Shown here: piece after piece, positions 1-64,000 of the stretch
How the letters are laid out: every line of letters starts with the position of its first letter
Position numbering within the stretch: the first letter of the stretch is position 1
NCBI GenBank assembly: GCA_010356995.1
Contig: ML996704.1
Location: 108,404 to 172,403 of the forward strand
From: Trichodelitschia bisporula
Lineage: Eukaryota; Ascomycota; Dothideomycetes; Phaeotrichales; Phaeotrichaceae
Direction: 5' to 3'
Length of the DNA: 64,000 bases
Position numbers and translations under genes: made by a program
The notes under the pieces: generated by a model
What the model was told of the DNA's origin: nothing
What the model saw: the letters and a program-made list of their open reading frames with translations, nothing else
The model's database searches: none

Positions 1-822
1 GGGGGGTGGAGAGGGGGGTGTGGAGTGTGAAATGGGGGGGTTGTGGTCGTTGTGGGTGGGTGGGAACAGACAGTGTGGATGGAAAATGCAGGTTGGCTCG
101 ACCGGGGAGCGTGTACAGTACGGAGGTACATGCGACGACAGACCCGGGAACAGTCCAACGGGAGGGGATTCCACACGGGATGAGCGATGACAGGACTTGA
201 TTGAAGATGCAATGTTTGTTTACACACCATGCATGTTGGTTGCTGCACGAAGTCGGATCCCATCGCGAACTTCCATTGCCCCTCAGTCTGGACAAAACGC
301 GTGTTTGGCGTGGTCGTGGGTCTGGAGCCCGGCCCTAAAATGTCTTGGCTGCTCTTGCTGTCCGCAAATTCGCTCGGAACGGGCGGCCATGACTTTTCCT
401 TGCAGCCCTTTGGACGAGAGGGGCGAGGCAACAAGGCTTCAGCAGTCTAGACAACAAGGTATCAAGGCATGCAGGCAACCAGGCATGATATTCTGCCCCC
501 AGGCAGTAAACAGTTACATAATTCTGGAGCCTGAGGCACAAATCCGGTACCGGTACCCTCCGAGCACGGGATCGTGAGGAGGTCTGGCCCCCGATTGCTG
601 CCCCGTTGACGACATCGGCTGTTATTGGCACGAAAGCCGACTGCATCCCATCCTCTACACTTTGCCCTTTCACCAGGTAGCCTCTTCTGTACGCCCACCG
701 AGTGCAGCACCGCCAGCACTATCGCAAGAGGCGCCAACACGCCCCAGACGACCACTACTTGCTTATTCCGGGCCTCCAGCGGCCTCAGACGGCCAGCATA
801 CACACAAATACACGCATACAAG
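1..822. other. Left-edge region, no gene assigned
   Basis: The first bases are a G-rich low-complexity run. The rest holds only short overlapping frames without recognisable motifs. A frame open from 625 runs into the first exon of the DUF202-type gene and may be its leader or an N-terminal extension. Confidence 0.5.
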
Positions 823-1292
823 ATGTTCGAGGTACGCACGCACGCTCGTACACCCTCACTATAAGGCTCAGCTGATGGGCCGCGAAGGGACGACACGCCC
901 AGGACAGATACAGGCTGCGGCTGCACCGCGCCCGCTCCGTCGTGCTCACACCGGCGGAACTGGTCGAGATCCGGGCTGCGCAGCGCACCTTTGGCGGGGC
1001 GTATATCCGCACCGCACTGGGCCAATTCTCCTTCGCGCTGGTGGTGCTCAAGATCTTCACGTCCGAGTTCTACAGCATCGGTGCGCTATTCGCTGTCTAC
1101 GGCGTCGGCGTGCTCTGCGTCAGCCTCTTCCGCCGCCAGCAGGGCAACAAGCAGTTTTTCACAGAGTTCGATAACAACGGCTTGGAGCATAAGAAGTTCA
1201 GGACCAGCGGTAACGTCGTATCGGTGCTTACGGCGCTGAGCGTTGGCGCCTACATCTCGCTGCTCGTTTTGACCTTCCGACTCAAGGCGTGA
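823..1292 (+). CDS. DUF202-type small integral membrane protein
   Basis: Exons 823-831 and 903-1292, joined in phase 0, give a protein of 132 residues. The 71-nt intron has a GTACGC donor, a GCTGATG branch-like site and a CCCAG acceptor. The protein has a charged N-terminus, the motif QRTFGGAYIRTALG that resembles the ERTFLAWLRT signature of the DUF202 family, and about three hydrophobic segments at residues 35-55, 58-76 and 108-127. The family is membrane-bound and its biochemical function is poorly defined; yeast relatives are linked to vacuolar membranes. The first exon is only nine coding bases. The upstream frame is open to 625, so the start could lie further upstream. The splice model is inferred from frame and family similarity. 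Confidence 0.7.
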
Positions 1293-2757
1293 ATACGGCC
1301 AAGGGAGCGGACATTGGCAGACGATCGTCAGGGCGAAAGAATGATGGGTGACGATGGGCGCCGATGGGAACCGGTGAGGGGCCTTGGCCTGGAACACAAA
1401 TTGTCCTGGTCGGGCTTGGGCAAGACCGCCGAGACGGGCCATGACGAGCGGACAACGACTCCGGACGGCGGGCGGCCGAATGTCAGCCTTGTACGCGGCT
1501 TGGTATCTTCGGTTCTCCGAAGTCCGGTCACATTCGTCATGGCATAGTTGTCTGCGGTATCTATGCACAAAGGATCGAGGGGGGGGGGGGCACATGACGC
1601 GAGTTTTTTCTTGGACTCTCGCCTTTTCTGAGAGGCGACGGCCGCGACTCATTAGCAAGCAACGGAGCTTACGCATGTGCAAGACGAGCAGGCTGCGACG
1701 CAGGGGAAATGGGGCACTGAACATAGCCAAGTGCGAGCGGGGCGGCTGGCGGCGTGCTCTATCCGTTGGTCAAAGTCCAGGGTGAAAGGTGGGGGTTGTA
1801 AGGGTGGGGGGTGGGCAGTCGACTGCTGCAGAGCGAGGGGTCGCGGGGCGCAGAGTCACGGCAGCGGATGGAGGCGCAAAGATAGCGGGCTCGGTGTGAT
1901 TTGTAGCGGCATGTTCAGTCTTTTTATGCGATGCGCCGGTGCAGTTTTTCGAGTGCAGCAGCTGAGCTACAGGAAAAAAATTGCACAGCATAAGGCTAGC
2001 ACAGTCATCCCGCATCGCCGTAGGCCACGGGCCGTGATGGCTACCGTAGTTCTAGTAGTAGAAGAGCTAGAAATATAAGGTGGAGCCGGTGGAACATCGC
2101 GGCAGCTTGTGACGACGGGTCCCTGAGAGTTCAATCGGCAATTCAATCAGTCGAAAAAGGGTTTGTGCGGGAAGGAAAGGAGAAGCCAGGTCGTCGCTTC
2201 CCTTTTTCTTTCACATCGCCGGCGAGCCTTTCGTGTTGTTGCATCGAAGTCGTTCACCAGAACCATTCAATCACTTTCGCACATCGCTGCATCGCTCGCC
2301 CCCGAAAGTCCGCTCCTAAGATCGAAGCACAACCGCGCAAGCGCCAAGCATCACTTTTCCAAGCTTAATCGGGCTGATCGAGCGCCTGCCTTCTGCCAGG
2401 TCCTACGCTGAGTTGTGCTGGGTCCTGGAATTGAGGGTACAGTACAAGTACCGGTCCCTCAGCTCCCACTCCCATCTGCATCCTCTACCACACACTTCCT
2501 TTTAACTCCGGTGCATCCGGGAAAGCAAACCGCAGAGATACGGCAGCTCGAAGTCTCGGCACAATCAATCTCCCTTCTCAACGGACTTCAAAAAGAAAAA
2601 CTCAACAGATCAAAATTCTCGTGACGCGCCGCCACCGCGACCCCACCACCCCGCTGCGCGCCTTTCCTGTTTGAGTAACGTGGAGTGCGGCTGCGGCGTC
2701 AGTCGCGTCTTCCCTGGTCTCTACCAAGCTTCGCACCCCTGTGCATCAAGCTTGACC
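1293..2757. other. Intergenic region and probable PFK2 leader
   Basis: No coding region is supported. There is a G run at 1580-1590. From about 2160 to 2757 the + strand is rich in CT tracts and short upstream reading frames, as expected for a long fungal 5' leader upstream of the start codon at 2758. Confidence 0.5.
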
Positions 2758-5011
2758 ATGCCTCACTTATTTGAGGACACAACTCCCACCACCTCACGTC
2801 CTCCGCTGACATCTACCACCTCGACCCCAAACAACATTGCCACTCTCAAGAAACAAGCTCAGCACTCAGCCATAGCGAAGGCTGTCCTGATGCAGAAAAA
2901 GCCGCATTCGATTGATACGGTTCCCAAGGTTGAGACGCGTTTGCGCCACCAAGTGCGCGATGACGACGACGACGAAGATCCTCCTCCCGGTGGGAGCGTC
3001 GACGGTGCGGTCCAGCCGCCGGAGTTGAAGCCCAACACCCGTTCCGACTTGCGGCACCTGCCAAAGAGTCTTCCTCCTCGTCCGACTACCAAGGAGGGTG
3101 CTGCTATCGGCGCTGCGCTAAGTGACACTCCTGCGTCATCGAATCCAGGTAGTCCATCGATGTGAGTTCTTGTGCATGCCTGTCTTCAGATTCAGACCTC
3201 TGATATCCAGCAGTCCTGCGATGAAGCCGCAGTCATACGCTTCGACTCCTCGTGTCCGCCCGACAACCCTTGACATTCCTGGTCTGACTCGTTCTCGTGT
3301 TTCGCCAGACGGCCGCATCTCTCAGCGTGACATTGGCTCTAAGCTGGTGATTGTGATGGTTGGCCTTCCTGCTCGTGGCAAGAGCTACATCACCAAGAAA
3401 CTCGCCAGGTACATGAATTGGCTGCAGCACGACACGAAAATCTTCAACGTCGGCGAGAAGCGCCGGCTTGTCGCGCACGCTATGGACGGCGATCACACAC
3501 ATCCTGTGCAGCTTGAGGGCGCTCAGCTGGCGGCTCAGATTCTCATGAGCGATGAGGCGGGTGGTCCCTCCACCCCGATCATCCCATCATTCAGTCTTAA
3601 CGACGCTGCCTTGCCTGTCCCCGGCGAATCTCCGGCGACCTCGCCGAACGAAGTGACCGGCGGAAAGACAGAGGGCCATACTCCCGTTACGGAGCAGACT
3701 GCAGAGTTCTTTGACCCTAACAACGCCGAAGCCGCGCGTATTCGGGAGCAGTGTGCGATCGATACCCTGGATGAGCTTCTGCAGTACATCCTCGTTGAGG
3801 GCGGATCCGTCGGTATCCTGGATGCCACAAACAGCACCCTGTCCCGCCGTAAGCTGGTGATGGAGCGCATTCGCGAGAAGGCGGGTGATCACCTGAACGT
3901 TCTTTTCATCGAGAGCATCTGCGAGGATGAGACCTTGCTCGAGTCCAACATGCGGCTCAAGCTTTCTGGTCCCGACTACAAGGACAAGGACCCGGTTGCC
4001 TCTCTTACCGACTTCCGGAAGCGGGTCGCCATATACCAAAAGAACTACGTTCCGCTTGGCGACTATGAAGAGAAGAACAACATGCCCTATGTCAAGGTTA
4101 TCGACGTTGGCCGCAAGGTCAACTGTCACCAAATCAAGGGGTTCCTCAGCTCCACTGCGGTGTCCTATCTGCTGAACTTCAATCTGGCCCCGCGTCAGAT
4201 TTGGATCACGCGCCACGGTGAATCACTTGACAACGTAGCTGGCAAGATTGGTGGAGATTCGGCCCTCAGCGAGAAGGGTGTCGGGTACGCGGTACACCTC
4301 GCGAAGTTTGTCGAGGCCCAACGCAAGGAATGGGACATTCGCCAGCGCGACCGTGCCGCTCATACTCACTTTCCCCCGCACCCTGGTGACCACACTCCGC
4401 CGAACCCTGTCTTCAGCGCAGGCCCCGAGGGCGAGATCCCTGACATGAACTTCTGTGTTTGGACCTCGATGCTCAAGCGCGGCGTTGACACCGCTCAGTT
4501 CTTCGACGAGGAGGAATTTGATATCAAGCAGATGCGCATGCTAGACGAGCTGAATGCTGGAATCATGGAGGGCATGACCTATGAGGAAATCAAGACCAAG
4601 TACGAGGCCGACTACAAGCTCCGTCGCCAGGACAAACTCGCGTACCGCTATCCGGGTCCCGGCGGTGAAGGTTATCTCGACGTCATCAACCGTCTTCGCC
4701 CGGTCATCGTCGAGCTTGAGCGCATGACCGACCACTGTCTGCTCATCACCCATCGCTCCGTGGCTCGCGTTCTGCTTGCCTACTTCATGGGTTTGCGTCG
4801 CGATGAAGTCGCCGATCTGGACTGTCCGCTTGGAATGTTGTACTCACTTGAACCGGTATGTATTCTTCATTTGACTGTCTAACTGCGCTAACAAATGCCG
4901 CAGAAGCCATACGGCGTCGAGTTTAAGGCCCACCGCTACAATGAGAAGACGGGCTGGTTCTACCATCTCCCCGACTTCCAGCTGCGTCCTTCGGCCGAAG
5001 GTCACCTTTAA
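2758..5011 (+). CDS. 6-phosphofructo-2-kinase / fructose-2,6-bisphosphatase
   Basis: Exons 2758-3161, 3211-4855 and 4904-5011 keep frame and encode 718 residues. The enzyme makes and degrades fructose-2,6-bisphosphate, the cytosolic regulator of glycolysis versus gluconeogenesis. About 180 poorly conserved N-terminal residues precede the kinase domain, whose P-loop GLPARGKS is at about residue 185. A kinase-domain insertion rich in Pro/Ser/Thr precedes FFDPNNAEAAR, and VGILDATNST follows. The phosphatase domain has the catalytic RHGES (about residue 468) and the LLITHRSVARV segment (about 645), so both activities look intact. This differs from yeast PFK26, in which the phosphatase His is replaced (family knowledge). 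The second intron splits the last 35 residues. The start is the first ATG in frame after the CT-rich leader. Confidence 0.93.
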
Positions 5012-5926
5012 TGGTCGGTGCCATTCGGTGAATCTTCATGCGGGCGTTTTCGATTGCATGATCGGTGTTTGCGGGTTTTTACGGCTGGGATGGACACGGG
5101 CACGGACTAGGGATGGACTTACGGGTCTTCGGTGATGTGGCGTCTACGGTTTGATGGTTACCTGGCGTGATGAGATAGATGGCGCTGGGAGGATACCCGG
5201 TGGGACTGGGATACCTGGTAGGATTGGGATTGGTGAAATGGATTTTTAGCATGGCGGATATGGGATATGCTTCACTTCTACTGCTGGTGATACTTTACTT
5301 GTGCTCTCATGCTTCGCAAGAACCTTGTCCGGAGTTTTAGGCCGTGAACACCTTTCATGGCCGTGACCACCCCACATGACAGGTCCGCCGAGGAAAACCA
5401 CGACGCGCAACCACGATTACTCGTGCCCAAAGTACCTTCGGCTTGCGCCACGCAAGACTGGAACCCGCAGGCGCTAGTTTTGCCTCTTCGCTCCCATGTT
5501 GCGCGTTTTGCCTCTTTCCCTCCAATCTACCGCCATCGTGCCCATCTTGCCAACCTCGTGGGGTTTGTGGGTGGCCAGGTTGACCCCACTCACCACCAGC
5601 CTGGTCCGGAAGAAGTCGGTCCACAGCTCAGAATTTAGATTTCGCCCTCCGGTAGAAATTCCATGTATAGAAAGGCCATACGGTACAACAACATCTAACT
5701 TTGAAAAGCGTATCTTCCTGCTCCGTCCTGTCGGGTAGGTGAGAATGCGGCTGTGGCGTTTCATCGGAGGTCGGGCCGAAATTTGCGGGTGGTCCGGGCG
5801 AGCCGGCAAGCCCGCGGACCGCCAGGCTTGTCCGGACAACCTCAATCGATGCGAAGCATGATACGCGCAGCGCCTTACCGAGCCTGTTTCCTTTGCAAAA
5901 CAGCACCATGTGATGCATTCAGGTTT
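5012..5926. other. Intergenic, no supported gene
   Basis: This is the PFK2 3' flank followed by short frames on both strands with no recognisable motif. A stretch near 5695-5760 weakly resembles the start of the satellite units that follow. Confidence 0.4.
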
Positions 5927-6640
5927 AAAAAAAAGCGCCAAGGGCGTTGTGATGCTGTCAGCCTGAAGGTGGGGCGTCGTCTCTAGCCCTGTACGAATTG
6001 GGAAGGGTTGGCGGGCTTTGGGGGGGGTGCTGCGGCATCGTGAAGAACGCCATGCACACCGCTGAAAATGTACGCCAAGACTTCCCATTGCATCTCACTG
6101 GGCTGGAAATACCATACAATTAATTCTGATTTCAAAAAGGCGCGTTGCGATGTTGTGCCCGCATCAGGCTGAAGATGGGGTGTCGTGCACGGCCCTGTCC
6201 GACTTGGGAAGGTTTTGCATGGTGTGGCGGCGGTGCAGCGGCATCGCGAGAAACGCAACCATGCAGCTCAAGATGCCGGCTTTACCTTTCCATGGCAAGT
6301 GTATCGGGTCATGATACTTTACGACAGCTTTCGGCTTTCAAAAATGCTGTTATCACGTTGTGGGTGCGTAAGGCTGAACATGGGATGTCGTGCATGGCCC
6401 TGTCCGAATCAGGAAGGGTTGGCGTGCTTTGGCGGTGGTGCAGCGACGTCGTTGAAAACGCCGCGCACACAAGTTGGGTACTATATTAGGCTCCTAGAAC
6501 CCTGTTCCTAATTAGGAAAAGTAACGAATCATTTGAAGCTTCGAAAATCCTCGTTGAGACGTTGTGGTCGCATCAGGCTGAACATGGGATGTCGTCTCCG
6601 GCCTCGTCCGAGTTGGGAAGGAAGGCTGAATCACGTGAGC
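5927..6640. repeat. Degenerate tandem satellite, four units of about 204 bp
   Basis: Four related units begin near 5927, 6131, 6336 and 6539, so the period is 203-205 bp. Each opens with a short A-rich motif (TTCAAAAA-like), then a GTTGTG block, a CATCAGGCTGAA-like block, a GGGATGTCGT-like block and a TTGGGAAGG-like block. Units 2-4 are most alike and the fourth is shortened at its right end. On the - strand the units share a short translated core (FPxRTGxxTTPHLQPD-like). Any DNA repeat would give that, so it is not evidence of coding. Confidence 0.75.
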
Positions 6641-7545
6641 AGGGTTCGAACAACATGTCTTCGGAGGACAGGTCAGAGCACTAGCGCGTCTCATGCGACT
6701 CGGGCGCAAAACTGTTGCGCCTTCATATCCTGCGCTACTTGTAGGGGCGTCAGGATGCTTGATTGCCTTGCATGTCCTATTTCGCATGGGATTTACAATT
6801 TTTTTGAAATGTCGGCATTCAGAGCCGGTTGATTGACTGCGAGTTTAAAGCATTCCTTTGAGATTTATGTCTGTTTAATGCCAAAAAGTGACTTTAAGAA
6901 AGCGAGAATTTGAAAATGGAAAGGTTAGGCAGAAGGATGTGAGGATGGAGCACGAAAGCTCAGTCTGTGGGTGATGTTTTACGCCATTCACCAAACCGCC
7001 TACGAGGAAGACAGACCAAACTGCCGACGGAAAAAGCCCGTCGTGGAAACATGTCAATACTTTCAATATATACCGCATTGAAATGCTGATGGGGGAGCAT
7101 CCTTATGGGAGCAGTCGCCATCTTCAACATCCACCTGCGACACTCGGGATGCATGGTTATACCGAGCCTTCGAAAATGCTTCTTGGGCAGCCCTTCTCAG
7201 AAAAGCCGTGCTTGCCGCTATATTTTTGCCACACTCATGGCCAAAGCTGTATAACCGGAACTTTCCACTGGACGTCGACGCGCCGCCGCTCGCGGCCCGT
7301 GCACCTACGATAACGGCACGAGCCAAGGCTGAATCTCTGCAACGCCATGGTGCCTATGCGTACCAGCATAACACGACGCGGTCTGTGCTCTGTGGGGTAT
7401 AAATACTGATGGCGGTGGCATACGACAACCTCGCCACATCATTGCGCGACCAACAGTGGCGTCGGCAAGCAGAAGCCGACTGTGAATCACAATTTGTAAT
7501 AAGTGGCAAAAGGGAACAGGCTGGAAGATTCCAGGGGACAATCAC
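6641..7545. other. AT-richer region without a supported gene
   Basis: Only short frames are present, with no motif I recognise and no plausible splice chain. It separates the satellite from the relic of the small-gene cluster. Confidence 0.4.
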
Positions 7546-8360
7546 TTGGATATATAAACACAGTCTCTCTCGTTGCTAGAAAATCAATCAAGTCAATCCT
7601 TTCTCACACAAGTCTTTTGGTACCTTCCAACTGTTGGAAGGGGCCAGAAGGATCAGATTGATGTTAGACGGATTCCCATTTGTTACAGCCTTCTGATATT
7701 GTAAGTTCCTGTATCACTTCGCGCTCGGTATCTTTGTTGCCGGTATCCGTTAGCGCTCGGGATTGCGTACTTCCGTTGTCTTGTTTCATCGTATCTTTGG
7801 CTCGACGCCACTCCTGTTCCATATTTCCTAAATAGTACGAGTTGCCCACCTGGTACACTCGACAGTTCAGTCTACGTCAATCAACAGAAACCTTTGTTTC
7901 ATCTGTTCTCAGCTTCTCCAGTCCAACAATTGATAATCACGGAGTTCGAGTGTGTTCTAGTTCTTTCTGTTTGCGCAAGCATATTCGCCATTCTTTATGT
8001 ATATATATGTCAATAGATAGTTAGGTTGCAGGAAATTGACCAACTCATCGCAATACTCTAAGACCCTAAAGTTACAACAGTTTCTAAGCCTGATATCCCG
8101 GCGGCCTCCTACGACCGCAACAACGCTCGCGAGGCCGAAGCTCAGGGCAGCACTGGTGGCTCCGATGAGTAGACCAACACCTTCACCAACTTCTCAGTGG
8201 CTCTGTACCCTCCATATGTAAGTCAAGAACCACTTGCAATGGACATGAGGCCAAGATCTCCAGTGACAGCAAGATTTGGCCAAGGGCTGTGGCCAGCAAT
8301 AGATATGGCTGGGTAACCTTTGAGGAGCTGCAAGGGTTAGGTGCTCGGATTGCATACTCA
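7546..8360 (+). pseudogene. Relic A', degenerate copy of cluster gene A
   Basis: The 3' part at about 8070-8177 matches the end of gene A. It reads DIPAASYDRNNAREAEAQ, then a short Gly/Ser tail and a stop, against EIPAGFYERQFDNRD in A. Similarity continues past the stop: both copies have a CCATATGTAAGTCAA or CCATAGGTAAGTCAA donor-like site and a downstream block ending GGGTTAG or GGGTTTG, which looks like a shared 3'-UTR intron. A TATATAAA-like box at about 7549-7556 could be its old promoter. I find no intact upstream exon chain, so I call it a decayed duplicate. The extent is approximate. Confidence 0.5.
7549..7558 (+). promoter_or_regulatory. TATA-like box upstream of relic A'
   Basis: A TATATAAA motif is followed by a CT-rich tract, the same arrangement as upstream of gene C. 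It is about 0.5 kb before the recognisable relic exon. The assignment rests on context only. Confidence 0.3.
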
Positions 8361-8664
8361 CGTCATTTGCTCAGTGTTTTCGGGCTTAGATTGTTCAAGG
8401 CTCCGTCCCAGTTGTAGTTCTAGCTCGAATTCCAAAAACTTCAAAAATATGTTCGTGCTTTGATGTGACATTGATGCCATTAGAGACTGTAATATTCTTC
8501 TGGCGCTCTATGCAAAGAAAGCTGAATAATATCCTTGGTCATCTCGTCCGCCCTGAATTTAGCACACTGAAACAATTGGCGGCTCTAAAGAAGGTCACAG
8601 TACCAGCGTCTTGCTCAAAACGGAGTCGTAATCAGGAAGAAAATATATACCGTAGCACAGTTGA

Positions 8665-8832
8665 AATGAAAACGACCCAGTCACACAGCAATGAGAAATC
8701 AATTCGGCTTTTCGGTGCCGCAGGCCACAAGCAAGTTAGCGAACCTCGCTAAGAGCCGAGCAACACCCCTGTCCGGTTTCGTCTGGCATCGCGGCATAGG
8801 GGGAGCTGCCCGAACAGCCAACTTTTATAGCC
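8665..8832. repeat. Direct repeat copy 1 (left of gene A)
   Basis: The core at 8716-8832 begins GCCGCAGGCCACAAGCAAG and includes GAACCTCGCTAAGAGCCGAG. It matches 10736-10861 closely over about 120 bp. Weaker similarity extends upstream and includes an AT-rich segment. It lies about 540 bp after the stop of relic A'. Confidence 0.8.
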
Positions 8833-9181
8833 TTGATAGAAGGTATGGTGGTCTCAGGACATGCTATAATGGGATCTAAATCCTAGAAATCCTGTAGCCC
8901 TGCTAGCGGCCAAAGCGATAACGCCGGCCGAGTCGCCTTCAGGCCATTATATCCTGGCTGTTTCAGAAACACCAGACTTCGGAGCGGCAAATCATCAGGC
9001 CGCCAAAAGTCTTATTATCTCATATCCCAATACTGTCAACTGAAAACCTGGGATGGCAGCCCCTCAATGGTCCAGAAGGTTATAGAAGAAGGCGGTATGG
9101 CAGGCCCGTGCCAAGGTATCAACGGGCAAAGCAAGCACCGCGTACCTGCCATTTACGGCCTATCAACTGGCAGCGCAGGAC

Positions 9182-9466
9182 TTGGAGCTTGAGCCATCTA
9201 TGACCTTAGCTCCATAATGCTGCCATAAAGGTCCAGGCCGCGAGCTTTCAAACCATTTCTTCTACAACCACTGCTCACAGCATACTGAGAGCTGCATCCT
9301 ACCACTCATCCTAGTAAGTACCTTTCCTTTGCAATCTCTCTCCCTCGTCAACGCAACAGTTGGAGCTCAAGTCATCTGTATCCTTGGCTTTTAAATTCCT
9401 TAAAGCTCCTGGCCACATATTTTTCAACCATTTCCTTTACAACAGCAGCTTACAGATTGTAGACCC
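9182..9466 (+). repeat. Duplicated leader segment of gene A
   Basis: Two imperfect copies of about 105 bp occur at 9182-9291 and 9360-9466, about 177 bp apart. Shared blocks are TTGGAGCT, a CCTTAGCT or CCTTGGCT block, and TTTCAAACCATTTC or TTTCAACCATTTC followed by TACAACA and a CTTACAG or CTCACAG. A GTAAGT donor at about 9312 lies between them and a CAACAG acceptor precedes the second copy, so part of this is probably a 5'-UTR intron of gene A. Confidence 0.6.
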
Positions 9467-9561
9467 TCACCACATACCACAACTTCTAACATATCGTCCA
9501 ACCCAATTTCATCTTATCCTCAATACCCCAAAGCACTCTTCAGTCCATCTCTACTACCACA

Positions 9562-10240
9562 ATGAGTTCCACCTGGACTGATCTGGCCAAGGCCTTTGGG
9601 GCGACCGAGGAGGTCCGGAATCCTCCCGCCACCACGACCGACAAGGCTAAGAAGCCGCAGGCCACGGCCAACCCGAGTAAGTTGAGCCCTCATTGCATTG
9701 GCGTGTCTTAAGCAAGCTGACCATACCTACAGGCCAGCCTGTCCGTAAGGATACTGGGGCTCGTCGCTCGACTGCCACTCCCAAGGGGAAGCACCGCCGT
9801 GCCTCCTCCAACCTCTTCGAGACTGCCCGCCCTGATCATCTCGACCGTCGTCGGACAATGCTCCAGAAGGCCAAAGCGATGGGCTCGAGCAAGGCCCAGG
9901 AGTTCGATGATGAGCAGTACTTTGATGCAGCGGATGAGTGTAAGATAACCTTGCTAAATTGGAAAATTTAGCTAACTATGGGTACAGACGAGTTCATGCT
10001 CAATCCCAAGGGTATGAACAAGTCGCGCAGTAGGTTTATCCCAGGCTTGAATATGATCATGAACTAACATCTGCTCTAGTGAATAAGCGCAACTCCCAGG
10101 TCATGGCACACCAGCGTCGTCAGTCGGAGCAGGTTCAGCAGCCCGAGATCCCCGCTGGCTTCTACGAGCGTCAGTTCGACAACCGTGACTTCGCGTACGA
10201 GGCCAAAGCCCGGGCGGCCGCCGTTCGTGACAAAGAATAG
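9562..10240 (+). CDS. Cluster gene A: small basic protein of unknown family
   Basis: Exons 9562-9676, 9733-9939, 9988-10029 and 10080-10240 encode 174 residues. All three introns are phase 1 and carry GTAAG or GTAGG donors and TACAG or TCTAG acceptors. The protein starts MSSTWTDLAKAFGA and is rich in Lys, Arg, Ser and Thr. It has several RRxS-type sites (RRST, RRAS, RRQS), which are motifs of basophilic kinases such as PKA. No signal peptide, membrane segment or known domain is visible. The 42-nt third exon encodes YEFMLNPKGMNKSR, and the matching exon of gene D encodes DTFMMKSRRMKSTH. Exon 2 also aligns loosely with the first exon of D. A nuclear or nucleic-acid-binding role is possible from composition alone. 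It is flanked by direct repeats. Confidence 0.7.
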
Positions 10241-10735
10241 GCATTCCTATGAAACTTCCCAGAGGGCCAGTTCCCATCCATAGGTAAGTCAATGGCCATT
10301 TCAACGGACATGAGCTAATTTCCTTCAGCGCCAATTTACTTAGCCAGGGGCAGTGGCTAACAACGGATATGAATGGGGAATCTTTGGGAGTTTGTAGGGT
10401 TTGCTTTCTCATGACTACTGTACTTTGCGACTAGAATGGAATGCAAAAAATGTGCAATATGCCTGCTTCAATGTGACCTCGCTGCTATGGCAAGCTGTAA
10501 CACTTGATTAGCACTTTTTATAAAGGATGTTAAATGACATACTCTGAAGCCTTGCCCGCACTGAGTCCGGCAGATGCAGACAGGTCGCGATTCTTAAGAT
10601 GGCAGTGTATAGGCACATTTCTCAAAGGAAACCATAAGTAGAGTAAAAATTCTATTTAAACGCAGCTCAGTCAAGATGGAAGCACTCCAGTGGCACAAAA
10701 GAGAGGGTCACGAGGGGGTTCAGTCGGCTGGCTAG
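10241..10735. other. 3' flank of gene A, no gene
   Basis: It starts with a 3'-UTR that has a GTAAGT-to-CAG intron-like segment resembling the flank of relic A'. It then becomes AT-rich sequence without a supported frame. Confidence 0.45.
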
Positions 10736-10861
10736 TGCCTCAGGCCACAAGCAAGTTAAGCGAACCTCGCTAAGAGCCGAGCAATACCCCAGCACGCCCG
10801 GTCCGATTTCATCCAGCATCACTGTATGGGGGGCAGCTGCCTGAACTGACAGTCTTTAGCC
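10736..10861. repeat. Direct repeat copy 2 (right of gene A)
   Basis: Second copy of the 8716-8832 core, with the shared blocks CAGGCCACAAGCAAGTT, GAACCTCGCTAAGAGCCGAG and CAGCTGCC. It lies about 500 bp past the gene A stop, as copy 1 lies about 540 bp past the A' stop. The duplicated unit was therefore gene plus 3' flank plus repeat, about 2.0 kb. Confidence 0.8.
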
Positions 10862-11690
10862 AGCTAGCAGCCCTGAAATTACAGGAGCTGAGGTTTGCCC
10901 GGGTGTGGCGCGCGTCTGATTAGCTCCGAGCTTTACTTCCTTGTTGAACGCGTGATCAACCGTCCGAATGCCCTGAGCTTGAGGAGATTTGAGTTTTGTT
11001 TTGACATCGACTGTGAGATGTACCCATCCAGATTGAAGACTGAACGCTTGCAAAAATGTAGTACAAACACCAGGTAACTCTATGTCTGTGTGATGCCGAA
11101 GTGACTTGACATCCATAAATAAGCACTGGATTTGACAGAGCAAAGCCTCATGCTCTACTACGAATTGTCCACGTGGGCCACAATCAAGGGATGTAGGGCT
11201 GCTTGTTACGTTTGGAGCACTGCCATATCGAATATTTGCGATGCTACAGCATTGTACGCAGCCAAACTCAACAAGATTCAAATACCATATTTGCTGTGTG
11301 TCAGTGTCCGCCAAGTGTGGCTGCATCCGTGGATATAAACTGTGATATTTGTAAACTCCTCGATGGAGGCATACCTATATTATGAGAAGCAGACCACCCC
11401 TATTGATGCCGTTAAATGGCGACGCACTGGTTGAGAGCGACAGCGGATGCTTTACATTCGGTATTCCAGTTGGGAACGAAACATGGGATAAAAGACATAC
11501 AGTATACCAAATGTTCTCGGAATAACGCACTGCGATGCAAAAGACATAAAAAGCTCGAGCACCCAGCCTTAACTGCTTGGCACCCGCATGCTGATCAAAA
11601 TGCTTAGCGTCAACTCTCTTCGAAACCTTTCCTCTACAGCCTCCACACTGTTCACATTCGACGAACATCGTCAGTCCTGCGCTCACTTTG
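10862..11690. other. Upstream region of gene B, no supported gene
   Basis: A - strand frame of 156 codons (10856-11326) has no recognisable motif and I do not accept it as a gene. Near 11690 a CACTTTGTAAGTTT donor matches the CTACCATGTAAGTC donor in the leader of gene C, which suggests a 5'-UTR intron ending at about 11787. Confidence 0.4.
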
Positions 11691-11787
11691 TAAGTTTTTG
11701 TTCCCTCCCTCGTTCTCCCTCACATCGTTTTCTTCCATCCTTCCACGGTCACCTAATACCCAGCAATAAGTACTGATATTGTTGCAG

Positions 11788-12397
11788 ACATTGCTGAATT
11801 TGAACCAAAACACCTGTCCCCAAAGCATCATCAAGGCTCCCAGCTGGAAGGAAAAGGTTCTCGAGATGAACAAGCATGGCCCAAAGCTTGGGAAGGACAC
11901 ATCGGCCCCTGATGGCAACACCGATACTTCGGCTGGTGTCGGTAAGCTTTCACACTCCGAGAAGCTCTTATTCATGCTAATCACGCCGTTATAGCTAGCA
12001 CCCGCACGGCTATATGCCCGGTCGCAAGTCATCCTACGCTTGCAAGGTCATCATGACTGGTCCACAGGGGGGTCAAACGAACGACAAAGCTGCTGAGGCT
12101 ACCACCAACGGGACTGTTGGTACGGATAACGTTGACGGCAGTAAGACTTAACTCATCCCATTTGTATTTGGATACTGACATCGACAGACGAAAACGTCAC
12201 CCCGAAGGCTGCCAAGCTCCGCCGCTGTAAGTGTTTAACCGGAATGTTGATAAGCCTGCGCTTACTCTCATATAATCTCAGAGGCGGGGGTCGCGGGCTC
12301 GGGTCGGAAGCGTCGTTGGACCCTTCTGGATGCGAAGGCGATGGCTTTCACCTCGCAAGATACGGGTGTCTGGGAGGATATACCGGGGGAGAAGTAA
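11788..12397 (+). pseudogene. Cluster gene B: diverged, probably broken paralogue of C
   Basis: Exon-like blocks are 11788-11941, 11995-12140, 12188-12226 (39 nt) and 12282-12397, with introns at the same places as in gene C. The last block read in the C-like frame gives KRRWTLLDAKAM and ends WEDIPGEK, against KRRSTLLGKKAK and WEDLQEED in C. In the homologous phase, exon 2 does not stay open after exon 1, and joining the mini-exon to the last exon makes a TAG. I therefore think it is a pseudogene, unless other splice sites or the start at 12014 are used. All three introns are very similar to those of C while most exon sequence is not. Confidence 0.55.
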
Positions 12398-12914
12398 GGT
12401 CTCCTTTCGGTTGCAACTCATGGCTGGGAGTCGGGCAAAGGAGAGGTGGGTAGAGCCATTTTCCTACAGTAGATAGCTAGGCGTCAGCCGCAAATGTCAC
12501 ATATTTAAGCAGTCAAGCAAGTTTTGAATGAACACGTGGAAGAGAACTTGAAGAGATAACTTACTCCAGGTTTCTGTGTTCAAAGTAAAACGTATAAAAG
12601 TATCGACATTATATATCTTGCGGCCATCTCAGCTCTAGCGAGATGTGCCCCTTGAACGCTTTCAGTTCACTGACTGAAAGCGGGCGATGCTATATCAGAC
12701 AGAAGGTGGTAACGAACGTCCCCTGAAGTGCTCAGCACACAAGCACTATATACTCAAGATGAGAACGTACTTGAGACGAGAGCGGCCTCAGGGCGGATTA
12801 AAGAAGGCCCCCGTTACAAGCTCAGTGGCAGGAATGAGCTCTTGGGTCCTCCAGAGCACAGGCCGGCAAACATAGAGAAGACCGAGCACTTTGATGCTTG
12901 GCGGCTGCCGGTCT
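12398..12914. other. Spacer between genes B and C
   Basis: No supported gene. It contains a short inverted repeat at about 12659-12682 (GCTTTCAGTTCA with TGACTGAAAGC) and ends at the promoter of gene C. Confidence 0.4.
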
Positions 12915-12916
12915 GG

Positions 12917-12927
12917 CTATAAAAGCC
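12917..12927 (+). promoter_or_regulatory. TATA box of gene C
   Basis: GCTATAAAAGC sits inside a near palindrome and is followed by a CT-rich transcription-start-like tract at about 12930-12960. A GTAAGTC donor follows at 13044 in the leader. The start codon of C is about 420 bp further on, leaving room for a 5'-UTR intron. Confidence 0.5.
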
Positions 12928-13346
12928 AGCAGCAAGCTCTCTCCAAGTCTCCTCCATTACAGCCACACCCAACACTCTCTTGCTGTCCCATTACTGCTTT
13001 CTGAACAACCGTTCCCGAACAGTAATTGCTTTGCGTCTACCATGTAAGTCTCCGTCCCTCTCTCTCATAGACACTCGCCTTTCACTACTGTATTTCATCC
13101 TCCTTATATCACCTCCACCTACTGCACCAAAATCGCGTCAGCATAACATTTCCACTTTACAACTCACGTGTACCTTTGTTTTCCTTCATCCGGAAGTCCA
13201 TCTCAGACGTGCCTTTGTTTACCACATCACTTGCTTGGAAACTTCAGTACACAAGACGAAGCGAGGTTCAGGAGGCAAGTATATGTACTGGCATTGATGC
13301 AGTCACTTCCAAGTTCCAAGAACTCCATCAACGTTCACAAGCCATC

Positions 13347-13934
13347 ATGCCTTTGGCCGACATCTTTCGCGAGGCGGCCGAGGACGCTTACAAGCTTGAC
13401 AAGGAGGCTTTGGCCGCTAAGGAAAAGGCGGCCGCTTCGGAGCGGGCCAGTAAGTTTTCACTCCCCGAGCGCGTGTTCTTCATGCTAATTGCGCTTTACA
13501 GTTCAGGAGGAACAGGTCAAGGCGTCCGGCCGCAAGCCGATCATGCAGCGGAAGGTCACTCGGCCCCGTGCCGTCACGATCCTCCGCAAGCAGACTCACG
13601 TTGCTCTGCCCACCATGAAGCCCACTGCGAACGCTTCCGTCGAGGCTGAGGGCAAAGAGAGTAAATTCAATTCATCCCACTTGCAGTCGATGCTGACATG
13701 GACAGACAAAGAGGCCAAGGGTGGAATGGAGACTATGTTCCGTCGCTGTAAGTAGTTATCGACACTGCCGATGAGCCTGCGCTTACCTTTATAGTCTCCA
13801 AGATGCGAATGTCTTCTTCGGCTCAGAAGAACAAGCGCCGTTCCACGCTTCTGGGCAAGAAGGCGAAGTCCTCTAGCACCGACGGCACTGGTGCGGAGGA
13901 CTCCGCTTGGGAGGATCTCCAGGAGGAAGACTAG
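13347..13934 (+). CDS. Cluster gene C: small charged protein of unknown family
   Basis: Exons 13347-13449, 13502-13660, 13706-13747 and 13795-13934 encode 147 residues, and all three introns are phase 1. The N-terminus is an acidic/basic Ala-rich helix-like stretch (MPLADIFREAAEDAYKLDKE). The centre is basic and the C-terminus is Ser/Lys-rich with KRRSTLLGKKAK, then an acidic tail with WEDLQEED. There is no signal peptide, membrane segment or known domain. The 42-nt exon encodes NKEAKGGMETMFRR. The KRRST site is a candidate basophilic-kinase target. It is the intact partner of the adjacent B and shares intron positions and phases with A and D. I do not recognise the family and assign no function. 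Confidence 0.7.
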
Positions 13935-14241
13935 GGAGGGAATTGCTGGGCAGACGACAGTGAGCAGATGGTTGGCTCCCAGGATGCCTTTCCTCCGGAC
14001 TTGACATGATTTCCTCTGTAGTTCTTCTAGCATAGCGACACGTTGACAGAAATTGCACACCTTGCACAAAAGATTGTTCGTGAGCTGTGGCACATCGTCA
14101 AGCAATGAATGTGACATACCCAAAAGACATGGAAGGCCAAGGTGGGGGCTTAATTTCGGAACTGCTTGAGTACTTGCGTCCTGTCATTTGAATCCAAAGA
14201 GCTTAAAGATATCCATACCTCTTGTCGACACCGACCACACC

Positions 14242-14808
14242 ATGACCCCCGCTGCCGCCCCATCAGTTAAGACCCCAACGAAGCTCCGCCGCCCTCCACC
14301 GCGGGTGGAAAAGGCCGCCTTTCCCAGCTTCATCAAGCCGAACGAGAACCGCGCAAAGATGATGTTCAACAACGCGAACGCAAAAGACATGAGCCTCGCA
14401 GAGGCGAACGCCATCACCTTCGATGAGATCAATGCTGGTAAGCCCTGAGTGATTCGAGGGATGAGACGTTGGAGATCCCGAGGCCGGAGGGCCTAGTACG
14501 GATCGTACGGCGATGGGCGGGTCGAGGTCATGGTTACCGTGGGTATGGTTGTTTATTGTTATTGTTATTGCGGAGTGGTGAGTGGTGAGTGGTGGTCACG
14601 GAGGTCCGCATCAAGATCACAACGCTAGTGGCTGACACAGAGATACGTTCATGATGAAGTCTAGGCGGATGAAGAGCACCCACGGTAAGCGGATATCACC
14701 GATTCATAGACATGAGCTGACCTTGTGCCAGAGAAAAAGCGCGACGGCAGCTCAAGGGGCACAATTACCGCACGCCTGAGCAGGCGGCGAAGCCGGGTAC
14801 CCCATTGA
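14242..14808 (+). CDS. Cluster gene D: short member related to gene A
   Basis: Exons 14242-14437, 14643-14684 and 14732-14808 encode 104 residues with phase 1 introns. The first intron is 205 nt, long for this window, and uses the acceptor ACACAGAG. The immediately preceding CAG would give a stop, so this acceptor is chosen by frame and by the match to gene A. The protein starts MTPAAAPSVKTPTKLRRPPP, continues with a Lys/Asn-rich segment, then the 42-nt exon product DTFMMKSRRMKSTH, and ends in an Arg-rich tail with SRRRSRVPH. The exon order and the FDE plus mini-exon pattern match gene A. No localisation signal beyond basic clusters is visible. Confidence 0.55.
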
Positions 14809-14979
14809 GAACGCGCGGAATCGTGCCGACATACCTAAGTCGGGGATCGATAGCCGCTGTGTTCTGTATTGACTGCAAATGAACATCCAGAACGAAAGGT
14901 GGCAGCTGATCGGACTATGAGCAAGGTGTAAGGCGAATCTCCACTTCGGGCATCTTGGATTCATTCAGCATGATCAGCA

Positions 14980-15582
14980 AATGACGGAAGACGCTGAGGT
15001 TGAACTCTGCTTCAAGTGAGTGCGTTGAATTTTTTAAGATGCAACACTGGTCGGAACGATGCATTCCTTAGTGCACAGTTATTTGATGCCTTGGCCTGCG
15101 TTACGATGCTTTGGCGACCAAACTTAGATCGCCCAAGCACCACAACGCAAGCGCAGGCATCAAGAAACTACGCATTAAGGAATATATCCAACCCGTCCAC
15201 GAGAAGCTTGCAGATACGCGGATCCCTCTATCCCGAGGAAGTCATCAGAATCCAGCGGAAAGAAATCGAGGCAACCGACGAGGCAACCGACGAGGCAAAA
15301 GCGGAGCTGTTCGCCCCGCAGCACCTCCCTCCATCAACTTCCGCGAACCTCAACGACATTAATCCAGAAGATATCCTACCTCGAATACCGGAGGTCTTCT
15401 TTGGGGTCGTCATTGACGAGGTTGTATCCGAGATGAAGTCGGGAAGCGGCACGAGCCGTTCGCTAGAGCGGAACGTACCCCTGTCTGCCGCGGCGATTGG
15501 CAAACAGATGATACAGTTGCCTTCCAGGCTTCAGCTTTTGAACCGATGTCGTAAAAATCAGCTTGACGGCGGTTCGGTCTAA
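14980..15582 (+). CDS. Hypothetical protein, model uncertain
   Basis: A frame of 188 codons from 15016 to 15582 has an acidic middle (EEVIRIQRKEIEATDEA), an EDILPRIPEVFFGVVIDEV segment and a basic end. An ATG at 14980 followed by a GTGAGT donor could be an earlier exon start. A second frame at 15111-15362 is Lys/Arg-rich and may be part of a spliced product. I do not recognise a family. It directly follows the small-gene cluster and may or may not belong to it; it lacks a visible 42-nt exon. Confidence 0.35.
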
Positions 15583-15604
15583 CGTTACGCCTGTCAATTC
15601 AGAT

Positions 15605-16738
15605 TCATCCGCGGTGGAGGCTGTTCCCAGGGAGTTCCTCCATGGCAGGGAATGGAGGTTCCTCGTGAAAGCTGGCGCTTATCAGCAAACTGTGGCGCGC
15701 TCGGCATGAGAACGGGACGCGCAACTCATTGGCTTTGGCATTGCAATGATGGATGGGCTCTTCGATGCGACAGGAACGGATACAGCTAATTGGGAGAAGC
15801 AGCGGTATCCATGGAGAGTTTCGTGAGAAGACATCCAGTTCCCACAAGCGGCGCCTCGAGGCGGACCATACTTGCAAGGACGATTTGTCGAGGTTCATGG
15901 TACGCTCACCGTCCCGGTCATGGACCCATAAATTTCTGAGCCATACGTTGAGCAACCCAGGAATATATCCGAAGATGAGAGGTAGTCTGGAGCCGCATGC
16001 TCCAGCAGATGGCCATGATGTTCCAAGGGTTCGGACCAGGGCCGTCCAATCTGCGAAGCATGTCGGCGAGGTGAGCTAGACATGGAGGCAGACGTCTGGG
16101 CTTGTTGTCTCCATCGGCCATCACAGGCTAGACACATGTACCGTGGGTGAAGACATAGGGAGCCCGCCAGAGCGTCGTCGGATTCAGTGAGAGCATGTTG
16201 GGCGCGGCATGTCCATGGACATCCTCGGAATCAACACTCCGAAGAGCGATATCGACACTATTGTCTACTCTTAGCATACGAAATGGTGCATACGGACGGG
16301 AAGGAAGTCCAGACGGATCAGTGATACCTAGCTCCACATCACCAATCAGCTCCCGCACACTAGCGACTTCGACGCCCCAAGCTTCCCATTGCATGGTCGC
16401 TTCGAGGTTCGTCGGCAGGCATGTGATGCATGGGCTCCACCACCTCTCCCGTCGCGCTGCAGAAGGCTGACATTGCTTTTGCAGCACAGTGGTAAGGCTT
16501 ATCGCATCCCAGGATGTTGGCGACATGGTGCGGGAGCTCGTCATCCGGCACCACATCATCGCGAGCTACCCCTCTCGCGTTCGTCGTCGATCGCCCCGCA
16601 CCGGGCGGGCGGACGGCTGAGCTGCTGCCATGTGGGAGGGACCGGTTCGGCTGTTGCGTCCTGCCTCGCGTTGGTGGACGGGCGATAGGGCCAAAGTTGG
16701 TCGGCGATGATCGAATGAGGCGCTGCGGGGAAGCTCAA
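15605..16738 (-). other. Unassigned - strand reading-frame series
   Basis: Successive - strand frames look protein-like: 16556-16738, 16360-16560 (ELPHHVANILGCDKPYHC), 16128-16460 (SVRELIGDVELGITDPSG), 15918-16124 (PNPWNIMAICWSMRLQTTS) and 15605-15955. They are in different frames without clean splice junctions between all of them. This fits either a decayed gene or one whose introns I cannot place. No family is recognised. Confidence 0.3.
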
Positions 16739-17592
16739 TGGTTGGCGCTTGCTATGCTTGCTGTCCCGGTTTTTATAAACAAGGCATCAGCCTTGTAGCA
16801 ATGCTGGCAGGCTGACAGTCGTGGTGGGGGAGCAGACGGGGTATTTGAGGGGGTCGCCGGCCCACGGGCTCCAACGGTCACCAGAAGTGATCGTGCAGTT
16901 GTGCGGAGAAACTCCGAAAACCCTTGTCGATCGTAAGATCGTCTTTGCACCTCTTCACTCTGCATGATTGCATGCATGTCATCGTCTGAGAAATCTCCCC
17001 GCGAACGAACGACGTCAAAATAGGGCGTGGAAAAAAGAAACGGTCGTTCCCCACTGCCGCCTTCACGCCATCTATATCTGGGGGCGCCCCGGTATCATCC
17101 GTTCACCGACCAGACCCTTGCCCATTCAACTAGCCTAGCTCCGCCGCATTGCTACCATTTCTTAACCCTCACAACCCCACACTCTCGATCGTGCCCGGGA
17201 CCTGCAGCAAGATTCTCGAGGCCCAAGACACCAGCTGTTGAGCTGCACAGTGTGCGGCATAGCAAAATATTTGCCGCCGACCGTGGCTCCCCTCACTTCT
17301 TCCCTCGGTTTCGGGTACTCTCTGGCTTCACCTCGCCGAAACCACCGGCCTCCAGATCACCGTACCCTTGTCGGGTAGAAACGGAAGAGAACGAACGATC
17401 GCCTGGCGCGACCACCTCCTCGACTACATCTATCTCACGCTCGCCCATGGATTTATGAGAGCCTAGATCGACAGCGACTCAGGCTCCTGGCATTTCAGAC
17501 GGTACCTGGCTGCCGTCTGGCCGCGTCTTGTCTCACCCACAGCTTTTTCCACCCTCGACAAATCTACCACCTGATCTCTTCAACCGCCCACC
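16739..17592. other. Upstream region of the 17.6-kb gene
   Basis: A + strand frame at 17027-17458 is Pro/Ser/Thr-rich and lies in what is probably the CT-rich leader of the next gene. I do not call it. Confidence 0.4.
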
Positions 17593-18108
17593 ATGACGAC
17601 AAACCGCCCCTTCTTTGCCAACTTCCTGGCAGCCTTCCGTGCACACGCAGCTGTGCAAAAGGCCGCGACCACTGCACCTGCAAGCTCGCAATCATATACA
17701 ACCCACAGCGGCGCACCCGCCACGACCACAACAACCACAACAGCCACTTCCACCTCAAACCAGACCCAGACCTCAACTGCCCACGCCATCCCCTCCAAGC
17801 AGCCCGGTGCCACCACCGTCGCCATCACCACTGTCCGCACGCACTCCACGAACCCGTCGTACTCACACTCGCCTAGCGCCGGCCCCGCGTCACCACCTGC
17901 CGCTGCGTCCATGACAACGGGCGGATTCCCCACAAAGCAGAGGCGGGGATCGGACAGTTCGACAGAGGGGTTTAGGGAAGCTGCGGGAGCGGAAAAGTGG
18001 TATGTTGGGGGCCGGACAGCGGGCGGTGATGAGCGGTTTTACCGCTTAGGCATAGTAAAGCGGCCGCGGAGCATCGACCGTTTGAGCCTGGATCGGATGA
18101 GCTTGTGA
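17593..18108 (+). CDS. Conserved fungal small protein with RFYRLG motif
   Basis: A single-exon frame of 171 residues. The N-terminus MTTNRPFFANFLAAFRAHA is followed by a long Thr/Ser/Ala low-complexity linker and then an ordered-looking end with WYVGGRTAGGDERFYRLG and RSIDRLSLDRMSL. From memory, this C-terminal pattern (GGRTA..GEERFYRL with a repeated DRLS) recurs in uncharacterised Pezizomycotina proteins, so the frame is probably a real gene. No transmembrane segment or catalytic motif is visible and the function is unknown. The linker is encoded by CAC/ACA-rich repeats. Confidence 0.65.
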   Translation: MTTNRPFFANFLAAFRAHAAVQKAATTAPASSQSYTTHSGAPATTTTTTTATSTSNQTQTSTAHAIPSKQPGATTVAITTVRTHSTNPSYSHSPSAGPASPPAAASMTTGGFPTKQRRGSDSSTEGFREAAGAEKWYVGGRTAGGDERFYRLGIVKRPRSIDRLSLDRMSL

Positions 18109-19874
18109 GGTATCTGCATATGGGTTTTCGGGTTGCATTTGGGGCGTTTAGGTTTGATGGGATGGACGGGAAAATGGGCCGGTTTATCACAGCATGTGTT
18201 TAAGTACGGTCGACGGATGTTAGACCACTCGACTGTTGATGGCATTGTGGATTGAAAGCTACAGGATAACAGCATGTAGCCGACACTTGAGCACTAGCAG
18301 CGCCCATAAATGTGCTGAACGCAAGTATCATGAATATCACATTGATTCAGGCGACCAAAGCGAGATGCCTTATAGCCCGACGAGTGATGACCTATCGTGA
18401 ATGGCTGATTGGCCACTATTCTCCCCCGTTGCACCTCTTAGCCATTGACCTCGAGATTTGAGGATGTGAAGTAGAAACCTCCGTTGCAACGAGAACTGCG
18501 CAGTGTGCAGCATGTTCGTACACCTCGACTAAAAGCGCTAGCATATTTCGGCCTTCTTCGAGAGTGTAGGTCACGCTGCTTTCATCGTCGAATTTACACG
18601 GCATGTTTTGCGGTCAATCTGTACATCCGTATATCTCACAGTAGTGTCAAAGAGAGCGCCCATCCGGGACGTCTCAACATAGAACCTCATTATGCTCATC
18701 ATACAATGTGGCAGCAGGCGTTATGGTTATAAATGTGATTGCTAACCAGTACTGTATTATCGCACACATCTTGCCCTTCTATATCTCAGCTGAACTGGTC
18801 GATGTCTTCGTACGGTAACTGTAGGCATTGAGAATTCGTCCGTTTGCGGCGTTGGATTCGGGAGTTCAAGCGGCGACTTTACCAGCCCAAGCACGGTGTC
18901 AAAGTTGGAGATCCTCTTTCAAACGGCACTGAGTTAAAACAGGAGGCTCAATATCCCCTTGTATCGCAGTTTATAGTCCGACGTTCGTATCGCAACTAAC
19001 AACCATTCCTAATCACTCTCTAGTATAGCTGGGTATATATGTCTTAATGGGATCGCCGCGACAGTCAGCCTTTCAATAATCTATTACGAAGATACGACCG
19101 CCGCCGGCTTGGAGAAGACGAATAAAGCATGGCGCATGCGCTCTGCTGTCGTCGGATGCATTGCGACCCACGGGGCTGTCGCGGGCCATTGATGAATCTA
19201 GAGTCTTGGCAGGTCGGCCCGATGCTTTGGGGACACGGGAAGCGAAGTCGCCGCATCCTCCTTGCATTCAGTCTCATCTTTCACAACTTGCGCAAACTCC
19301 ACCAAGGTACGTTTACAAGCCCAAGCTCTGCGAGAGCTTCCTTGCGACCTAGTCCCGACGTTTTCTGTGCCTTTCTTGATGCGCGCCACTAATTCTCATG
19401 CAGCTCGCGACCTTACATCTCCGCTTCTTGTTTCATTCACCTCGCCATTCTCAACCTACGACGCTCGACTTTCCCACAGCGCACGACGTACCTTCTCTCT
19501 ATCTTCAGATCGCCATTGTCGCGTTGACCAGCGTATTGCTCTGCTGTGCCACAGTATCTCTTCCTTGCCATCGAGAGCAGAGTTGCGGAAAAACCGGAAC
19601 GCGTTGTGACGGGCTGGGATGCTAGGTCACATCGCAGAGCATTAGTTGCGCGAAGAGAGAGAACGTGGTGGACGACGGGTCTTGGCTCTGGCGCGGTGCT
19701 TTGGCAGAATCGGTTGTGGTGGGCGTTTGCTTTGGGTGGCATTTACCCTCAGGCTCGACTTGAACTTCGCGATCCTGCGTACCTCCACCTCCACACCTCA
19801 CCGCAACCTCCAACTTCTTACAACCTCCACCACCCACCACCTACATCCCGACTTTCCACCACTTTACAACCACT
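18109..19874. other. Intergenic region and SET2 leader
   Basis: No supported gene from 18109 to about 19100. The stretch from about 19260 to 19874 is CT-rich with short frames and is probably the promoter and leader of SET2. Confidence 0.45.
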
Positions 19875-22823
19875 ATGGCAACTCGTGGTTCAACTCGTCC
19901 CCGCCGGGTGGTAAGCACAATAGAAGAAGATCTGGCAGTATCCTCACTTGAGGACGGCGCGCCCGACAATTTCGTACCCGTCAAGGCCATGTCTCCTAGG
20001 TCGCGCTCACCATCGCTACCTGCGCAGCAGGAGCTCAAAGAACAGAGCCCTTCTATCAAGTTGAAAGTGGAAGATACAGACAATAACACTTTCGAACAGA
20101 CGTCTGATTCAGAGCCAATCAAGGTTGAGAGGCGAGCGCCTAAACTCTCTCGCACTACATCGGGTAAAGCTGCAGCGAACCCGCCAACCCTCTTTCTTGA
20201 GGAGCCAGACATGTACAAGGAGGCGACTTCTTCTTTTGAAGTGATCACAGATTGCTCATACGCTGCCAAAGGGTTGGCGAAGGCGGAGGAGGCCTCAGAG
20301 TGCGAATGTCGCGAGTCGTGGGGTAAGCTGCCGGACACAACCCCCCCCCCGAAATTAGAGGCCCCATGCAACTAACGCCACTGTAGATGCCTCCACAGGG
20401 CATAATGGCGCCTGCAGCGAACACGATGATTGCATCAATCGCATGCTCAAAATCGAGTGCACCGGTAACGGTTTGTGCGGGAAGGATTGCCAAAATCGCC
20501 GTTTTCAGAAAAAGCAGTACGGCGATGTTTCGGTGTTCAAGACGGAGAAGAAGGGCTACGGCCTGCGCGCCAATGTGCAGCTCCACCCCAACGACTTTAT
20601 TTTCGAGTACATCGGCGAAGTCATCGACGAAGCCCGCTTTCGGAAGCGGATGCGCCAGTATGACAATGAAGGCATTAAGCACTTCTACTTCATGTCTATC
20701 AAGAAGGACGAGTTCATCGACGCGACGCGCAAGGGCAACCTTGGCCGCTTCTGCAACCATTCCTGCAGCCCGAATTGCTACGTCGACAAGTGGGTCGTCG
20801 GCAACAAACAGCGCATGGGAATCTTTGCCCTCCGCGAGATCATCCCCGGCGAGGAGCTTGTTTTCGACTACAACGTTGATCGCTACGGCGCAGATCCGCA
20901 GCCGTGCTACTGCGGCGAGCCCAACTGTACAGGTTTCATTGGTGGGAAGACGCAGACTGAGCGCGCGACCAAGCTGTCAGATGCCACGATCGAAGCCCTG
21001 GGTATCGACGATGGGGACAACTGGGACACTGTCGTTTCCAAGAAGCCGAAGCGTGCTCGTAAGGCCAAGGAGGAGGATGAAGACTACGTCAACACTGCCC
21101 AGGCCAAGGAATTGGAGCAGGATGGCGTGACGAACGTCATCGCTACTCTGATGCAATGCACGGAGAAGTGGATTGCTGTCAAACTCCTCAATCGCATACA
21201 GCGCTCTTCCGACAACCAGGACGTCATGTACCGAATTCTCCAGATGCACGGATACCGCGCTTTCAAGATCGTGCTCGGCACCTTCATGGACGACGCGAAC
21301 GTCTGTCTCCAGGTCCTTGGGTTGTTGAAGAAGCTCCCTCGTCTTAGTCGCAACAAGATCGAAAAGGCGAAGATTGAGGAAACAGTGGTGCAGCTCAAGA
21401 CTCACGACGATGAGTTGGTTGTTGCGCAGTCCGCTGAAATCCTGGAGGAATGGAGCAACCTCACGACTGGGTATCGTATTCAGAAGCGCGATCCAAAGAC
21501 CGTCCCTACAGAGTCGGCGTATGCGCGCGAGCGGCGCCAGCGCTCCCCATCTCCTAGCCGCAACCGCACGCGCACGCGATCGGTCACCCCGCCCAGCGGC
21601 CCGTCGGCTCCCACTGGACCGCGCAACAACGTCCCTCAGCGAAACCACTTCAACGGGCCTCGCCCTTTCCGCCGACCTCCTCCCGTTCCCTTGCCTTCAG
21701 GTTGGTTCCAGGCCATAGACGTCAACGGGAAGGTGTACTACTACACCAGCTCAGGCCAGACTACGTGGGCTCGACCGACTGAACCTGTTGTGCAGGCGCC
21801 GCCGAAGCCTTCGCATAACGAGCGCCTGCAACAAATCATCAACGAATGCATCAAGGCTACTGTCATGGAGCGCACGTCTGGTACGACCACACCGAAAGCC
21901 CTAGACGAAGAACCAGTGAAGCCCAAGCCAAAGAAGGAAGAGAAGTGGAAGTCTCTGTCTTTGGAGAAGCAGCAGAAACTGTACGAGAACACGGTTTGTG
22001 GCTCCTGCCTCGTTGCTTCTTATGCTAACATGTGCAGCTCTTTCCTCACATCAAGCCGGTAGTCGACAAGTTCCGCAAGAAGCTTCCGCGCGATGATTTG
22101 AAGCGCCTGGCTAAGGAGGTATGTGTGCCTGTTCTCTCAATTTGCCATCGCTGACAGTTTCAGGTCTCCAAGATTCTGATGGAGAAAGACTACAAGAAGG
22201 GCCGCGTAACCGATCCGACGCGCATCACAGACAAACAAGCGAAGGCGGTTCGCCAGTTCACAACTGAATTCTTCCAAAAGGCCGTCGTCAAACATGCTGA
22301 GCACCTGAAGCGGAAGGCTGAGCGCGCTGCGAAGAAGGATCCGAGGAAGAGCCCTGCTCCCAAGGAGGCGTCGATGGAGCCATCTGCTGTAAACACTCCT
22401 GACTCTCCCGTCTTCGAACTTCAGAAGGATATTGAGATGTCTGATGATGAAGATATGGTGCTGGCTAGCCGCAGCGACTCGCCTGCTCCGGGCAAGCGCA
22501 GTCGCAGTGTGGAGGATAACGACGACGAGCCGAACACTTTGTCGGCCAAGAAGCAGCGCCTGAGTGCACCGCCTCCTCCCCCCCCGCCGCCTCCGCCTGC
22601 TGAGGATGTTGAACCTGAAGATGATGCTGTCGGCTTCGTGAAGATGAACGGCTGGAAGGCTGCGGAAGTGGTTAAGCAGGAGCCGTCGCCCGCGGATACG
22701 GACACCAACCAAGATGCTGATGGCGAGAATATTGGTCGCACCACCCCGGTACATCTTGCTACACCGCTGACCGCCGATTATGAAGGTGAACGCAAGCTCA
22801 ACGGTCACAAAGTTTCATCGTAA
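19875..22823 (+). CDS. set2: Histone H3 lysine-36 methyltransferase SET2
   Basis: Exons 19875-20322, 20387-21993, 22038-22118 and 22164-22823 keep frame and give 931 residues. SET2 methylates H3K36 during transcription elongation while bound to RNA polymerase II. Domains in order are a disordered acidic N-terminus, the AWS Cys cluster (ECECRESWG to [10 protein letters not shown], about 140-180), the SET domain with [12 protein letters not shown] and ELVFDYN (about 195-312), post-[13 protein letters not shown] (about 318-334), an Arg/Ser-rich linker, a WW domain [16 protein letters not shown] (about 584-612) and an SRI-type domain near 680-780 crossing introns 2 and 3. The tail has a poly-Pro run and acidic segments. 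Intron 1 holds a run of about 13 C. Length and order match filamentous-fungal SET2. Confidence 0.95.
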
Positions 22824-23825
22824 GGATTTTTGAGGCAGTTCACTTAGGCATAATGGTCAGTTTTCCTGCTGGTATCGTTGCATTCTTCGGCGGGCATAGC
22901 TGCTGCAGATACTCTGTGTTGTGGCTTGGGACGGCGTTGGTGGTTATCATTTGTGAACGATATTGCGTCTTTTGGCTCACGTCTTGAGCCTCAATTCCCT
23001 TGAACCTTGTACATTAGACGGGGATGATCCTTTGCGTCTCAGATGTGGCAAAGTCACGATCCCTACGTGACGGAGGGGGTGGATTCGGAAAAGGTGGAGG
23101 AGTGTTGCAGGTTGTCATTTGTATGGTGCCGGACAGGCGCTTGACGTGGAGAAATGCGATTAGGACGTGGAAATAGCAGTAGCAATGGGACACGCACTCA
23201 TTACACCAGTCTGTGGCCGCAGTATTTTGAAGTTTACTGAAGCTTCCTTGGTCCATGTCGGTACGATACTATGGCCGCTGCTGAAGTACCTGACAAGCTG
23301 AGAGTCATGCGTGCGGTTCAAACCAGTCAACCCTGTGCATCTCTTCGAAGCTTTCGAAGCTTTCGCACAGTCGACAAATGCACATTCACAGTACGTATCT
23401 CACGCGATAAAGGCTACTGCCTCTGCCCGCGAGGTACCCCGCCCTTTTGCCACCACATGCCAATGGTAGCGCGGAATTGGGGGCGTGAGGTGGGTCGACC
23501 GGCTTCAATTGCCACATCGGGTCTGGCGCGGCATGAGCTTGTGCCTGCCAAACGGCGGGGCTTGCGGAGAAGGGCTGATTGTTGCTGCACATGAGTGAGG
23601 GGTATGAGTTAAATAGTCCGCGTGTTCCATCGTCAGCGGGGAGAAAGACTGCTAGTATTCTGTTCATCTTGAAGAACTCCTCGTTGTCGTCGTTGAGCAA
23701 TTGGGACCCTGGCTGCTTCCGTTGCCGACTTTGCGGGGAAGACAGACCTACGTCACCGCCCTTAGCCGCTGAGCTTCACTTTCCCCACTTCTTCGCCTCA
23801 CGCACCGATTGCATTCGACACGATC
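22824..23825. other. Intergenic region between SET2 and GABA transaminase
   Basis: No supported gene. It contains the SET2 3' flank and the presumed promoter of the downstream aminotransferase. A short tandem AGCTTTCGA motif occurs at about 23349-23366. Confidence 0.45.
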
Positions 23826-25489
23826 ATGGCGTCTCTCCGTTCTGCTGTACGTTTGCGGCCGGCGATTGCATCGCTGCTCCCATGCGGTGTTGTGAAATTC
23901 ACGCGTTGTCTGAGTGTCGCTACTGCGCCGCCGAACTCGAAGCCTTCGTTCTTCCCCAATGAGCCTGCGGGCCCGTCGGTGAAGACGGCGATTCCTGGGC
24001 CTAAGAGCACGGATGCGATTGAGCGGCTGCATCGTGTGTTCGACACGCGGAGCTTGAATATGATGGGGGATTATAGTGCGAGTGCGGGGAACTAGTATGG
24101 TTTGCTCCCGGGGGCGGGAGCGGGGCTGACAGTTGTAGTCTTGCGGATCTGGATGGGAATGTGTTGCTTGATGTGTAAGTTCTTAATGGATACTATGATG
24201 TGAGAGCATTGATAGCTAAGTGATACCAGCTACGCCCAAATCGCCTCCATCCCCGTCGGATACAACAACCCTGCCCTCCTCGAAGCGGCCCAAACACCAC
24301 AAATGGCCTCCGCGCTGATTAACCGGCCCGCACTAGGGAACTTCCCCTCGCATGACTGGGCCGAGATCCTCGAAACCGGCATCCTATCCGTCGCGCCCAA
24401 GGGCCTGAACCAAGTCTTCACGGGACTGGCGGGCAGCGACGCGAACGAGCTCGCCTACAAGGCGGCCTTCATGTACAAGCGGCAGCAACAGCGCGGTGAC
24501 GACCACACCAACTTCACAGATGAAGAAGTCTCAAGCGCAATGCTGAACAAAGCGCCCGGCGCGCCTCCGCTCAGTATCTTATCCTTCAAGTCTGCCTTCC
24601 ACGGCCGTCTCTTCGCCAGCCTGTCCACCACGCGCTCCAAGGCGATTCACAAACTGGACATCCCGGCGTTCGACTGGCCGCAGGCCTCCTTCCCCAAGCT
24701 ACGGTACCCGCTCGACGACCCCGCAAACGCAGACTTCAACAAAGCCGAGGAGCAGCGCTGTCTGGACGAAGTCGAGCACCTGATCAAAACCTTCCATGCC
24801 CCCCCCGCTGCCGTCGTCATCGAACCCATCCAATCCGAAGGGGGCGACAACCACGCCACCCCCGCCTTCTTCCGCGGTCTCCGCGAAATCACACGCAAGC
24901 ACGACGTCCTCTTCATCGTAGACGAAGTGCAAACGGGCGTCGGCGCAACAGGCAAGTTCTGGGCGCACGAGCACTGGGACCTCGCCGACCCGCCGGACAT
25001 GGTTACATTCTCGAAGAAAGCCCAGACGGCGGGGTATTACTACGGTAACCCCGACCTGCGGCCTAATCTCCCCTATCGCCAGTTTAATACGTGGATGGGT
25101 GACCCCGCGCGTGCCCTGCTGTTCAAGGCGATTATCGGCGAGATCAAGGCGAGGGATTTGGTAGCTCACACGGCGCGCACGGGTGAGTATTTGTATAGGG
25201 AGCTTGAGGGGTTGGCGAAAACTTTCCCTGAGGAGATGAGGGATCTGCGTGGGAAGGGGCAGGGGACGTTTTTGGCGTGGGATTCGCCGCGGAGGGATGA
25301 AGTGCTGAAGTTGGCGAAGAAGGTGGGGATTAATGTTGGGGGGAGTGGGGCGTCAGCTGTGCGGCTGAGGCCGATGTTGGTGTTTGAGAAGCATCATGGT
25401 GAGTTTGCTGCCTTCTGCTGCGGCGAGTGGGGCTAACTTGTGTAGCGGATATTTTGCTTGATGGGCTGAATAAGGTGTTCAAGGGTTGA
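23826..25489 (+). CDS. 4-aminobutyrate aminotransferase, mitochondrial type
   Basis: Exons 23826-24094, 24139-24174, 24230-25398 and 25446-25489 encode 505 residues. The enzyme transfers the amino group of GABA to 2-oxoglutarate with pyridoxal phosphate, the first step of GABA catabolism. Residues 1-30 (MASLRSAVRLRPAIASL) look like a mitochondrial presequence. The junctions rebuild a family-typical segment, NYLADLDGNVLLDV followed by YAQIASIPVGYNNP. Later motifs are TGLAGSDANELAYKAAF, the PLP-binding aspartate in FIVDEVQTGVGATG, and the Schiff-base lysine in VTFSKKAQTAGYYY. Exon 2 is only 36 nt, and its acceptor TTGTAG is preferred over GACAG because it fits the family better. The 3' end converges on the next gene with a 233-bp gap. 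Confidence 0.93.
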
Positions 25490-25722
25490 TAATGGGTAAG
25501 CGAGATTGATCAGTGGAGTGTAAGAGGCTGTGGTGCAGGTATCTAGTGCTTGAAGTGATGGCCCGTGGTCAGCATCCAGAAAGTAGCATACCATCATCTA
25601 GGCCTCTCACTCATTCCCTATGCCGCAAACTGTGCATCAAAAGAGGTGAATCAAAAACGCCCATCCCATGCCAACCATGTATCGCCAATCACTCAAATTT
25701 CCTTCCTCCAAACCCACCGACC

Positions 25723-26245
25723 CTACAACCTCACCGCAACATCCAAACACCCTATCCGCCACTCCCTCCGTAGTCCACTCCTCACCCACTCAACAATCAA
25801 ACTCTCCCTCCCCGCCCTCCGCCACCCGCCCACCGCCTGGGGCATCACGGCCCCTGCAACGCCGCGCACGACCTCGCCTATCGCCGCGGCAGTGACATTC
25901 CCCGTCACATTCGCAATACTGTTGCCTATGCTGCCGCCTGTGTCGTTGGCTCCTGCGGCGGCGCGAGCGGAGCTACCAACCCCGACGCCGGTTAATGCGT
26001 ACCGCGGCTCGAACCAGCTGGCCTGGAAGTCGAAGAGTGCGAGGACGAGGATGCCGAGGAGCAGGGAGCAGTATACGCAGGGGCGGTTGAGGGTGTAGGT
26101 TGCGGAGATGAAGAGGAGGAGGTAGATTGGGGAGGCGTTGGTTCTGTGGGGGGTTAGCTTGGTGGGGGAGATGGGGGAGATAGGGAGGGGGGAGGGGGAC
26201 GTACAGGAAAAAGAGGATTGGGATCCAAGAGCGGAGGCAGAACAT
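25723..26245 (-). CDS. Conserved fungal small membrane protein (NRPCVYCSLL motif)
   Basis: Exon 1 is 26245-26205 and exon 2 is 26143-25723, separated by a 61-nt intron, giving 153 residues. The protein begins MFCLRSWIPILFFL and continues TNASPIYLLLFISATYTLN, then RPCVYCSLLLGILVLALF and DFQASWFEPRYALTGVG. This suggests two or three membrane segments in the first 60 residues. A Gly/Ala/Thr-rich middle with NVT sequons follows, then a short basic tail. I recall the NRPCVYCSLLLGIL block from uncharacterised Pezizomycotina proteins; no function is known to me. The alternative longer frame from 26593 is a proline-rich shadow. It is convergent with GABA transaminase. Confidence 0.7.
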
Positions 26246-27616
26246 TTTGTGTTTATGTCGTGGTGGTGATAATGGGGGATGTTTTCGAGGGCGCTGGAGG
26301 CCTGATTCGAGTCTGCGCTCGAGCGCTGCGTGAGGCGCGCGGTAGAAGCGCGATGGGTATGATGTATGCGCTGCTGAAGATGATGAAGGAAGTGAGTGTC
26401 GTTGTGTTTTGCCTTTGCCTTTGCTCTTGCGCAAATGTCGATGAGCGGCGTTGAGGCTCGGATGACGTGGGGCTGGGCGGTGGGTGGTGCTGATGGCGCC
26501 TGGCGCTTGAATGAAGCGCGGGGGTCTGTGCGGGGGGGTTGGGCTTGGCTGCGACCGGTACGACTTTGGGATTGGGGGGATCGCGTGCTTCAAGAAGGGC
26601 TTTGGGGACGAGATCGATGCTTGATCCCGAGAACTGCTTTACTTTCTTCATTTGGTTCCTCGTCTTCGAATGTAATCCGTATGGTACGCGGTTGCGATCT
26701 ACGATCCATGGGGACTTCCGACGAGGACTCGCAACCTCGACGAACCAGTTCGTACTCGATCAAGTACCTCTACATGCGCATCGTTCAAGATAGAATCACG
26801 GTGGCCGTCGGAGGGCGGCCAGTCTCCGCGGCAATCTACCCGAATGCTGAACTCTTGTGAAGCAACGAACATTTTCTGGCGATATTGGAATCCCGGAGCA
26901 TAGCGACTTGAGATATTCCTAACAAGATAGGAATACGTACTGCTGGAGCTTGCCTGCTCTCTCAGTTTCCTCGCCAATAGGTTCTTATGTCGCACGGCAT
27001 GCGGTAGCACAGGGCAGGGGAGCTTTACGCGACTTCAACATACCGGTCAGTCGCTAGAACTCGGTGGCATTCAATCAGTATGCAGCTGTGGGTGATGGCA
27101 TATATCCGTCTGCATGCTACGCGAAGGCTATTTGCCCTCGCCTGACTTCTTCATTGCCTAGCCTACCGCCTCTTTGCCGGTTCGCTTCATTTCCTATCCA
27201 CTTCATTGCCGACATAGGCGCTAGGCTAAGGTTCGAAGGCGATGTCCTTGGAGCGAAATTTACTGTAGTCACGGTCATACTCCGAGCTGGTATTTCCCTC
27301 GTCTGATGTTCAATGCATTCGTGTTTCCGTGTCTACGACTCCTGGATCGAAGATCCAAAGATATGAGGATAGAAAGATCAGATGGTCCAGGTCTCGATAA
27401 TTACACTCGTCTTCGTCGTCGTGCGGTGGGCATCAAAGAGGCAAGTGGTACGTGCTTCTGACAAGGCACCGAACCCGCGCAATTTGGCCCATATTGACCC
27501 ACCTGCCGCAGGCGTTCGCCTCGTAACCGGAATAGGATGCCGGGCCTCATAAGCCGCAATCCGCTTCAGCAATTGCCTTTAACTGCTGCTTCGGAGGCCG
27601 CATTCTCCCCTCCCCC
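26246..27616. other. Intergenic, no supported gene
   Basis: The promoter of the small membrane protein lies at the left and that of the aminopeptidase at the right. Intervening frames are short and have no recognisable motif. Confidence 0.45.
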
Positions 27617-27910
27617 ATGCCGCTTTCATTCCCCCGAGCCCAACCCCCTGCCCTACTTCGAGCGTGGGTAGCAGGCAGCTGCCCCGCAGCTTGCCGCGCA
27701 AGCAAGCTCCGCCTGCACGCCACGAGCGGGAGCGGGGCAGTATTAAAATGCCGGCATCGCGTCAACGCGGGGCCTTTCGACACACCCATTGCTCGACTGA
27801 CCAGCCAAGCGACGAAAGCCACCGCGACTTCTGTTAAGCTTCAGTTCAACTACGCCTTGAGAATTGCACAGAGACGCACATATTGCAGCTATCATTCTCG
27901 GGAAAGGACG

Positions 27911-30853
27911 ATGTCGGATCGCGATGTTCTGCCCGCGGCGTGAGTTCGGAGCCGAGAGCGAGACCTCGACTGACACTTGCTTCTAGAGTCAAGCCGACGC
28001 ACTATGCGCTCTCGATCTCGAACCTGGAGTTCAAGAACTGGACCTATCAGGGTGTCGTCCGCATTGACCTCGACATAAAGTCTGCCGGCACCGAGGTCGT
28101 CCTCAATGTGCACCAGCTGTCGATCAAGAGCGCGCGGCTGGACGGTGGAGACGAGGGCAGCGTGAGCTATGACAAGGAGAATCAGCGCGTGATCCTGGCG
28201 TTCAAGGAGTACCAGGCGGGCAAGCATGTGCTGGAAGTGAAGTTCGGGGGCATTATGAACAACGTGGGTGCTCTTCAGAGCTCCAAGGAAGCGAGAGTGA
28301 TACTAATGGGGATCAGCAAATGGCCGGCTTCTACCGCTCGCGATACAAGCCAAAGGTCCCTGCTGCTGCCGGCGTACCCCGCGACGACGAGTACCACTAC
28401 ATGCTCAGCACCCAGTTCGAGTCCTGCGATGCGCGCCGTGCCTTCCCGTGCTTTGATGAGCCGAACCTGAAGGCGACTTTTGACTTTGAGATTGAGATTC
28501 CGGAGGACCACGTTGCGCTGAGCAACATGCTGGAGAAGGAGACACGCAAAAGCCGTGATGGGTGGAAGGTCGTCAGCTTTGACATGACCCCCGTCATGAG
28601 CACTTACCTCCTGGCCTGGGCTGTCGGCGATTTCGAGTACATTGAGAGCTTCACGGAGCGCGAGTACAATGGCAAGAAGCTGCCTGTGAGGGTGTACACG
28701 ACTCGGGGCCTCAAGGAGCAGGGTCGTTATGCGCTCGAGCACGCCGGTCCGACGGTGGACTACTTTTCTAAGGTATGGATGCGCTTATGTCACGGGTGGT
28801 GCTGACAGGCAGATCTTCCGCATCGACTACCCGCTGCCCAAGGTCGATCTTCTTGCGGTGCACGAATTTGTAATTATAAGTCCTCCTGCTATGCCAGGCG
28901 GACCGCCACTGACGGAATAGTCGCTCGGCGCCATGGAGAACTGGGGTCTTATTACCTACCGCACGACTGCTCTACTTTTCGACGAGAAGCAATCCGATCA
29001 GCGGTATAAGAACCGCATCGCTTATCTCGTTGCCCATGAATTGGCGCATCAGTGGTTCGGTAACCTAGTTACTATGGACTGGTGGAGCGAGCTCTGGCTC
29101 AATGAAGGCTTCGCGACGTGGGTCGGCTGGCTTGCGGTTGACCACCTGCACCCAGGTTTGTGCATATCACCCCTCCTTGTGTAACTCAACTAACCAATTA
29201 GAATGGAATGTGTGGGCTCAGTTCGTCGTACGTTCCATGCAACGAGGTAATTCTCGCTTATGCTAACCGAGCAAGTCTGAATCCCTCCAAACAGCATTCC
29301 AACTCGACTCCATCCGCAACTCCCACCCGATCGAAGTCCCCGTCCGGAACGCGCTCGAAGTCGACCAGATCTTCGACCACATCTCGTACCTCAAGGGCAG
29401 CTCCGTCATCCGCATGCTCAGCGCCCACCTGGGGACGGAGACTTTCCTCCTCGGCGTCAGCAACTACCTCAAGGCGCACAAGTACTCCAATGCCACGACC
29501 AACGACCTATGGTCCGCGCTGTCCTCCGCCTCAGGCCAGGACGTCAACGCCTTCATGGACCCGTGGATCCGCAAAATCGGCTTCCCCGTCGTTACGCTGA
29601 CCGAGGAACCGAACCAGCTCACTGTGAGCCAGGCGCGCTTCCTTCTCACCGGCGACGTCAAGCCCGAGGAAGACGAAACCACGTGGTGGATTCCCCTGGG
29701 CCTGAAGGAGGGCGGTAAGACGGCCGCTGAAGTCGATGCTGGGGCGCTCACCGCCAAGAAAGATGTGCTCCGCACGGCCAACGACGAGTTCTACAAGCTC
29801 AACGTAGACCAGAACGGCTTCTACCGCACCAACTACCCAGCCGCGCGGCTGCAGAAACTAGGCGCCCAGCGCGCGCAACTCAGCACCGAAGACCGCATCG
29901 GGCTCGTCGGCGATGCAGCGGCGCTCGCGCAGTCGGGCGACGGGACGACGGCGGCGTTCCTGGCAATGGTCGAGGGCTTTGGCGACGAGAAGGAGTATCT
30001 GGTCTGGCAGCAGATGCTGAGTGCGCTCGGCCACATCCAGTCCATTTTCGCGGATGTGCCGGGTGTGAAGGATGGGCTGCGCAAGTTCTCCCTCAAGCTG
30101 CTTACGCCGGCGACGGAGCGCGTGGGCTGGACGTTTGAGGAAGGGGAGAGTTTGCTTACGGGGCAGTTGCGTGCGCTGTTGATTGCGCAGGCGGGGCTCG
30201 CGGGGCATGAGGGGTGAGTTTCACCGCTTTGCCGTGATCATAACTAATCAGACAGTGTTATCGCCGAGGCCCAGCGCCAGTTCAAGGAATTTGCGAAGGG
30301 GGATTGCAATGTAATTCACCCCAGCCTGCGCAGCCCGGTCTTCCGCATCGCGATCAAGGCCGGTGGGCGCGAGGAGTATGAGGCTGTCAAGGCGTTCTAC
30401 AAAAACACGACCGCGGTCGACGGCAAGGAAATCGCACTGCAGAGCATGGGGCGCGTGCAATCCGCCGAGCTAGCGCGGGACTTGCTTAACTTCGCCTTTT
30501 CCCCCGCCGTTGCGGTGCAGGATAGGCACAGCGTGGGTATTTCGCTGGCGAGTAACAGTGCGGTGCGGGTGGAGGTCTGGAACTTCGTGAAGGAGAACTG
30601 GGAGAGTAAGGTTTATCCCGAGTTGAGCGGGAATATGGTTGTGTTGGAACGGTTTTTGAAGAGCGGGTTGAGTAAGTTTGCGAGTTGGGAGGTTAAGAAG
30701 GATATTGAGGGGTTCTTTGAGGGGAAGGATCAGAGGGGGTATGATCGGGGACTGGGGGTTGTGTTGGATACGATTGCGGGGGCGGCGAAGTATCGCGAGA
30801 GGGAGGCGGAGGGGATCAAGGAGTGGCTTACCAAGGCGGGGTATATCCAGTAG
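27911..30853 (+). CDS. M1-family zinc aminopeptidase (APE2/AAP1 type)
   Basis: Exons 27911-27939, 27987-28263, 28317-28772, 28813-28869, 28921-29155, 29202-29246, 29295-30213 and 30256-30853 keep frame and give 871 residues. The enzyme removes N-terminal residues from peptides. Motifs are the substrate-binding GAMEN (about 277), the zinc site HELAHQWF (about 312) and the third ligand in WLNEGFATW (about 334). The first domain begins [14 protein letters not shown], and the C-terminal ERAP1-like helical domain ends [11 protein letters not shown]. The frame is open upstream of the chosen ATG to an ATG at 27617, adding 98 residues that include the Arg-rich, presequence-like LRIAQRRTYCSYHSRERT. 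Two start sites with different localisation are possible. Exon 6 is only 45 nt. Confidence 0.94.
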
Positions 30854-31343
30854 GTGGCGAGAGCTTTTGGATAGTGAGAGGCGATCGGTTGGTAACGAGA
30901 GTAGCAATGAATCCCGTTGGAAACTGTGATTTGGATATCGGTTCTCCTTTCAGGAAGTGCCAGGTCACGGTGGGCATGCATGGATGGGATGTGATGATGA
31001 ATGCTCTTTTTGGACGTTCAACTAAGTACAGACTACAGCGCAGTGTTGTGAGTACCGCAGCCCAAGCACCTGGCTCGTCAAGCTCTCCACCTCGGCATCC
31101 TTCTTTCCTCGCCCATCCAGCCACCGACCGCATATCGCTCGCAACTGCAGTCGTAGCCCTTAGCTCCTTAGGGAAGAAGACCCTACCCACCGTCCCTTCA
31201 TCGCACCTCTTCTTCCGCTGACAGTACTCCTCTTCCTTCCCGGTCACGATGATATCTAGAAAGAAGGAGAACCCCTAGTCGACCGGAAAGCCCTTCGCCA
31301 CCGCCCGCCGGTGGGCACCCGGTCGATCTCGATCCCGCGCAAT
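30854..31343. other. Intergenic, no supported gene
   Basis: The 3' flank of the aminopeptidase. No convincing frame is present on either strand. Confidence 0.45.
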
Positions 31344-31785
31344 TCACCGCTCATCCAGTGCCGCGCACGAGCGGAATAGGGCGGAGGACGCGGCGTACCA
31401 TCGATACTGGTACTTGCCCTTATATTCCCGGAATGTCCAAACACCTGAAACGGTGATGAAATAGGAGGCCAGAAGTAGACAGATGGTCACGAACAGCATC
31501 ACCTCCTCCCGCTTCTTCGAGCCTGAGTTCCGGCCGGCGACGGTAGACAAGAAGGATGCTGAGTGGACGGATGAGAGGAGAAGAACCGGGATCCGCGGAT
31601 CTGGGACATCTCCCGCGCGACGGGGAGTAACCTTGCGCTTGCGCTTGCGGCTCTTCTCACGGCTCTCGTCCGTGGCCTGCGGAAGCACGACCGGAACAGC
31701 CGGCTTCGCGACGGCTCTCGTCCACGCCGCTCGTGCTGGCGTGGGAATGGTCGGGGTACGGGTGTGTCTGCTCTGAGGACGCTGT
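31344..31785 (-). CDS. Hypothetical protein with one membrane segment, 5' end unsure
   Basis: The - strand frame downstream of an acceptor-like site at about 31782 (branch-like ACTGAC, then CCACAG) reads RPQSRHTRTPTIPTP, a basic cluster SREKSRKRKRKVTPRR, and a hydrophobic span VMLFVTICLLLASYFITVSG. It ends WTFREYKGKYQYRWYAAS with a charged tail. The frame is open much further upstream (to 32285), but that part is low-complexity Ser/Pro/His. The first exon is not identified and I recognise no family. Confidence 0.4.
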
Positions 31786-33929
31786 GGATGTGTTATATAG
31801 TCAGTATGTGGGATCGAGCAAGGGAATCGAGTAGGGAGAGAGGAGGAAGTGGTATAAAGGATACACCTCGAAAGAATGAGATGAGGAGGGGAGTTGGGCC
31901 GCCAGGAGGTTGAGTGCCGAAGGACCAGTGGGGAGTGATGATGTGAGGTGGACTCCGGGGGGTTAAGGGACGCCGAAGAGTGGGGGTAGGTTGCCGATTC
32001 CCGGGAGGTGATCCGGCCGAGGATCGAAGAGTATTCGGGAAAATGACTTCGGCTGTGACTGCTGATGGTCACATCCCGATATCCCGTGCGGTGGTTTTGA
32101 GGAAATTGAGCCACGCCGGCACTTCCGAGCAGGATACATGGAAGTCCGGCTTGGACTGCATCTGCAGCCGGTTGCCAGTGTCTCGTCCTTGGTGGCCTCG
32201 GCGGAAACAGACTAAACAAACTGGACAATCCACGTTCGTCTGCCTGGTACGAAGACGGGAGCACGTGTGACCTCCGGTTCGTCATCCGTTGGCTTCTTGA
32301 GCGCGAGCGAGGTCGAACCGTTAGTGCCTACATTCAGACGGTTGAAGAGGACGATGCCATGATCTTCGGGTAAAAGGGGCAGCTCCCGTACATCCGCTCT
32401 GTATCTCGTAAGAAGTTGGCGACGTGGCCGCTGTTTTATTCTGCGTCCCCTGAAGCTGGCGGATTGGGATGTGTACATATACGCGGCCAATGAGCATATC
32501 ATCTAACTGGGTGAGCGAAGGGAGATCAGGTCGAGCCCCAACCGAGCATGACTTGCCCGCGGCGCTCGTGCCCCCTTCATGGTCTTGCGCCGCTTTTCTC
32601 CCTTCCCCGGCGCACCGTTCTTTTGGATTAGTGAGTGACGACGTTCTGCGCGGCGGGAAGGTGGATGCCAACTCCATCCCGAAGTACAGCGCGGCGCCTG
32701 GGAATCATCGGCCCTAGATTCCTACTTCCTCAGCACGTATATCCGACGAGTGGCGCGGTAGTCGTGCAGCGAGCCTTAATGAAACGGCCGCAGCGCACGA
32801 CCAGCCGCGGCATGACCCGCCAGCAGGTCCTCAGTCCGAGATCGCTTGTCGCGGTTCGGTCCGGCATTTATCTCGGAGGGAGGCGAGCGAGACTTTGGAA
32901 GAAGAGCGCGATCTTGTGGGTCCAAGTGTTGCGGACTCCTTGGAAATGAGCAATTCCGCATCCGACGCGGGGCTGGTAAGGAGCCAGACTGATGATGGCG
33001 GCTCTGGCCATGGTTGGTTCAATAGAGAAACCTCTCAGAGCTTCGTGGCATGAGGTCAGAAAGTGCCATACCGCGAAGACGGCTCGAGCGGGAAGAACTG
33101 GTGCTTGCCGATGGAGGTGTCGCCACGGGCGAGGGACATCTGCGTTGGCTTCCTCGGCCCAGGTGTGGTTGGAGGTCCACCCGCCGACGGGGGCGTAATG
33201 GTGGATGACGACGAATGGGATGGCCGAAGCGGCGAAATTCTTGGGAGCAGCAACCGAACCTGAGCGTGGCAAGTGAGCATACTGACTCCAGGGACAACGA
33301 CGTGGGATGTTCGTCTTCGGAAGTACGCCTTCGACCGCGTGGATCGGGAGGCATGTTGCCGCTTGTCGATTTCCACGTCCCCAGTACCCGTCGGGGGTGT
33401 TAGCATCCAGGCGCCTGGCCAATGTGGGGAGATTTTGGTTCATAATGTGGCCTCATACTGATCGACGCCGTGGCAGAAAGAGCGGGCCTTGGGCAGGCGA
33501 CATGTGGTTGGAGGCCCGAGACTACGTCGCCGTGGCGATGCTGGTTCGATATGGAGGCGGCACAGAACGGCTGTCGATGTTCTGGCATGGTGTGGCACGG
33601 TACAGCCGGACGACCGGTGCGGAAGTCGAAGCCGATAACCCAATTACCGAGCACGGAAGGGACACCGTTACGATGGAGAAAGGGTCGGGCAGCGTTGGTA
33701 ACGCTGGGTGCGTTCATGCACTTGCTTTCACCTCTCTTCGGATTAACCTCCACTGACCATCCACATCTTGCTTCCCTGTTTCTTCAAATTCATTTCGATG
33801 TGCCAGATGCAGAGGAGCTGCGCAGGGAACGACAATAATAGAAGCAGGCTCCGGTCTGTTGAAGTCCGACCGAGGTGTGGATCTAAATGGTGGCATGGGC
33901 ATATGTGGGATCCCAGTAAGCACCAGTCC
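31786..33929. other. Decayed accessory sequence, no supported gene
   Basis: GC-rich sequence with many overlapping frames of 60-190 codons on both strands and no clean exon chain. The frames 32212-32502, 32321-32677 and 32868-33443 on the - strand have protein-like composition but no recognisable motif. Confidence 0.4.
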
Positions 33930-34371
33930 TAGGCCTTGCCTACAGCGTCCCCTCCTGGTCGCGGATGAAGCACTTGAGCTTGTGGAGAGCAGCGAAGTTG
34001 CCCAAGACATCGTCTCGGAAGATTTTCAGGGCTTTGTTCTAGGCTGGCTGGCTCTCGCCCTCGTTCCTGGGAAACAAGGAGCCGAACGGTGATGACATAC
34101 CATTCTTGTGCTGTGATGACGGGGCATGCTTCAGGATGGGTACAAGGCGTATGAGGTGCAGCAGCGTCACCTTGTACATGTTCGTCTTGTACGTGCTGTC
34201 AAAGAACAACGTTTCGGGATAGGCAGACATTACGCGGCATTCGTCGATGGCTATGATGCCTAGACGTCTCTGGAACTCGGGCCCTCGGAACAGCGCTCGG
34301 AATTCCGGAGACAGCGCCTGCTCAGGCCCAAAACCGATGTGCACACGCTTTTGGCACATGGAGATGAACAT
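33930..34371 (-). mobile_element. Broken MULE-type transposase piece joined to a RecQ-like helicase piece
   Basis: Read on the - strand, the 5' part (about 34371-34230) contains GPEQALSPEFRALFRGPEF followed by RRLGIIAIDECRVM. This resembles the motif II region (DECH/DEAH) of RecQ-like helicases found in fungal accessory DNA. It runs in frame into LFFDSTYKTNMYKVTLLHLI, a match to the first catalytic-aspartate region of MULE transposases (DSTYKTNRYxxPLLHI). A further MULE-like block, ALKIFRDDVLGNFAALHKLK, follows at about 34040-33970 in another frame. The element is fragmentary and interrupted. The family calls rest on motif memory only. Confidence 0.55.
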
Positions 34372-35029
34372 AAAGAAACGGGTAAGCGAGCTGTGAATCG
34401 CTTCCGCGTAATGAGCCAGAGTCCTCAGTAGGCATCAAGCGAGGGAACTTCGCAGACCCTTCCTCAGCGTTGACATGCGTCCAAATTGCTCGAGAGATTC
34501 CATCGACAGGGGCGCGCTCCTGCGGCTGGTCCATGGCGTTTAACTCGGGACGGAGCAAAATTAGAGTACATGAAGAATGGGACGAGCTAAGACTTCTAGC
34601 CATCATCTTTCTTGCCTTCGGTACCGGCTGAACCCTCGGCGGCGAACCCCGCGCGTTGGGTCTGACGACGGTTGCTGGTCCTCCTCCAACCGGGGATGGT
34701 GATCTTGCGCGGCATGCTCGCCTTGCGGCTAAACCCCTTCGCCTTACGGCTAGACCCCTTCGCCTTACTCTTGCCGGCTGTAAACGCACATTCGATGAAG
34801 ATAACGAGATTCGATATATTGCAGCTGCGGCATCCCGACGAAGAACCCATAGCGCATTGCCGAGAGCGCTATCCCGGTCCCGGAGGAAGAACAACGCCGA
34901 AGCATCTCATCCTTAATCTTGGAGAACAGGGCCGGAGCCGTCGGAACATCGAAGAAACGCTCCATCCTGATCTTCACTTTCAGCTCCGATGAAGGTTGAT
35001 GCACCAACCACACCCGGAGCTCATGGTCG
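34372..35029 (-). other. Basic linker-like sequence between two transposase pieces
   Basis: One - strand frame (34596-34850) is Lys/Arg/Ser-rich with tandem KAKGSSRKAKGFSRKA and could be the DNA-binding tail of a transposon protein. Other frames overlap it. No complete gene is supported. Confidence 0.3.
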
Positions 35030-35500
35030 AGGCTCATGTGGACTTCGTTGCACCTGACCTTGTCGAGGGCGAGGAAGTTGCCGAAGGACCTCGTAGTGGA
35101 AGATTCTGAAGGCTTTGGAGTGGGCAAGCTCGCTCTTATCCTTGAGAAATACGAAGCCGGTCGGGAAGGCCGTTCCCGTTCATCCACTCGACGGAAATCA
35201 TCGGCTCGAACAGAGATGCCAGGCCAATCAGGCAGGTTTTTGCTGCTAAAGGCTGGGTACCGGCTGTATACGTCTTCCAGAATATTCAACGTCTCAGCGT
35301 TCGTTATATTCATTTGCAGAAGATACCATGGAGCCTCGACCAGATCGGTAGTCAACGAGCCACCCTTCCACGCCTTTCACTCCAGGCCCACGACGTGCGC
35401 GCTCAGGGATGGGACAAGGCGTATAAGGTGGAGTAGCGGCATCCGGTACTTGTCGGTCTTGCACGCGGGGTCGATGAATGATATCTAAGGCCAGGCAAAT
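35030..35500 (-). mobile_element. Second broken MULE-type transposase piece
   Basis: On the - strand, ISFIDPACKTDKYRMPLLHL followed by IRLVPSL aligns with the same catalytic region as the 34.2-kb piece. Further on, TGFVFLKDKSELAHSKAFRI aligns with the segment after it. The first aspartate is kept. The frame is broken in several places, so this is a relic. It is not an exact duplicate of the other piece; the two look like diverged copies of one family. I see no terminal inverted repeats. Confidence 0.55.
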
Positions 35501-37640
35501 CAAGTGTCTCAGCGTCAGTAACCGGCTGAAATAGTTATCGCGCGGGTGGTTCCGAGGTCCGTGGCGGTCATTGCTTTGCAAAAACTTGGGGTTTGGGGGA
35601 GAATAGATGACTCCGGTCGTCGTATGCGGCCAGTATTCAGTCTCGTGGATGGTGGTATGGATAAGCTCCGTGCGGACGGTCATGCCGGCGTGGAACCTCG
35701 CTTTAACGACGAGGACGTCGAGGGTACTAGGCCTGAACACGGGGATGTTGGAGCGAGTGGTTCCCATCGTCGTTAAAATGCTGTGAAACTTGGTGAAGAG
35801 ATCGGCTACCCTCACAGCTCGGTGATGTGTATTGGTATGCAGGGCTGGAATCCCGCAAGGCCGGATGCCAGAGTCGAAGGTGACGTGGAAGGGAACGTGA
35901 GAATCGACCCGAGATAAAAAAATACGGCGGAACTGCGAACCTTCTACATCCGGTTGAGTGAACATGAACTAGCGAAACGGAATGAGATGTTAACTGAGTC
36001 CTCGAAGAAATCGTGGACGAGGTCTCCCGCATCCAGGACACAATGGGTGTTCAACCAGGAATTTGCCTGCAGGTGCTGGTGATCATGAGTTCGAGACCGA
36101 ACGTCTAGCGGGCGGTATCTAGGCGGAAGGTAGCGTGCGGTTCTTTCAAAGCTGAATTCGTCTCGCTTCGTAGATCGATCATCGCGGCGAGGGTGGTCGC
36201 AATAAACGATTGGAGAACGAACGGAGATGTAAAGAGTTGGTAGAAGGGAGTGGCCCTCTGGTGCGCCTGTAAGCCGAGAACGTCAGGCTCAGGCATACTG
36301 AAGCGCGCGTCGTACGTCTTGTAGTGCCAGCGCTTCGGGAGGAGCGCAACACACAATCCCGATGCCGTGTCCGTGGAATCTCAGCTCCGAGGCCGATGGT
36401 CGCGATTATTTGCGGCATCTACAGCCGTCAGTTGAGTCTGCGAGAGCCGCAAAAGACATACCAGCCCGACAATCGCTTCCCTTCCTTCTTCCCTTCTCCC
36501 CAAGCCTTGCCCGTTCGAACCTCCGTACATCCCACTTCACCGCCAGTTCCCTTGGGCAACCGCACACACGACCATCCAAAGTATAACGCGCGGTATACAA
36601 CCCACTCAAAACCTGCGATCCCAGCCACCCAAGCCTTGATCACTGGACGCCAGCCTGAGCTGGCAAAGAAGTACCTCGAAAGAAGCAGTTTGGCATCCAT
36701 CCAAGCACAAGCGCCATGTCTACCAACGCGAAGACCCCGGCACCGTGCTTTGGCTTATCTGCTGGACACCACTTGAGTGAGGAACATGTAGATCTCGATG
36801 TAGCAAGGGCGCCGTCGGCGACTATGACATGTCATGCCGAGGTCCCGCACATCATGACGTCCTGGGGGTACACCCCGCCCGAGTACCTAGGTGGGGATCG
36901 AGCGATGCCTCTGGAACGAGTCGAGGAATTTGCCGTAACTAATGGATAGATTTCGGTGGGTGCTTCAGGGTTGATAGAGTTGGCAAGCAGCACATGGAGA
37001 TACGAGTGTCCGGTACAGCATCGCCGTGTAGGGGGCCGATTCTATACACGCAATTTCTGTAGGCGTTTCGGGCTGTTGGGCGACGCTACATTTACATCAG
37101 CCCCAGTACACCACTCAGATACAAACAGGAGCTCGCAGTCGCTGTACTGAGTTTCGTTCTTGCCGCCCTTCCGAGGAGGAGGGGGAGCTGAGAAATTCGC
37201 GGGAGAGAACCGGGCTTGGGAGCTAGCTCGAGCCGTATAACGGCTGCTGAGCCCACCGAGTCGTTGGCGTCAGTCGGCGACGACCCGGCAGCGAGAGATA
37301 GGACGGGGAGACATACCCGCCCACTTTGATGTAGAGGTGAAGGATGGAGCAGCCGAAGCGTGAAACTGCGAAGGATCTCGAAAAGACGGGTGATGATGAC
37401 CTGGCCTCGGTCTAGGCGGATATGCCGGAGAACGCGGCGCATTCAAGGATAAATTGTGGACTGGCATTTACATTTAAAGGCGCTTCTGGCATTGGATTTT
37501 GCATGGAGTTTGAAATACCCGCCGTGTGTGGCCTTGGTTGTTGCTTGTATTGATATATTTAATGTAGATTAGGCAGGAAGGTGCCGGAGTACGCACTGCT
37601 GCCGTCAACGTGGCTTGTCGCAAAAGCCAATGAAGCCGGC
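35501..37640. other. Decayed accessory sequence with one intron-like signal
   Basis: No complete gene is supported. At about 36462-36420 (- strand) a GTATGTC donor, AACTGAC branch and CTGTAG acceptor form a credible 43-nt intron. It could join a frame starting MYGGSNGQGLGRREEG to MPQIIATIGLGAEIPRTR, but the following frame is not convincing. The 36105-36356 frame (- strand) is protein-like without motif. Confidence 0.3.
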
Positions 37641-37649
37641 CAGCTCGCT

Positions 37650-38261
37650 CACCATGCGCTCCGAGTTTCGTAGTCGCCGAACCCGCTGTCGACACGCAAA
37701 TCGAGGAGCATCTTGCCCGTCCATCCGTCCTTGAACACAGCGAGGGCGTCCACGTTCTTCTCCTCCCAGTTCGACCCCAAACATCGTCCTTGCAATTCAG
37801 CGCATCCACGAGTCCTTGCTTCAGCTTGTTGTCCACGAGGTCCTTCTCACTTGCGGCAGGATAGAAGGTCTCGTTGCTCCTCCAGAACATAACCACCCCG
37901 ACCTAGGCCAGGTCAAACCTCCGTCGCGGTTCGCTCGTACCAGTGTGTGCTCGATTCCGGCTCTCGAGTCAATGGCATGAAACGACGAATGGTACGGTGC
38001 CAGGTCTTCGAGGTCGCAGACACGGCCCGGTTTGTCCTTCGGCGCGAGGCCGGCCCTTGCGTCAAGTCCTGAGTCGGCCCGGATTCCACATCCCGAGGGG
38101 ATAGCCAACCGATCAAAAGAAGGTATGTTGTCGAAGAATAAAGAAGTGTAGAGAGACATAAGAACGTAAGTCCTCGTCGCCGATCGCGGCCGAAGGCAGT
38201 ACGCGTACCGCCCCCCGAATGCCTTCGCCGTCAGCAACATACCCAAAAGAACAGCTCGCAT
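37650..38261 (-). CDS. Possible secreted protein, frame uncertain
   Basis: A - strand frame opens MRAVLLGMLLTAKAFGGRYA, which could be a signal peptide, and continues through LEDLAPYHSSFHAIDSRAG. Two other frames downstream are protein-like: SEKDLVDNKLKQGLVDALN and GSNWEEKNVDALAVFKDGW, the latter ending at a stop near 37650. The three could be one protein with small introns or frame breaks that I cannot resolve. No family is recognised. Confidence 0.3.
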
Positions 38262-40260
38262 ATCTCACCCTTCGCCCTCGCCCTCTCGGCTCCCATGCAA
38301 GAACCAGACAGCACTACCAGAAACACGCCGAGGAACGCCCAACCGATAGGCCCAACGCTTGATCTTCCTGCCAGCCATCGCCTCCACCGCATGCCACAAT
38401 AGTTGCGCGCGAGATGCCATTCCCTTCCCCCATGAGCAACAACGGCTCTCTCCTCCTGAAGCGCGATGGTGATCTGTGTCTCAGGTCCGCCAGCTGTGTT
38501 CAGCGACTCAAGCGTACTTCCCTCCGCCATGGCGCCAGAATTGATTCTCCGCATTGCGATGAGAGGGCGTTGCAGTGGGGGGTTCGATGAAGTGTGAGGC
38601 GGAGAGCAGTGCTGGATGATCGTCATTGACATCCCTCGTGCGCCAACTCCGAGAATGACCACTGCCGTCGGGTTACGAGCAGACGCACCGCGCACAGCCC
38701 ATGACGCTTCTTCTTCTGCACGGCCCTTCGCAATGCCGGCAACGGCCACCGGCATCCCGAGGTCTCATCGGTATCCAGCCCGTACGGCCCCAAGAAGTAC
38801 GCTTCTGCACTGAAACTCGTCAGTTGATTCCCAATGCGGCAGCGGGGCACGCACCACGGCCCGCCTTGGATGCCATGGGCTCAATGTCCTTCCCCTCGTC
38901 GCTGTTCCCAGTCTCATCCATGTAGATGGATGCAGCAAGGCGAGAGAAGCAGATACAATGCCCCTCGCGTATTAGGCGCGCCCGGGTACAGTCACCCGAT
39001 CGGCAAGGTACGTAGGCTCAATGTCAGGACGGTGATGATCCGGTGCCTTGCCGGACTCCTGCTGCCGGTTCGCGATCCGGCAACAGGGCCAGCACATGCC
39101 GCTGCGTCCTCTGCTCCACCCGCCACGAAGCACCGCGATGAGGTTGTAACGACAGTCGCATGAAGAACAATCCCAACCCCGAGCATGTTTTGTTCACCGT
39201 CAACAACGCCCCCCAACAGGCGTCGTGGAACTACTCACCACCCACCCATCCCCCCTCCAGCCCGAACCTCGCCCCCTCACAACCTCCCACCCAAACACCC
39301 ACCCCCCAGCCATCCCACTATCTTCCCATCGCCAGATGGGACCGAGCAGACCAAACCAACCCTTCCCTCCGCGTTCACACCATCAACACCCATTTGCTGC
39401 TTCTCTTGCCCTGCTCCTCACCAACCACCCCACATACACTCTCATCACGCGCCTTCAGCACCGCGGTGGTGCCAGGACCTACAAGCGTGCCCTCGCAGCC
39501 CCCCACGTACACTGACTGGGTGTCAAGACAACCGAGCCGAACCCCTCAACACCAAACGCGCTGATGACCCTCCCAACGACCGCGTCCACCGCGGGCCGGG
39601 ATGCCCAGTGAATATTGTCTTCAGGGGTCGTGCGAACGCCCAAGTACGGACCGAGGGCGAGGGCACGCCAGTCCAGGCGCTCCTCGATGAGGGGAGAGAG
39701 ATCCCGGGCCGCGGAGCAGAGGACCATTCTGTTGCTGATCTTCGACGTCCCCTCCGATGGACATGTTTGCAGCGGAGCTGATGGAGTGGCGGCCATGTGC
39801 TTCAATTTCTGGACATATGTCGAGCCAGATCTGAGCCGGTGGGCCAGGCGAACACAGGACGCAATTCGACGGAGGCTTGGAAATGGTCCTCAGGGACCTG
39901 GGTAGGTGTTGCGGAAACTCGGAGACGACGCCGTATAGTATGGATAGGTCGTGGTGTAGGTGGGAGGGATATATGGCTCAGATGGAGAATGTAAAATGTG
40001 GGTTGGGCGGCATATAGCCAGCACGACGTGCCAATAGTACCGAGAGCACCTGAAGCGAGGGGGGGAAGCGAATATATATCCCCTCCCACAAGGAACCTTT
40101 TGGCTTGCTTCCAGAACCCGCGCCTCTGTCAAAACCAAAACATTAGCATAACCAATCCAACCCCGCGGAGCGACTAACCTGCCCAATCGGGATCCAACCA
40201 TCAACAAGCAGCCCGACAGGCAAGCAATCACAGCAAACAGCATGGCCACCACCCTATGTA
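38231..40260 (-). CDS. Possible multi-exon membrane protein, model incomplete
   Basis: Signs of a spliced - strand gene: an ATG at about 40252 begins MLFAVIACLSGCLLMVGSRL and a good intron follows (GTTAGTC donor, GCTAATG branch, GACAG acceptor, about 40179-40129). Further on come EDNIHWASRPAVDAVVGRVI and SAFGVEGFGSVVLTPSQ at about 39620-39520, then YVYVGGCEGTLVGPGTT in a shifted frame. Near the 3' end are LESLNTAGGPETQITIALQE and a hydrophobic span GWAFLGVFLVVLSGSC. The composition suggests a membrane protein with several segments. I cannot link the pieces through valid junctions. Confidence 0.35.
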
Positions 40261-40804
40261 GCAAATGCCATTTACTACTGCTACGACCGGGTAGAGTATC
40301 TCCTTTCTCCAAACCCGTGGAGCCGTCTAGCCAACCCGAAAAGCAACCTCTGTCTCGGGCAGTTTGCCCCACCGGTCAACTTCAGTCCGGAGCAAACCTC
40401 CCATTTCATATGCCCACAGCAAGCATATACACAGCCTCATCCACCTCCTCGAATCCCCAATAGCCCACCCAAAAAAGCCCAGCCAACCCCGCAAACGCCG
40501 GCTCATCCATCCAAACCCTACCCAATCGCCTGCACATCTCCAAACAACCCCCCTCCAGACGACGGCCTCATACGCAAAAAACCCATCAGCCAGTCCCCCA
40601 TCAAAACCCACCGCTGATAGAAAAAAAAAAGATATTACAACAAAAGATACCCGACCAACAAGCCCCGCCCGTCGCCCCCTAGCCCATGCCGCCCATGAGT
40701 GCGAGTGCCCAAATATCCCACCCCACCATCCATCCAACCAATGCACCGAGCCAAACCAAACAACACAATGCAACTCAACACCCCACCCCTCTCCCCGCCG
40801 CTAC

Positions 40805-43800
40805 TCAAATACCCCCCCTCCCATCAGGACTAGGCGGCACAAGTTCCAGCACCGGAACCCCATCTCCCGCATCTCCCCCACTCCCCGGCCTCCTATCAGC
40901 CTCCTCCTCCGCCTCCCTCTCCTCGCGTATCCCCTCCGCCATCCCCGGCGCCGCCCCCCCCGCACTCGCAACCGAGCTCTCACTCGTAATCTGCCGTCTC
41001 CGTCTCCTCCTCGCACGTTCATCCTCCGCCGTCTCCCTCCTCCGTCTCGACCTCCCAGACAACTCCCTCGCCACATCCCCCGCCGCCGCTTCCTCACCCC
41101 CGCCAAGCCCCATGAGCAACTTCTCCGCGCGGTCCGCGACGTCGTCTTCTTCCGGCTTGGGCTCCGCGTCCATCGGGTCGCCTTCCATTTCAACCGGGCT
41201 GAGCAACCCCGTTTCAGTCTTGGGCCCGTTGTTGTCCCCGGCTCCGCTCTCGTTGCTGCGCACCTGCACCAGCTCGTCCAGCTCCGGCATCTTTTGCCCC
41301 GACGCCACGCGAACGGCATGTCGATCCTTTAGCCGCGCGCGCCGGCGGCGATCGCGCTGATCACGTGCCTCCGGTTTCGCAGCACGCAGCTTAGCGAGCA
41401 AATCATCCATGGCGCCAGAGCCGGACGGCGAAACGGGCGCAGAAATGTCGGTCGGTGTATTCAGCTGCGTAGTGATAGCCTGTTTGCGCTTCATAGAAGC
41501 CTCGTTACGACGACGAGTGTCCTCGAGAGCGACGTTCTTCTCCCGGGATTTCTGGCAAATATCAGTAAATGCAGGAGTTCGAAGAGAAAAACGACGTACC
41601 TTCCACTCCTTGACGAACTCGGCCATCTTAGCGAAGAACTCGCGCCGCGCGTTCTCGTCGCTCGGGTCCTCGCCGAAGAACGTCATAATGTCCTTGAATG
41701 CGCCTGTCGTCTCCTCGAGGTAGAGCTGCATCTGCTCCGCCTTCCGCCGGGCTTCCTTCATGCAGCGCTGCACAACAACGCTCACCCGGTCCTCGGGATG
41801 GAACTTGTTCGGATCCGACAGGTTACCCGCGTCGAGACTGGCTTGGACGTTCTTAATGTTATCGATGTAACGCTTTGCGTCCTGCATGAGGACATCGACG
41901 TTGACCTTCTGCGCGACAACAACGCCCTCGATATCGTCAACGAAGCCCTCCCACTCAGGCCACTTCTGCCGCACGCTGCGCTCGACAAAGTCGGCAAAAT
42001 TCGTCTCGTTCTGCGCATCCTTAACCATGCCGAGTCGGCTCAGCGAGCTGATCTTGAAGCCGCTGGCTTGCTTGTTGGCGTCGTTCATAAAGTTACCGAC
42101 GAACAATATGAAGCCGAGGACGTTGAGCAGCGAGACCGAGTCTCGCAATGACTCCGACACTTTGACGACCTCACGCAACTTCGCTGCAATCTCATCGTAC
42201 TCCGGCTCGAACGTCCTTGTGAGCATGAGCGCGCGTATGCGGGCCTTCCAGTAATGGTGCAGCTCAAACGCCGTATAAAGGTAAAGCTGATCCTCGCGCG
42301 TGAGCTCCGAAGGATCCATTTCGCGTTCCGTCTTGACCGCATTCGGACCAGTCCAGTCCTTGCTGTACGGCGCCATGAGCTTTGCAACATTGTCGGGGAT
42401 ATTACACATGTCGTCCTTTTGCAAGAACTCCATCACAACCTGATTATCCAGAATCTCCTTGTCGCAATGGATGATCATACGAGCAACATCCTCCACAGGG
42501 CGTTGCGAAAACTTCGACAACGAAATCTGCCAATTCTTCATCAGATCCGACGAAATGATCTGCTTCTTATCACTCTTCTTCCCAGCAGCCTTGCCAATCG
42601 CCCGTGTCTCTTTGGCTAAGAACAGCCGCTCAACCTCATCGAGCACACCTTTGCGTGACAGCTCGCGGTACCGCTCTTCGCGCTCATCCAGCGTCTGTGT
42701 GTGATTCGCCCAGATGGTAACCTGCGGCGTGTCGACCTTCTCCCAATGCAGCGCCTTGAGCTTCTTCTTCGGTCTTGCGACACCCAGCGCCAGCGTCGAA
42801 AGCACAGGAGCGTCACCCTTTTGCGGCAAGAAGCCAGGCCCCCGCTTGGCACCAGGAAACGGGGGCGGGGGCGGCGCACCGGGCGGGCCACGCGCACCGG
42901 GGAAAGGGGGTGGGGGAGGAGCCATCCGGCCACCGGGGGGAGGCGGCGGTGGCGGTGGTCCTCCGGACGCAAACCCGGGTAATGCAGGAGGTGGAGGCGC
43001 GCCAGACTTGAATCCAGGTAATGTCGGACCAGCCGCACCGGGGAAAGGCGGTGGGGGCGGAGGAGGAGCTCCAGACTTGAAGCCGGGTAGTCCAGGAGGC
43101 AGGGGAGGAGGTGGAGGCGCATTGCTCACGAAGCCAGGTAGCGAGGCCAGTTGGCCAGGCTTGGGAGGGGACTGCGAGCCGTCAAACTTGTCGTCGGCCG
43201 GGGTGCGGGGCGAATCGGCTTCGATGCTCGGGTGCGTAGTACCAGTAGTGACGCCATCGGCCTCAAGGCTCTCCTCGTCGCTATTATCGTACTTTTTGGC
43301 CCGTGCAGTCAGGTCACCAAGCACGCCGGTCATCATCTGCTGATGGTTAGCCGGGACGCGCGGCCGCACGCCAACGTCGACAATGCGGGCCTTTTCGACC
43401 ACGATATCGTCCTCTTCATCGTCAGTCGGCTTCGAGCCCACAGCCTTGCGCGGAATGCGGCGCATGCCAGAGCGGGACCCGCTGATGGAGCCGAAGTTGT
43501 AGCCCTCGAAGCCCGCTTCGTACTTCTGCAGCTCCTCTTCCCGGTCGTCCACCTCGCCGTCCATCTTCTCGCGCAGCTCGCGGAGCCGGTCCGATGGCGC
43601 CACCTGCTGCCACACCTTGCCCTCGAGCTTGGCCCGGGTCTTTGCGCGCTCGAGTTGCATTTCGAGTTTCTCCATCAGCTTCTGCCGATCAAGGATGCCC
43701 TGCATCTGCATAGGATCGACAATGGGTGCAGCAGGTCCGCTGGAAGCGCCAACGCCCACTGCAGCCGCCTCCTTACCGCTTCCAGAGGCCTTGTTGACAG

Positions 43801-46242
43801 CAGAAGCTGCGGCGTCCTGAGCATCACGCAGCATCAGATACAGCTCGCGCGCCTCGAGCTCGTTGCGTTGCATCTCCTGTGCCCGCAGACGCTGAAGCTC
43901 CGCTACCTCCGCCTTGAAGCCATCAATCTGCCGATTTTGCAGATCAATCACCTCCTGCTGTTCGGCCAGCTGCTTCTGCAGCTTCGCGACCAGACCGTCG
44001 GCGCCGAGTTCAACCTGAGCTTGTACCTCGTCACGCTCCGCAATAGCTGCATCAGCAATCTGCTTCGCAGCGATGGCGTCGTCCCGCGCCTGTCGCGCCT
44101 CCGAGTCCGTGTAGAGCTTGTCGAGCAGGTTTTGCACTGTCAGGTTGAGGCTCTGCTTCAGATCCATATCGGGCAGCCGACGGTCCATGGCGACGTAGCT
44201 CATCATGGCGTCCACGAGCTGGAACATGCGGTCCCGGTCGTCCACGTCATTATCACGGATGATGAGCAAATGCTGCATCAAAGACACGAAATGATCATGG
44301 GCCCGGGTATGCTGGATCTTCGACGCAATTGCATCGACAATCTGCGCTGGGTCGTTGAGGTCCTTGGCTTCGCCGTCGATGCTCTCTACGACGCTGCTGT
44401 TCTCGCGCTCCAGGATATCCTCGTAGTCGACAGCCTCATTGGAGCGGTACTGCTCAATTTGCTTGTCCAGGCCCTCGTAGTGGAACTCTTCCATCTTCTT
44501 GAGGATGCGCCGGATACCGCACGAGTTGAACTGCGCGCGCAGATGGCATCGTAGCTGCAGGTCCCGATGCGGCGTATCGACGATCATATTGACGAGAAGC
44601 AGCGACGAGATGGCGTATTCCATGAGGTGGTTCTCCATGCCGACGCCACCGCCGCGGATTTCATCGCTCGCGCCCACCAAGCTGCCGAACTTGCCGCGGC
44701 CATCAATGGATATCTCCACCCAGCGCATCCAAGAGTCGAAGCGGCCCGTCTCGCCAGACTGAGCCTTGACAGCATCAAAGGCCTGGATAACGCGCATATG
44801 GCCGTCTCCATCGTTCCAGTGGCACAAGAACGTCAAGATTTCGCTGATAGTCTTGCGAGTCTGAATGCGCATTGAGCTCAGGGACCCGATCATGGCCGTT
44901 ATGACCTGCGTGTGTTGGAGGGCATTATCGGCGCCATACTTGCTGTTCATCAGAGTCTTCAAGCATTTGGCAATGTCGTACTCGCGGTCGAGATCCTTTT
45001 CCCGATTGCCCAATTGCGGTGCTGCGGGGCCTTGGCCTGCCCGACGATTGATCTTGCTGAGCACATTGGTGAGCGCAATCGTGCCCTGTGCCTCGACAAA
45101 TGCCTTCACCCAACCGATCGGTTGTGTGCGCAGGCTGACCGTGAGACTCTGGAGCTCCTTTGCCGATATCGAGTTGTCCATCACACGCCGCACATACCAC
45201 TCGGGGGAACCCTCCTCGTGCGCGCGGTCGAGGATGTTGCCGCCGCTATCAGCGCCATAGCGGCTGGTGTGCCGGCGCTTCTGTTCGCTCTGGTACATCT
45301 GCAGCCGGTCCTGGTACACAAGTGTCCATTTCTTGGTGATGGGGTACGACTCCATCTGCCGTAGGGCCTGTTCGGGCATGCTCTTCCAACCACGCTGGTT
45401 CATCAGCTCGCGGAACGCCCGCTCAATCTCCTCGTCGGACGGACGATCCAACGAAAAGTCGCTTGGGGCGAAGGATGACTGGGACATGGATCCTGGGATC
45501 TGCGATTGCGACAGCGTCTGGCGGTTGGGCGAGGAAGTGGGCCATTCGGGGTGGCCATTCGACGAAACGGTCGCTACGGACGGGTTCTGAAGGGAGTGTA
45601 TGCTGGAGGCGCGATGCGACCCTAATGAATAGACGCTCGTCTGATCAGAGGACGCGCGAGTCAATTGTGAGTGTGCCGAGTCCGTACTGTTGTAGGATGT
45701 GTAGTTTTGGGATGTACCGCTTCCCGCGTTACTTGCACGTTGCGCCATGCTCCACGATTGCATGGCCGCGATGCGGTCATTGCCATTCGCGCCGCCGGTC
45801 ATGGAGCCGTGTGTCGGGGGCCGCGGGGGAGGCATGCCGCGATAGTGCTGCGGGTCGACAACAGGATACTGATGAAAGTCACCTCCGCCTTTGTTGAGAT
45901 GGTGTGGTAGCGGATCTCGACGTCCCGCTACTTTGAACTCATCACCTGCATTGCGTAAGCACTTGACAACCACTGGAATACCGCCAGGAGCAACGACGCC
46001 CTCAGCATTCACAACCCACCGGCAGTGTCTGTTCCGCCAGACCCAGGGCGGTCGAGCGTGTTGGTGGAGTGGCGATGCGAGTGGCGCGACGAATATGAGC
46101 CCGGTGCGCTGCTGCCAGCTGATGGCGAGGCCCGCGGCGTGTCTGAATCGTAGTCCTGCGTGTATTTGTCCTTGCGCATGAAGCCGAGTAGACCCTTTCC
46201 GCCTGACGACGCGCGCCCTTTGGTGTCCTGCGAAGGCATCAC
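40805..46242 (-). CDS. sepA: Formin, SepA/Bni1 type
   Basis: Exons 46242-46020, 45945-41600 and 41551-40805 keep frame and encode 1771 residues. Formins nucleate and elongate actin cables for polarised growth and septation. Exon 1 reads MMPSQDTKGRASSGGKGLLG; the 74-nt intron 1 joins TDTAG to DEFKVAGRRDPLPHHLNKGG, a fungal formin block. Then come the Rho-binding GBD and FH3 (about 240-690), a coiled coil (about 700-830), the proline-rich FH1 (about 1010-1110) with repeated LPGFxSGAPPPPP units, and FH2 starting KKKLKALHWEKVDTPQ (about 1123-1516). A Ser/Arg-rich tail follows. Intron 2 is 48 nt with no in-frame stop. A continuous frame reaching 46351 without intron 1 has a nonsense-like N-terminus and is rejected. 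It is divergent from the next gene across 965 bp. Confidence 0.95.
41552..41599 (-). other. 48-nt in-frame intron of the formin gene
   Basis: GTACGT donor, TACTGAT branch and GCCAG acceptor. The length is a multiple of three and it lacks a stop. Retention would insert 16 residues (VRRFSLRTPAFTDICQ) after EFVKEWK in the C-terminal region. Confidence 0.75.
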
Positions 46243-47207
46243 GGGCGCCGAGAAGGGTCCGTCCGCGGACGGGTTGAGGGTGAGGGACCGTAGCCGGTGC
46301 TGATGGACAGGGGACTGTAAGCAGCGTTAAGCTGACGGATGAGTTGTACACAAAAGTCTCAAAGACAGAGCGATCGCAAGACGAGCAGTTCGGCGCACGT
46401 GTGGGAGGAGCAGTTGTTGGTATCGTGGTGGGACGGGGGGGGTGCGCTTGAACGGTGACAATCGGGATAGGCCGAGATGCAGGAGGTCAAGAGTGTTGAA
46501 GGAGAGGCGGTGCGTGATCTGAAAGTTACAGGAGAGGGGGCGGGTTTGTTGCTGATGTTTGTGAAGAGAGAGCTGCGGGTGACAAGCGACGTCCCTCTCT
46601 TTGCCCTTGGTGTTGACTTGGGATCCCGTGCCGTTCTCGTCTCGTCCCCTTTTGGGATTGGGGGGGTTGTGTTGGGGTTGTTCCTTCTCTTCTTCGCTCC
46701 TCATAGAGACGTTGGCGGCGCTTTCCCCTCCTAAAGCCAACCCCCTCTACTCCCTCCTCTACCCCCAGCCCCCTAATGAAACTCTCAGCCTTGGCATTTT
46801 TATGTGCGCCTCATCCGTGTGCGGCTTGACAGTTGTGGCTTGTACTTCTACGTGCCTTATTCGACGGTAAGGCGCGCCCTAAGGCATCAATCCTAATTGA
46901 CAGCTCCACCAACTCCCTCTCCATCTCCATCCCCATCCATCTCATCCTCATCTCCCATCATCACCAACCACCAGCCTATCCGCCCTCTCCCTCGCTTCCA
47001 CCTCTCTAGTCGCACGCACTGCATATCCACCCCAAATCTACAGGCCCACCCCTCGCATCACCCAGGAACACACGCTGCACCACCATGTCCCTGCGCCGCA
47101 CCTAATCGGGCCACCTTCACCAACACCGCATCGCCTTCCGCACGTGACAGTACCGCATCACCACCACCATCACCATAACCATCACCATCCCCACCACTAC
47201 CACCACA
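46243..47207. promoter_or_regulatory. Shared divergent promoter region, formin and small membrane protein
   Basis: Both flanking genes start here and are transcribed away from each other. The right part (about 47150-47207) is a CAC/CAT-rich simple repeat directly before the start codon of the + strand gene. No coding region is supported. Confidence 0.5.
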
Positions 47208-47732
47208 ATGTCCACCCCCGCCCTCCTCAAATCCGTCCTCCCCCCCCTCTTCCTCGCCCTCCTCCTCTACCTCGCCACCGCCGTCCTCCTCCCCCTCTAC
47301 CGCCGCCACCGCGCCCGCTACTCTCAATACCTGCCCGTTTCCACACCAGGCAGCGGGCCCTTCACCAACCCCCTCGCCGCCTTCGGGCCCCCTTCCTACC
47401 GCGAAAGCACCAGTTTCACAACCCGCCTCACAGCACCACTGATACTGCTCCTGCCCGCGAGCTGGGCAGAGCGCTGGGAGAGGAGGCGGAGGGTGGAGAC
47501 TGCGGAGGAAGAGATGGGTCCGCCGGCGGGGAGGACAGAGAGCGAGATGGGGGCTAGTGATACGGATTTTGATTCCGAGCTTGAGGATTTGGTTGTGCCC
47601 GGACGGAGGGATGCGTTGAGTCTTGATGCAAGGCCGGCGAGTGCGGGGAGGAGGAGGGAGGAGGTTAGGCGGTTGAGTCGGGAGTTGGAGGAGGGGTTTC
47701 GGGATGATAGTGAGAGTGAGGATGGGCGGTAG
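47208..47732 (+). CDS. Conserved fungal small membrane protein
   Basis: A single-exon frame of 174 residues. An N-terminal signal anchor, LPPLFLALLLYLATAVLLPL, is followed by YRRHRARYSQYLPV. A second hydrophobic stretch is LTAPLILLLPASWAERW. The remainder is acidic and basic with Ser clusters and ends RDDSESEDGR. I recall similar short proteins with RHRARYxQYLP in other filamentous ascomycetes, but no function. The overlapping His- and Pro-rich frame in the CAC repeat is a shadow. It is convergent with formate dehydrogenase (153 bp). Confidence 0.65.
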   Translation: MSTPALLKSVLPPLFLALLLYLATAVLLPLYRRHRARYSQYLPVSTPGSGPFTNPLAAFGPPSYRESTSFTTRLTAPLILLLPASWAERWERRRRVETAEEEMGPPAGRTESEMGASDTDFDSELEDLVVPGRRDALSLDARPASAGRRREEVRRLSRELEEGFRDDSESEDGR

Positions 47733-47885
47733 TGTGCGTGTTTTTGGGCTTGGGCATTGGGCACAGCTTTGGCGTTGATCATTTTGAGTTGGCAAGGATA
47801 CCCGGCGCAGTGTGAGGACACAGGTACAGCATACATCATGTGCATTAAACATCAACTACAAAGCTCCTACACCATTACCGCACAG

Positions 47886-49268
47886 CTACTTCTTTTCGCG
47901 CTGCCCATACGCCTTTGTCGCATAATCCCCCTTGTGCACAATCAGATCCTCAGGCCGGTAATCCTCCTTGCCGGAGAAGTAGCTCTGGAGGATGGCCTTT
48001 GTCCCCTCGGCATACCGCTTCTGCGCATCGATGCTCGTCCCGCTCATATGCGGCACCGTCGCATTGCCTCCACCCCACGGGTTGGCTGCATACCGCAGCG
48101 GGTGATCCTTCGGCGCCGGTTGCGGGTACCACACGTCGCCGCCGTAGCCGCGCAGGTGGCCTGACTTGAGCGCCTCAGCGACATCCTCCTTGACGACGAT
48201 GGCGCCACGGGCGGTGTTGACGAGCCAGGAGCCTGGATGCATTAGTTTCGAAGAGCGAAGAGGAAAAGAGAGGACCTACCGGGCTTCATCTTGGAAATAA
48301 GCTCCTTGTTAAACAACCCCTTCGTCTTCTCATGCAGCGGGCAGTTGATAGTGACCACATCGCACTGGCCCAGCATCTCCTCCAGGCTCTCCACCCGGCG
48401 GCACCCGATCTCCTTCTCCTTCTCGGCGCTCAGCGGCTGGTAATCGAAGTACAGCAGCTCCTTGCAGTCAAACGCCCTGAGGCGCCGGAGCACACGCTCG
48501 CCGATACGTCCCACGGCCACGGTCCCGACAACCTTGTTCTCGAGATCATACTCATTCTTCGCCACGGCGGCCACGTTCCACTCCCCAGCGGCGATCTGCT
48601 CGTGCGCCGGCACGAAGTTCCGCACCAGCACGAGGATGGTCATGATGACGTGCTCGGCGACACTTACGACGTTGGATCCCGTGACTTCGGCGACCGTGAT
48701 ACCGCCATTCGTCTTGTTCGCGGCGTCCAGGTCGACGTGATCCGAACCGATGCCCGCAGTGACGGCGATCTTGAGCTTCTTCGCTTTGGCAAGGCGCTCC
48801 GCGGTGAGGTATCCGGGGTGGAAGCTGCATCCTCAGTCATACGCCTCAATGGGGATACGAGCCCACTCACGGCGTCGTAATAATAACTTCCGCATCCACC
48901 AACTCCTTATCAAACATCGAATTCTCGCCCTCCTTATCACTCGTCGTCACCAGTGTATGCCCCTGCTCCTCAAGCCACTTCCGCAGACCGAGCTCATTCT
49001 CCGTCGTGCCTAGCAGATTCGGCTCCTGCTCTGCATGCTCAAAGCCCTGGGTTATCAGCCTCGTCCACTCGGCCCGGGGATCTCTTACATCATACAAGAC
49101 CATCAAAACTTTGCCCTGTCGTGCCGCACTCGCTGTTAGCCATCTCGTCGAAGCCGGCGCTCGCACGCCCGTCCACTGTCGCGCTGCACCTGCTGACGCA
49201 GGGCGCAGCAACCGCGAGGCTGTGGTGGGGAGGCGGGAGGCGGAGGAGCGGAGGAGATGAGATACCAT
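47886..49268 (-). CDS. NAD-dependent formate dehydrogenase
   Basis: Exons 49268-48871, 48824-48280 and 48232-47886 keep frame and encode 429 residues. The enzyme oxidises formate to CO2 with NAD+. The first 50 residues ([20 protein letters not shown] and on) are Arg/Ser/Ala-rich without acids, which suggests mitochondrial import. The catalytic domain follows from [12 protein letters not shown]. Motifs are the formate-binding [29 protein letters not shown], the Rossmann loop [17 protein letters not shown] with the catalytic Arg, and the catalytic His in [12 protein letters not shown]. The loop has AV where many relatives have GA (from memory), a mild change. Introns are 46 and 47 nt. Confidence 0.95.
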
Positions 49269-50920
49269 TGTGACTGTGGTTGTTCCAACAAAAGGAGACT
49301 ACTGCTCAAAAGGGGGGAGACTGTTATATGCGTCTGCCGCGTCAGCCAAGTGCACGTCGTTGACATCACACCCGCATGCCCAGGGTCCATCACATACCTG
49401 GCGTAGATAAGCCTATGGGGATCGCAGGTAGTGTATTGGTTACAATGACTTCAATTCCGTGTCGGAGGTGCAAGCTTATAAACGAGATCGAGGCAATCGT
49501 GTAGATGAGAGCAATTGCTCATCAACGCGCTGCCCGGGTTATATACCTCGCTTCATTCCCTTTCGCCCGCGAGCTTGTCATGGTGACACTTCGTGGCCCA
49601 TCGCCACGAACTTCCCGTGGCGTCATCAAAGCGGGGTTGAACACGGCAACCCAGGTTGTCCCCCAGGCTGAGGGCGGCCTGGGTGGGGTTGCGAGCCCCG
49701 ATCCCCGCGACGTAATACTGCATGGTTGCGGGCGGAGAAGTTCTCGGCACGGCGAACTGCTCGGATTAGGACATTATTCGATTTTGGGGAGCTTAAACCC
49801 GGATCTGGGGCGAACGGGGATCAACTTGCCGCTTCGGGCAACAGTTCTATCGTCACTGCATTAGTTAGTCGTTTCGGGTTCGACTCCGACATCGGCAGCC
49901 ACCCGTACTTTAGCCACAGTGGGCCAGCTAAAGCTTCGCTGCGCAACGCCGATGCTTATCCCGACTGTAAACCCGCCGCTATGAGCCGCAGCAGTGTAAT
50001 CAGACCTCTTCTTATTCCCTCTTCCGCAGAACCGGTCAAGTAAGATGGTGATGCAGGCACGGCAGGTACCGTAAGTGCCGCAAGCGCGGGGTGCAAACTG
50101 CTTCCTGCGTGCTCCACGTGCGCGGCCATCGAACGCGTGCGAGTGCCGCGTCCAGGGCTCCCGACGTCAATCAGGCCAGTCTGGCTCTCTGAAAGCAAGC
50201 TTTCTTGAACACGGCATCGCGGCGCGGCATCCCTTTTGTCCACGGCGACCCCGCAGACGAGACGTTCGCCCTAGGAACGTCCAGACGGGCTTGGGACGCG
50301 AGGTGTTTCAGCCCTGTTTGTGCGCGGGGCTGGGAGGGGGCCGTGGGTTTGGAGAGGCTAAGGACGGAGGGTTTGCGTTGCTTTTTGCGGGAGCGAGGGA
50401 TAAGGCTGGATTGAAGTGTTCTGGATAGTGGAAGCAAGGCTTGACGTGAGCGACAGGCGATTGGGTAAAGTGCAAATCGAGATGAAGACAAGAAGAGGAG
50501 AGGGTCAGAGACTTTCGAGACTGAATACACGATGATGTCAAGTATCTTCCTCTGCTCCTTCCTCCCATCATGCGCACATTACATCATGTTCCTTCCCCAA
50601 GCAAGTATGCTCCTTCCTGACGTTACCATGCTCCTGCCTCACGTCTGTATAACTGGATGTGTAAGAGCAATGGCTCGCTCGTGATCATGTGGCCTTGCTT
50701 GTATACATACATATCTACCTTTGGCCTCCGTCCGCGCGCTGGCGCGGTGCAGCCTTGCCGTAATGACCGTGATAAAGAAACATCCCCACTCCAGGTATCA
50801 AATGGAATATGGTAGCGCGAATCGTGGTATACATGCGGCCCAACCCAACCCAGCCCAACACCAAACCCCATTACGCCGCTTGCGCAAAGAAAACACCTCC
50901 AAAAGACCCAAAAGAATGGC
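49269..50920. other. Intergenic, no supported gene
   Basis: This holds the promoter of formate dehydrogenase on the left and the 3' flank of the 7-TM gene on the right. Short frames on both strands lack motifs. A GGTTCGACTCCG stretch at about 49878 looks like a tRNA T-loop but has no matching arms. Confidence 0.45.
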
Positions 50921-52987
50921 CTAAAAGAAGCCGGGCGGGCTCTTCGCCCCCTCCGCCCTAGACCCAGCACTCGGCTGCCCAAACGTCGAAGCCGGCAATA
51001 TAAACCCCTCATCCACTTTCAACTCCCGTTCCTCAATCCCATCCAACCACGCAAACTCACTCCCCCCCTCCAGGACCGGCCCCGGCCCCGCCCCCTCCCA
51101 CTCCCCCTTCCGCCCACTCAACGGCGCCGGCACAGCACTCACGGGCCGCAACGGTGGCATAGGCGGCAAGTCGCGCTGAGCCTGCGCCTGTGGTGCAAAA
51201 CCTGGGGCTGCGCTCAGTCGTATCCCGATCTGCACCGTAGCGGAGGAGTCAGCGCTCGACCCGCGCCGGTGGCCGAGTCGGGGATTGCGTGCCCACGGTG
51301 CGGCGGGGAGGGGTAGGCTGGCCTCGCCGATGTCGGTTATTGACACCGGGGCTTGGGGGCGCGAGCCCGGGATTAGGAGCTTGGGGAGGGACTTTGTGGA
51401 GGCGGTGCGGGTGGGGGTGGTTTTGGGGGGTGTGGATGGCGCGTAGGTCGCGAGGGGGAGGCGGATGTCGGTCGTCGGGGTGGATTCGATGGGTGTGGTG
51501 AGGGTTGGGGTTGGGAAGAGGCTGTAGGTGCTGCTTTTGTTGCGCGTGTGGCCGTTGCTGGATCCGGGGCCGGTGGAGATGGTTAGCGGGGCTGGGGGGA
51601 GGGGCCAGCGGGTTTTAGTCGAGTCGGTCGAGTTATTGCGCGTCTTGTGGTATATGGAAGAGGGGTAAATGGAGGATGGGAAGCGTGGGGCCTGAGCCTG
51701 ATCCGCTTGGTACTGCGCGTAGACGTCGGACACTTTTTCGTCAGGGCGGAAACCTGAGTCCACGAGATGCAGCGGCGAGCTGATGGTCATGAGCTCGAGG
51801 TCGTTGCGGCCCCAGAGGCGGAAGCGCCGCTTTGCGTGCCAGGGCATGGAGCCGGGCTTGATAGCGGTGCGCGTGGCATTGGCGCGGAGGAAGAGGTGGG
51901 CGAAGGCGATGGCGGTGCCTGAGAAGAAGATTGCGAATTCGGCGATGCGTGAGGAGGTGAGATCCTTGTCGAAGGATTGGGCGACGGCTTGGGACCAGAA
52001 GGGGAGGATGAAAATCTGTTCAGTTAGAAAGATAGTGTGATTGCGTGATCGGCTTACGTAGATAACTGCGTTTAGCAGCAGATAGTACACCATCCGAGTC
52101 CCTGCAATCCGCTCGTTGGGGTCCACTCGCACCGTTCGGCGTAGCTGGAGTGCGATGATGCCGGCCATCAGCAGTGACATGATAATCAACATCGAAGTGA
52201 TTCCGATCCCGAAAACAGAGTGCTTCACCGCCCGCCATATCATGTCTCCAAAGCACTTTTCCAGCGGGGGCCGAAGCTTCACCGGAATCCATGTCAGGAT
52301 TAGGAGGATGAATGCGATGCCTGTGCAAACGAACGAAGCGTGCTTGCGGCGCGGCTTAAATGGTACTCGTCTTAACGCGCGGATTGTCATCTCCAATCCA
52401 AAGATCAGGTGGAGATACCCGATGGAGAAGATTTCTAGAGCCGTTAGAGCGGTACTTCGACCAGGCATGCCACTTACGAGGAAAGACGACCTGTGCGGTA
52501 TTGGGACATTTGGGCACGAACACAGTCTTCAACGCCGCGGCTTGGATCCAGATGAAGAAGAACTGTTGAAGAACAATTCCAAACCCAAGCAAGAGCGGAA
52601 AGCTCTCGGCCGGGTGCAGTTCATATAGAAACTCGAATCTCCTATGAGTGTTAGATATGCTTCAGTGGTTCTCGGTCAGCCTTACCGTGGCCGCAGCTTC
52701 ACCTGCAACTTCGATGCTCTCCAGTTGTCGTACCAGATCCTGAATATGATCCACAATGCCACCACCATGCTCACACACCCAATCGCAATGTGCATCACCC
52801 GAAGTTGCTGTACTTGAGCCAGTACGAGCTTGCCAATGATCGCGGTCGTGGTGTTCATCTGGCTCATCTCCATATCGCTCATCTTGCTCATATCCTGACC
52901 GTAATTGAGGGCCCCTCGGTCCAAGGCGTAATCCCCCGCATGGTTCGTCAGGTACGCACCAAATATGGCACCTCCTTCAACTGCCAT
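50921..52987 (-). CDS. Seven-transmembrane fungal protein, GPCR-like, unknown ligand
   Basis: Exons 52987-52686, 52638-52478, 52434-52058 and 52015-50921 keep frame and give 644 residues. An N-terminal outer segment with NTT is followed by membrane spans at about LRVMHIAIGCVSMVVALWII, LLLGFGIVLQQFFFIWIQAA, IGYLHLIFGLEM, FVCTGIAFILLILTWIPV, ITSMLIIMSLLMAGIIALQL, MVYYLLLNAVIYV and IAEFAIFFSGTAIAFAHLFL. About 300 cytosolic, Ser/Pro/Thr-rich residues follow. This layout fits uncharacterised Pezizomycotina 7-TM families. Receptor function is an inference from shape only. The third intron (52057-52016) is 42 nt and in frame. Confidence 0.8.
52016..52057 (-). other. 42-nt in-frame intron in the 7-TM gene
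   Basis: GTAAGC donor, TAACTGA branch and ACAG acceptor. It is a multiple of three without a stop, so retention would insert 14 polar residues inside a membrane span. That supports it being spliced normally. Confidence 0.7.
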
Positions 52988-55900
52988 TTTGACTGCTCGC
53001 CAGCAGTGTTGCTCTGCGGCAGATGGCGGCTAGAAACCGCACCAGGGCATTAAAAGAATAAAAGGCAACGAGAGAAACCGGCTCAATCGCGTCGCCGTCG
53101 GCTACCAGTCCGCAGAAAAGAAGGTGCAGAACCAGAAGCCGTAGGAGCAGCAGAGTATAAGGGTAGTGGCCAATCTCCCCCAGAGGCTGAGATCCAGTTT
53201 CGTAACAGCCGATGGCGCACGGGCTATGGAGCCGAATTGCCACCCTGACAAGCAGCCATGTCGTCAGGGACAGGAACCGTAAGGACGCCGTGAACCATCG
53301 TCGCCAAGATATTGCTCCACGTTTCATAGGACTCGAGCGACATTGGTGTCGTTAGGACCTTGCTCCGGGCACGGCTGGGTTCGCGGTCAGCCTTGCCACC
53401 TCGGCGATAGCCTATCTTCAGCTCTCATCGAGTCACAGCATAAAAGCAATTCGAGAACTATTCCTGATAAATCCGCGTTGGATTCTTCCCTTTCAACGGT
53501 CCAGAAAAGCGCGCCTCGATACGCATACCGGCAGTTTTCGGGAACTACAGCGACATGACTCTCCAACCATGGCGTTTCCCGAACTCAAGAGTACATCCTC
53601 AGGCAGCGTCGACACCGTGCCTGTTTGTCACGGTACTGAAGGGATTTACTTTTGCTGCGGGGTGGAGGGGTGCAAGACATGGGAGGTGGCATAAATTTAC
53701 TCCCGCCACTCTGAAACGCGCAGCACTCCAGACTTCAGCGGACCGATACACAACCTGGCCCGCCCACGATTGGCCACCAAGAAGAAATTCTCCGCGCGGG
53801 GGATTTTGTTGCGCCATTTGCGGGCGTGACGCAGGGGCGTTGGGCGAGACAAAACTTCATGTGTGCGAAATGTTCAGCCTAATTTGTCAAAGTTGTCTGA
53901 TCGCTCTAAGTCTGCCGCTGGGATACTTGTAAGTCCTTGCCTTGTACAGCGTGAATAGCGATATAATGAATTCGTTATGTCGAGGTTCCCTAGGAAAAGT
54001 TGCAAAGTGGTCATGGAGAAAGTCAAAATTCAGTGACTGATGGGACCAAGGAAGAAGCTTCACTGTGGCTGTCATCTCCTTGAACAATCGCGGCAAAGGA
54101 CAGTTGCTTGGTAAAGGCAATCTTTACCCCCACTACAGAGTAAAGAAGCCACCAAGTCGGCAGAGCCAGCTTCCGCCCACTGGTGGGGGCCGGAGGTTCC
54201 CTTTCGAGGCTGTGGGTTGATTGCGCGAAACGTGTGGAGACCTACGGGCTATGATGGTGAGAGCATGGCGTGTGTGAACCTGAGAATAAGGCAGTCACCA
54301 CGGACACTTTGCCAATGCTGGGATTTGAACTGTGACAACGGCCATGTTCCGAGAACATCTCAGCGCTTCTACCCAAAGCACTGCCCAAGAGAAGGGTCGT
54401 GATGTTCGATTTCCCCGGTGTTTGCCGTATCGATTATATGAGCCCAAACATTATGTGAAGTCCCTGGGAGTCATGGCAAATTTGGCATAGGATTGTCCAG
54501 AACCATGGATTTGAGCCGTCAGACGTGGAAGGCTGATCGTGCCTGAGGTTGATATCAAGATCCAGGCTTGATACCAGGCCCAGTCCCCGAAGACTGCACC
54601 TCATGACCAGAAGATCGGAATTGGAAGGCGAAGATAGGCCACGGGCCCTCCATCCTGGAGGAGGGAAGGCAAAGGCCTCCCAAATGGGCAGAGGCTAGGA
54701 AGGGATTTGACGCAATACCTTGACGCAATACCCTGACGTTCTGCACGGGACCAGTGGGAGAATGCTATCCCGTTTCCGGATAGCACTTGGCAGGCGCTCT
54801 CCGCCACGGTGTCGAAGGCAAGGAGCTCGTGCAATGATGAAGGTGATTCTGTTCTTTGTCCAATATGAAAGGGAGATCCGCATGGCCTGGCCATGATTTG
54901 TCGGTCTAGTTCGCCGTGACGTTCTAGAAGCAAGGGTCGAGAACATCGCATAAAGAACGAGTTTCGAAACGGCATCCAAGAGCGTCTGCGGCGAAATGTG
55001 AAAAATAGTCAAGGTATTTGAGCACTGTGAAACTGGAGGACGCGGCCTTGGCTTCAGCGGGCGGACCATGGGATGCCGGCTGATCGTCCTCAGCCGGGCA
55101 GGACGACACGGAGGACAAGTCTTTGGGCATTTCAAAGCCAGTGTGGTTGTGCACGTCCGCCTTATCAGCACATATCTGTTGTGCACAGAAGTTTGACCTA
55201 CTCCTTGACAACAGGCCTCTACATGGCCACGGTGCCCATTTAGGTTTCTCTCGAGGCACGTCCTGTCAGATGCCCACAGACACTGCTGCGCAGCTGGAAG
55301 TCTCTTCACATCAAACGGAGCCCGTGAAAGATACGCCCAGCAGTATTGTTGTGAGGCGCCACTGCCGTTCGGCCGTATTTGCCAACAGGCGCTGTGGTGG
55401 TGTGGTCATGACGTTCAGTAATCTCCGCCTCAAGTCGAGCGGGATCTCATGTCTGCTTTGAGTCGCTGCCTGAGTCGTTGTTCGTTGTCTGTGGTGGCCT
55501 GAAATGAAGGGCACTGCAGAGTTTTCAGGAAGATTGCAAGGCAACACGATCAAGGACGAGGTGCGAGGAGACTTTGACAAATAGCTAAGCTGCCTACCAC
55601 CCAAGAGAGGATGCTGTCACCTATGCAGAGATGCAATATATCATAACCGCGCTCCTAGTGGTGCATTCGTCCACTGCCAACGGTACGGACGGCGGCTCTG
55701 CGTGCTGAGAAACTACAATCGTGTGAGTGGTGCAAAGGTTTGTCGCGACCGTCGGTAAGGAACAAGGTTTCATCGGAAAATCCTCAGCAGCTCCAGCTAC
55801 GGCGCGTGTTGATCTAGAACATATGATAGAGGAGAAAAAGGTGGAAGAGCAATCCAAAGCCTCCTACAATAAATGTTCGAATGAGTGAAGAAGAGAAGAT

Positions 55901-56086
55901 GAGGTTGGCGGCGCTCCGCCAGTTTTTGTAGGCAGCTCGCTTGAGCTCGGGCCAATCAGAGCGGAGCCATTGCCGTTGGCCCCGGCAGGGAACGACGAAG
56001 CCAGACGACGCGGCATCAGTGCCGCTCAACAACCCGCAACCACCACCCATCTCCGCCTCCGATTGCGCGTTCTCCAGTCCCCCACG
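52988..56086. other. 3.1-kb intergenic region, no supported gene
   Basis: Frames of 60-205 codons occur on the - strand (for example 54695-55309 and 54924-55259, which overlap in different frames) but none shows a known motif or clean splice chain. A hydrophobic - strand frame at 52977-53327 sits in the leader of the 7-TM gene. The right end is the promoter of the complex I gene. Confidence 0.4.
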
Positions 56087-58526
56087 ATGCTGCGACATCA
56101 GCTGCTGAGGACGCTGCGAAAGCCTCAGGGCCTCAGCACCGTCAATGCCTCCCGCTCCTTCAGTGCAGCCAGCTCGCGGAGGGCCGAGGTGGAGCTTACC
56201 ATAGGTACGGTGACATTGTATGCTGTGCAGTTCGCCACTGACGAGTTCTAGATGGCAAGAAGGTGTCAATAGAAGGTGCTTACCCTCAAGAGACTGCTTA
56301 ATGACCGCCTCTAACGTCTGCAGCGGGGTCTGCCCTCATCCAAGCCTGTGAAAAAGCCGGCGCCACAATTCCGAGATACTGCTATCATGAGAAGCTGATG
56401 ATTGCGGGCAATTGCCGCATGTGTTTGGTGGAGGTTGAGCGGTCCCCGAAGCCTGTCGCCTCGTGCGCGTGGCCGGTGCAACCAGGCATGGTGGTCAAGA
56501 CTAACTCGCCCTTGGTGCATGAAGCTCGTGAGGGCATCATGGAGTTTCTGCTCGCCAACCATCCCCTCGATTGCCCCATTTGCGATCAGGGTGGCGAGTG
56601 CGATCTCCAGGACCAGTCCATGCGGTACGGCTCCGACCGTGGCCGCTTCCACGAGATTGGTGGCAAGCGCGCGGTCGAGGACAAGAACATGGGTCCGCTC
56701 ATCAAGGTGGGTGTCTCCCCTCAGTCCTGACGTGGAGCCTAACGATTCCAGACTTCGATGAACCGCTGCATTCACTGCACCAGGTGTATCCGGTTCGCCA
56801 ACGACGTCGCCGGTGCTCCCGAGCTAGGGTCGACTGGGCGCGGCAACGATATGCAGATCGGTACCTACCTCGAGAAGAATCTTGATTCCGAGATGTCCGG
56901 CAACGTGATCGACCTTTGCCCTGTGGGTGCCCTTACCTCCAAGCCGTACGCTTTCAAGGCCCGTCCGTGGGAGCTCTACCACACCGAGACGGTTGATGTG
57001 CATGACGGGCTGGGCTCCAACATCCGGGTGGATTCTCGAGGCATGTCTATCATGCGCGTTCTGCCTCGTCTCAACGATGACATCAACGAAGAGTGGATCA
57101 ATGACAAGACCCGGTTCGCCTGCGATGGCCTAAGCACTCAGCGCCTCACTATCCCACTGGTTCGCCGTAACAACAGCTTCGAGCCCGTCACCTGGGAGCA
57201 GGCCTTGGTTGAGGTTGCCGATGCTTACAAGCGGGTCAGCCCCAAGGGTGATGAACTCAAGGCTATTGCTGGTCAGCTCGTCGAGACGGAGGTGTTGGTT
57301 GCCATGAAGGATCTTGCCAACAAGCTCGGCTCTGAGAACCTGGCGCTTGACCAGCCCCGTGGCAGCGAGCCTATCGCACACGGCATCGACGTCCGCTCAA
57401 ACTACTCGTTCAACTCCAAGATCTCCGGTGTGGAGGAAGCGGACGCTATCCTGCTGATCGGTACGAACCCACGTCACGAAGCCGCCGGCCTCAACGCTCG
57501 CATCCGCAAGCAGTGGCTCCGGTCTGACCTTGAAGTCGGCCTTGTCGGCGAGGATTTCGACAGCACGTTCGAGTACCAGAAGCTCGGTGCTAACGCCAAG
57601 GATCTAAAGACCGCGCTTGCTGGTGAGTTCGGCAAGAAGCTGGCTGCTGCGAAGAGGCCCATGATCATCGTCGGCAGCGGTGCGGTGGAGCACGCGGATG
57701 CCGAGAGCATTCTGGAGACGGTGGGCAACTTCGTTGAGAAGCACCGTGACAACTTCATCACTGCTGAGTGGAAGGGCTATAACGTCCTCCAGCGTGCCGC
57801 TTCGCGTGTCGGGGCCTACGAGGTTGGCTTTACGGTTCCCTCGCCGGCTGTCGCCAACACCAAGGCGAAGTTTGTTTGGCTCCTCGGAGCGGACGAGGTC
57901 ACGGAGGCGGACATCCCCAAGGACGCCTTCGTGGTCTACCAGGGCCACCACGGCGACAAGGGCGCTCAGATTGCGGACATCATCCTGCCCGGTGCCTCCT
58001 ACGTGGAGAAGTCGGGCACGCTCCTCAATACTGAGGCCCGTGTCCAGATGACCCGTGCGGCCGTCAGCCTGGTCGGCGCGGCGCGCGAAGATTGGAAGAT
58101 TATCCGGGCCGTCAGCGAGTACCTTGGTGCTCCTCTGCCTTACGATGACATTGAGGCTCTGCGGGACCGCATGGAGGAGATTTCTCCGGCTCTGCGGCGG
58201 TACGACGTGGTCGAAGACACTGGCCTTGCAGTTCTGAGCAAGGTGCAGTTGGTCGACCAGCACAAGGGTGCGAAGGCGACTGGGGAGCCGCTGAAAAAGG
58301 TCATTGAGGATTTCTACTTTACTGATGTCATCTCAAGAAGGTATGCATGTCGTTCTACTGGACACTGACACTTGCTAATTTCTGCAGTTCCCCAACCATG
58401 GCTAGGTGCTCTGCCGCGAAGAAGACAGGCAACCCGCTCACGAATTTCATGGCGCCGGGCGAGCCGAACCCTCAGGTGGAGTACGGGCCGACGGATAGTC
58501 CCAGTGCTCTGGCTTCGGGTGGCTAG
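56087..58526 (+). CDS. nuo-78: NADH-ubiquinone oxidoreductase 78-kDa subunit (NDUFS1 / NUO78)
   Basis: Exons 56087-56204, 56252-56275, 56324-56706, 56752-58340 and 58388-58526 keep frame and encode 750 residues. It is the largest subunit of the matrix arm of mitochondrial complex I and carries iron-sulfur clusters on the path from NADH. The presequence [17 protein letters not shown] ends near [12 protein letters not shown]. The 2Fe-2S site is [19 protein letters not shown], the His-Cys 4Fe-4S site is [20 protein letters not shown], and the next 4Fe-4S site is [10 protein letters not shown] with LCPVGAL. The molybdopterin-oxidoreductase-like domain follows with [20 protein letters not shown]. 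Exon 2 is only 24 nt, yet its junctions rebuild [20 protein letters not shown]. Confidence 0.96.
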
Positions 58527-58689
58527 ACTAGAGTAGATGTACACCTAGTTACGTGTTTTGGGCGGATTCGCCGGCGCAGCTGTATATACAAGCAATTCGT
58601 AGCCGGGTGCATTTGAAAGCATAAGCAGCACTAATTCGCTAGGTGGTTGACGGATATGCATAGGTTATGTACAATCGGGACGGAGAGCT

Positions 58690-59267
58690 TCAAGATTCGG
58701 ACCTGACCTCACTCTGAGGCGCCGGCTCGCTGGACACGTCCTTTTCCCAAGGCTTTCTCCTCACCGTCCGCGTCGCCTGAGTCCCCTGGCCCTCAAGAAC
58801 TGTATTTGGGATTTCCTTGATTCCGGGAACTGGCTTGCCCGTCTGAATCATCTCGACAATGTCCTGGTAGGAAAAACGTGGGGCTTCGGGCGCGGGTGGT
58901 TCAGCCGAGGTCTGTAATAAGGGATCCTCAGCACTCGCAGCAACAGTGCCGTTGAATCTCAGTGATGGAGGAGGCAAGTGCTTCGCCTGTCGCCACGCCT
59001 TGTACCCGTCAAAGTCTACGCTGGTATTGAACTTTCTAGATGTGGAGTCAGTGGCGCTCGCAACACGGAGCGGCTAACCGACCTGGAGTAGTAGAAGCAC
59101 CGCGCTCGCAGTGTCAGTGCGGATGCCTGATCTGGCGTTGGGTCTGGCCCCAGAATGGCGCTCAGCCCGCCGTGGAACTCTTCATCGACGTCCCATGGGT
59201 ACTGTTCGACTTGCGCGAACACATCCTCGGCTGTGGGGCAAACGGACGTTACGGCTGCGGAGGCCAT
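58690..59267 (-). CDS. KPWE-domain protein, peroxin-14-like fungal family
   Basis: Exons 59267-59083 and 59035-58690 around a 47-nt intron encode 176 residues. The N-terminal half (AEDVFAQVEQYPWDVDEEFH to CFYYSRKFNTSVDFDGYKAW) looks like the small helical domain of this family. The C-terminal half has SYQDIVEMIQTGKPVPGIKE, then IPNTVLEGQ and VRRKPWEKD, which is the KPWE motif. Some relatives are annotated as peroxisomal or PEX14-like, but I know of no firm function. It is convergent with NDUFS1 (163 bp) and divergent from CDC50. Confidence 0.8.
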
Positions 59268-59660
59268 TGCGGGGCTGTTTTGGATGTTTGGGGTTGTTTG
59301 ATGTTACACCTGTTTGGCAGAGAGCAAGCTGGCTACATTGGAGGGATTGGGAATAGATAGGAAGCCAAAAGGCAATGTGGTTGCGCTCGTCTGGTCGGAT
59401 GGTTACAAGTTAACCATCGCGTGGCGCAGCGGGGCAAGCCACTCCATATCGGTACTGGCCAATTGGATTCATGCATGGCATCTCAAACGCCAAGGACACT
59501 CACGTGTTGTCCCTCGCGCATGGGGGTGCGACACTCGGCCGCTGACTACAGTAGCGCCCGGGAGCGTTGCGGATTGCTGGGGCAGTGAAGTGAAGCCAGA
59601 ATCACCCTCCGTCCTACACACTCGACACCCCCATCGTCACTCTCTCCATCGCCGTTCGCC
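59268..59660. promoter_or_regulatory. 393-bp divergent promoter, KPWE gene and CDC50
   Basis: Both start codons face outward from this interval. The right half has a CT-rich leader ending in CGCCATG. No other gene is supported. Confidence 0.5.
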
Positions 59661-61160
59661 ATGTCGCAAACGCAGCAGTTGGAGCACACCGACTCGATAG
59701 AGAGTCAGGACCCTCACTCCCAGAACAAGAAGAAGAAGGCGAAGAGCCGCAGGCCCGCGAGTACGTCCTCCCCCGGGATCACCGGCTGCGAGCGCGTTCT
59801 AACGCTGTGATAGATACTGCGTTCCGCCAGCAGCGCCTGAAGGCATGGCAGTATGTTTGTTCTGGTGAAGTTAGCGCGCGGGTGCTGATTGCGACAGGCC
59901 GATCCTCACGCCTAAAACCGTTCTTCCCCTCTTCTTCGCCATCGGCGTCATCTTCGCGCCTATCGGCGGCTTGCTGCTGTGGGCGAGCTCACAGGTGCGT
60001 CTGGCAATGAGAAATAAAGGCGGGCTAACACCGGTTAGGTCGAAGAACTTGAGATTGACTATTCGAACTGCGTCAGAGACTCCCCTCTCAACAGCTGGGC
60101 TACCATCCCCGACTCGTACGTCCACAGCAGCTTCCGAACGTCCAACTTCACCGGCCGTAAGAAGCCCGAGTGGCAGCACTTCACGCGGCCAGTGCAGTAC
60201 GAGAACAATGTGACCGTTCCCGACACCAACATCTGCGCGCTGCAGTTCGACATCGAGCATGATCTGAAACCGCCTGTCCTCCTTTACTACCGCCTCACGA
60301 ACTTCTACCAGAACCATCGCCGCTACGTCAAGTCGTTTGACCAACAACAGCTCAAAGGCGACGCGCGGAGCCCCGACCAGATCAAGAAGAGCGACTGCGA
60401 TCCGCTAGAGCTCGACGAGGACGGCAAGCCCTACTACCCGTGCGGCCTGATTGCCAACTCCATGTTCAATGACACGTTCAACAGCCCGCAGCTGCTCGGC
60501 AAGGCCAACACGACGTACATCATGACCAACAAGGGTATCGTTTGGGACAGCGACAAGGACCTCTACAAGGAGACCAAGTACAAGCCCGACGAGATCGTGC
60601 CGCCGCGCAACTGGCGCCGCAAGTGGCCTGCGTACAACGAGTCCATCCCTCCGCCGAATCTGCACACGGACGAGGCGTTCCAGGTGTGGATGCGGACTGC
60701 CGGCTTACCCACCTTCAGTAAGCTGGCCCTACGGAACAACATAGCCCCGCTTGTGCAAGGCCGGTACTCGATTGAGATCTGGGATGGTGAGACAAACTTG
60801 AGAGTTCGAGATTTTTAGAAAATGCGGATCTGACCATTGACAGAATTTAACGTCACGCTGTACTCCGGCACCAAGTCGCTGCTCATCTCGACAAGGACCG
60901 TCATGGGCGGCAAGAACCCCTTCCTTGGCATTGCTTACATCGTGGTTGGCGGCCTGTGCATCTTACTGGGCGCGCTCTTTACGGCTACGCATATCGTCAA
61001 GCCTAGGTGGGTGGTGCTAAGCGTGCGTCAGGTTGCCTTCGCTAACAGCGGCAGGAAACTCGGTGACCACACCTATCTCACTTGGAACAACGAGCAGCCG
61101 GCGGGGGCGAGCGCCGCCACTGCGACGGGTCGTAGCGTTCGGCCCAATGACTCGGCTTGA
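59661..61160 (+). CDS. CDC50/LEM3-family flippase subunit
   Basis: Exons 59661-59760, 59814-59850, 59898-59994, 60039-60786, 60844-61006 and 61055-61160 keep frame and give 416 residues. CDC50 proteins are beta subunits of P4-ATPase lipid flippases, needed for their ER exit and activity. The cytosolic N-terminus is Lys-rich ([20 protein letters not shown]). Span 1 is about residues 55-78 ([20 protein letters not shown]). The lumenal domain has family motifs [35 protein letters not shown] and [15 protein letters not shown], with several N-glycosylation sites. Span 2 is at about 350-375 ([18 protein letters not shown]), followed by [14 protein letters not shown]. It is complete. Confidence 0.95.
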
Positions 61161-61749
61161 TTAAGGCGATTTTACGGGTTTTGAGTGTTGGCGTTCCGGT
61201 GGTTTGGGTCTGGCGGGAGTTGGTATTCAGTGTTGTTCGTTTGTTAACTGTGTGTGTGTTCACCGTCTGTCGGTAAATGTGAAGTACCATTCCTCGGGTT
61301 TCGTTTCTTGCAAGTCCTGCCGCACCGCGCTGCCTTAGTGCCGATCTTTGACATTCTCGATTTAGGGGGATAACCCTGCGCATGGCGAGGGACGGCGTGT
61401 GAGCGCGCGCGATGTCTCGCACTCAAAACAAAGCTTCGCCTACGCTTTCATGAGAGACAACACGAGTCAGTGCAATTCGACTTCCTCGTCGTCATGTATT
61501 CCTCGGGTTACCGTGTGTTGACGTCCTCCGAGAGGCCCGTCTTTCTCTCCTCCACACACACACGATGTTTTGGAGCAGGCAATCCAGGCGCCGGGCCTAC
61601 GTATCCCAAAACGGGCATATAAAGCTCTCCCCGGGCCCATCTTCACCCCTCCACGCGGCCCTCATCGCAACATCCACCACTGATCCTCAACTATACGTTA
61701 AAGATCCACAGTACATTCCACTCCCCGCCAGCAAGTCCAAAAGCCCCCA
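61161..61749. other. Intergenic, no supported gene
   Basis: The 3' flank of CDC50 followed by CT-rich sequence and an ATATAAAG box at about 61618, a plausible old promoter for the protease remnant. Confidence 0.45.
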
Positions 61750-62693
61750 ATGCGCGCCCTCCTTACCTCCTCACCTCCCTCCTCCTTGCGTCCCCCCTCT
61801 TCTTCATCCTCGCCGCCGCCGACGCCGATACGCCAGGTGCTAAATACACGCACTTCGCCTGCGGGCACGACGCCTCCACCGCCTCGCCCGAGTTCCTATC
61901 CACCGTCAAAAGCCTGCATGACGCCCACAAGCCCGGGCCCGGCTCGCCCGCCGTCCGCGCCCGCTCCATCGCCTCAACCCTCGCCCCGCGCTAGATCGCC
62001 ACCATCCCAACCGTGTTCCACATAGTACTCACGACCGCGCACAACGGGACCATCAACGCCACCCACGTCGCCGGCCAAATCGCGGCGCTGAACAAGGCCT
62101 ACGGGCCCCGTGGGGTTTGGCTTCGCTTTGCTGAACACGACGTGGACGGTTAGTGACGCCTGGGGCGTGGCGGGGGGCGCGGCGATGGGCGATGTGAAAA
62201 AGGCTCTGCGGGTGGGGGGTTACTCGACGGTGAATTTGGATTTTGTGAGCGATCTTGATGGGGCGTTTTGGGCCTTGCTCTATGCCGACGGCGGTGGGGG
62301 CGGGGGGTTCAGTGATTATGGGTGCGCGGTCAACGCGNNNNNNNNNNNNNNNNNNNNNNNNNNNNNNNNNNNNNNNNNNNNNNNNNNNNNNNNNNNNATG
62401 ATGCGAGGATGACGGCGGTGCACGAGACGGGGCATTGGCTCCGGCCCCTTCATGTTTTCGAGGGGGAGACGTGTGGTGGTGACGGGGACTTCATTGCGGA
62501 CACGCCGGTGCAGAGCACGAGTACCGACGGGTGTCGGACGAGTCCGGAGAAGGATTCGGGTTCTAGGTTGCTCGGGGTGGATTCGGTGCATAATGTGATG
62601 GATTATTCGGCCGATGCGTGTTATACGGGGTTTAGTCCGGGGCAGGTGGAGAGGATGAAGACAATGTGGGGACTGTATCAGGGGGGGAAGTAG
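61750..62693 (+). pseudogene. Secreted metalloprotease (M43/pappalysin-like), broken and gap-interrupted
   Basis: Pieces in order are a signal-peptide-like YLLTSLLLASPLFFILAAAD; TVFHIVLTTAHNGTINATHV; GFALLNTTWTVSDAWGVAGG; the zinc site [26 protein letters not shown]; and [20 protein letters not shown], close to the stop. These match fungal secreted M43 proteases. The ATG at 61750 is out of frame with the signal-peptide frame, a TAG lies near 61992, and a frame change occurs near 62110. The zinc motif has Arg where the family has Gly (HExxHxxGxxH). The Cys pattern near the end is partly lost. The 60-N gap removes the segment before the zinc site. It is probably a dead gene, although assembly error near the gap could explain some breaks. 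Confidence 0.7.
62338..62397. other. Assembly gap (60 N)
   Basis: A run of exactly 60 N inside the metalloprotease remnant. The true gap length is unknown, so frame across it cannot be judged. Confidence 0.98.
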
Positions 62694-62885
62694 GGTGTTT
62701 GCTTGGGGGGCGGGAGGGGGCAGGGTGTTTGTAGATATTGTCGGTCGCTTGGAATTTATGATTGCGTTTGAATGGCTTCGGATTAACTTGGGTTGACTGT
62801 CATGGGACCAGATACTGGTGACCGGTTCCCGTACGAATCCCGTCAAAGTATGGGCAAGTCCTCGAAATTCACCTAACGTCCTCGA

Positions 62886-62902
62886 CCCTAACCCTAACCC
62901 TA
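62886..62902. repeat. Short interstitial telomere-type repeat
   Basis: CCCTAACCCTAACCCTA, about 2.8 units of the TTAGGG telomere repeat used by most filamentous fungi, within CT-rich DNA. Confidence 0.7.
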
Positions 62903-63754
62903 GTCCTCCTCTCAGCCTTGCCGCCGTCAATCCCTCTCCTCCTCCTCAAACTCCCACTCACTTCCCTCCGCCCTCACGCACCTCACTCCACTCCTCCATT
63001 CCAGGGGCCCCTTCCAGCCCCCGAAAAATGCCCTTACTCTGCCCCTCCGCCCGACCTCAACGTCATCCGCCTCCTACCTCATCTTTCACACCATCGCAAC
63101 CAGGGTCATAAAGAAGCTTTATGTCTCAAATCCACATTCCCGCCCATCAAAATCTAGACCCCACCCAGCCTGCCTAGACCCTCGCCCGGCTCGGTCCGCG
63201 CGGTCTGACCGAGGACAACAATGCGGAATGGCGCGACGTTATACGAACCAGGCCGCTGGGATTGGGTGTACCGAGGAGGCGGGTGTGATTGGGGTTTATG
63301 TATGAGGCGGGAGCTTTCAAAGAAAGCGTCTAGAACTTCAACTCGTTCAAAGGCAACTCTGCAGAACCCACAAAGGTGAGCATGGGCTATTAGACTGGGG
63401 GTCTAGACTCTGATGACCGTTGGGGCAGGAGGACAAAGGTGAGACCTCGTACGAGTCGACTCCGCGTCCTGGTTGTCTGATTGACGCTTTCGGCGCGCGG
63501 ATAAGGCGGTTGAAGAAAAAGACATGACGTCCGCACTGTTCGCCTTGTCTGCAGGCGCGCGTCTGCCATCAGGGTCTGGATTTCGGTTCGACTGCATTAG
63601 AATACCCGAAAGTACCGTCTATCAAATATCCTTCCTATGCGCATCGTGACCTCTCCTCCCTCCCCTCTCCCCGCTCCTCTCTCAAAACTGCCACATCGTA
63701 CCAAAGTCGCACTCAACCCCGTCTTCATTCATAAATCATAACTTTTTACCCCCA

Positions 63755-63776
63755 ATGCCATGCCATGCCATGCCAT
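63755..63776. repeat. ATGCC microsatellite
   Basis: Four perfect units of ATGCC plus a partial unit. Confidence 0.9.
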
Positions 63777-64000
63777 ACATAAACCCATCAGTCATTACGC
63801 GTCATAAAGCCCCCATCGTGAACATCCCGAGACCGTGAAACCATCAAAGTCAACGTCAACCATGAACCCCCCCTCTAGAAAAACACGCCCTAACAGACGC
63901 ACCCATACACACGCAAATGCAAATGCAATCCTCCTCTTCCCCCCTTCATGATCATCGTACACACTCCGCCCAAACCATCCACCACAAAATAGATACGTCG

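Follow-up and report, generated by a model that had tools for sequence, protein, structure and literature searches.

A close known counterpart of the locus reported here comes from aphids. The bicycle genes, putative plant gall effectors in insects, have about 17 exons on average with a minimum of 5, and almost all of their internal exons are in phase 2 (PMC9168663). The fungal cluster is like the bicycle genes in that a family is known by its gene structure, small internal exons are nearly all of one phase and sequence similarity fails, and unlike them in its 4 coding exons, its phase 1, its occurrence in a fungus, the lack of an apparent signal peptide and its 5 copies (PMC9168663). With four coding exons in phase 1, set against at least five exons and phase 2 internal exons, it is not to be placed among the bicycle genes as that source portrays them. 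Two other systems offer partial parallels. The fungal small conidiation proteins CON-6, CON-8 and CON-10 are short, hydrophilic, thought to be intracellular and developmentally expressed. In some venom gene families, which encode secreted toxins of animals, introns are more conserved than exons between paralogs. A description of the present cluster was not found in the literature searched.

The locus lies in a window of 64,000 nt, the whole stretch of DNA that was analysed, from Trichodelitschia bisporula, a fungus whose genus lives on dung. It is a tandem row, located between a 6PF2K gene and a SET-domain gene and entirely on the + strand, of two intact predicted genes (A and C) and three relics (R, B and D). 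Our main reading, to which we give a probability of about 0.5, is that the five copies form a tandem gene family which is restricted to its lineage, evolves by birth-and-death and encodes small, basic, perhaps phosphorylated proteins that act inside the cell. On this view, an ancestor with four exons would have gone through tandem duplication; it would have had three introns in phase 1, a penultimate exon of 42 nt, a further intron in its 5'UTR and a TATA-like promoter. Among its descendants, A and C would have stayed intact and R, B and D would have fallen into decay, and the skeleton would have persisted in the A-type and C-type branches after their protein likeness became unrecognisable.

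Gene A consists of exons at 9562..9676 (115 nt), 9733..9939 (207 nt), 9988..10029 (42 nt) and 10080..10240 (161 nt with the stop), and gene C of exons at 13347..13449 (103 nt), 13502..13660 (159 nt), 13706..13747 (42 nt) and 13795..13934 (140 nt with the stop); the predicted products have 174 and 147 aa, respectively. In both genes the 42-nt exon has phase 1 introns on both sides, and all six introns (6/6) are in phase 1. This splicing, with all introns in phase 1 and a penultimate exon of 42 nt, had been proposed in a sequence-only reading of the stretch and was reproduced exactly by a gene finder trained on around 255 kb of the T. bisporula genome with the cluster (7000-16000) masked, which recovered A (score 28.4) and C (score 19.3) to the base. 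Models obtained with the cluster in the training set were identical, and the same masked model called no gene at a score of at least 8 in 1,584,000 shuffled and 264,000 reversed bases.

The same reading had considered these proteins to match no known domain, and Pfam searches with A, C and D agree, with nothing at cut-off: A met only CD99L2 (E 0.096) and C met Wound_ind (E 0.41) and rRNA_processing (E 2.8), all under the cut-offs of the models, and D, in two readings, gave none. Assignment to CON-6, CON-10 or another small fungal family described in Pfam was discarded, since no model reached its cut-off with A, C or D. NCBIfam returned nothing for A and only a phage capsid model for C (E 0.94, under its cut-off), and PDB sequences, searched with A only, contained no match at cut-off. 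In a collection of 5.8 billion proteins, none of 62 candidates reached E<=1e-3 with A and none of 413 reached E<=1 with the B/C alignment. Dothideomycetes are numerous in this collection, T. bisporula itself being present with at least one protein annotated, and a neighbour gene used as query gave 3286 matches, the best of them named Trichodelitschia; the search reaches only relatives of similar length that share exact 5-residue words. Rfam and tRNA scans of the window gave no result. Searches of the fungus's own genome with the proteins of A, C and D and with DNA also gave no result and are weak negatives, as the C query missed the known copy B and the A and D queries missed each other. With tblastn against the window and a 200-kb sample of the genome, A and C yielded no clear new copy (best E outside the cluster 0.11 and 0.046, respectively), and C retrieved the last exon of B only at E 0.21. 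Thus, the proposal of an undescribed cluster of small-protein genes with a common exon skeleton is supported, database searches having given no match at cut-off.

What kind of proteins might these be? The products of A and C are basic (pI 9.9 and 9.7), as had been claimed; they were also said to be Ser/Thr-rich, and here we disagree, because 23/174 residues in A and 21/147 in C are not regarded as rich. Both are hydrophilic (GRAVY -1.27 and -0.94) and without cysteine, and by eye neither has a hydrophobic N-terminus or an apparent signal peptide. We consider it very improbable that they are secreted, whether as effectors or as peptides of an antimicrobial type like those of other fungal families that diversify fast: the divergent tandem layout resembles such families, but the N-termini, the hydropathy and the absence of cysteine speak against it. 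Short and hydrophilic character is shared with CON-6, CON-8 and CON-10, a likeness of general description only. RRx[S/T] sites are more numerous than expected in A (4 against 0.22, in none of 2000 shuffles), where exon 2 holds three of the four, and in C (2 against 0.12, p 0.0045), the motif having been picked after inspection of the proteins. The two products would be flexible intracellular proteins, produced in one particular state of development, with several of these sites as targets of a basophilic kinase such as PKA. This functional proposal, of intracellular flexible proteins with RRx[S/T] phosphorylation at a developmental stage, is put forward tentatively and is more doubtful than the family itself; the transcription, cellular location, phosphorylation and stage of A and C are likewise presumed.

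B (11847..12397) is a broken C-type gene with pieces at 11847-11941, 11995-12140, 12188-12226 and 12276-12397, the last of which resembles exon 4 of C. Its description as degenerate, with 39 nt at the place of the 42-nt exon, is borne out by these pieces: there is no ATG at the position of the start of C, the frame of exon 2 is broken and intron 3 has no AG at its aligned end. At the DNA level B and C are strongly similar (z 48), protein similarity is confined to exon 4 (exons 1-3, p 0.13, 0.14 and 0.22), and each intron of B is closer to its C partner than to any of 118 background introns. In the MAFFT alignment, identity is higher in introns (102/144, 71%) than in exons (214/410, 52%; Fisher p 9e-5), and intron cores without splice motifs retain the difference (52/76 identical; Fisher p 0.012 against exons). 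A more lenient aligner had given 243/389 for exons and 110/144 for introns (Fisher 0.003), with exon values near shuffle level; these counts were dropped in favour of MAFFT. Intron identity above exon identity recalls the venom families, unlike which the proteins here are basic and free of cysteine and the contrast comes from one pair, with one member broken and with flanks diverged like exons.

Rapid change of the exons is one way among others to read this contrast. Outside the introns, the flanks of B and C have diverged to the same extent as the exons (21/45 identical, 47%, in the 5'UTR exon; 14/40, 35%, in the 3' flank), which speaks against it. Thus, for the earlier suggestion of a fast-diversifying family, the excess of exon over intron divergence would fit, and the equally diverged flanks keep it from being decisive. 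Between A and R, likewise, divergence in exon 4 (64% identity) does not exceed that in the 3' flank (62, 59 and 80%). Transitions and transversions number 137/155 for B-C, 140/116 for R-A and 134/154 for A-D; RIP was considered, and the dinucleotide indices of the cluster (0.78 and 1.3) are slightly above those of the rest of the window (0.6 and 1.21). Diversifying selection may have acted on the family. In its stronger form, in which the four-exon, all-phase-1 frame and the fixed 42-nt penultimate exon persist while diversifying selection replaces the coding content and sequence searches miss relatives in other Dothideomycetes, we regard this proposal as rather improbable. The same data can be read as a once-functional locus now decaying, with A and C as its last copies, in which diversifying selection plays no part and exons drift while short introns are kept by constraint or conversion. 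Three of the five copies are broken, searches of the protein collection did not return A or C, B and C differ at 45, 44 and 54% of codon positions 1, 2 and 3, with little sign of constraint, and the 5'UTR exon and 3' flank are diverged like exons. Nevertheless, A and C retain complete frames and usable splice sites, and their RRx[S/T] sites are kept above chance; we hold general decay to be unlikely.

D had been taken as a clean third gene, which is not supported. Its pieces align with exon 2 (14242..14437, exon-like), exon 3 (14643..14684, 42 nt) and exon 4 (14732..14882, exon-like and decayed) of A. The 42-nt piece has a weak acceptor, CAGAG, with a score of -1.3. For the last piece, the acceptor originally chosen, 14732, scores 3.0 and yields a frame unlike that of A, whereas 14734 yields the A-like frame at a score of -0.1. 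D was not called by the masked gene finder, whose intron-length model, centred near 49 nt, penalises its 205-nt first intron. Needing one or two poor acceptors, D looks like a decayed copy. Its relation to A modifies the earlier view that A, C and D have little sequence in common, which stands for A and C, whose proteins lack significant similarity, but not for A and D. The A-D protein similarity (p around 0.001) was obtained with a reading of D picked partly for extending the match; the values for exon 2 (p 0.012) and exon 3 (p 0.036) are independent of that choice, as is the DNA similarity (z 5.0), which includes exon 3 of A and ranks above the 18 pairings involving controls (top values 3.7 and 3.5). 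This likeness is weak, since tblastn with A at E<=20 did not list D. Since the sequence similarity of A and D, though weak, is significant, their 42-nt exon was probably inherited from a common source.

On the other side of A lies R (8070..8171), an A-type relic reduced to the terminal part of the last exon, which aligns with 10122-10240 of A. The exon part is 64% identical (66/103; protein p 0.004), and the similarity continues beyond it, 8070-8819 against 10122-10850 giving a DNA score of 891 (shuffles 113+-15; R-A z 50). It comprises a duplicated intergenic block, with one copy at 8172..8830, 3' of R and 5' of A, and the other at 10241..10860, 3' of A and 5' of B; their score of 806 was reached by none of 180 genomic control stretches, and 8690-8830 has one other match in the genome, at 79%. 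Since the spacer between R and A is duplicated as the spacer between A and B, B stands at the place expected of a copy of A.

Do the A-type and C-type genes descend from one gene? R/A/D and B/C might instead be two unrelated tandem families side by side, whose identical 42-nt phase 1 penultimate exons are coincidental. The two branches indeed show no protein similarity: A and C give p 0.51 in local comparison and p 0.42 when compared per exon, the A/D and B/C alignments do not match significantly as profiles (P 0.22), and the whole-region DNA z of A and C is only 2.3. The sole look-alike motif is RRRTMLQKAKAM in A, 5' of the 42-nt exon, and KRRSTLLGKKAK in C, 3' of it. The introns of A and C are for the most part not unusually alike, the best, intron 3, being equalled by 7 and 2 of 118 background introns; the second intron of D is at least as near to the third intron of C as to that of A. 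Against coincidence stands, besides the duplicated block that makes B a positional copy of A, the rarity of the skeleton. Among 62 genes predicted as background, a small set of computational models, none of 64 internal exons has 42 nt and 8 have 30-60 nt, 40 of 118 introns are in phase 1, and none of the 17 genes with at least 3 introns has all of them in phase 1. The chance of C matching the skeleton of A is then about (40/118)^3 x (8/64/31), or roughly 1.6e-4, a value calculated post hoc from few computed models.

Upstream similarity of A to B and to C also argues against two families. A script scan placed a TATA-like CATAAA at 9224 and a 5'UTR-intron-type donor, GTAAGT, at 9314 in the promoter region of A (9224..9314); the regions of B (11545..11690) and C (12918..13044) have CATAAA at 11545, also TATA-like, and a TATAAA-type box at 12918, respectively, and donors of the same type at 11690 and 13044. 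The upstream DNA of A and B is similar (9093-9346 against 11459-11721, z 6.4). Of 54 upstream controls, none compared with A scored as high as A-B (200) or A-C (167); compared with C, none reached the A-C score, and compared with B, one reached that of A-B. The B-C score (155) was reached by 1/54 in either direction. Judged by the pooled 1431 control pairs, of which 132 reach 155 and 35 reach 200, the promoter similarity is weaker, and the DNA upstream of R and D does not look like that upstream of A. Weighing these points, we consider two unrelated families possible, though somewhat unlikely. Common descent of A and C, as the main reading has it, is what we infer from the skeleton, the adjacency of the genes and the suggestive promoter similarity.

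If A and C are unrelated, what remains is a small tandem cluster of orphan genes of an ordinary kind, which current annotation may lack. If they share one ancestor, the locus would be a compact example, from a fungus, of intron positions and phases recording a kinship lost from the protein, and exon-intron layout in the cluster may outlast the encoded protein sequence. The relics would then display the steps, and the case would speak in favour of gene searches based on structure in fungi, many of whose genes are labelled orphans.

Two of the small genes, A (9562-9676, 9733-9939, 9988-10029 and 10080-10240) and C (13347-13449, 13502-13660, 13706-13747 and 13795-13934), share a skeleton of four coding exons, three phase 1 introns and a 42-nt penultimate exon. 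The exon models that the sequence-only reading had drawn for them were right to the base: a purpose-written gene finder, whose training set combined the window, 7000-16000 masked out, with 200 kb sampled from the genome, predicted the same exons and phases for both (scores 28.4 for A and 19.3 for C), and called nothing beyond them across 7-16 kb. At scores of at least 8 it made zero calls in control sequence, whether dinucleotide-shuffled (1.58 Mb) or reversed (264 kb). Donor and acceptor scores are positive for all six introns, each with a branch-point-like motif 9-13 nt 5′ of its acceptor. Among 62 other genes predicted by the gene finder, none of 64 internal exons was 42 nt long (8 fell within 30-60 nt), 40 of 118 introns were phase 1, and none of the 17 genes with at least three introns had phase 1 introns throughout. 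From these counts, a small sample consulted post hoc, the chance of C matching the skeleton given A is about 1.6e-4.

The remaining copies are decayed. R, a remnant of an A-type gene (8070-8171), is reduced to the 3′ end of its final exon. B, a broken C-type gene (11847-12397), lacks an ATG at the position of the C start, its exon 2 frame is broken and the aligned end of its intron 3 has no AG. In D, an A-like copy (~14242-14882), the 42-nt piece requires an acceptor scoring -1.3, and two possible frames of the last exon disagree, the A-like one requiring a second poor acceptor (-0.1). Two intact genes plus three relics are the expected residue of birth-and-death turnover.

How are these copies related? 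In DNA comparisons (40 shuffles per pairing), R 8070-8819 matched A 10122-10850 with z 50 and B 11766-12454 matched C 13281-13968 with z 48. Lower values were obtained for A 9984-10329 with D 14639-14969 (5.0), for the upstream DNA of A and B (9093-9346 and 11459-11721; 6.4) and for the whole A and C regions (2.3). Since the highest of 18 pairings involving three control stretches reached 3.7 (control-control) and 3.5 (A-control), z values of 5-6 exceed the controls, though not by far. Protein comparison gave p of ~0.001 for A-D, where the D reading was picked partly for extending the match, ~0.001 for B-C, 0.004 for A-R, 0.15 for A-B and 0.51 for A-C. By exon, A and D agree in exon 2 (p 0.012) and exon 3 (p 0.036), and for B and C the similarity lies in exon 4, exons 1-3 giving p 0.13-0.22. 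With A as tblastn query, D was absent from the matches at E<=20; with C, the B last exon was matched only at E 0.21. Together, these comparisons define one branch of R, A and, weakly, D, and another of B and C.

What ties the two branches is position and skeleton. The intergenic DNA between R and A (8172-8830) is copied between A and B (10241-10860; score 806, 0/180 controls as high), so B occupies the place expected for a copy of A. Within the copies, a 32-nt block (8738-8769 and 10759-10790) is 97% identical and outconserves the adjoining coding relic; the wider stretch 8690-8830 has a single other match in the genome. Neither exon-by-exon protein comparison of A with C (p 0.42) nor profile comparison of the A/D and B/C alignments (P 0.22) joined the branches. 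Introns of A and C are mostly ordinary in their similarity, the closest, intron 3, being equalled by 7 and 2 of 118 background introns. The skeleton is probably older than the split.

Upstream, A, B and C each carry a TATA-like box and, ahead of the start codon, a strong donor 90-145 nt 3′ of it; in R the box lies 150 nt 5′ of the donor, and the scan found neither in D. Upstream similarity scores (A-B 200, A-C 167, B-C 155) were equalled by 0 or 1 of 54 upstream controls; among 1431 pooled control pairs, 155 was reached by 132 and 200 by 35. This resemblance is suggestive of promoter homology among the three; R and D upstream DNA does not resemble that of A. The A 5′-UTR region also holds an internal 58-nt duplication (9223-9280 and 9398-9455, 72%).

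Between B and C, introns are 71% identical (102/144, 5 gap columns), or 68% without splice motifs (52/76), versus 52% for exons (214/410, 40 gap columns; Fisher p 9e-5, and 0.012 against intron cores), and every B intron is closer to its C partner than any of 118 background introns. This could reflect fast coding change preceding the decay of B. Untranslated flanks, however, are no better than exons (5′-UTR exon 21/45, 3′ flank 14/40), so constraint or conversion may instead have slowed divergence of the introns; the end of the 5′-UTR intron is 17/21 identical. A and R show no exon excess of divergence (exon 64%; flanks 62, 59 and 80%). Given these diverged flanks and the lack of an A-R excess, we regard diversifying selection on these genes as no more than possible.

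The A protein has 174 aa (pI 9.9, GRAVY -1.27, 23 Ser+Thr) and the C protein 147 aa (pI 9.7, GRAVY -0.94, 21 Ser+Thr), both without Cys. The motif RRx[S/T], chosen post hoc from these same sequences, occurs four times in A versus 0.22 in shuffles (0/2000) and twice in C versus 0.12 (p 0.0045). As already suspected, no known domain emerged, all Pfam families staying below cut-off; PDB sequences gave no match to A. Among 5.8 billion proteins, 0/62 candidates matched A at E<=1e-3 and 0/413 the B/C alignment at E<=1. The collection includes at least one Trichodelitschia protein, Tothia, Verruconis, Venturia and many other Dothideomycetes (among the best 120 matches listed). With these relatives covered and A and C unmatched, the genes may be absent from the species' annotation, at least at similar length; this also calls for caution, as the annotators' evidence may have left them uncalled.

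The cluster lies in a 25.65 Mb genome (30 contigs) of the order Phaeotrichales, Dothideomycetes, among ordinary neighbours: a 6-phosphofructo-2-kinase gene (3122-4879; 99% match to a Trichodelitschia protein in the collection), a SET-domain protein, class III aminotransferase, M1 peptidase, formin, complex I 75 kDa subunit and CDC50. G+C is 0.48-0.53 across 6001-16000 versus 0.52-0.61 for most of the remaining window. Just 5′ of the cluster, 6001-6621 holds three imperfect copies of a ~205-nt unit, where a tandem repeat finder gave no array; 3′ of D lie an inverted repeat (15058-15188; 65-nt arms, 75% complementary, 1-nt spacing) and a 12-nt tandem repeat (15267-15298; 2.7 perfect copies).

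Judged from sequence, the cluster may well be a tandem family confined to its lineage, with A and C as putative members of one family, that encodes small, basic, probably intracellular proteins. The A and C products may be flexible substrates of a basophilic kinase, expressed from TATA-like promoters in some stage.
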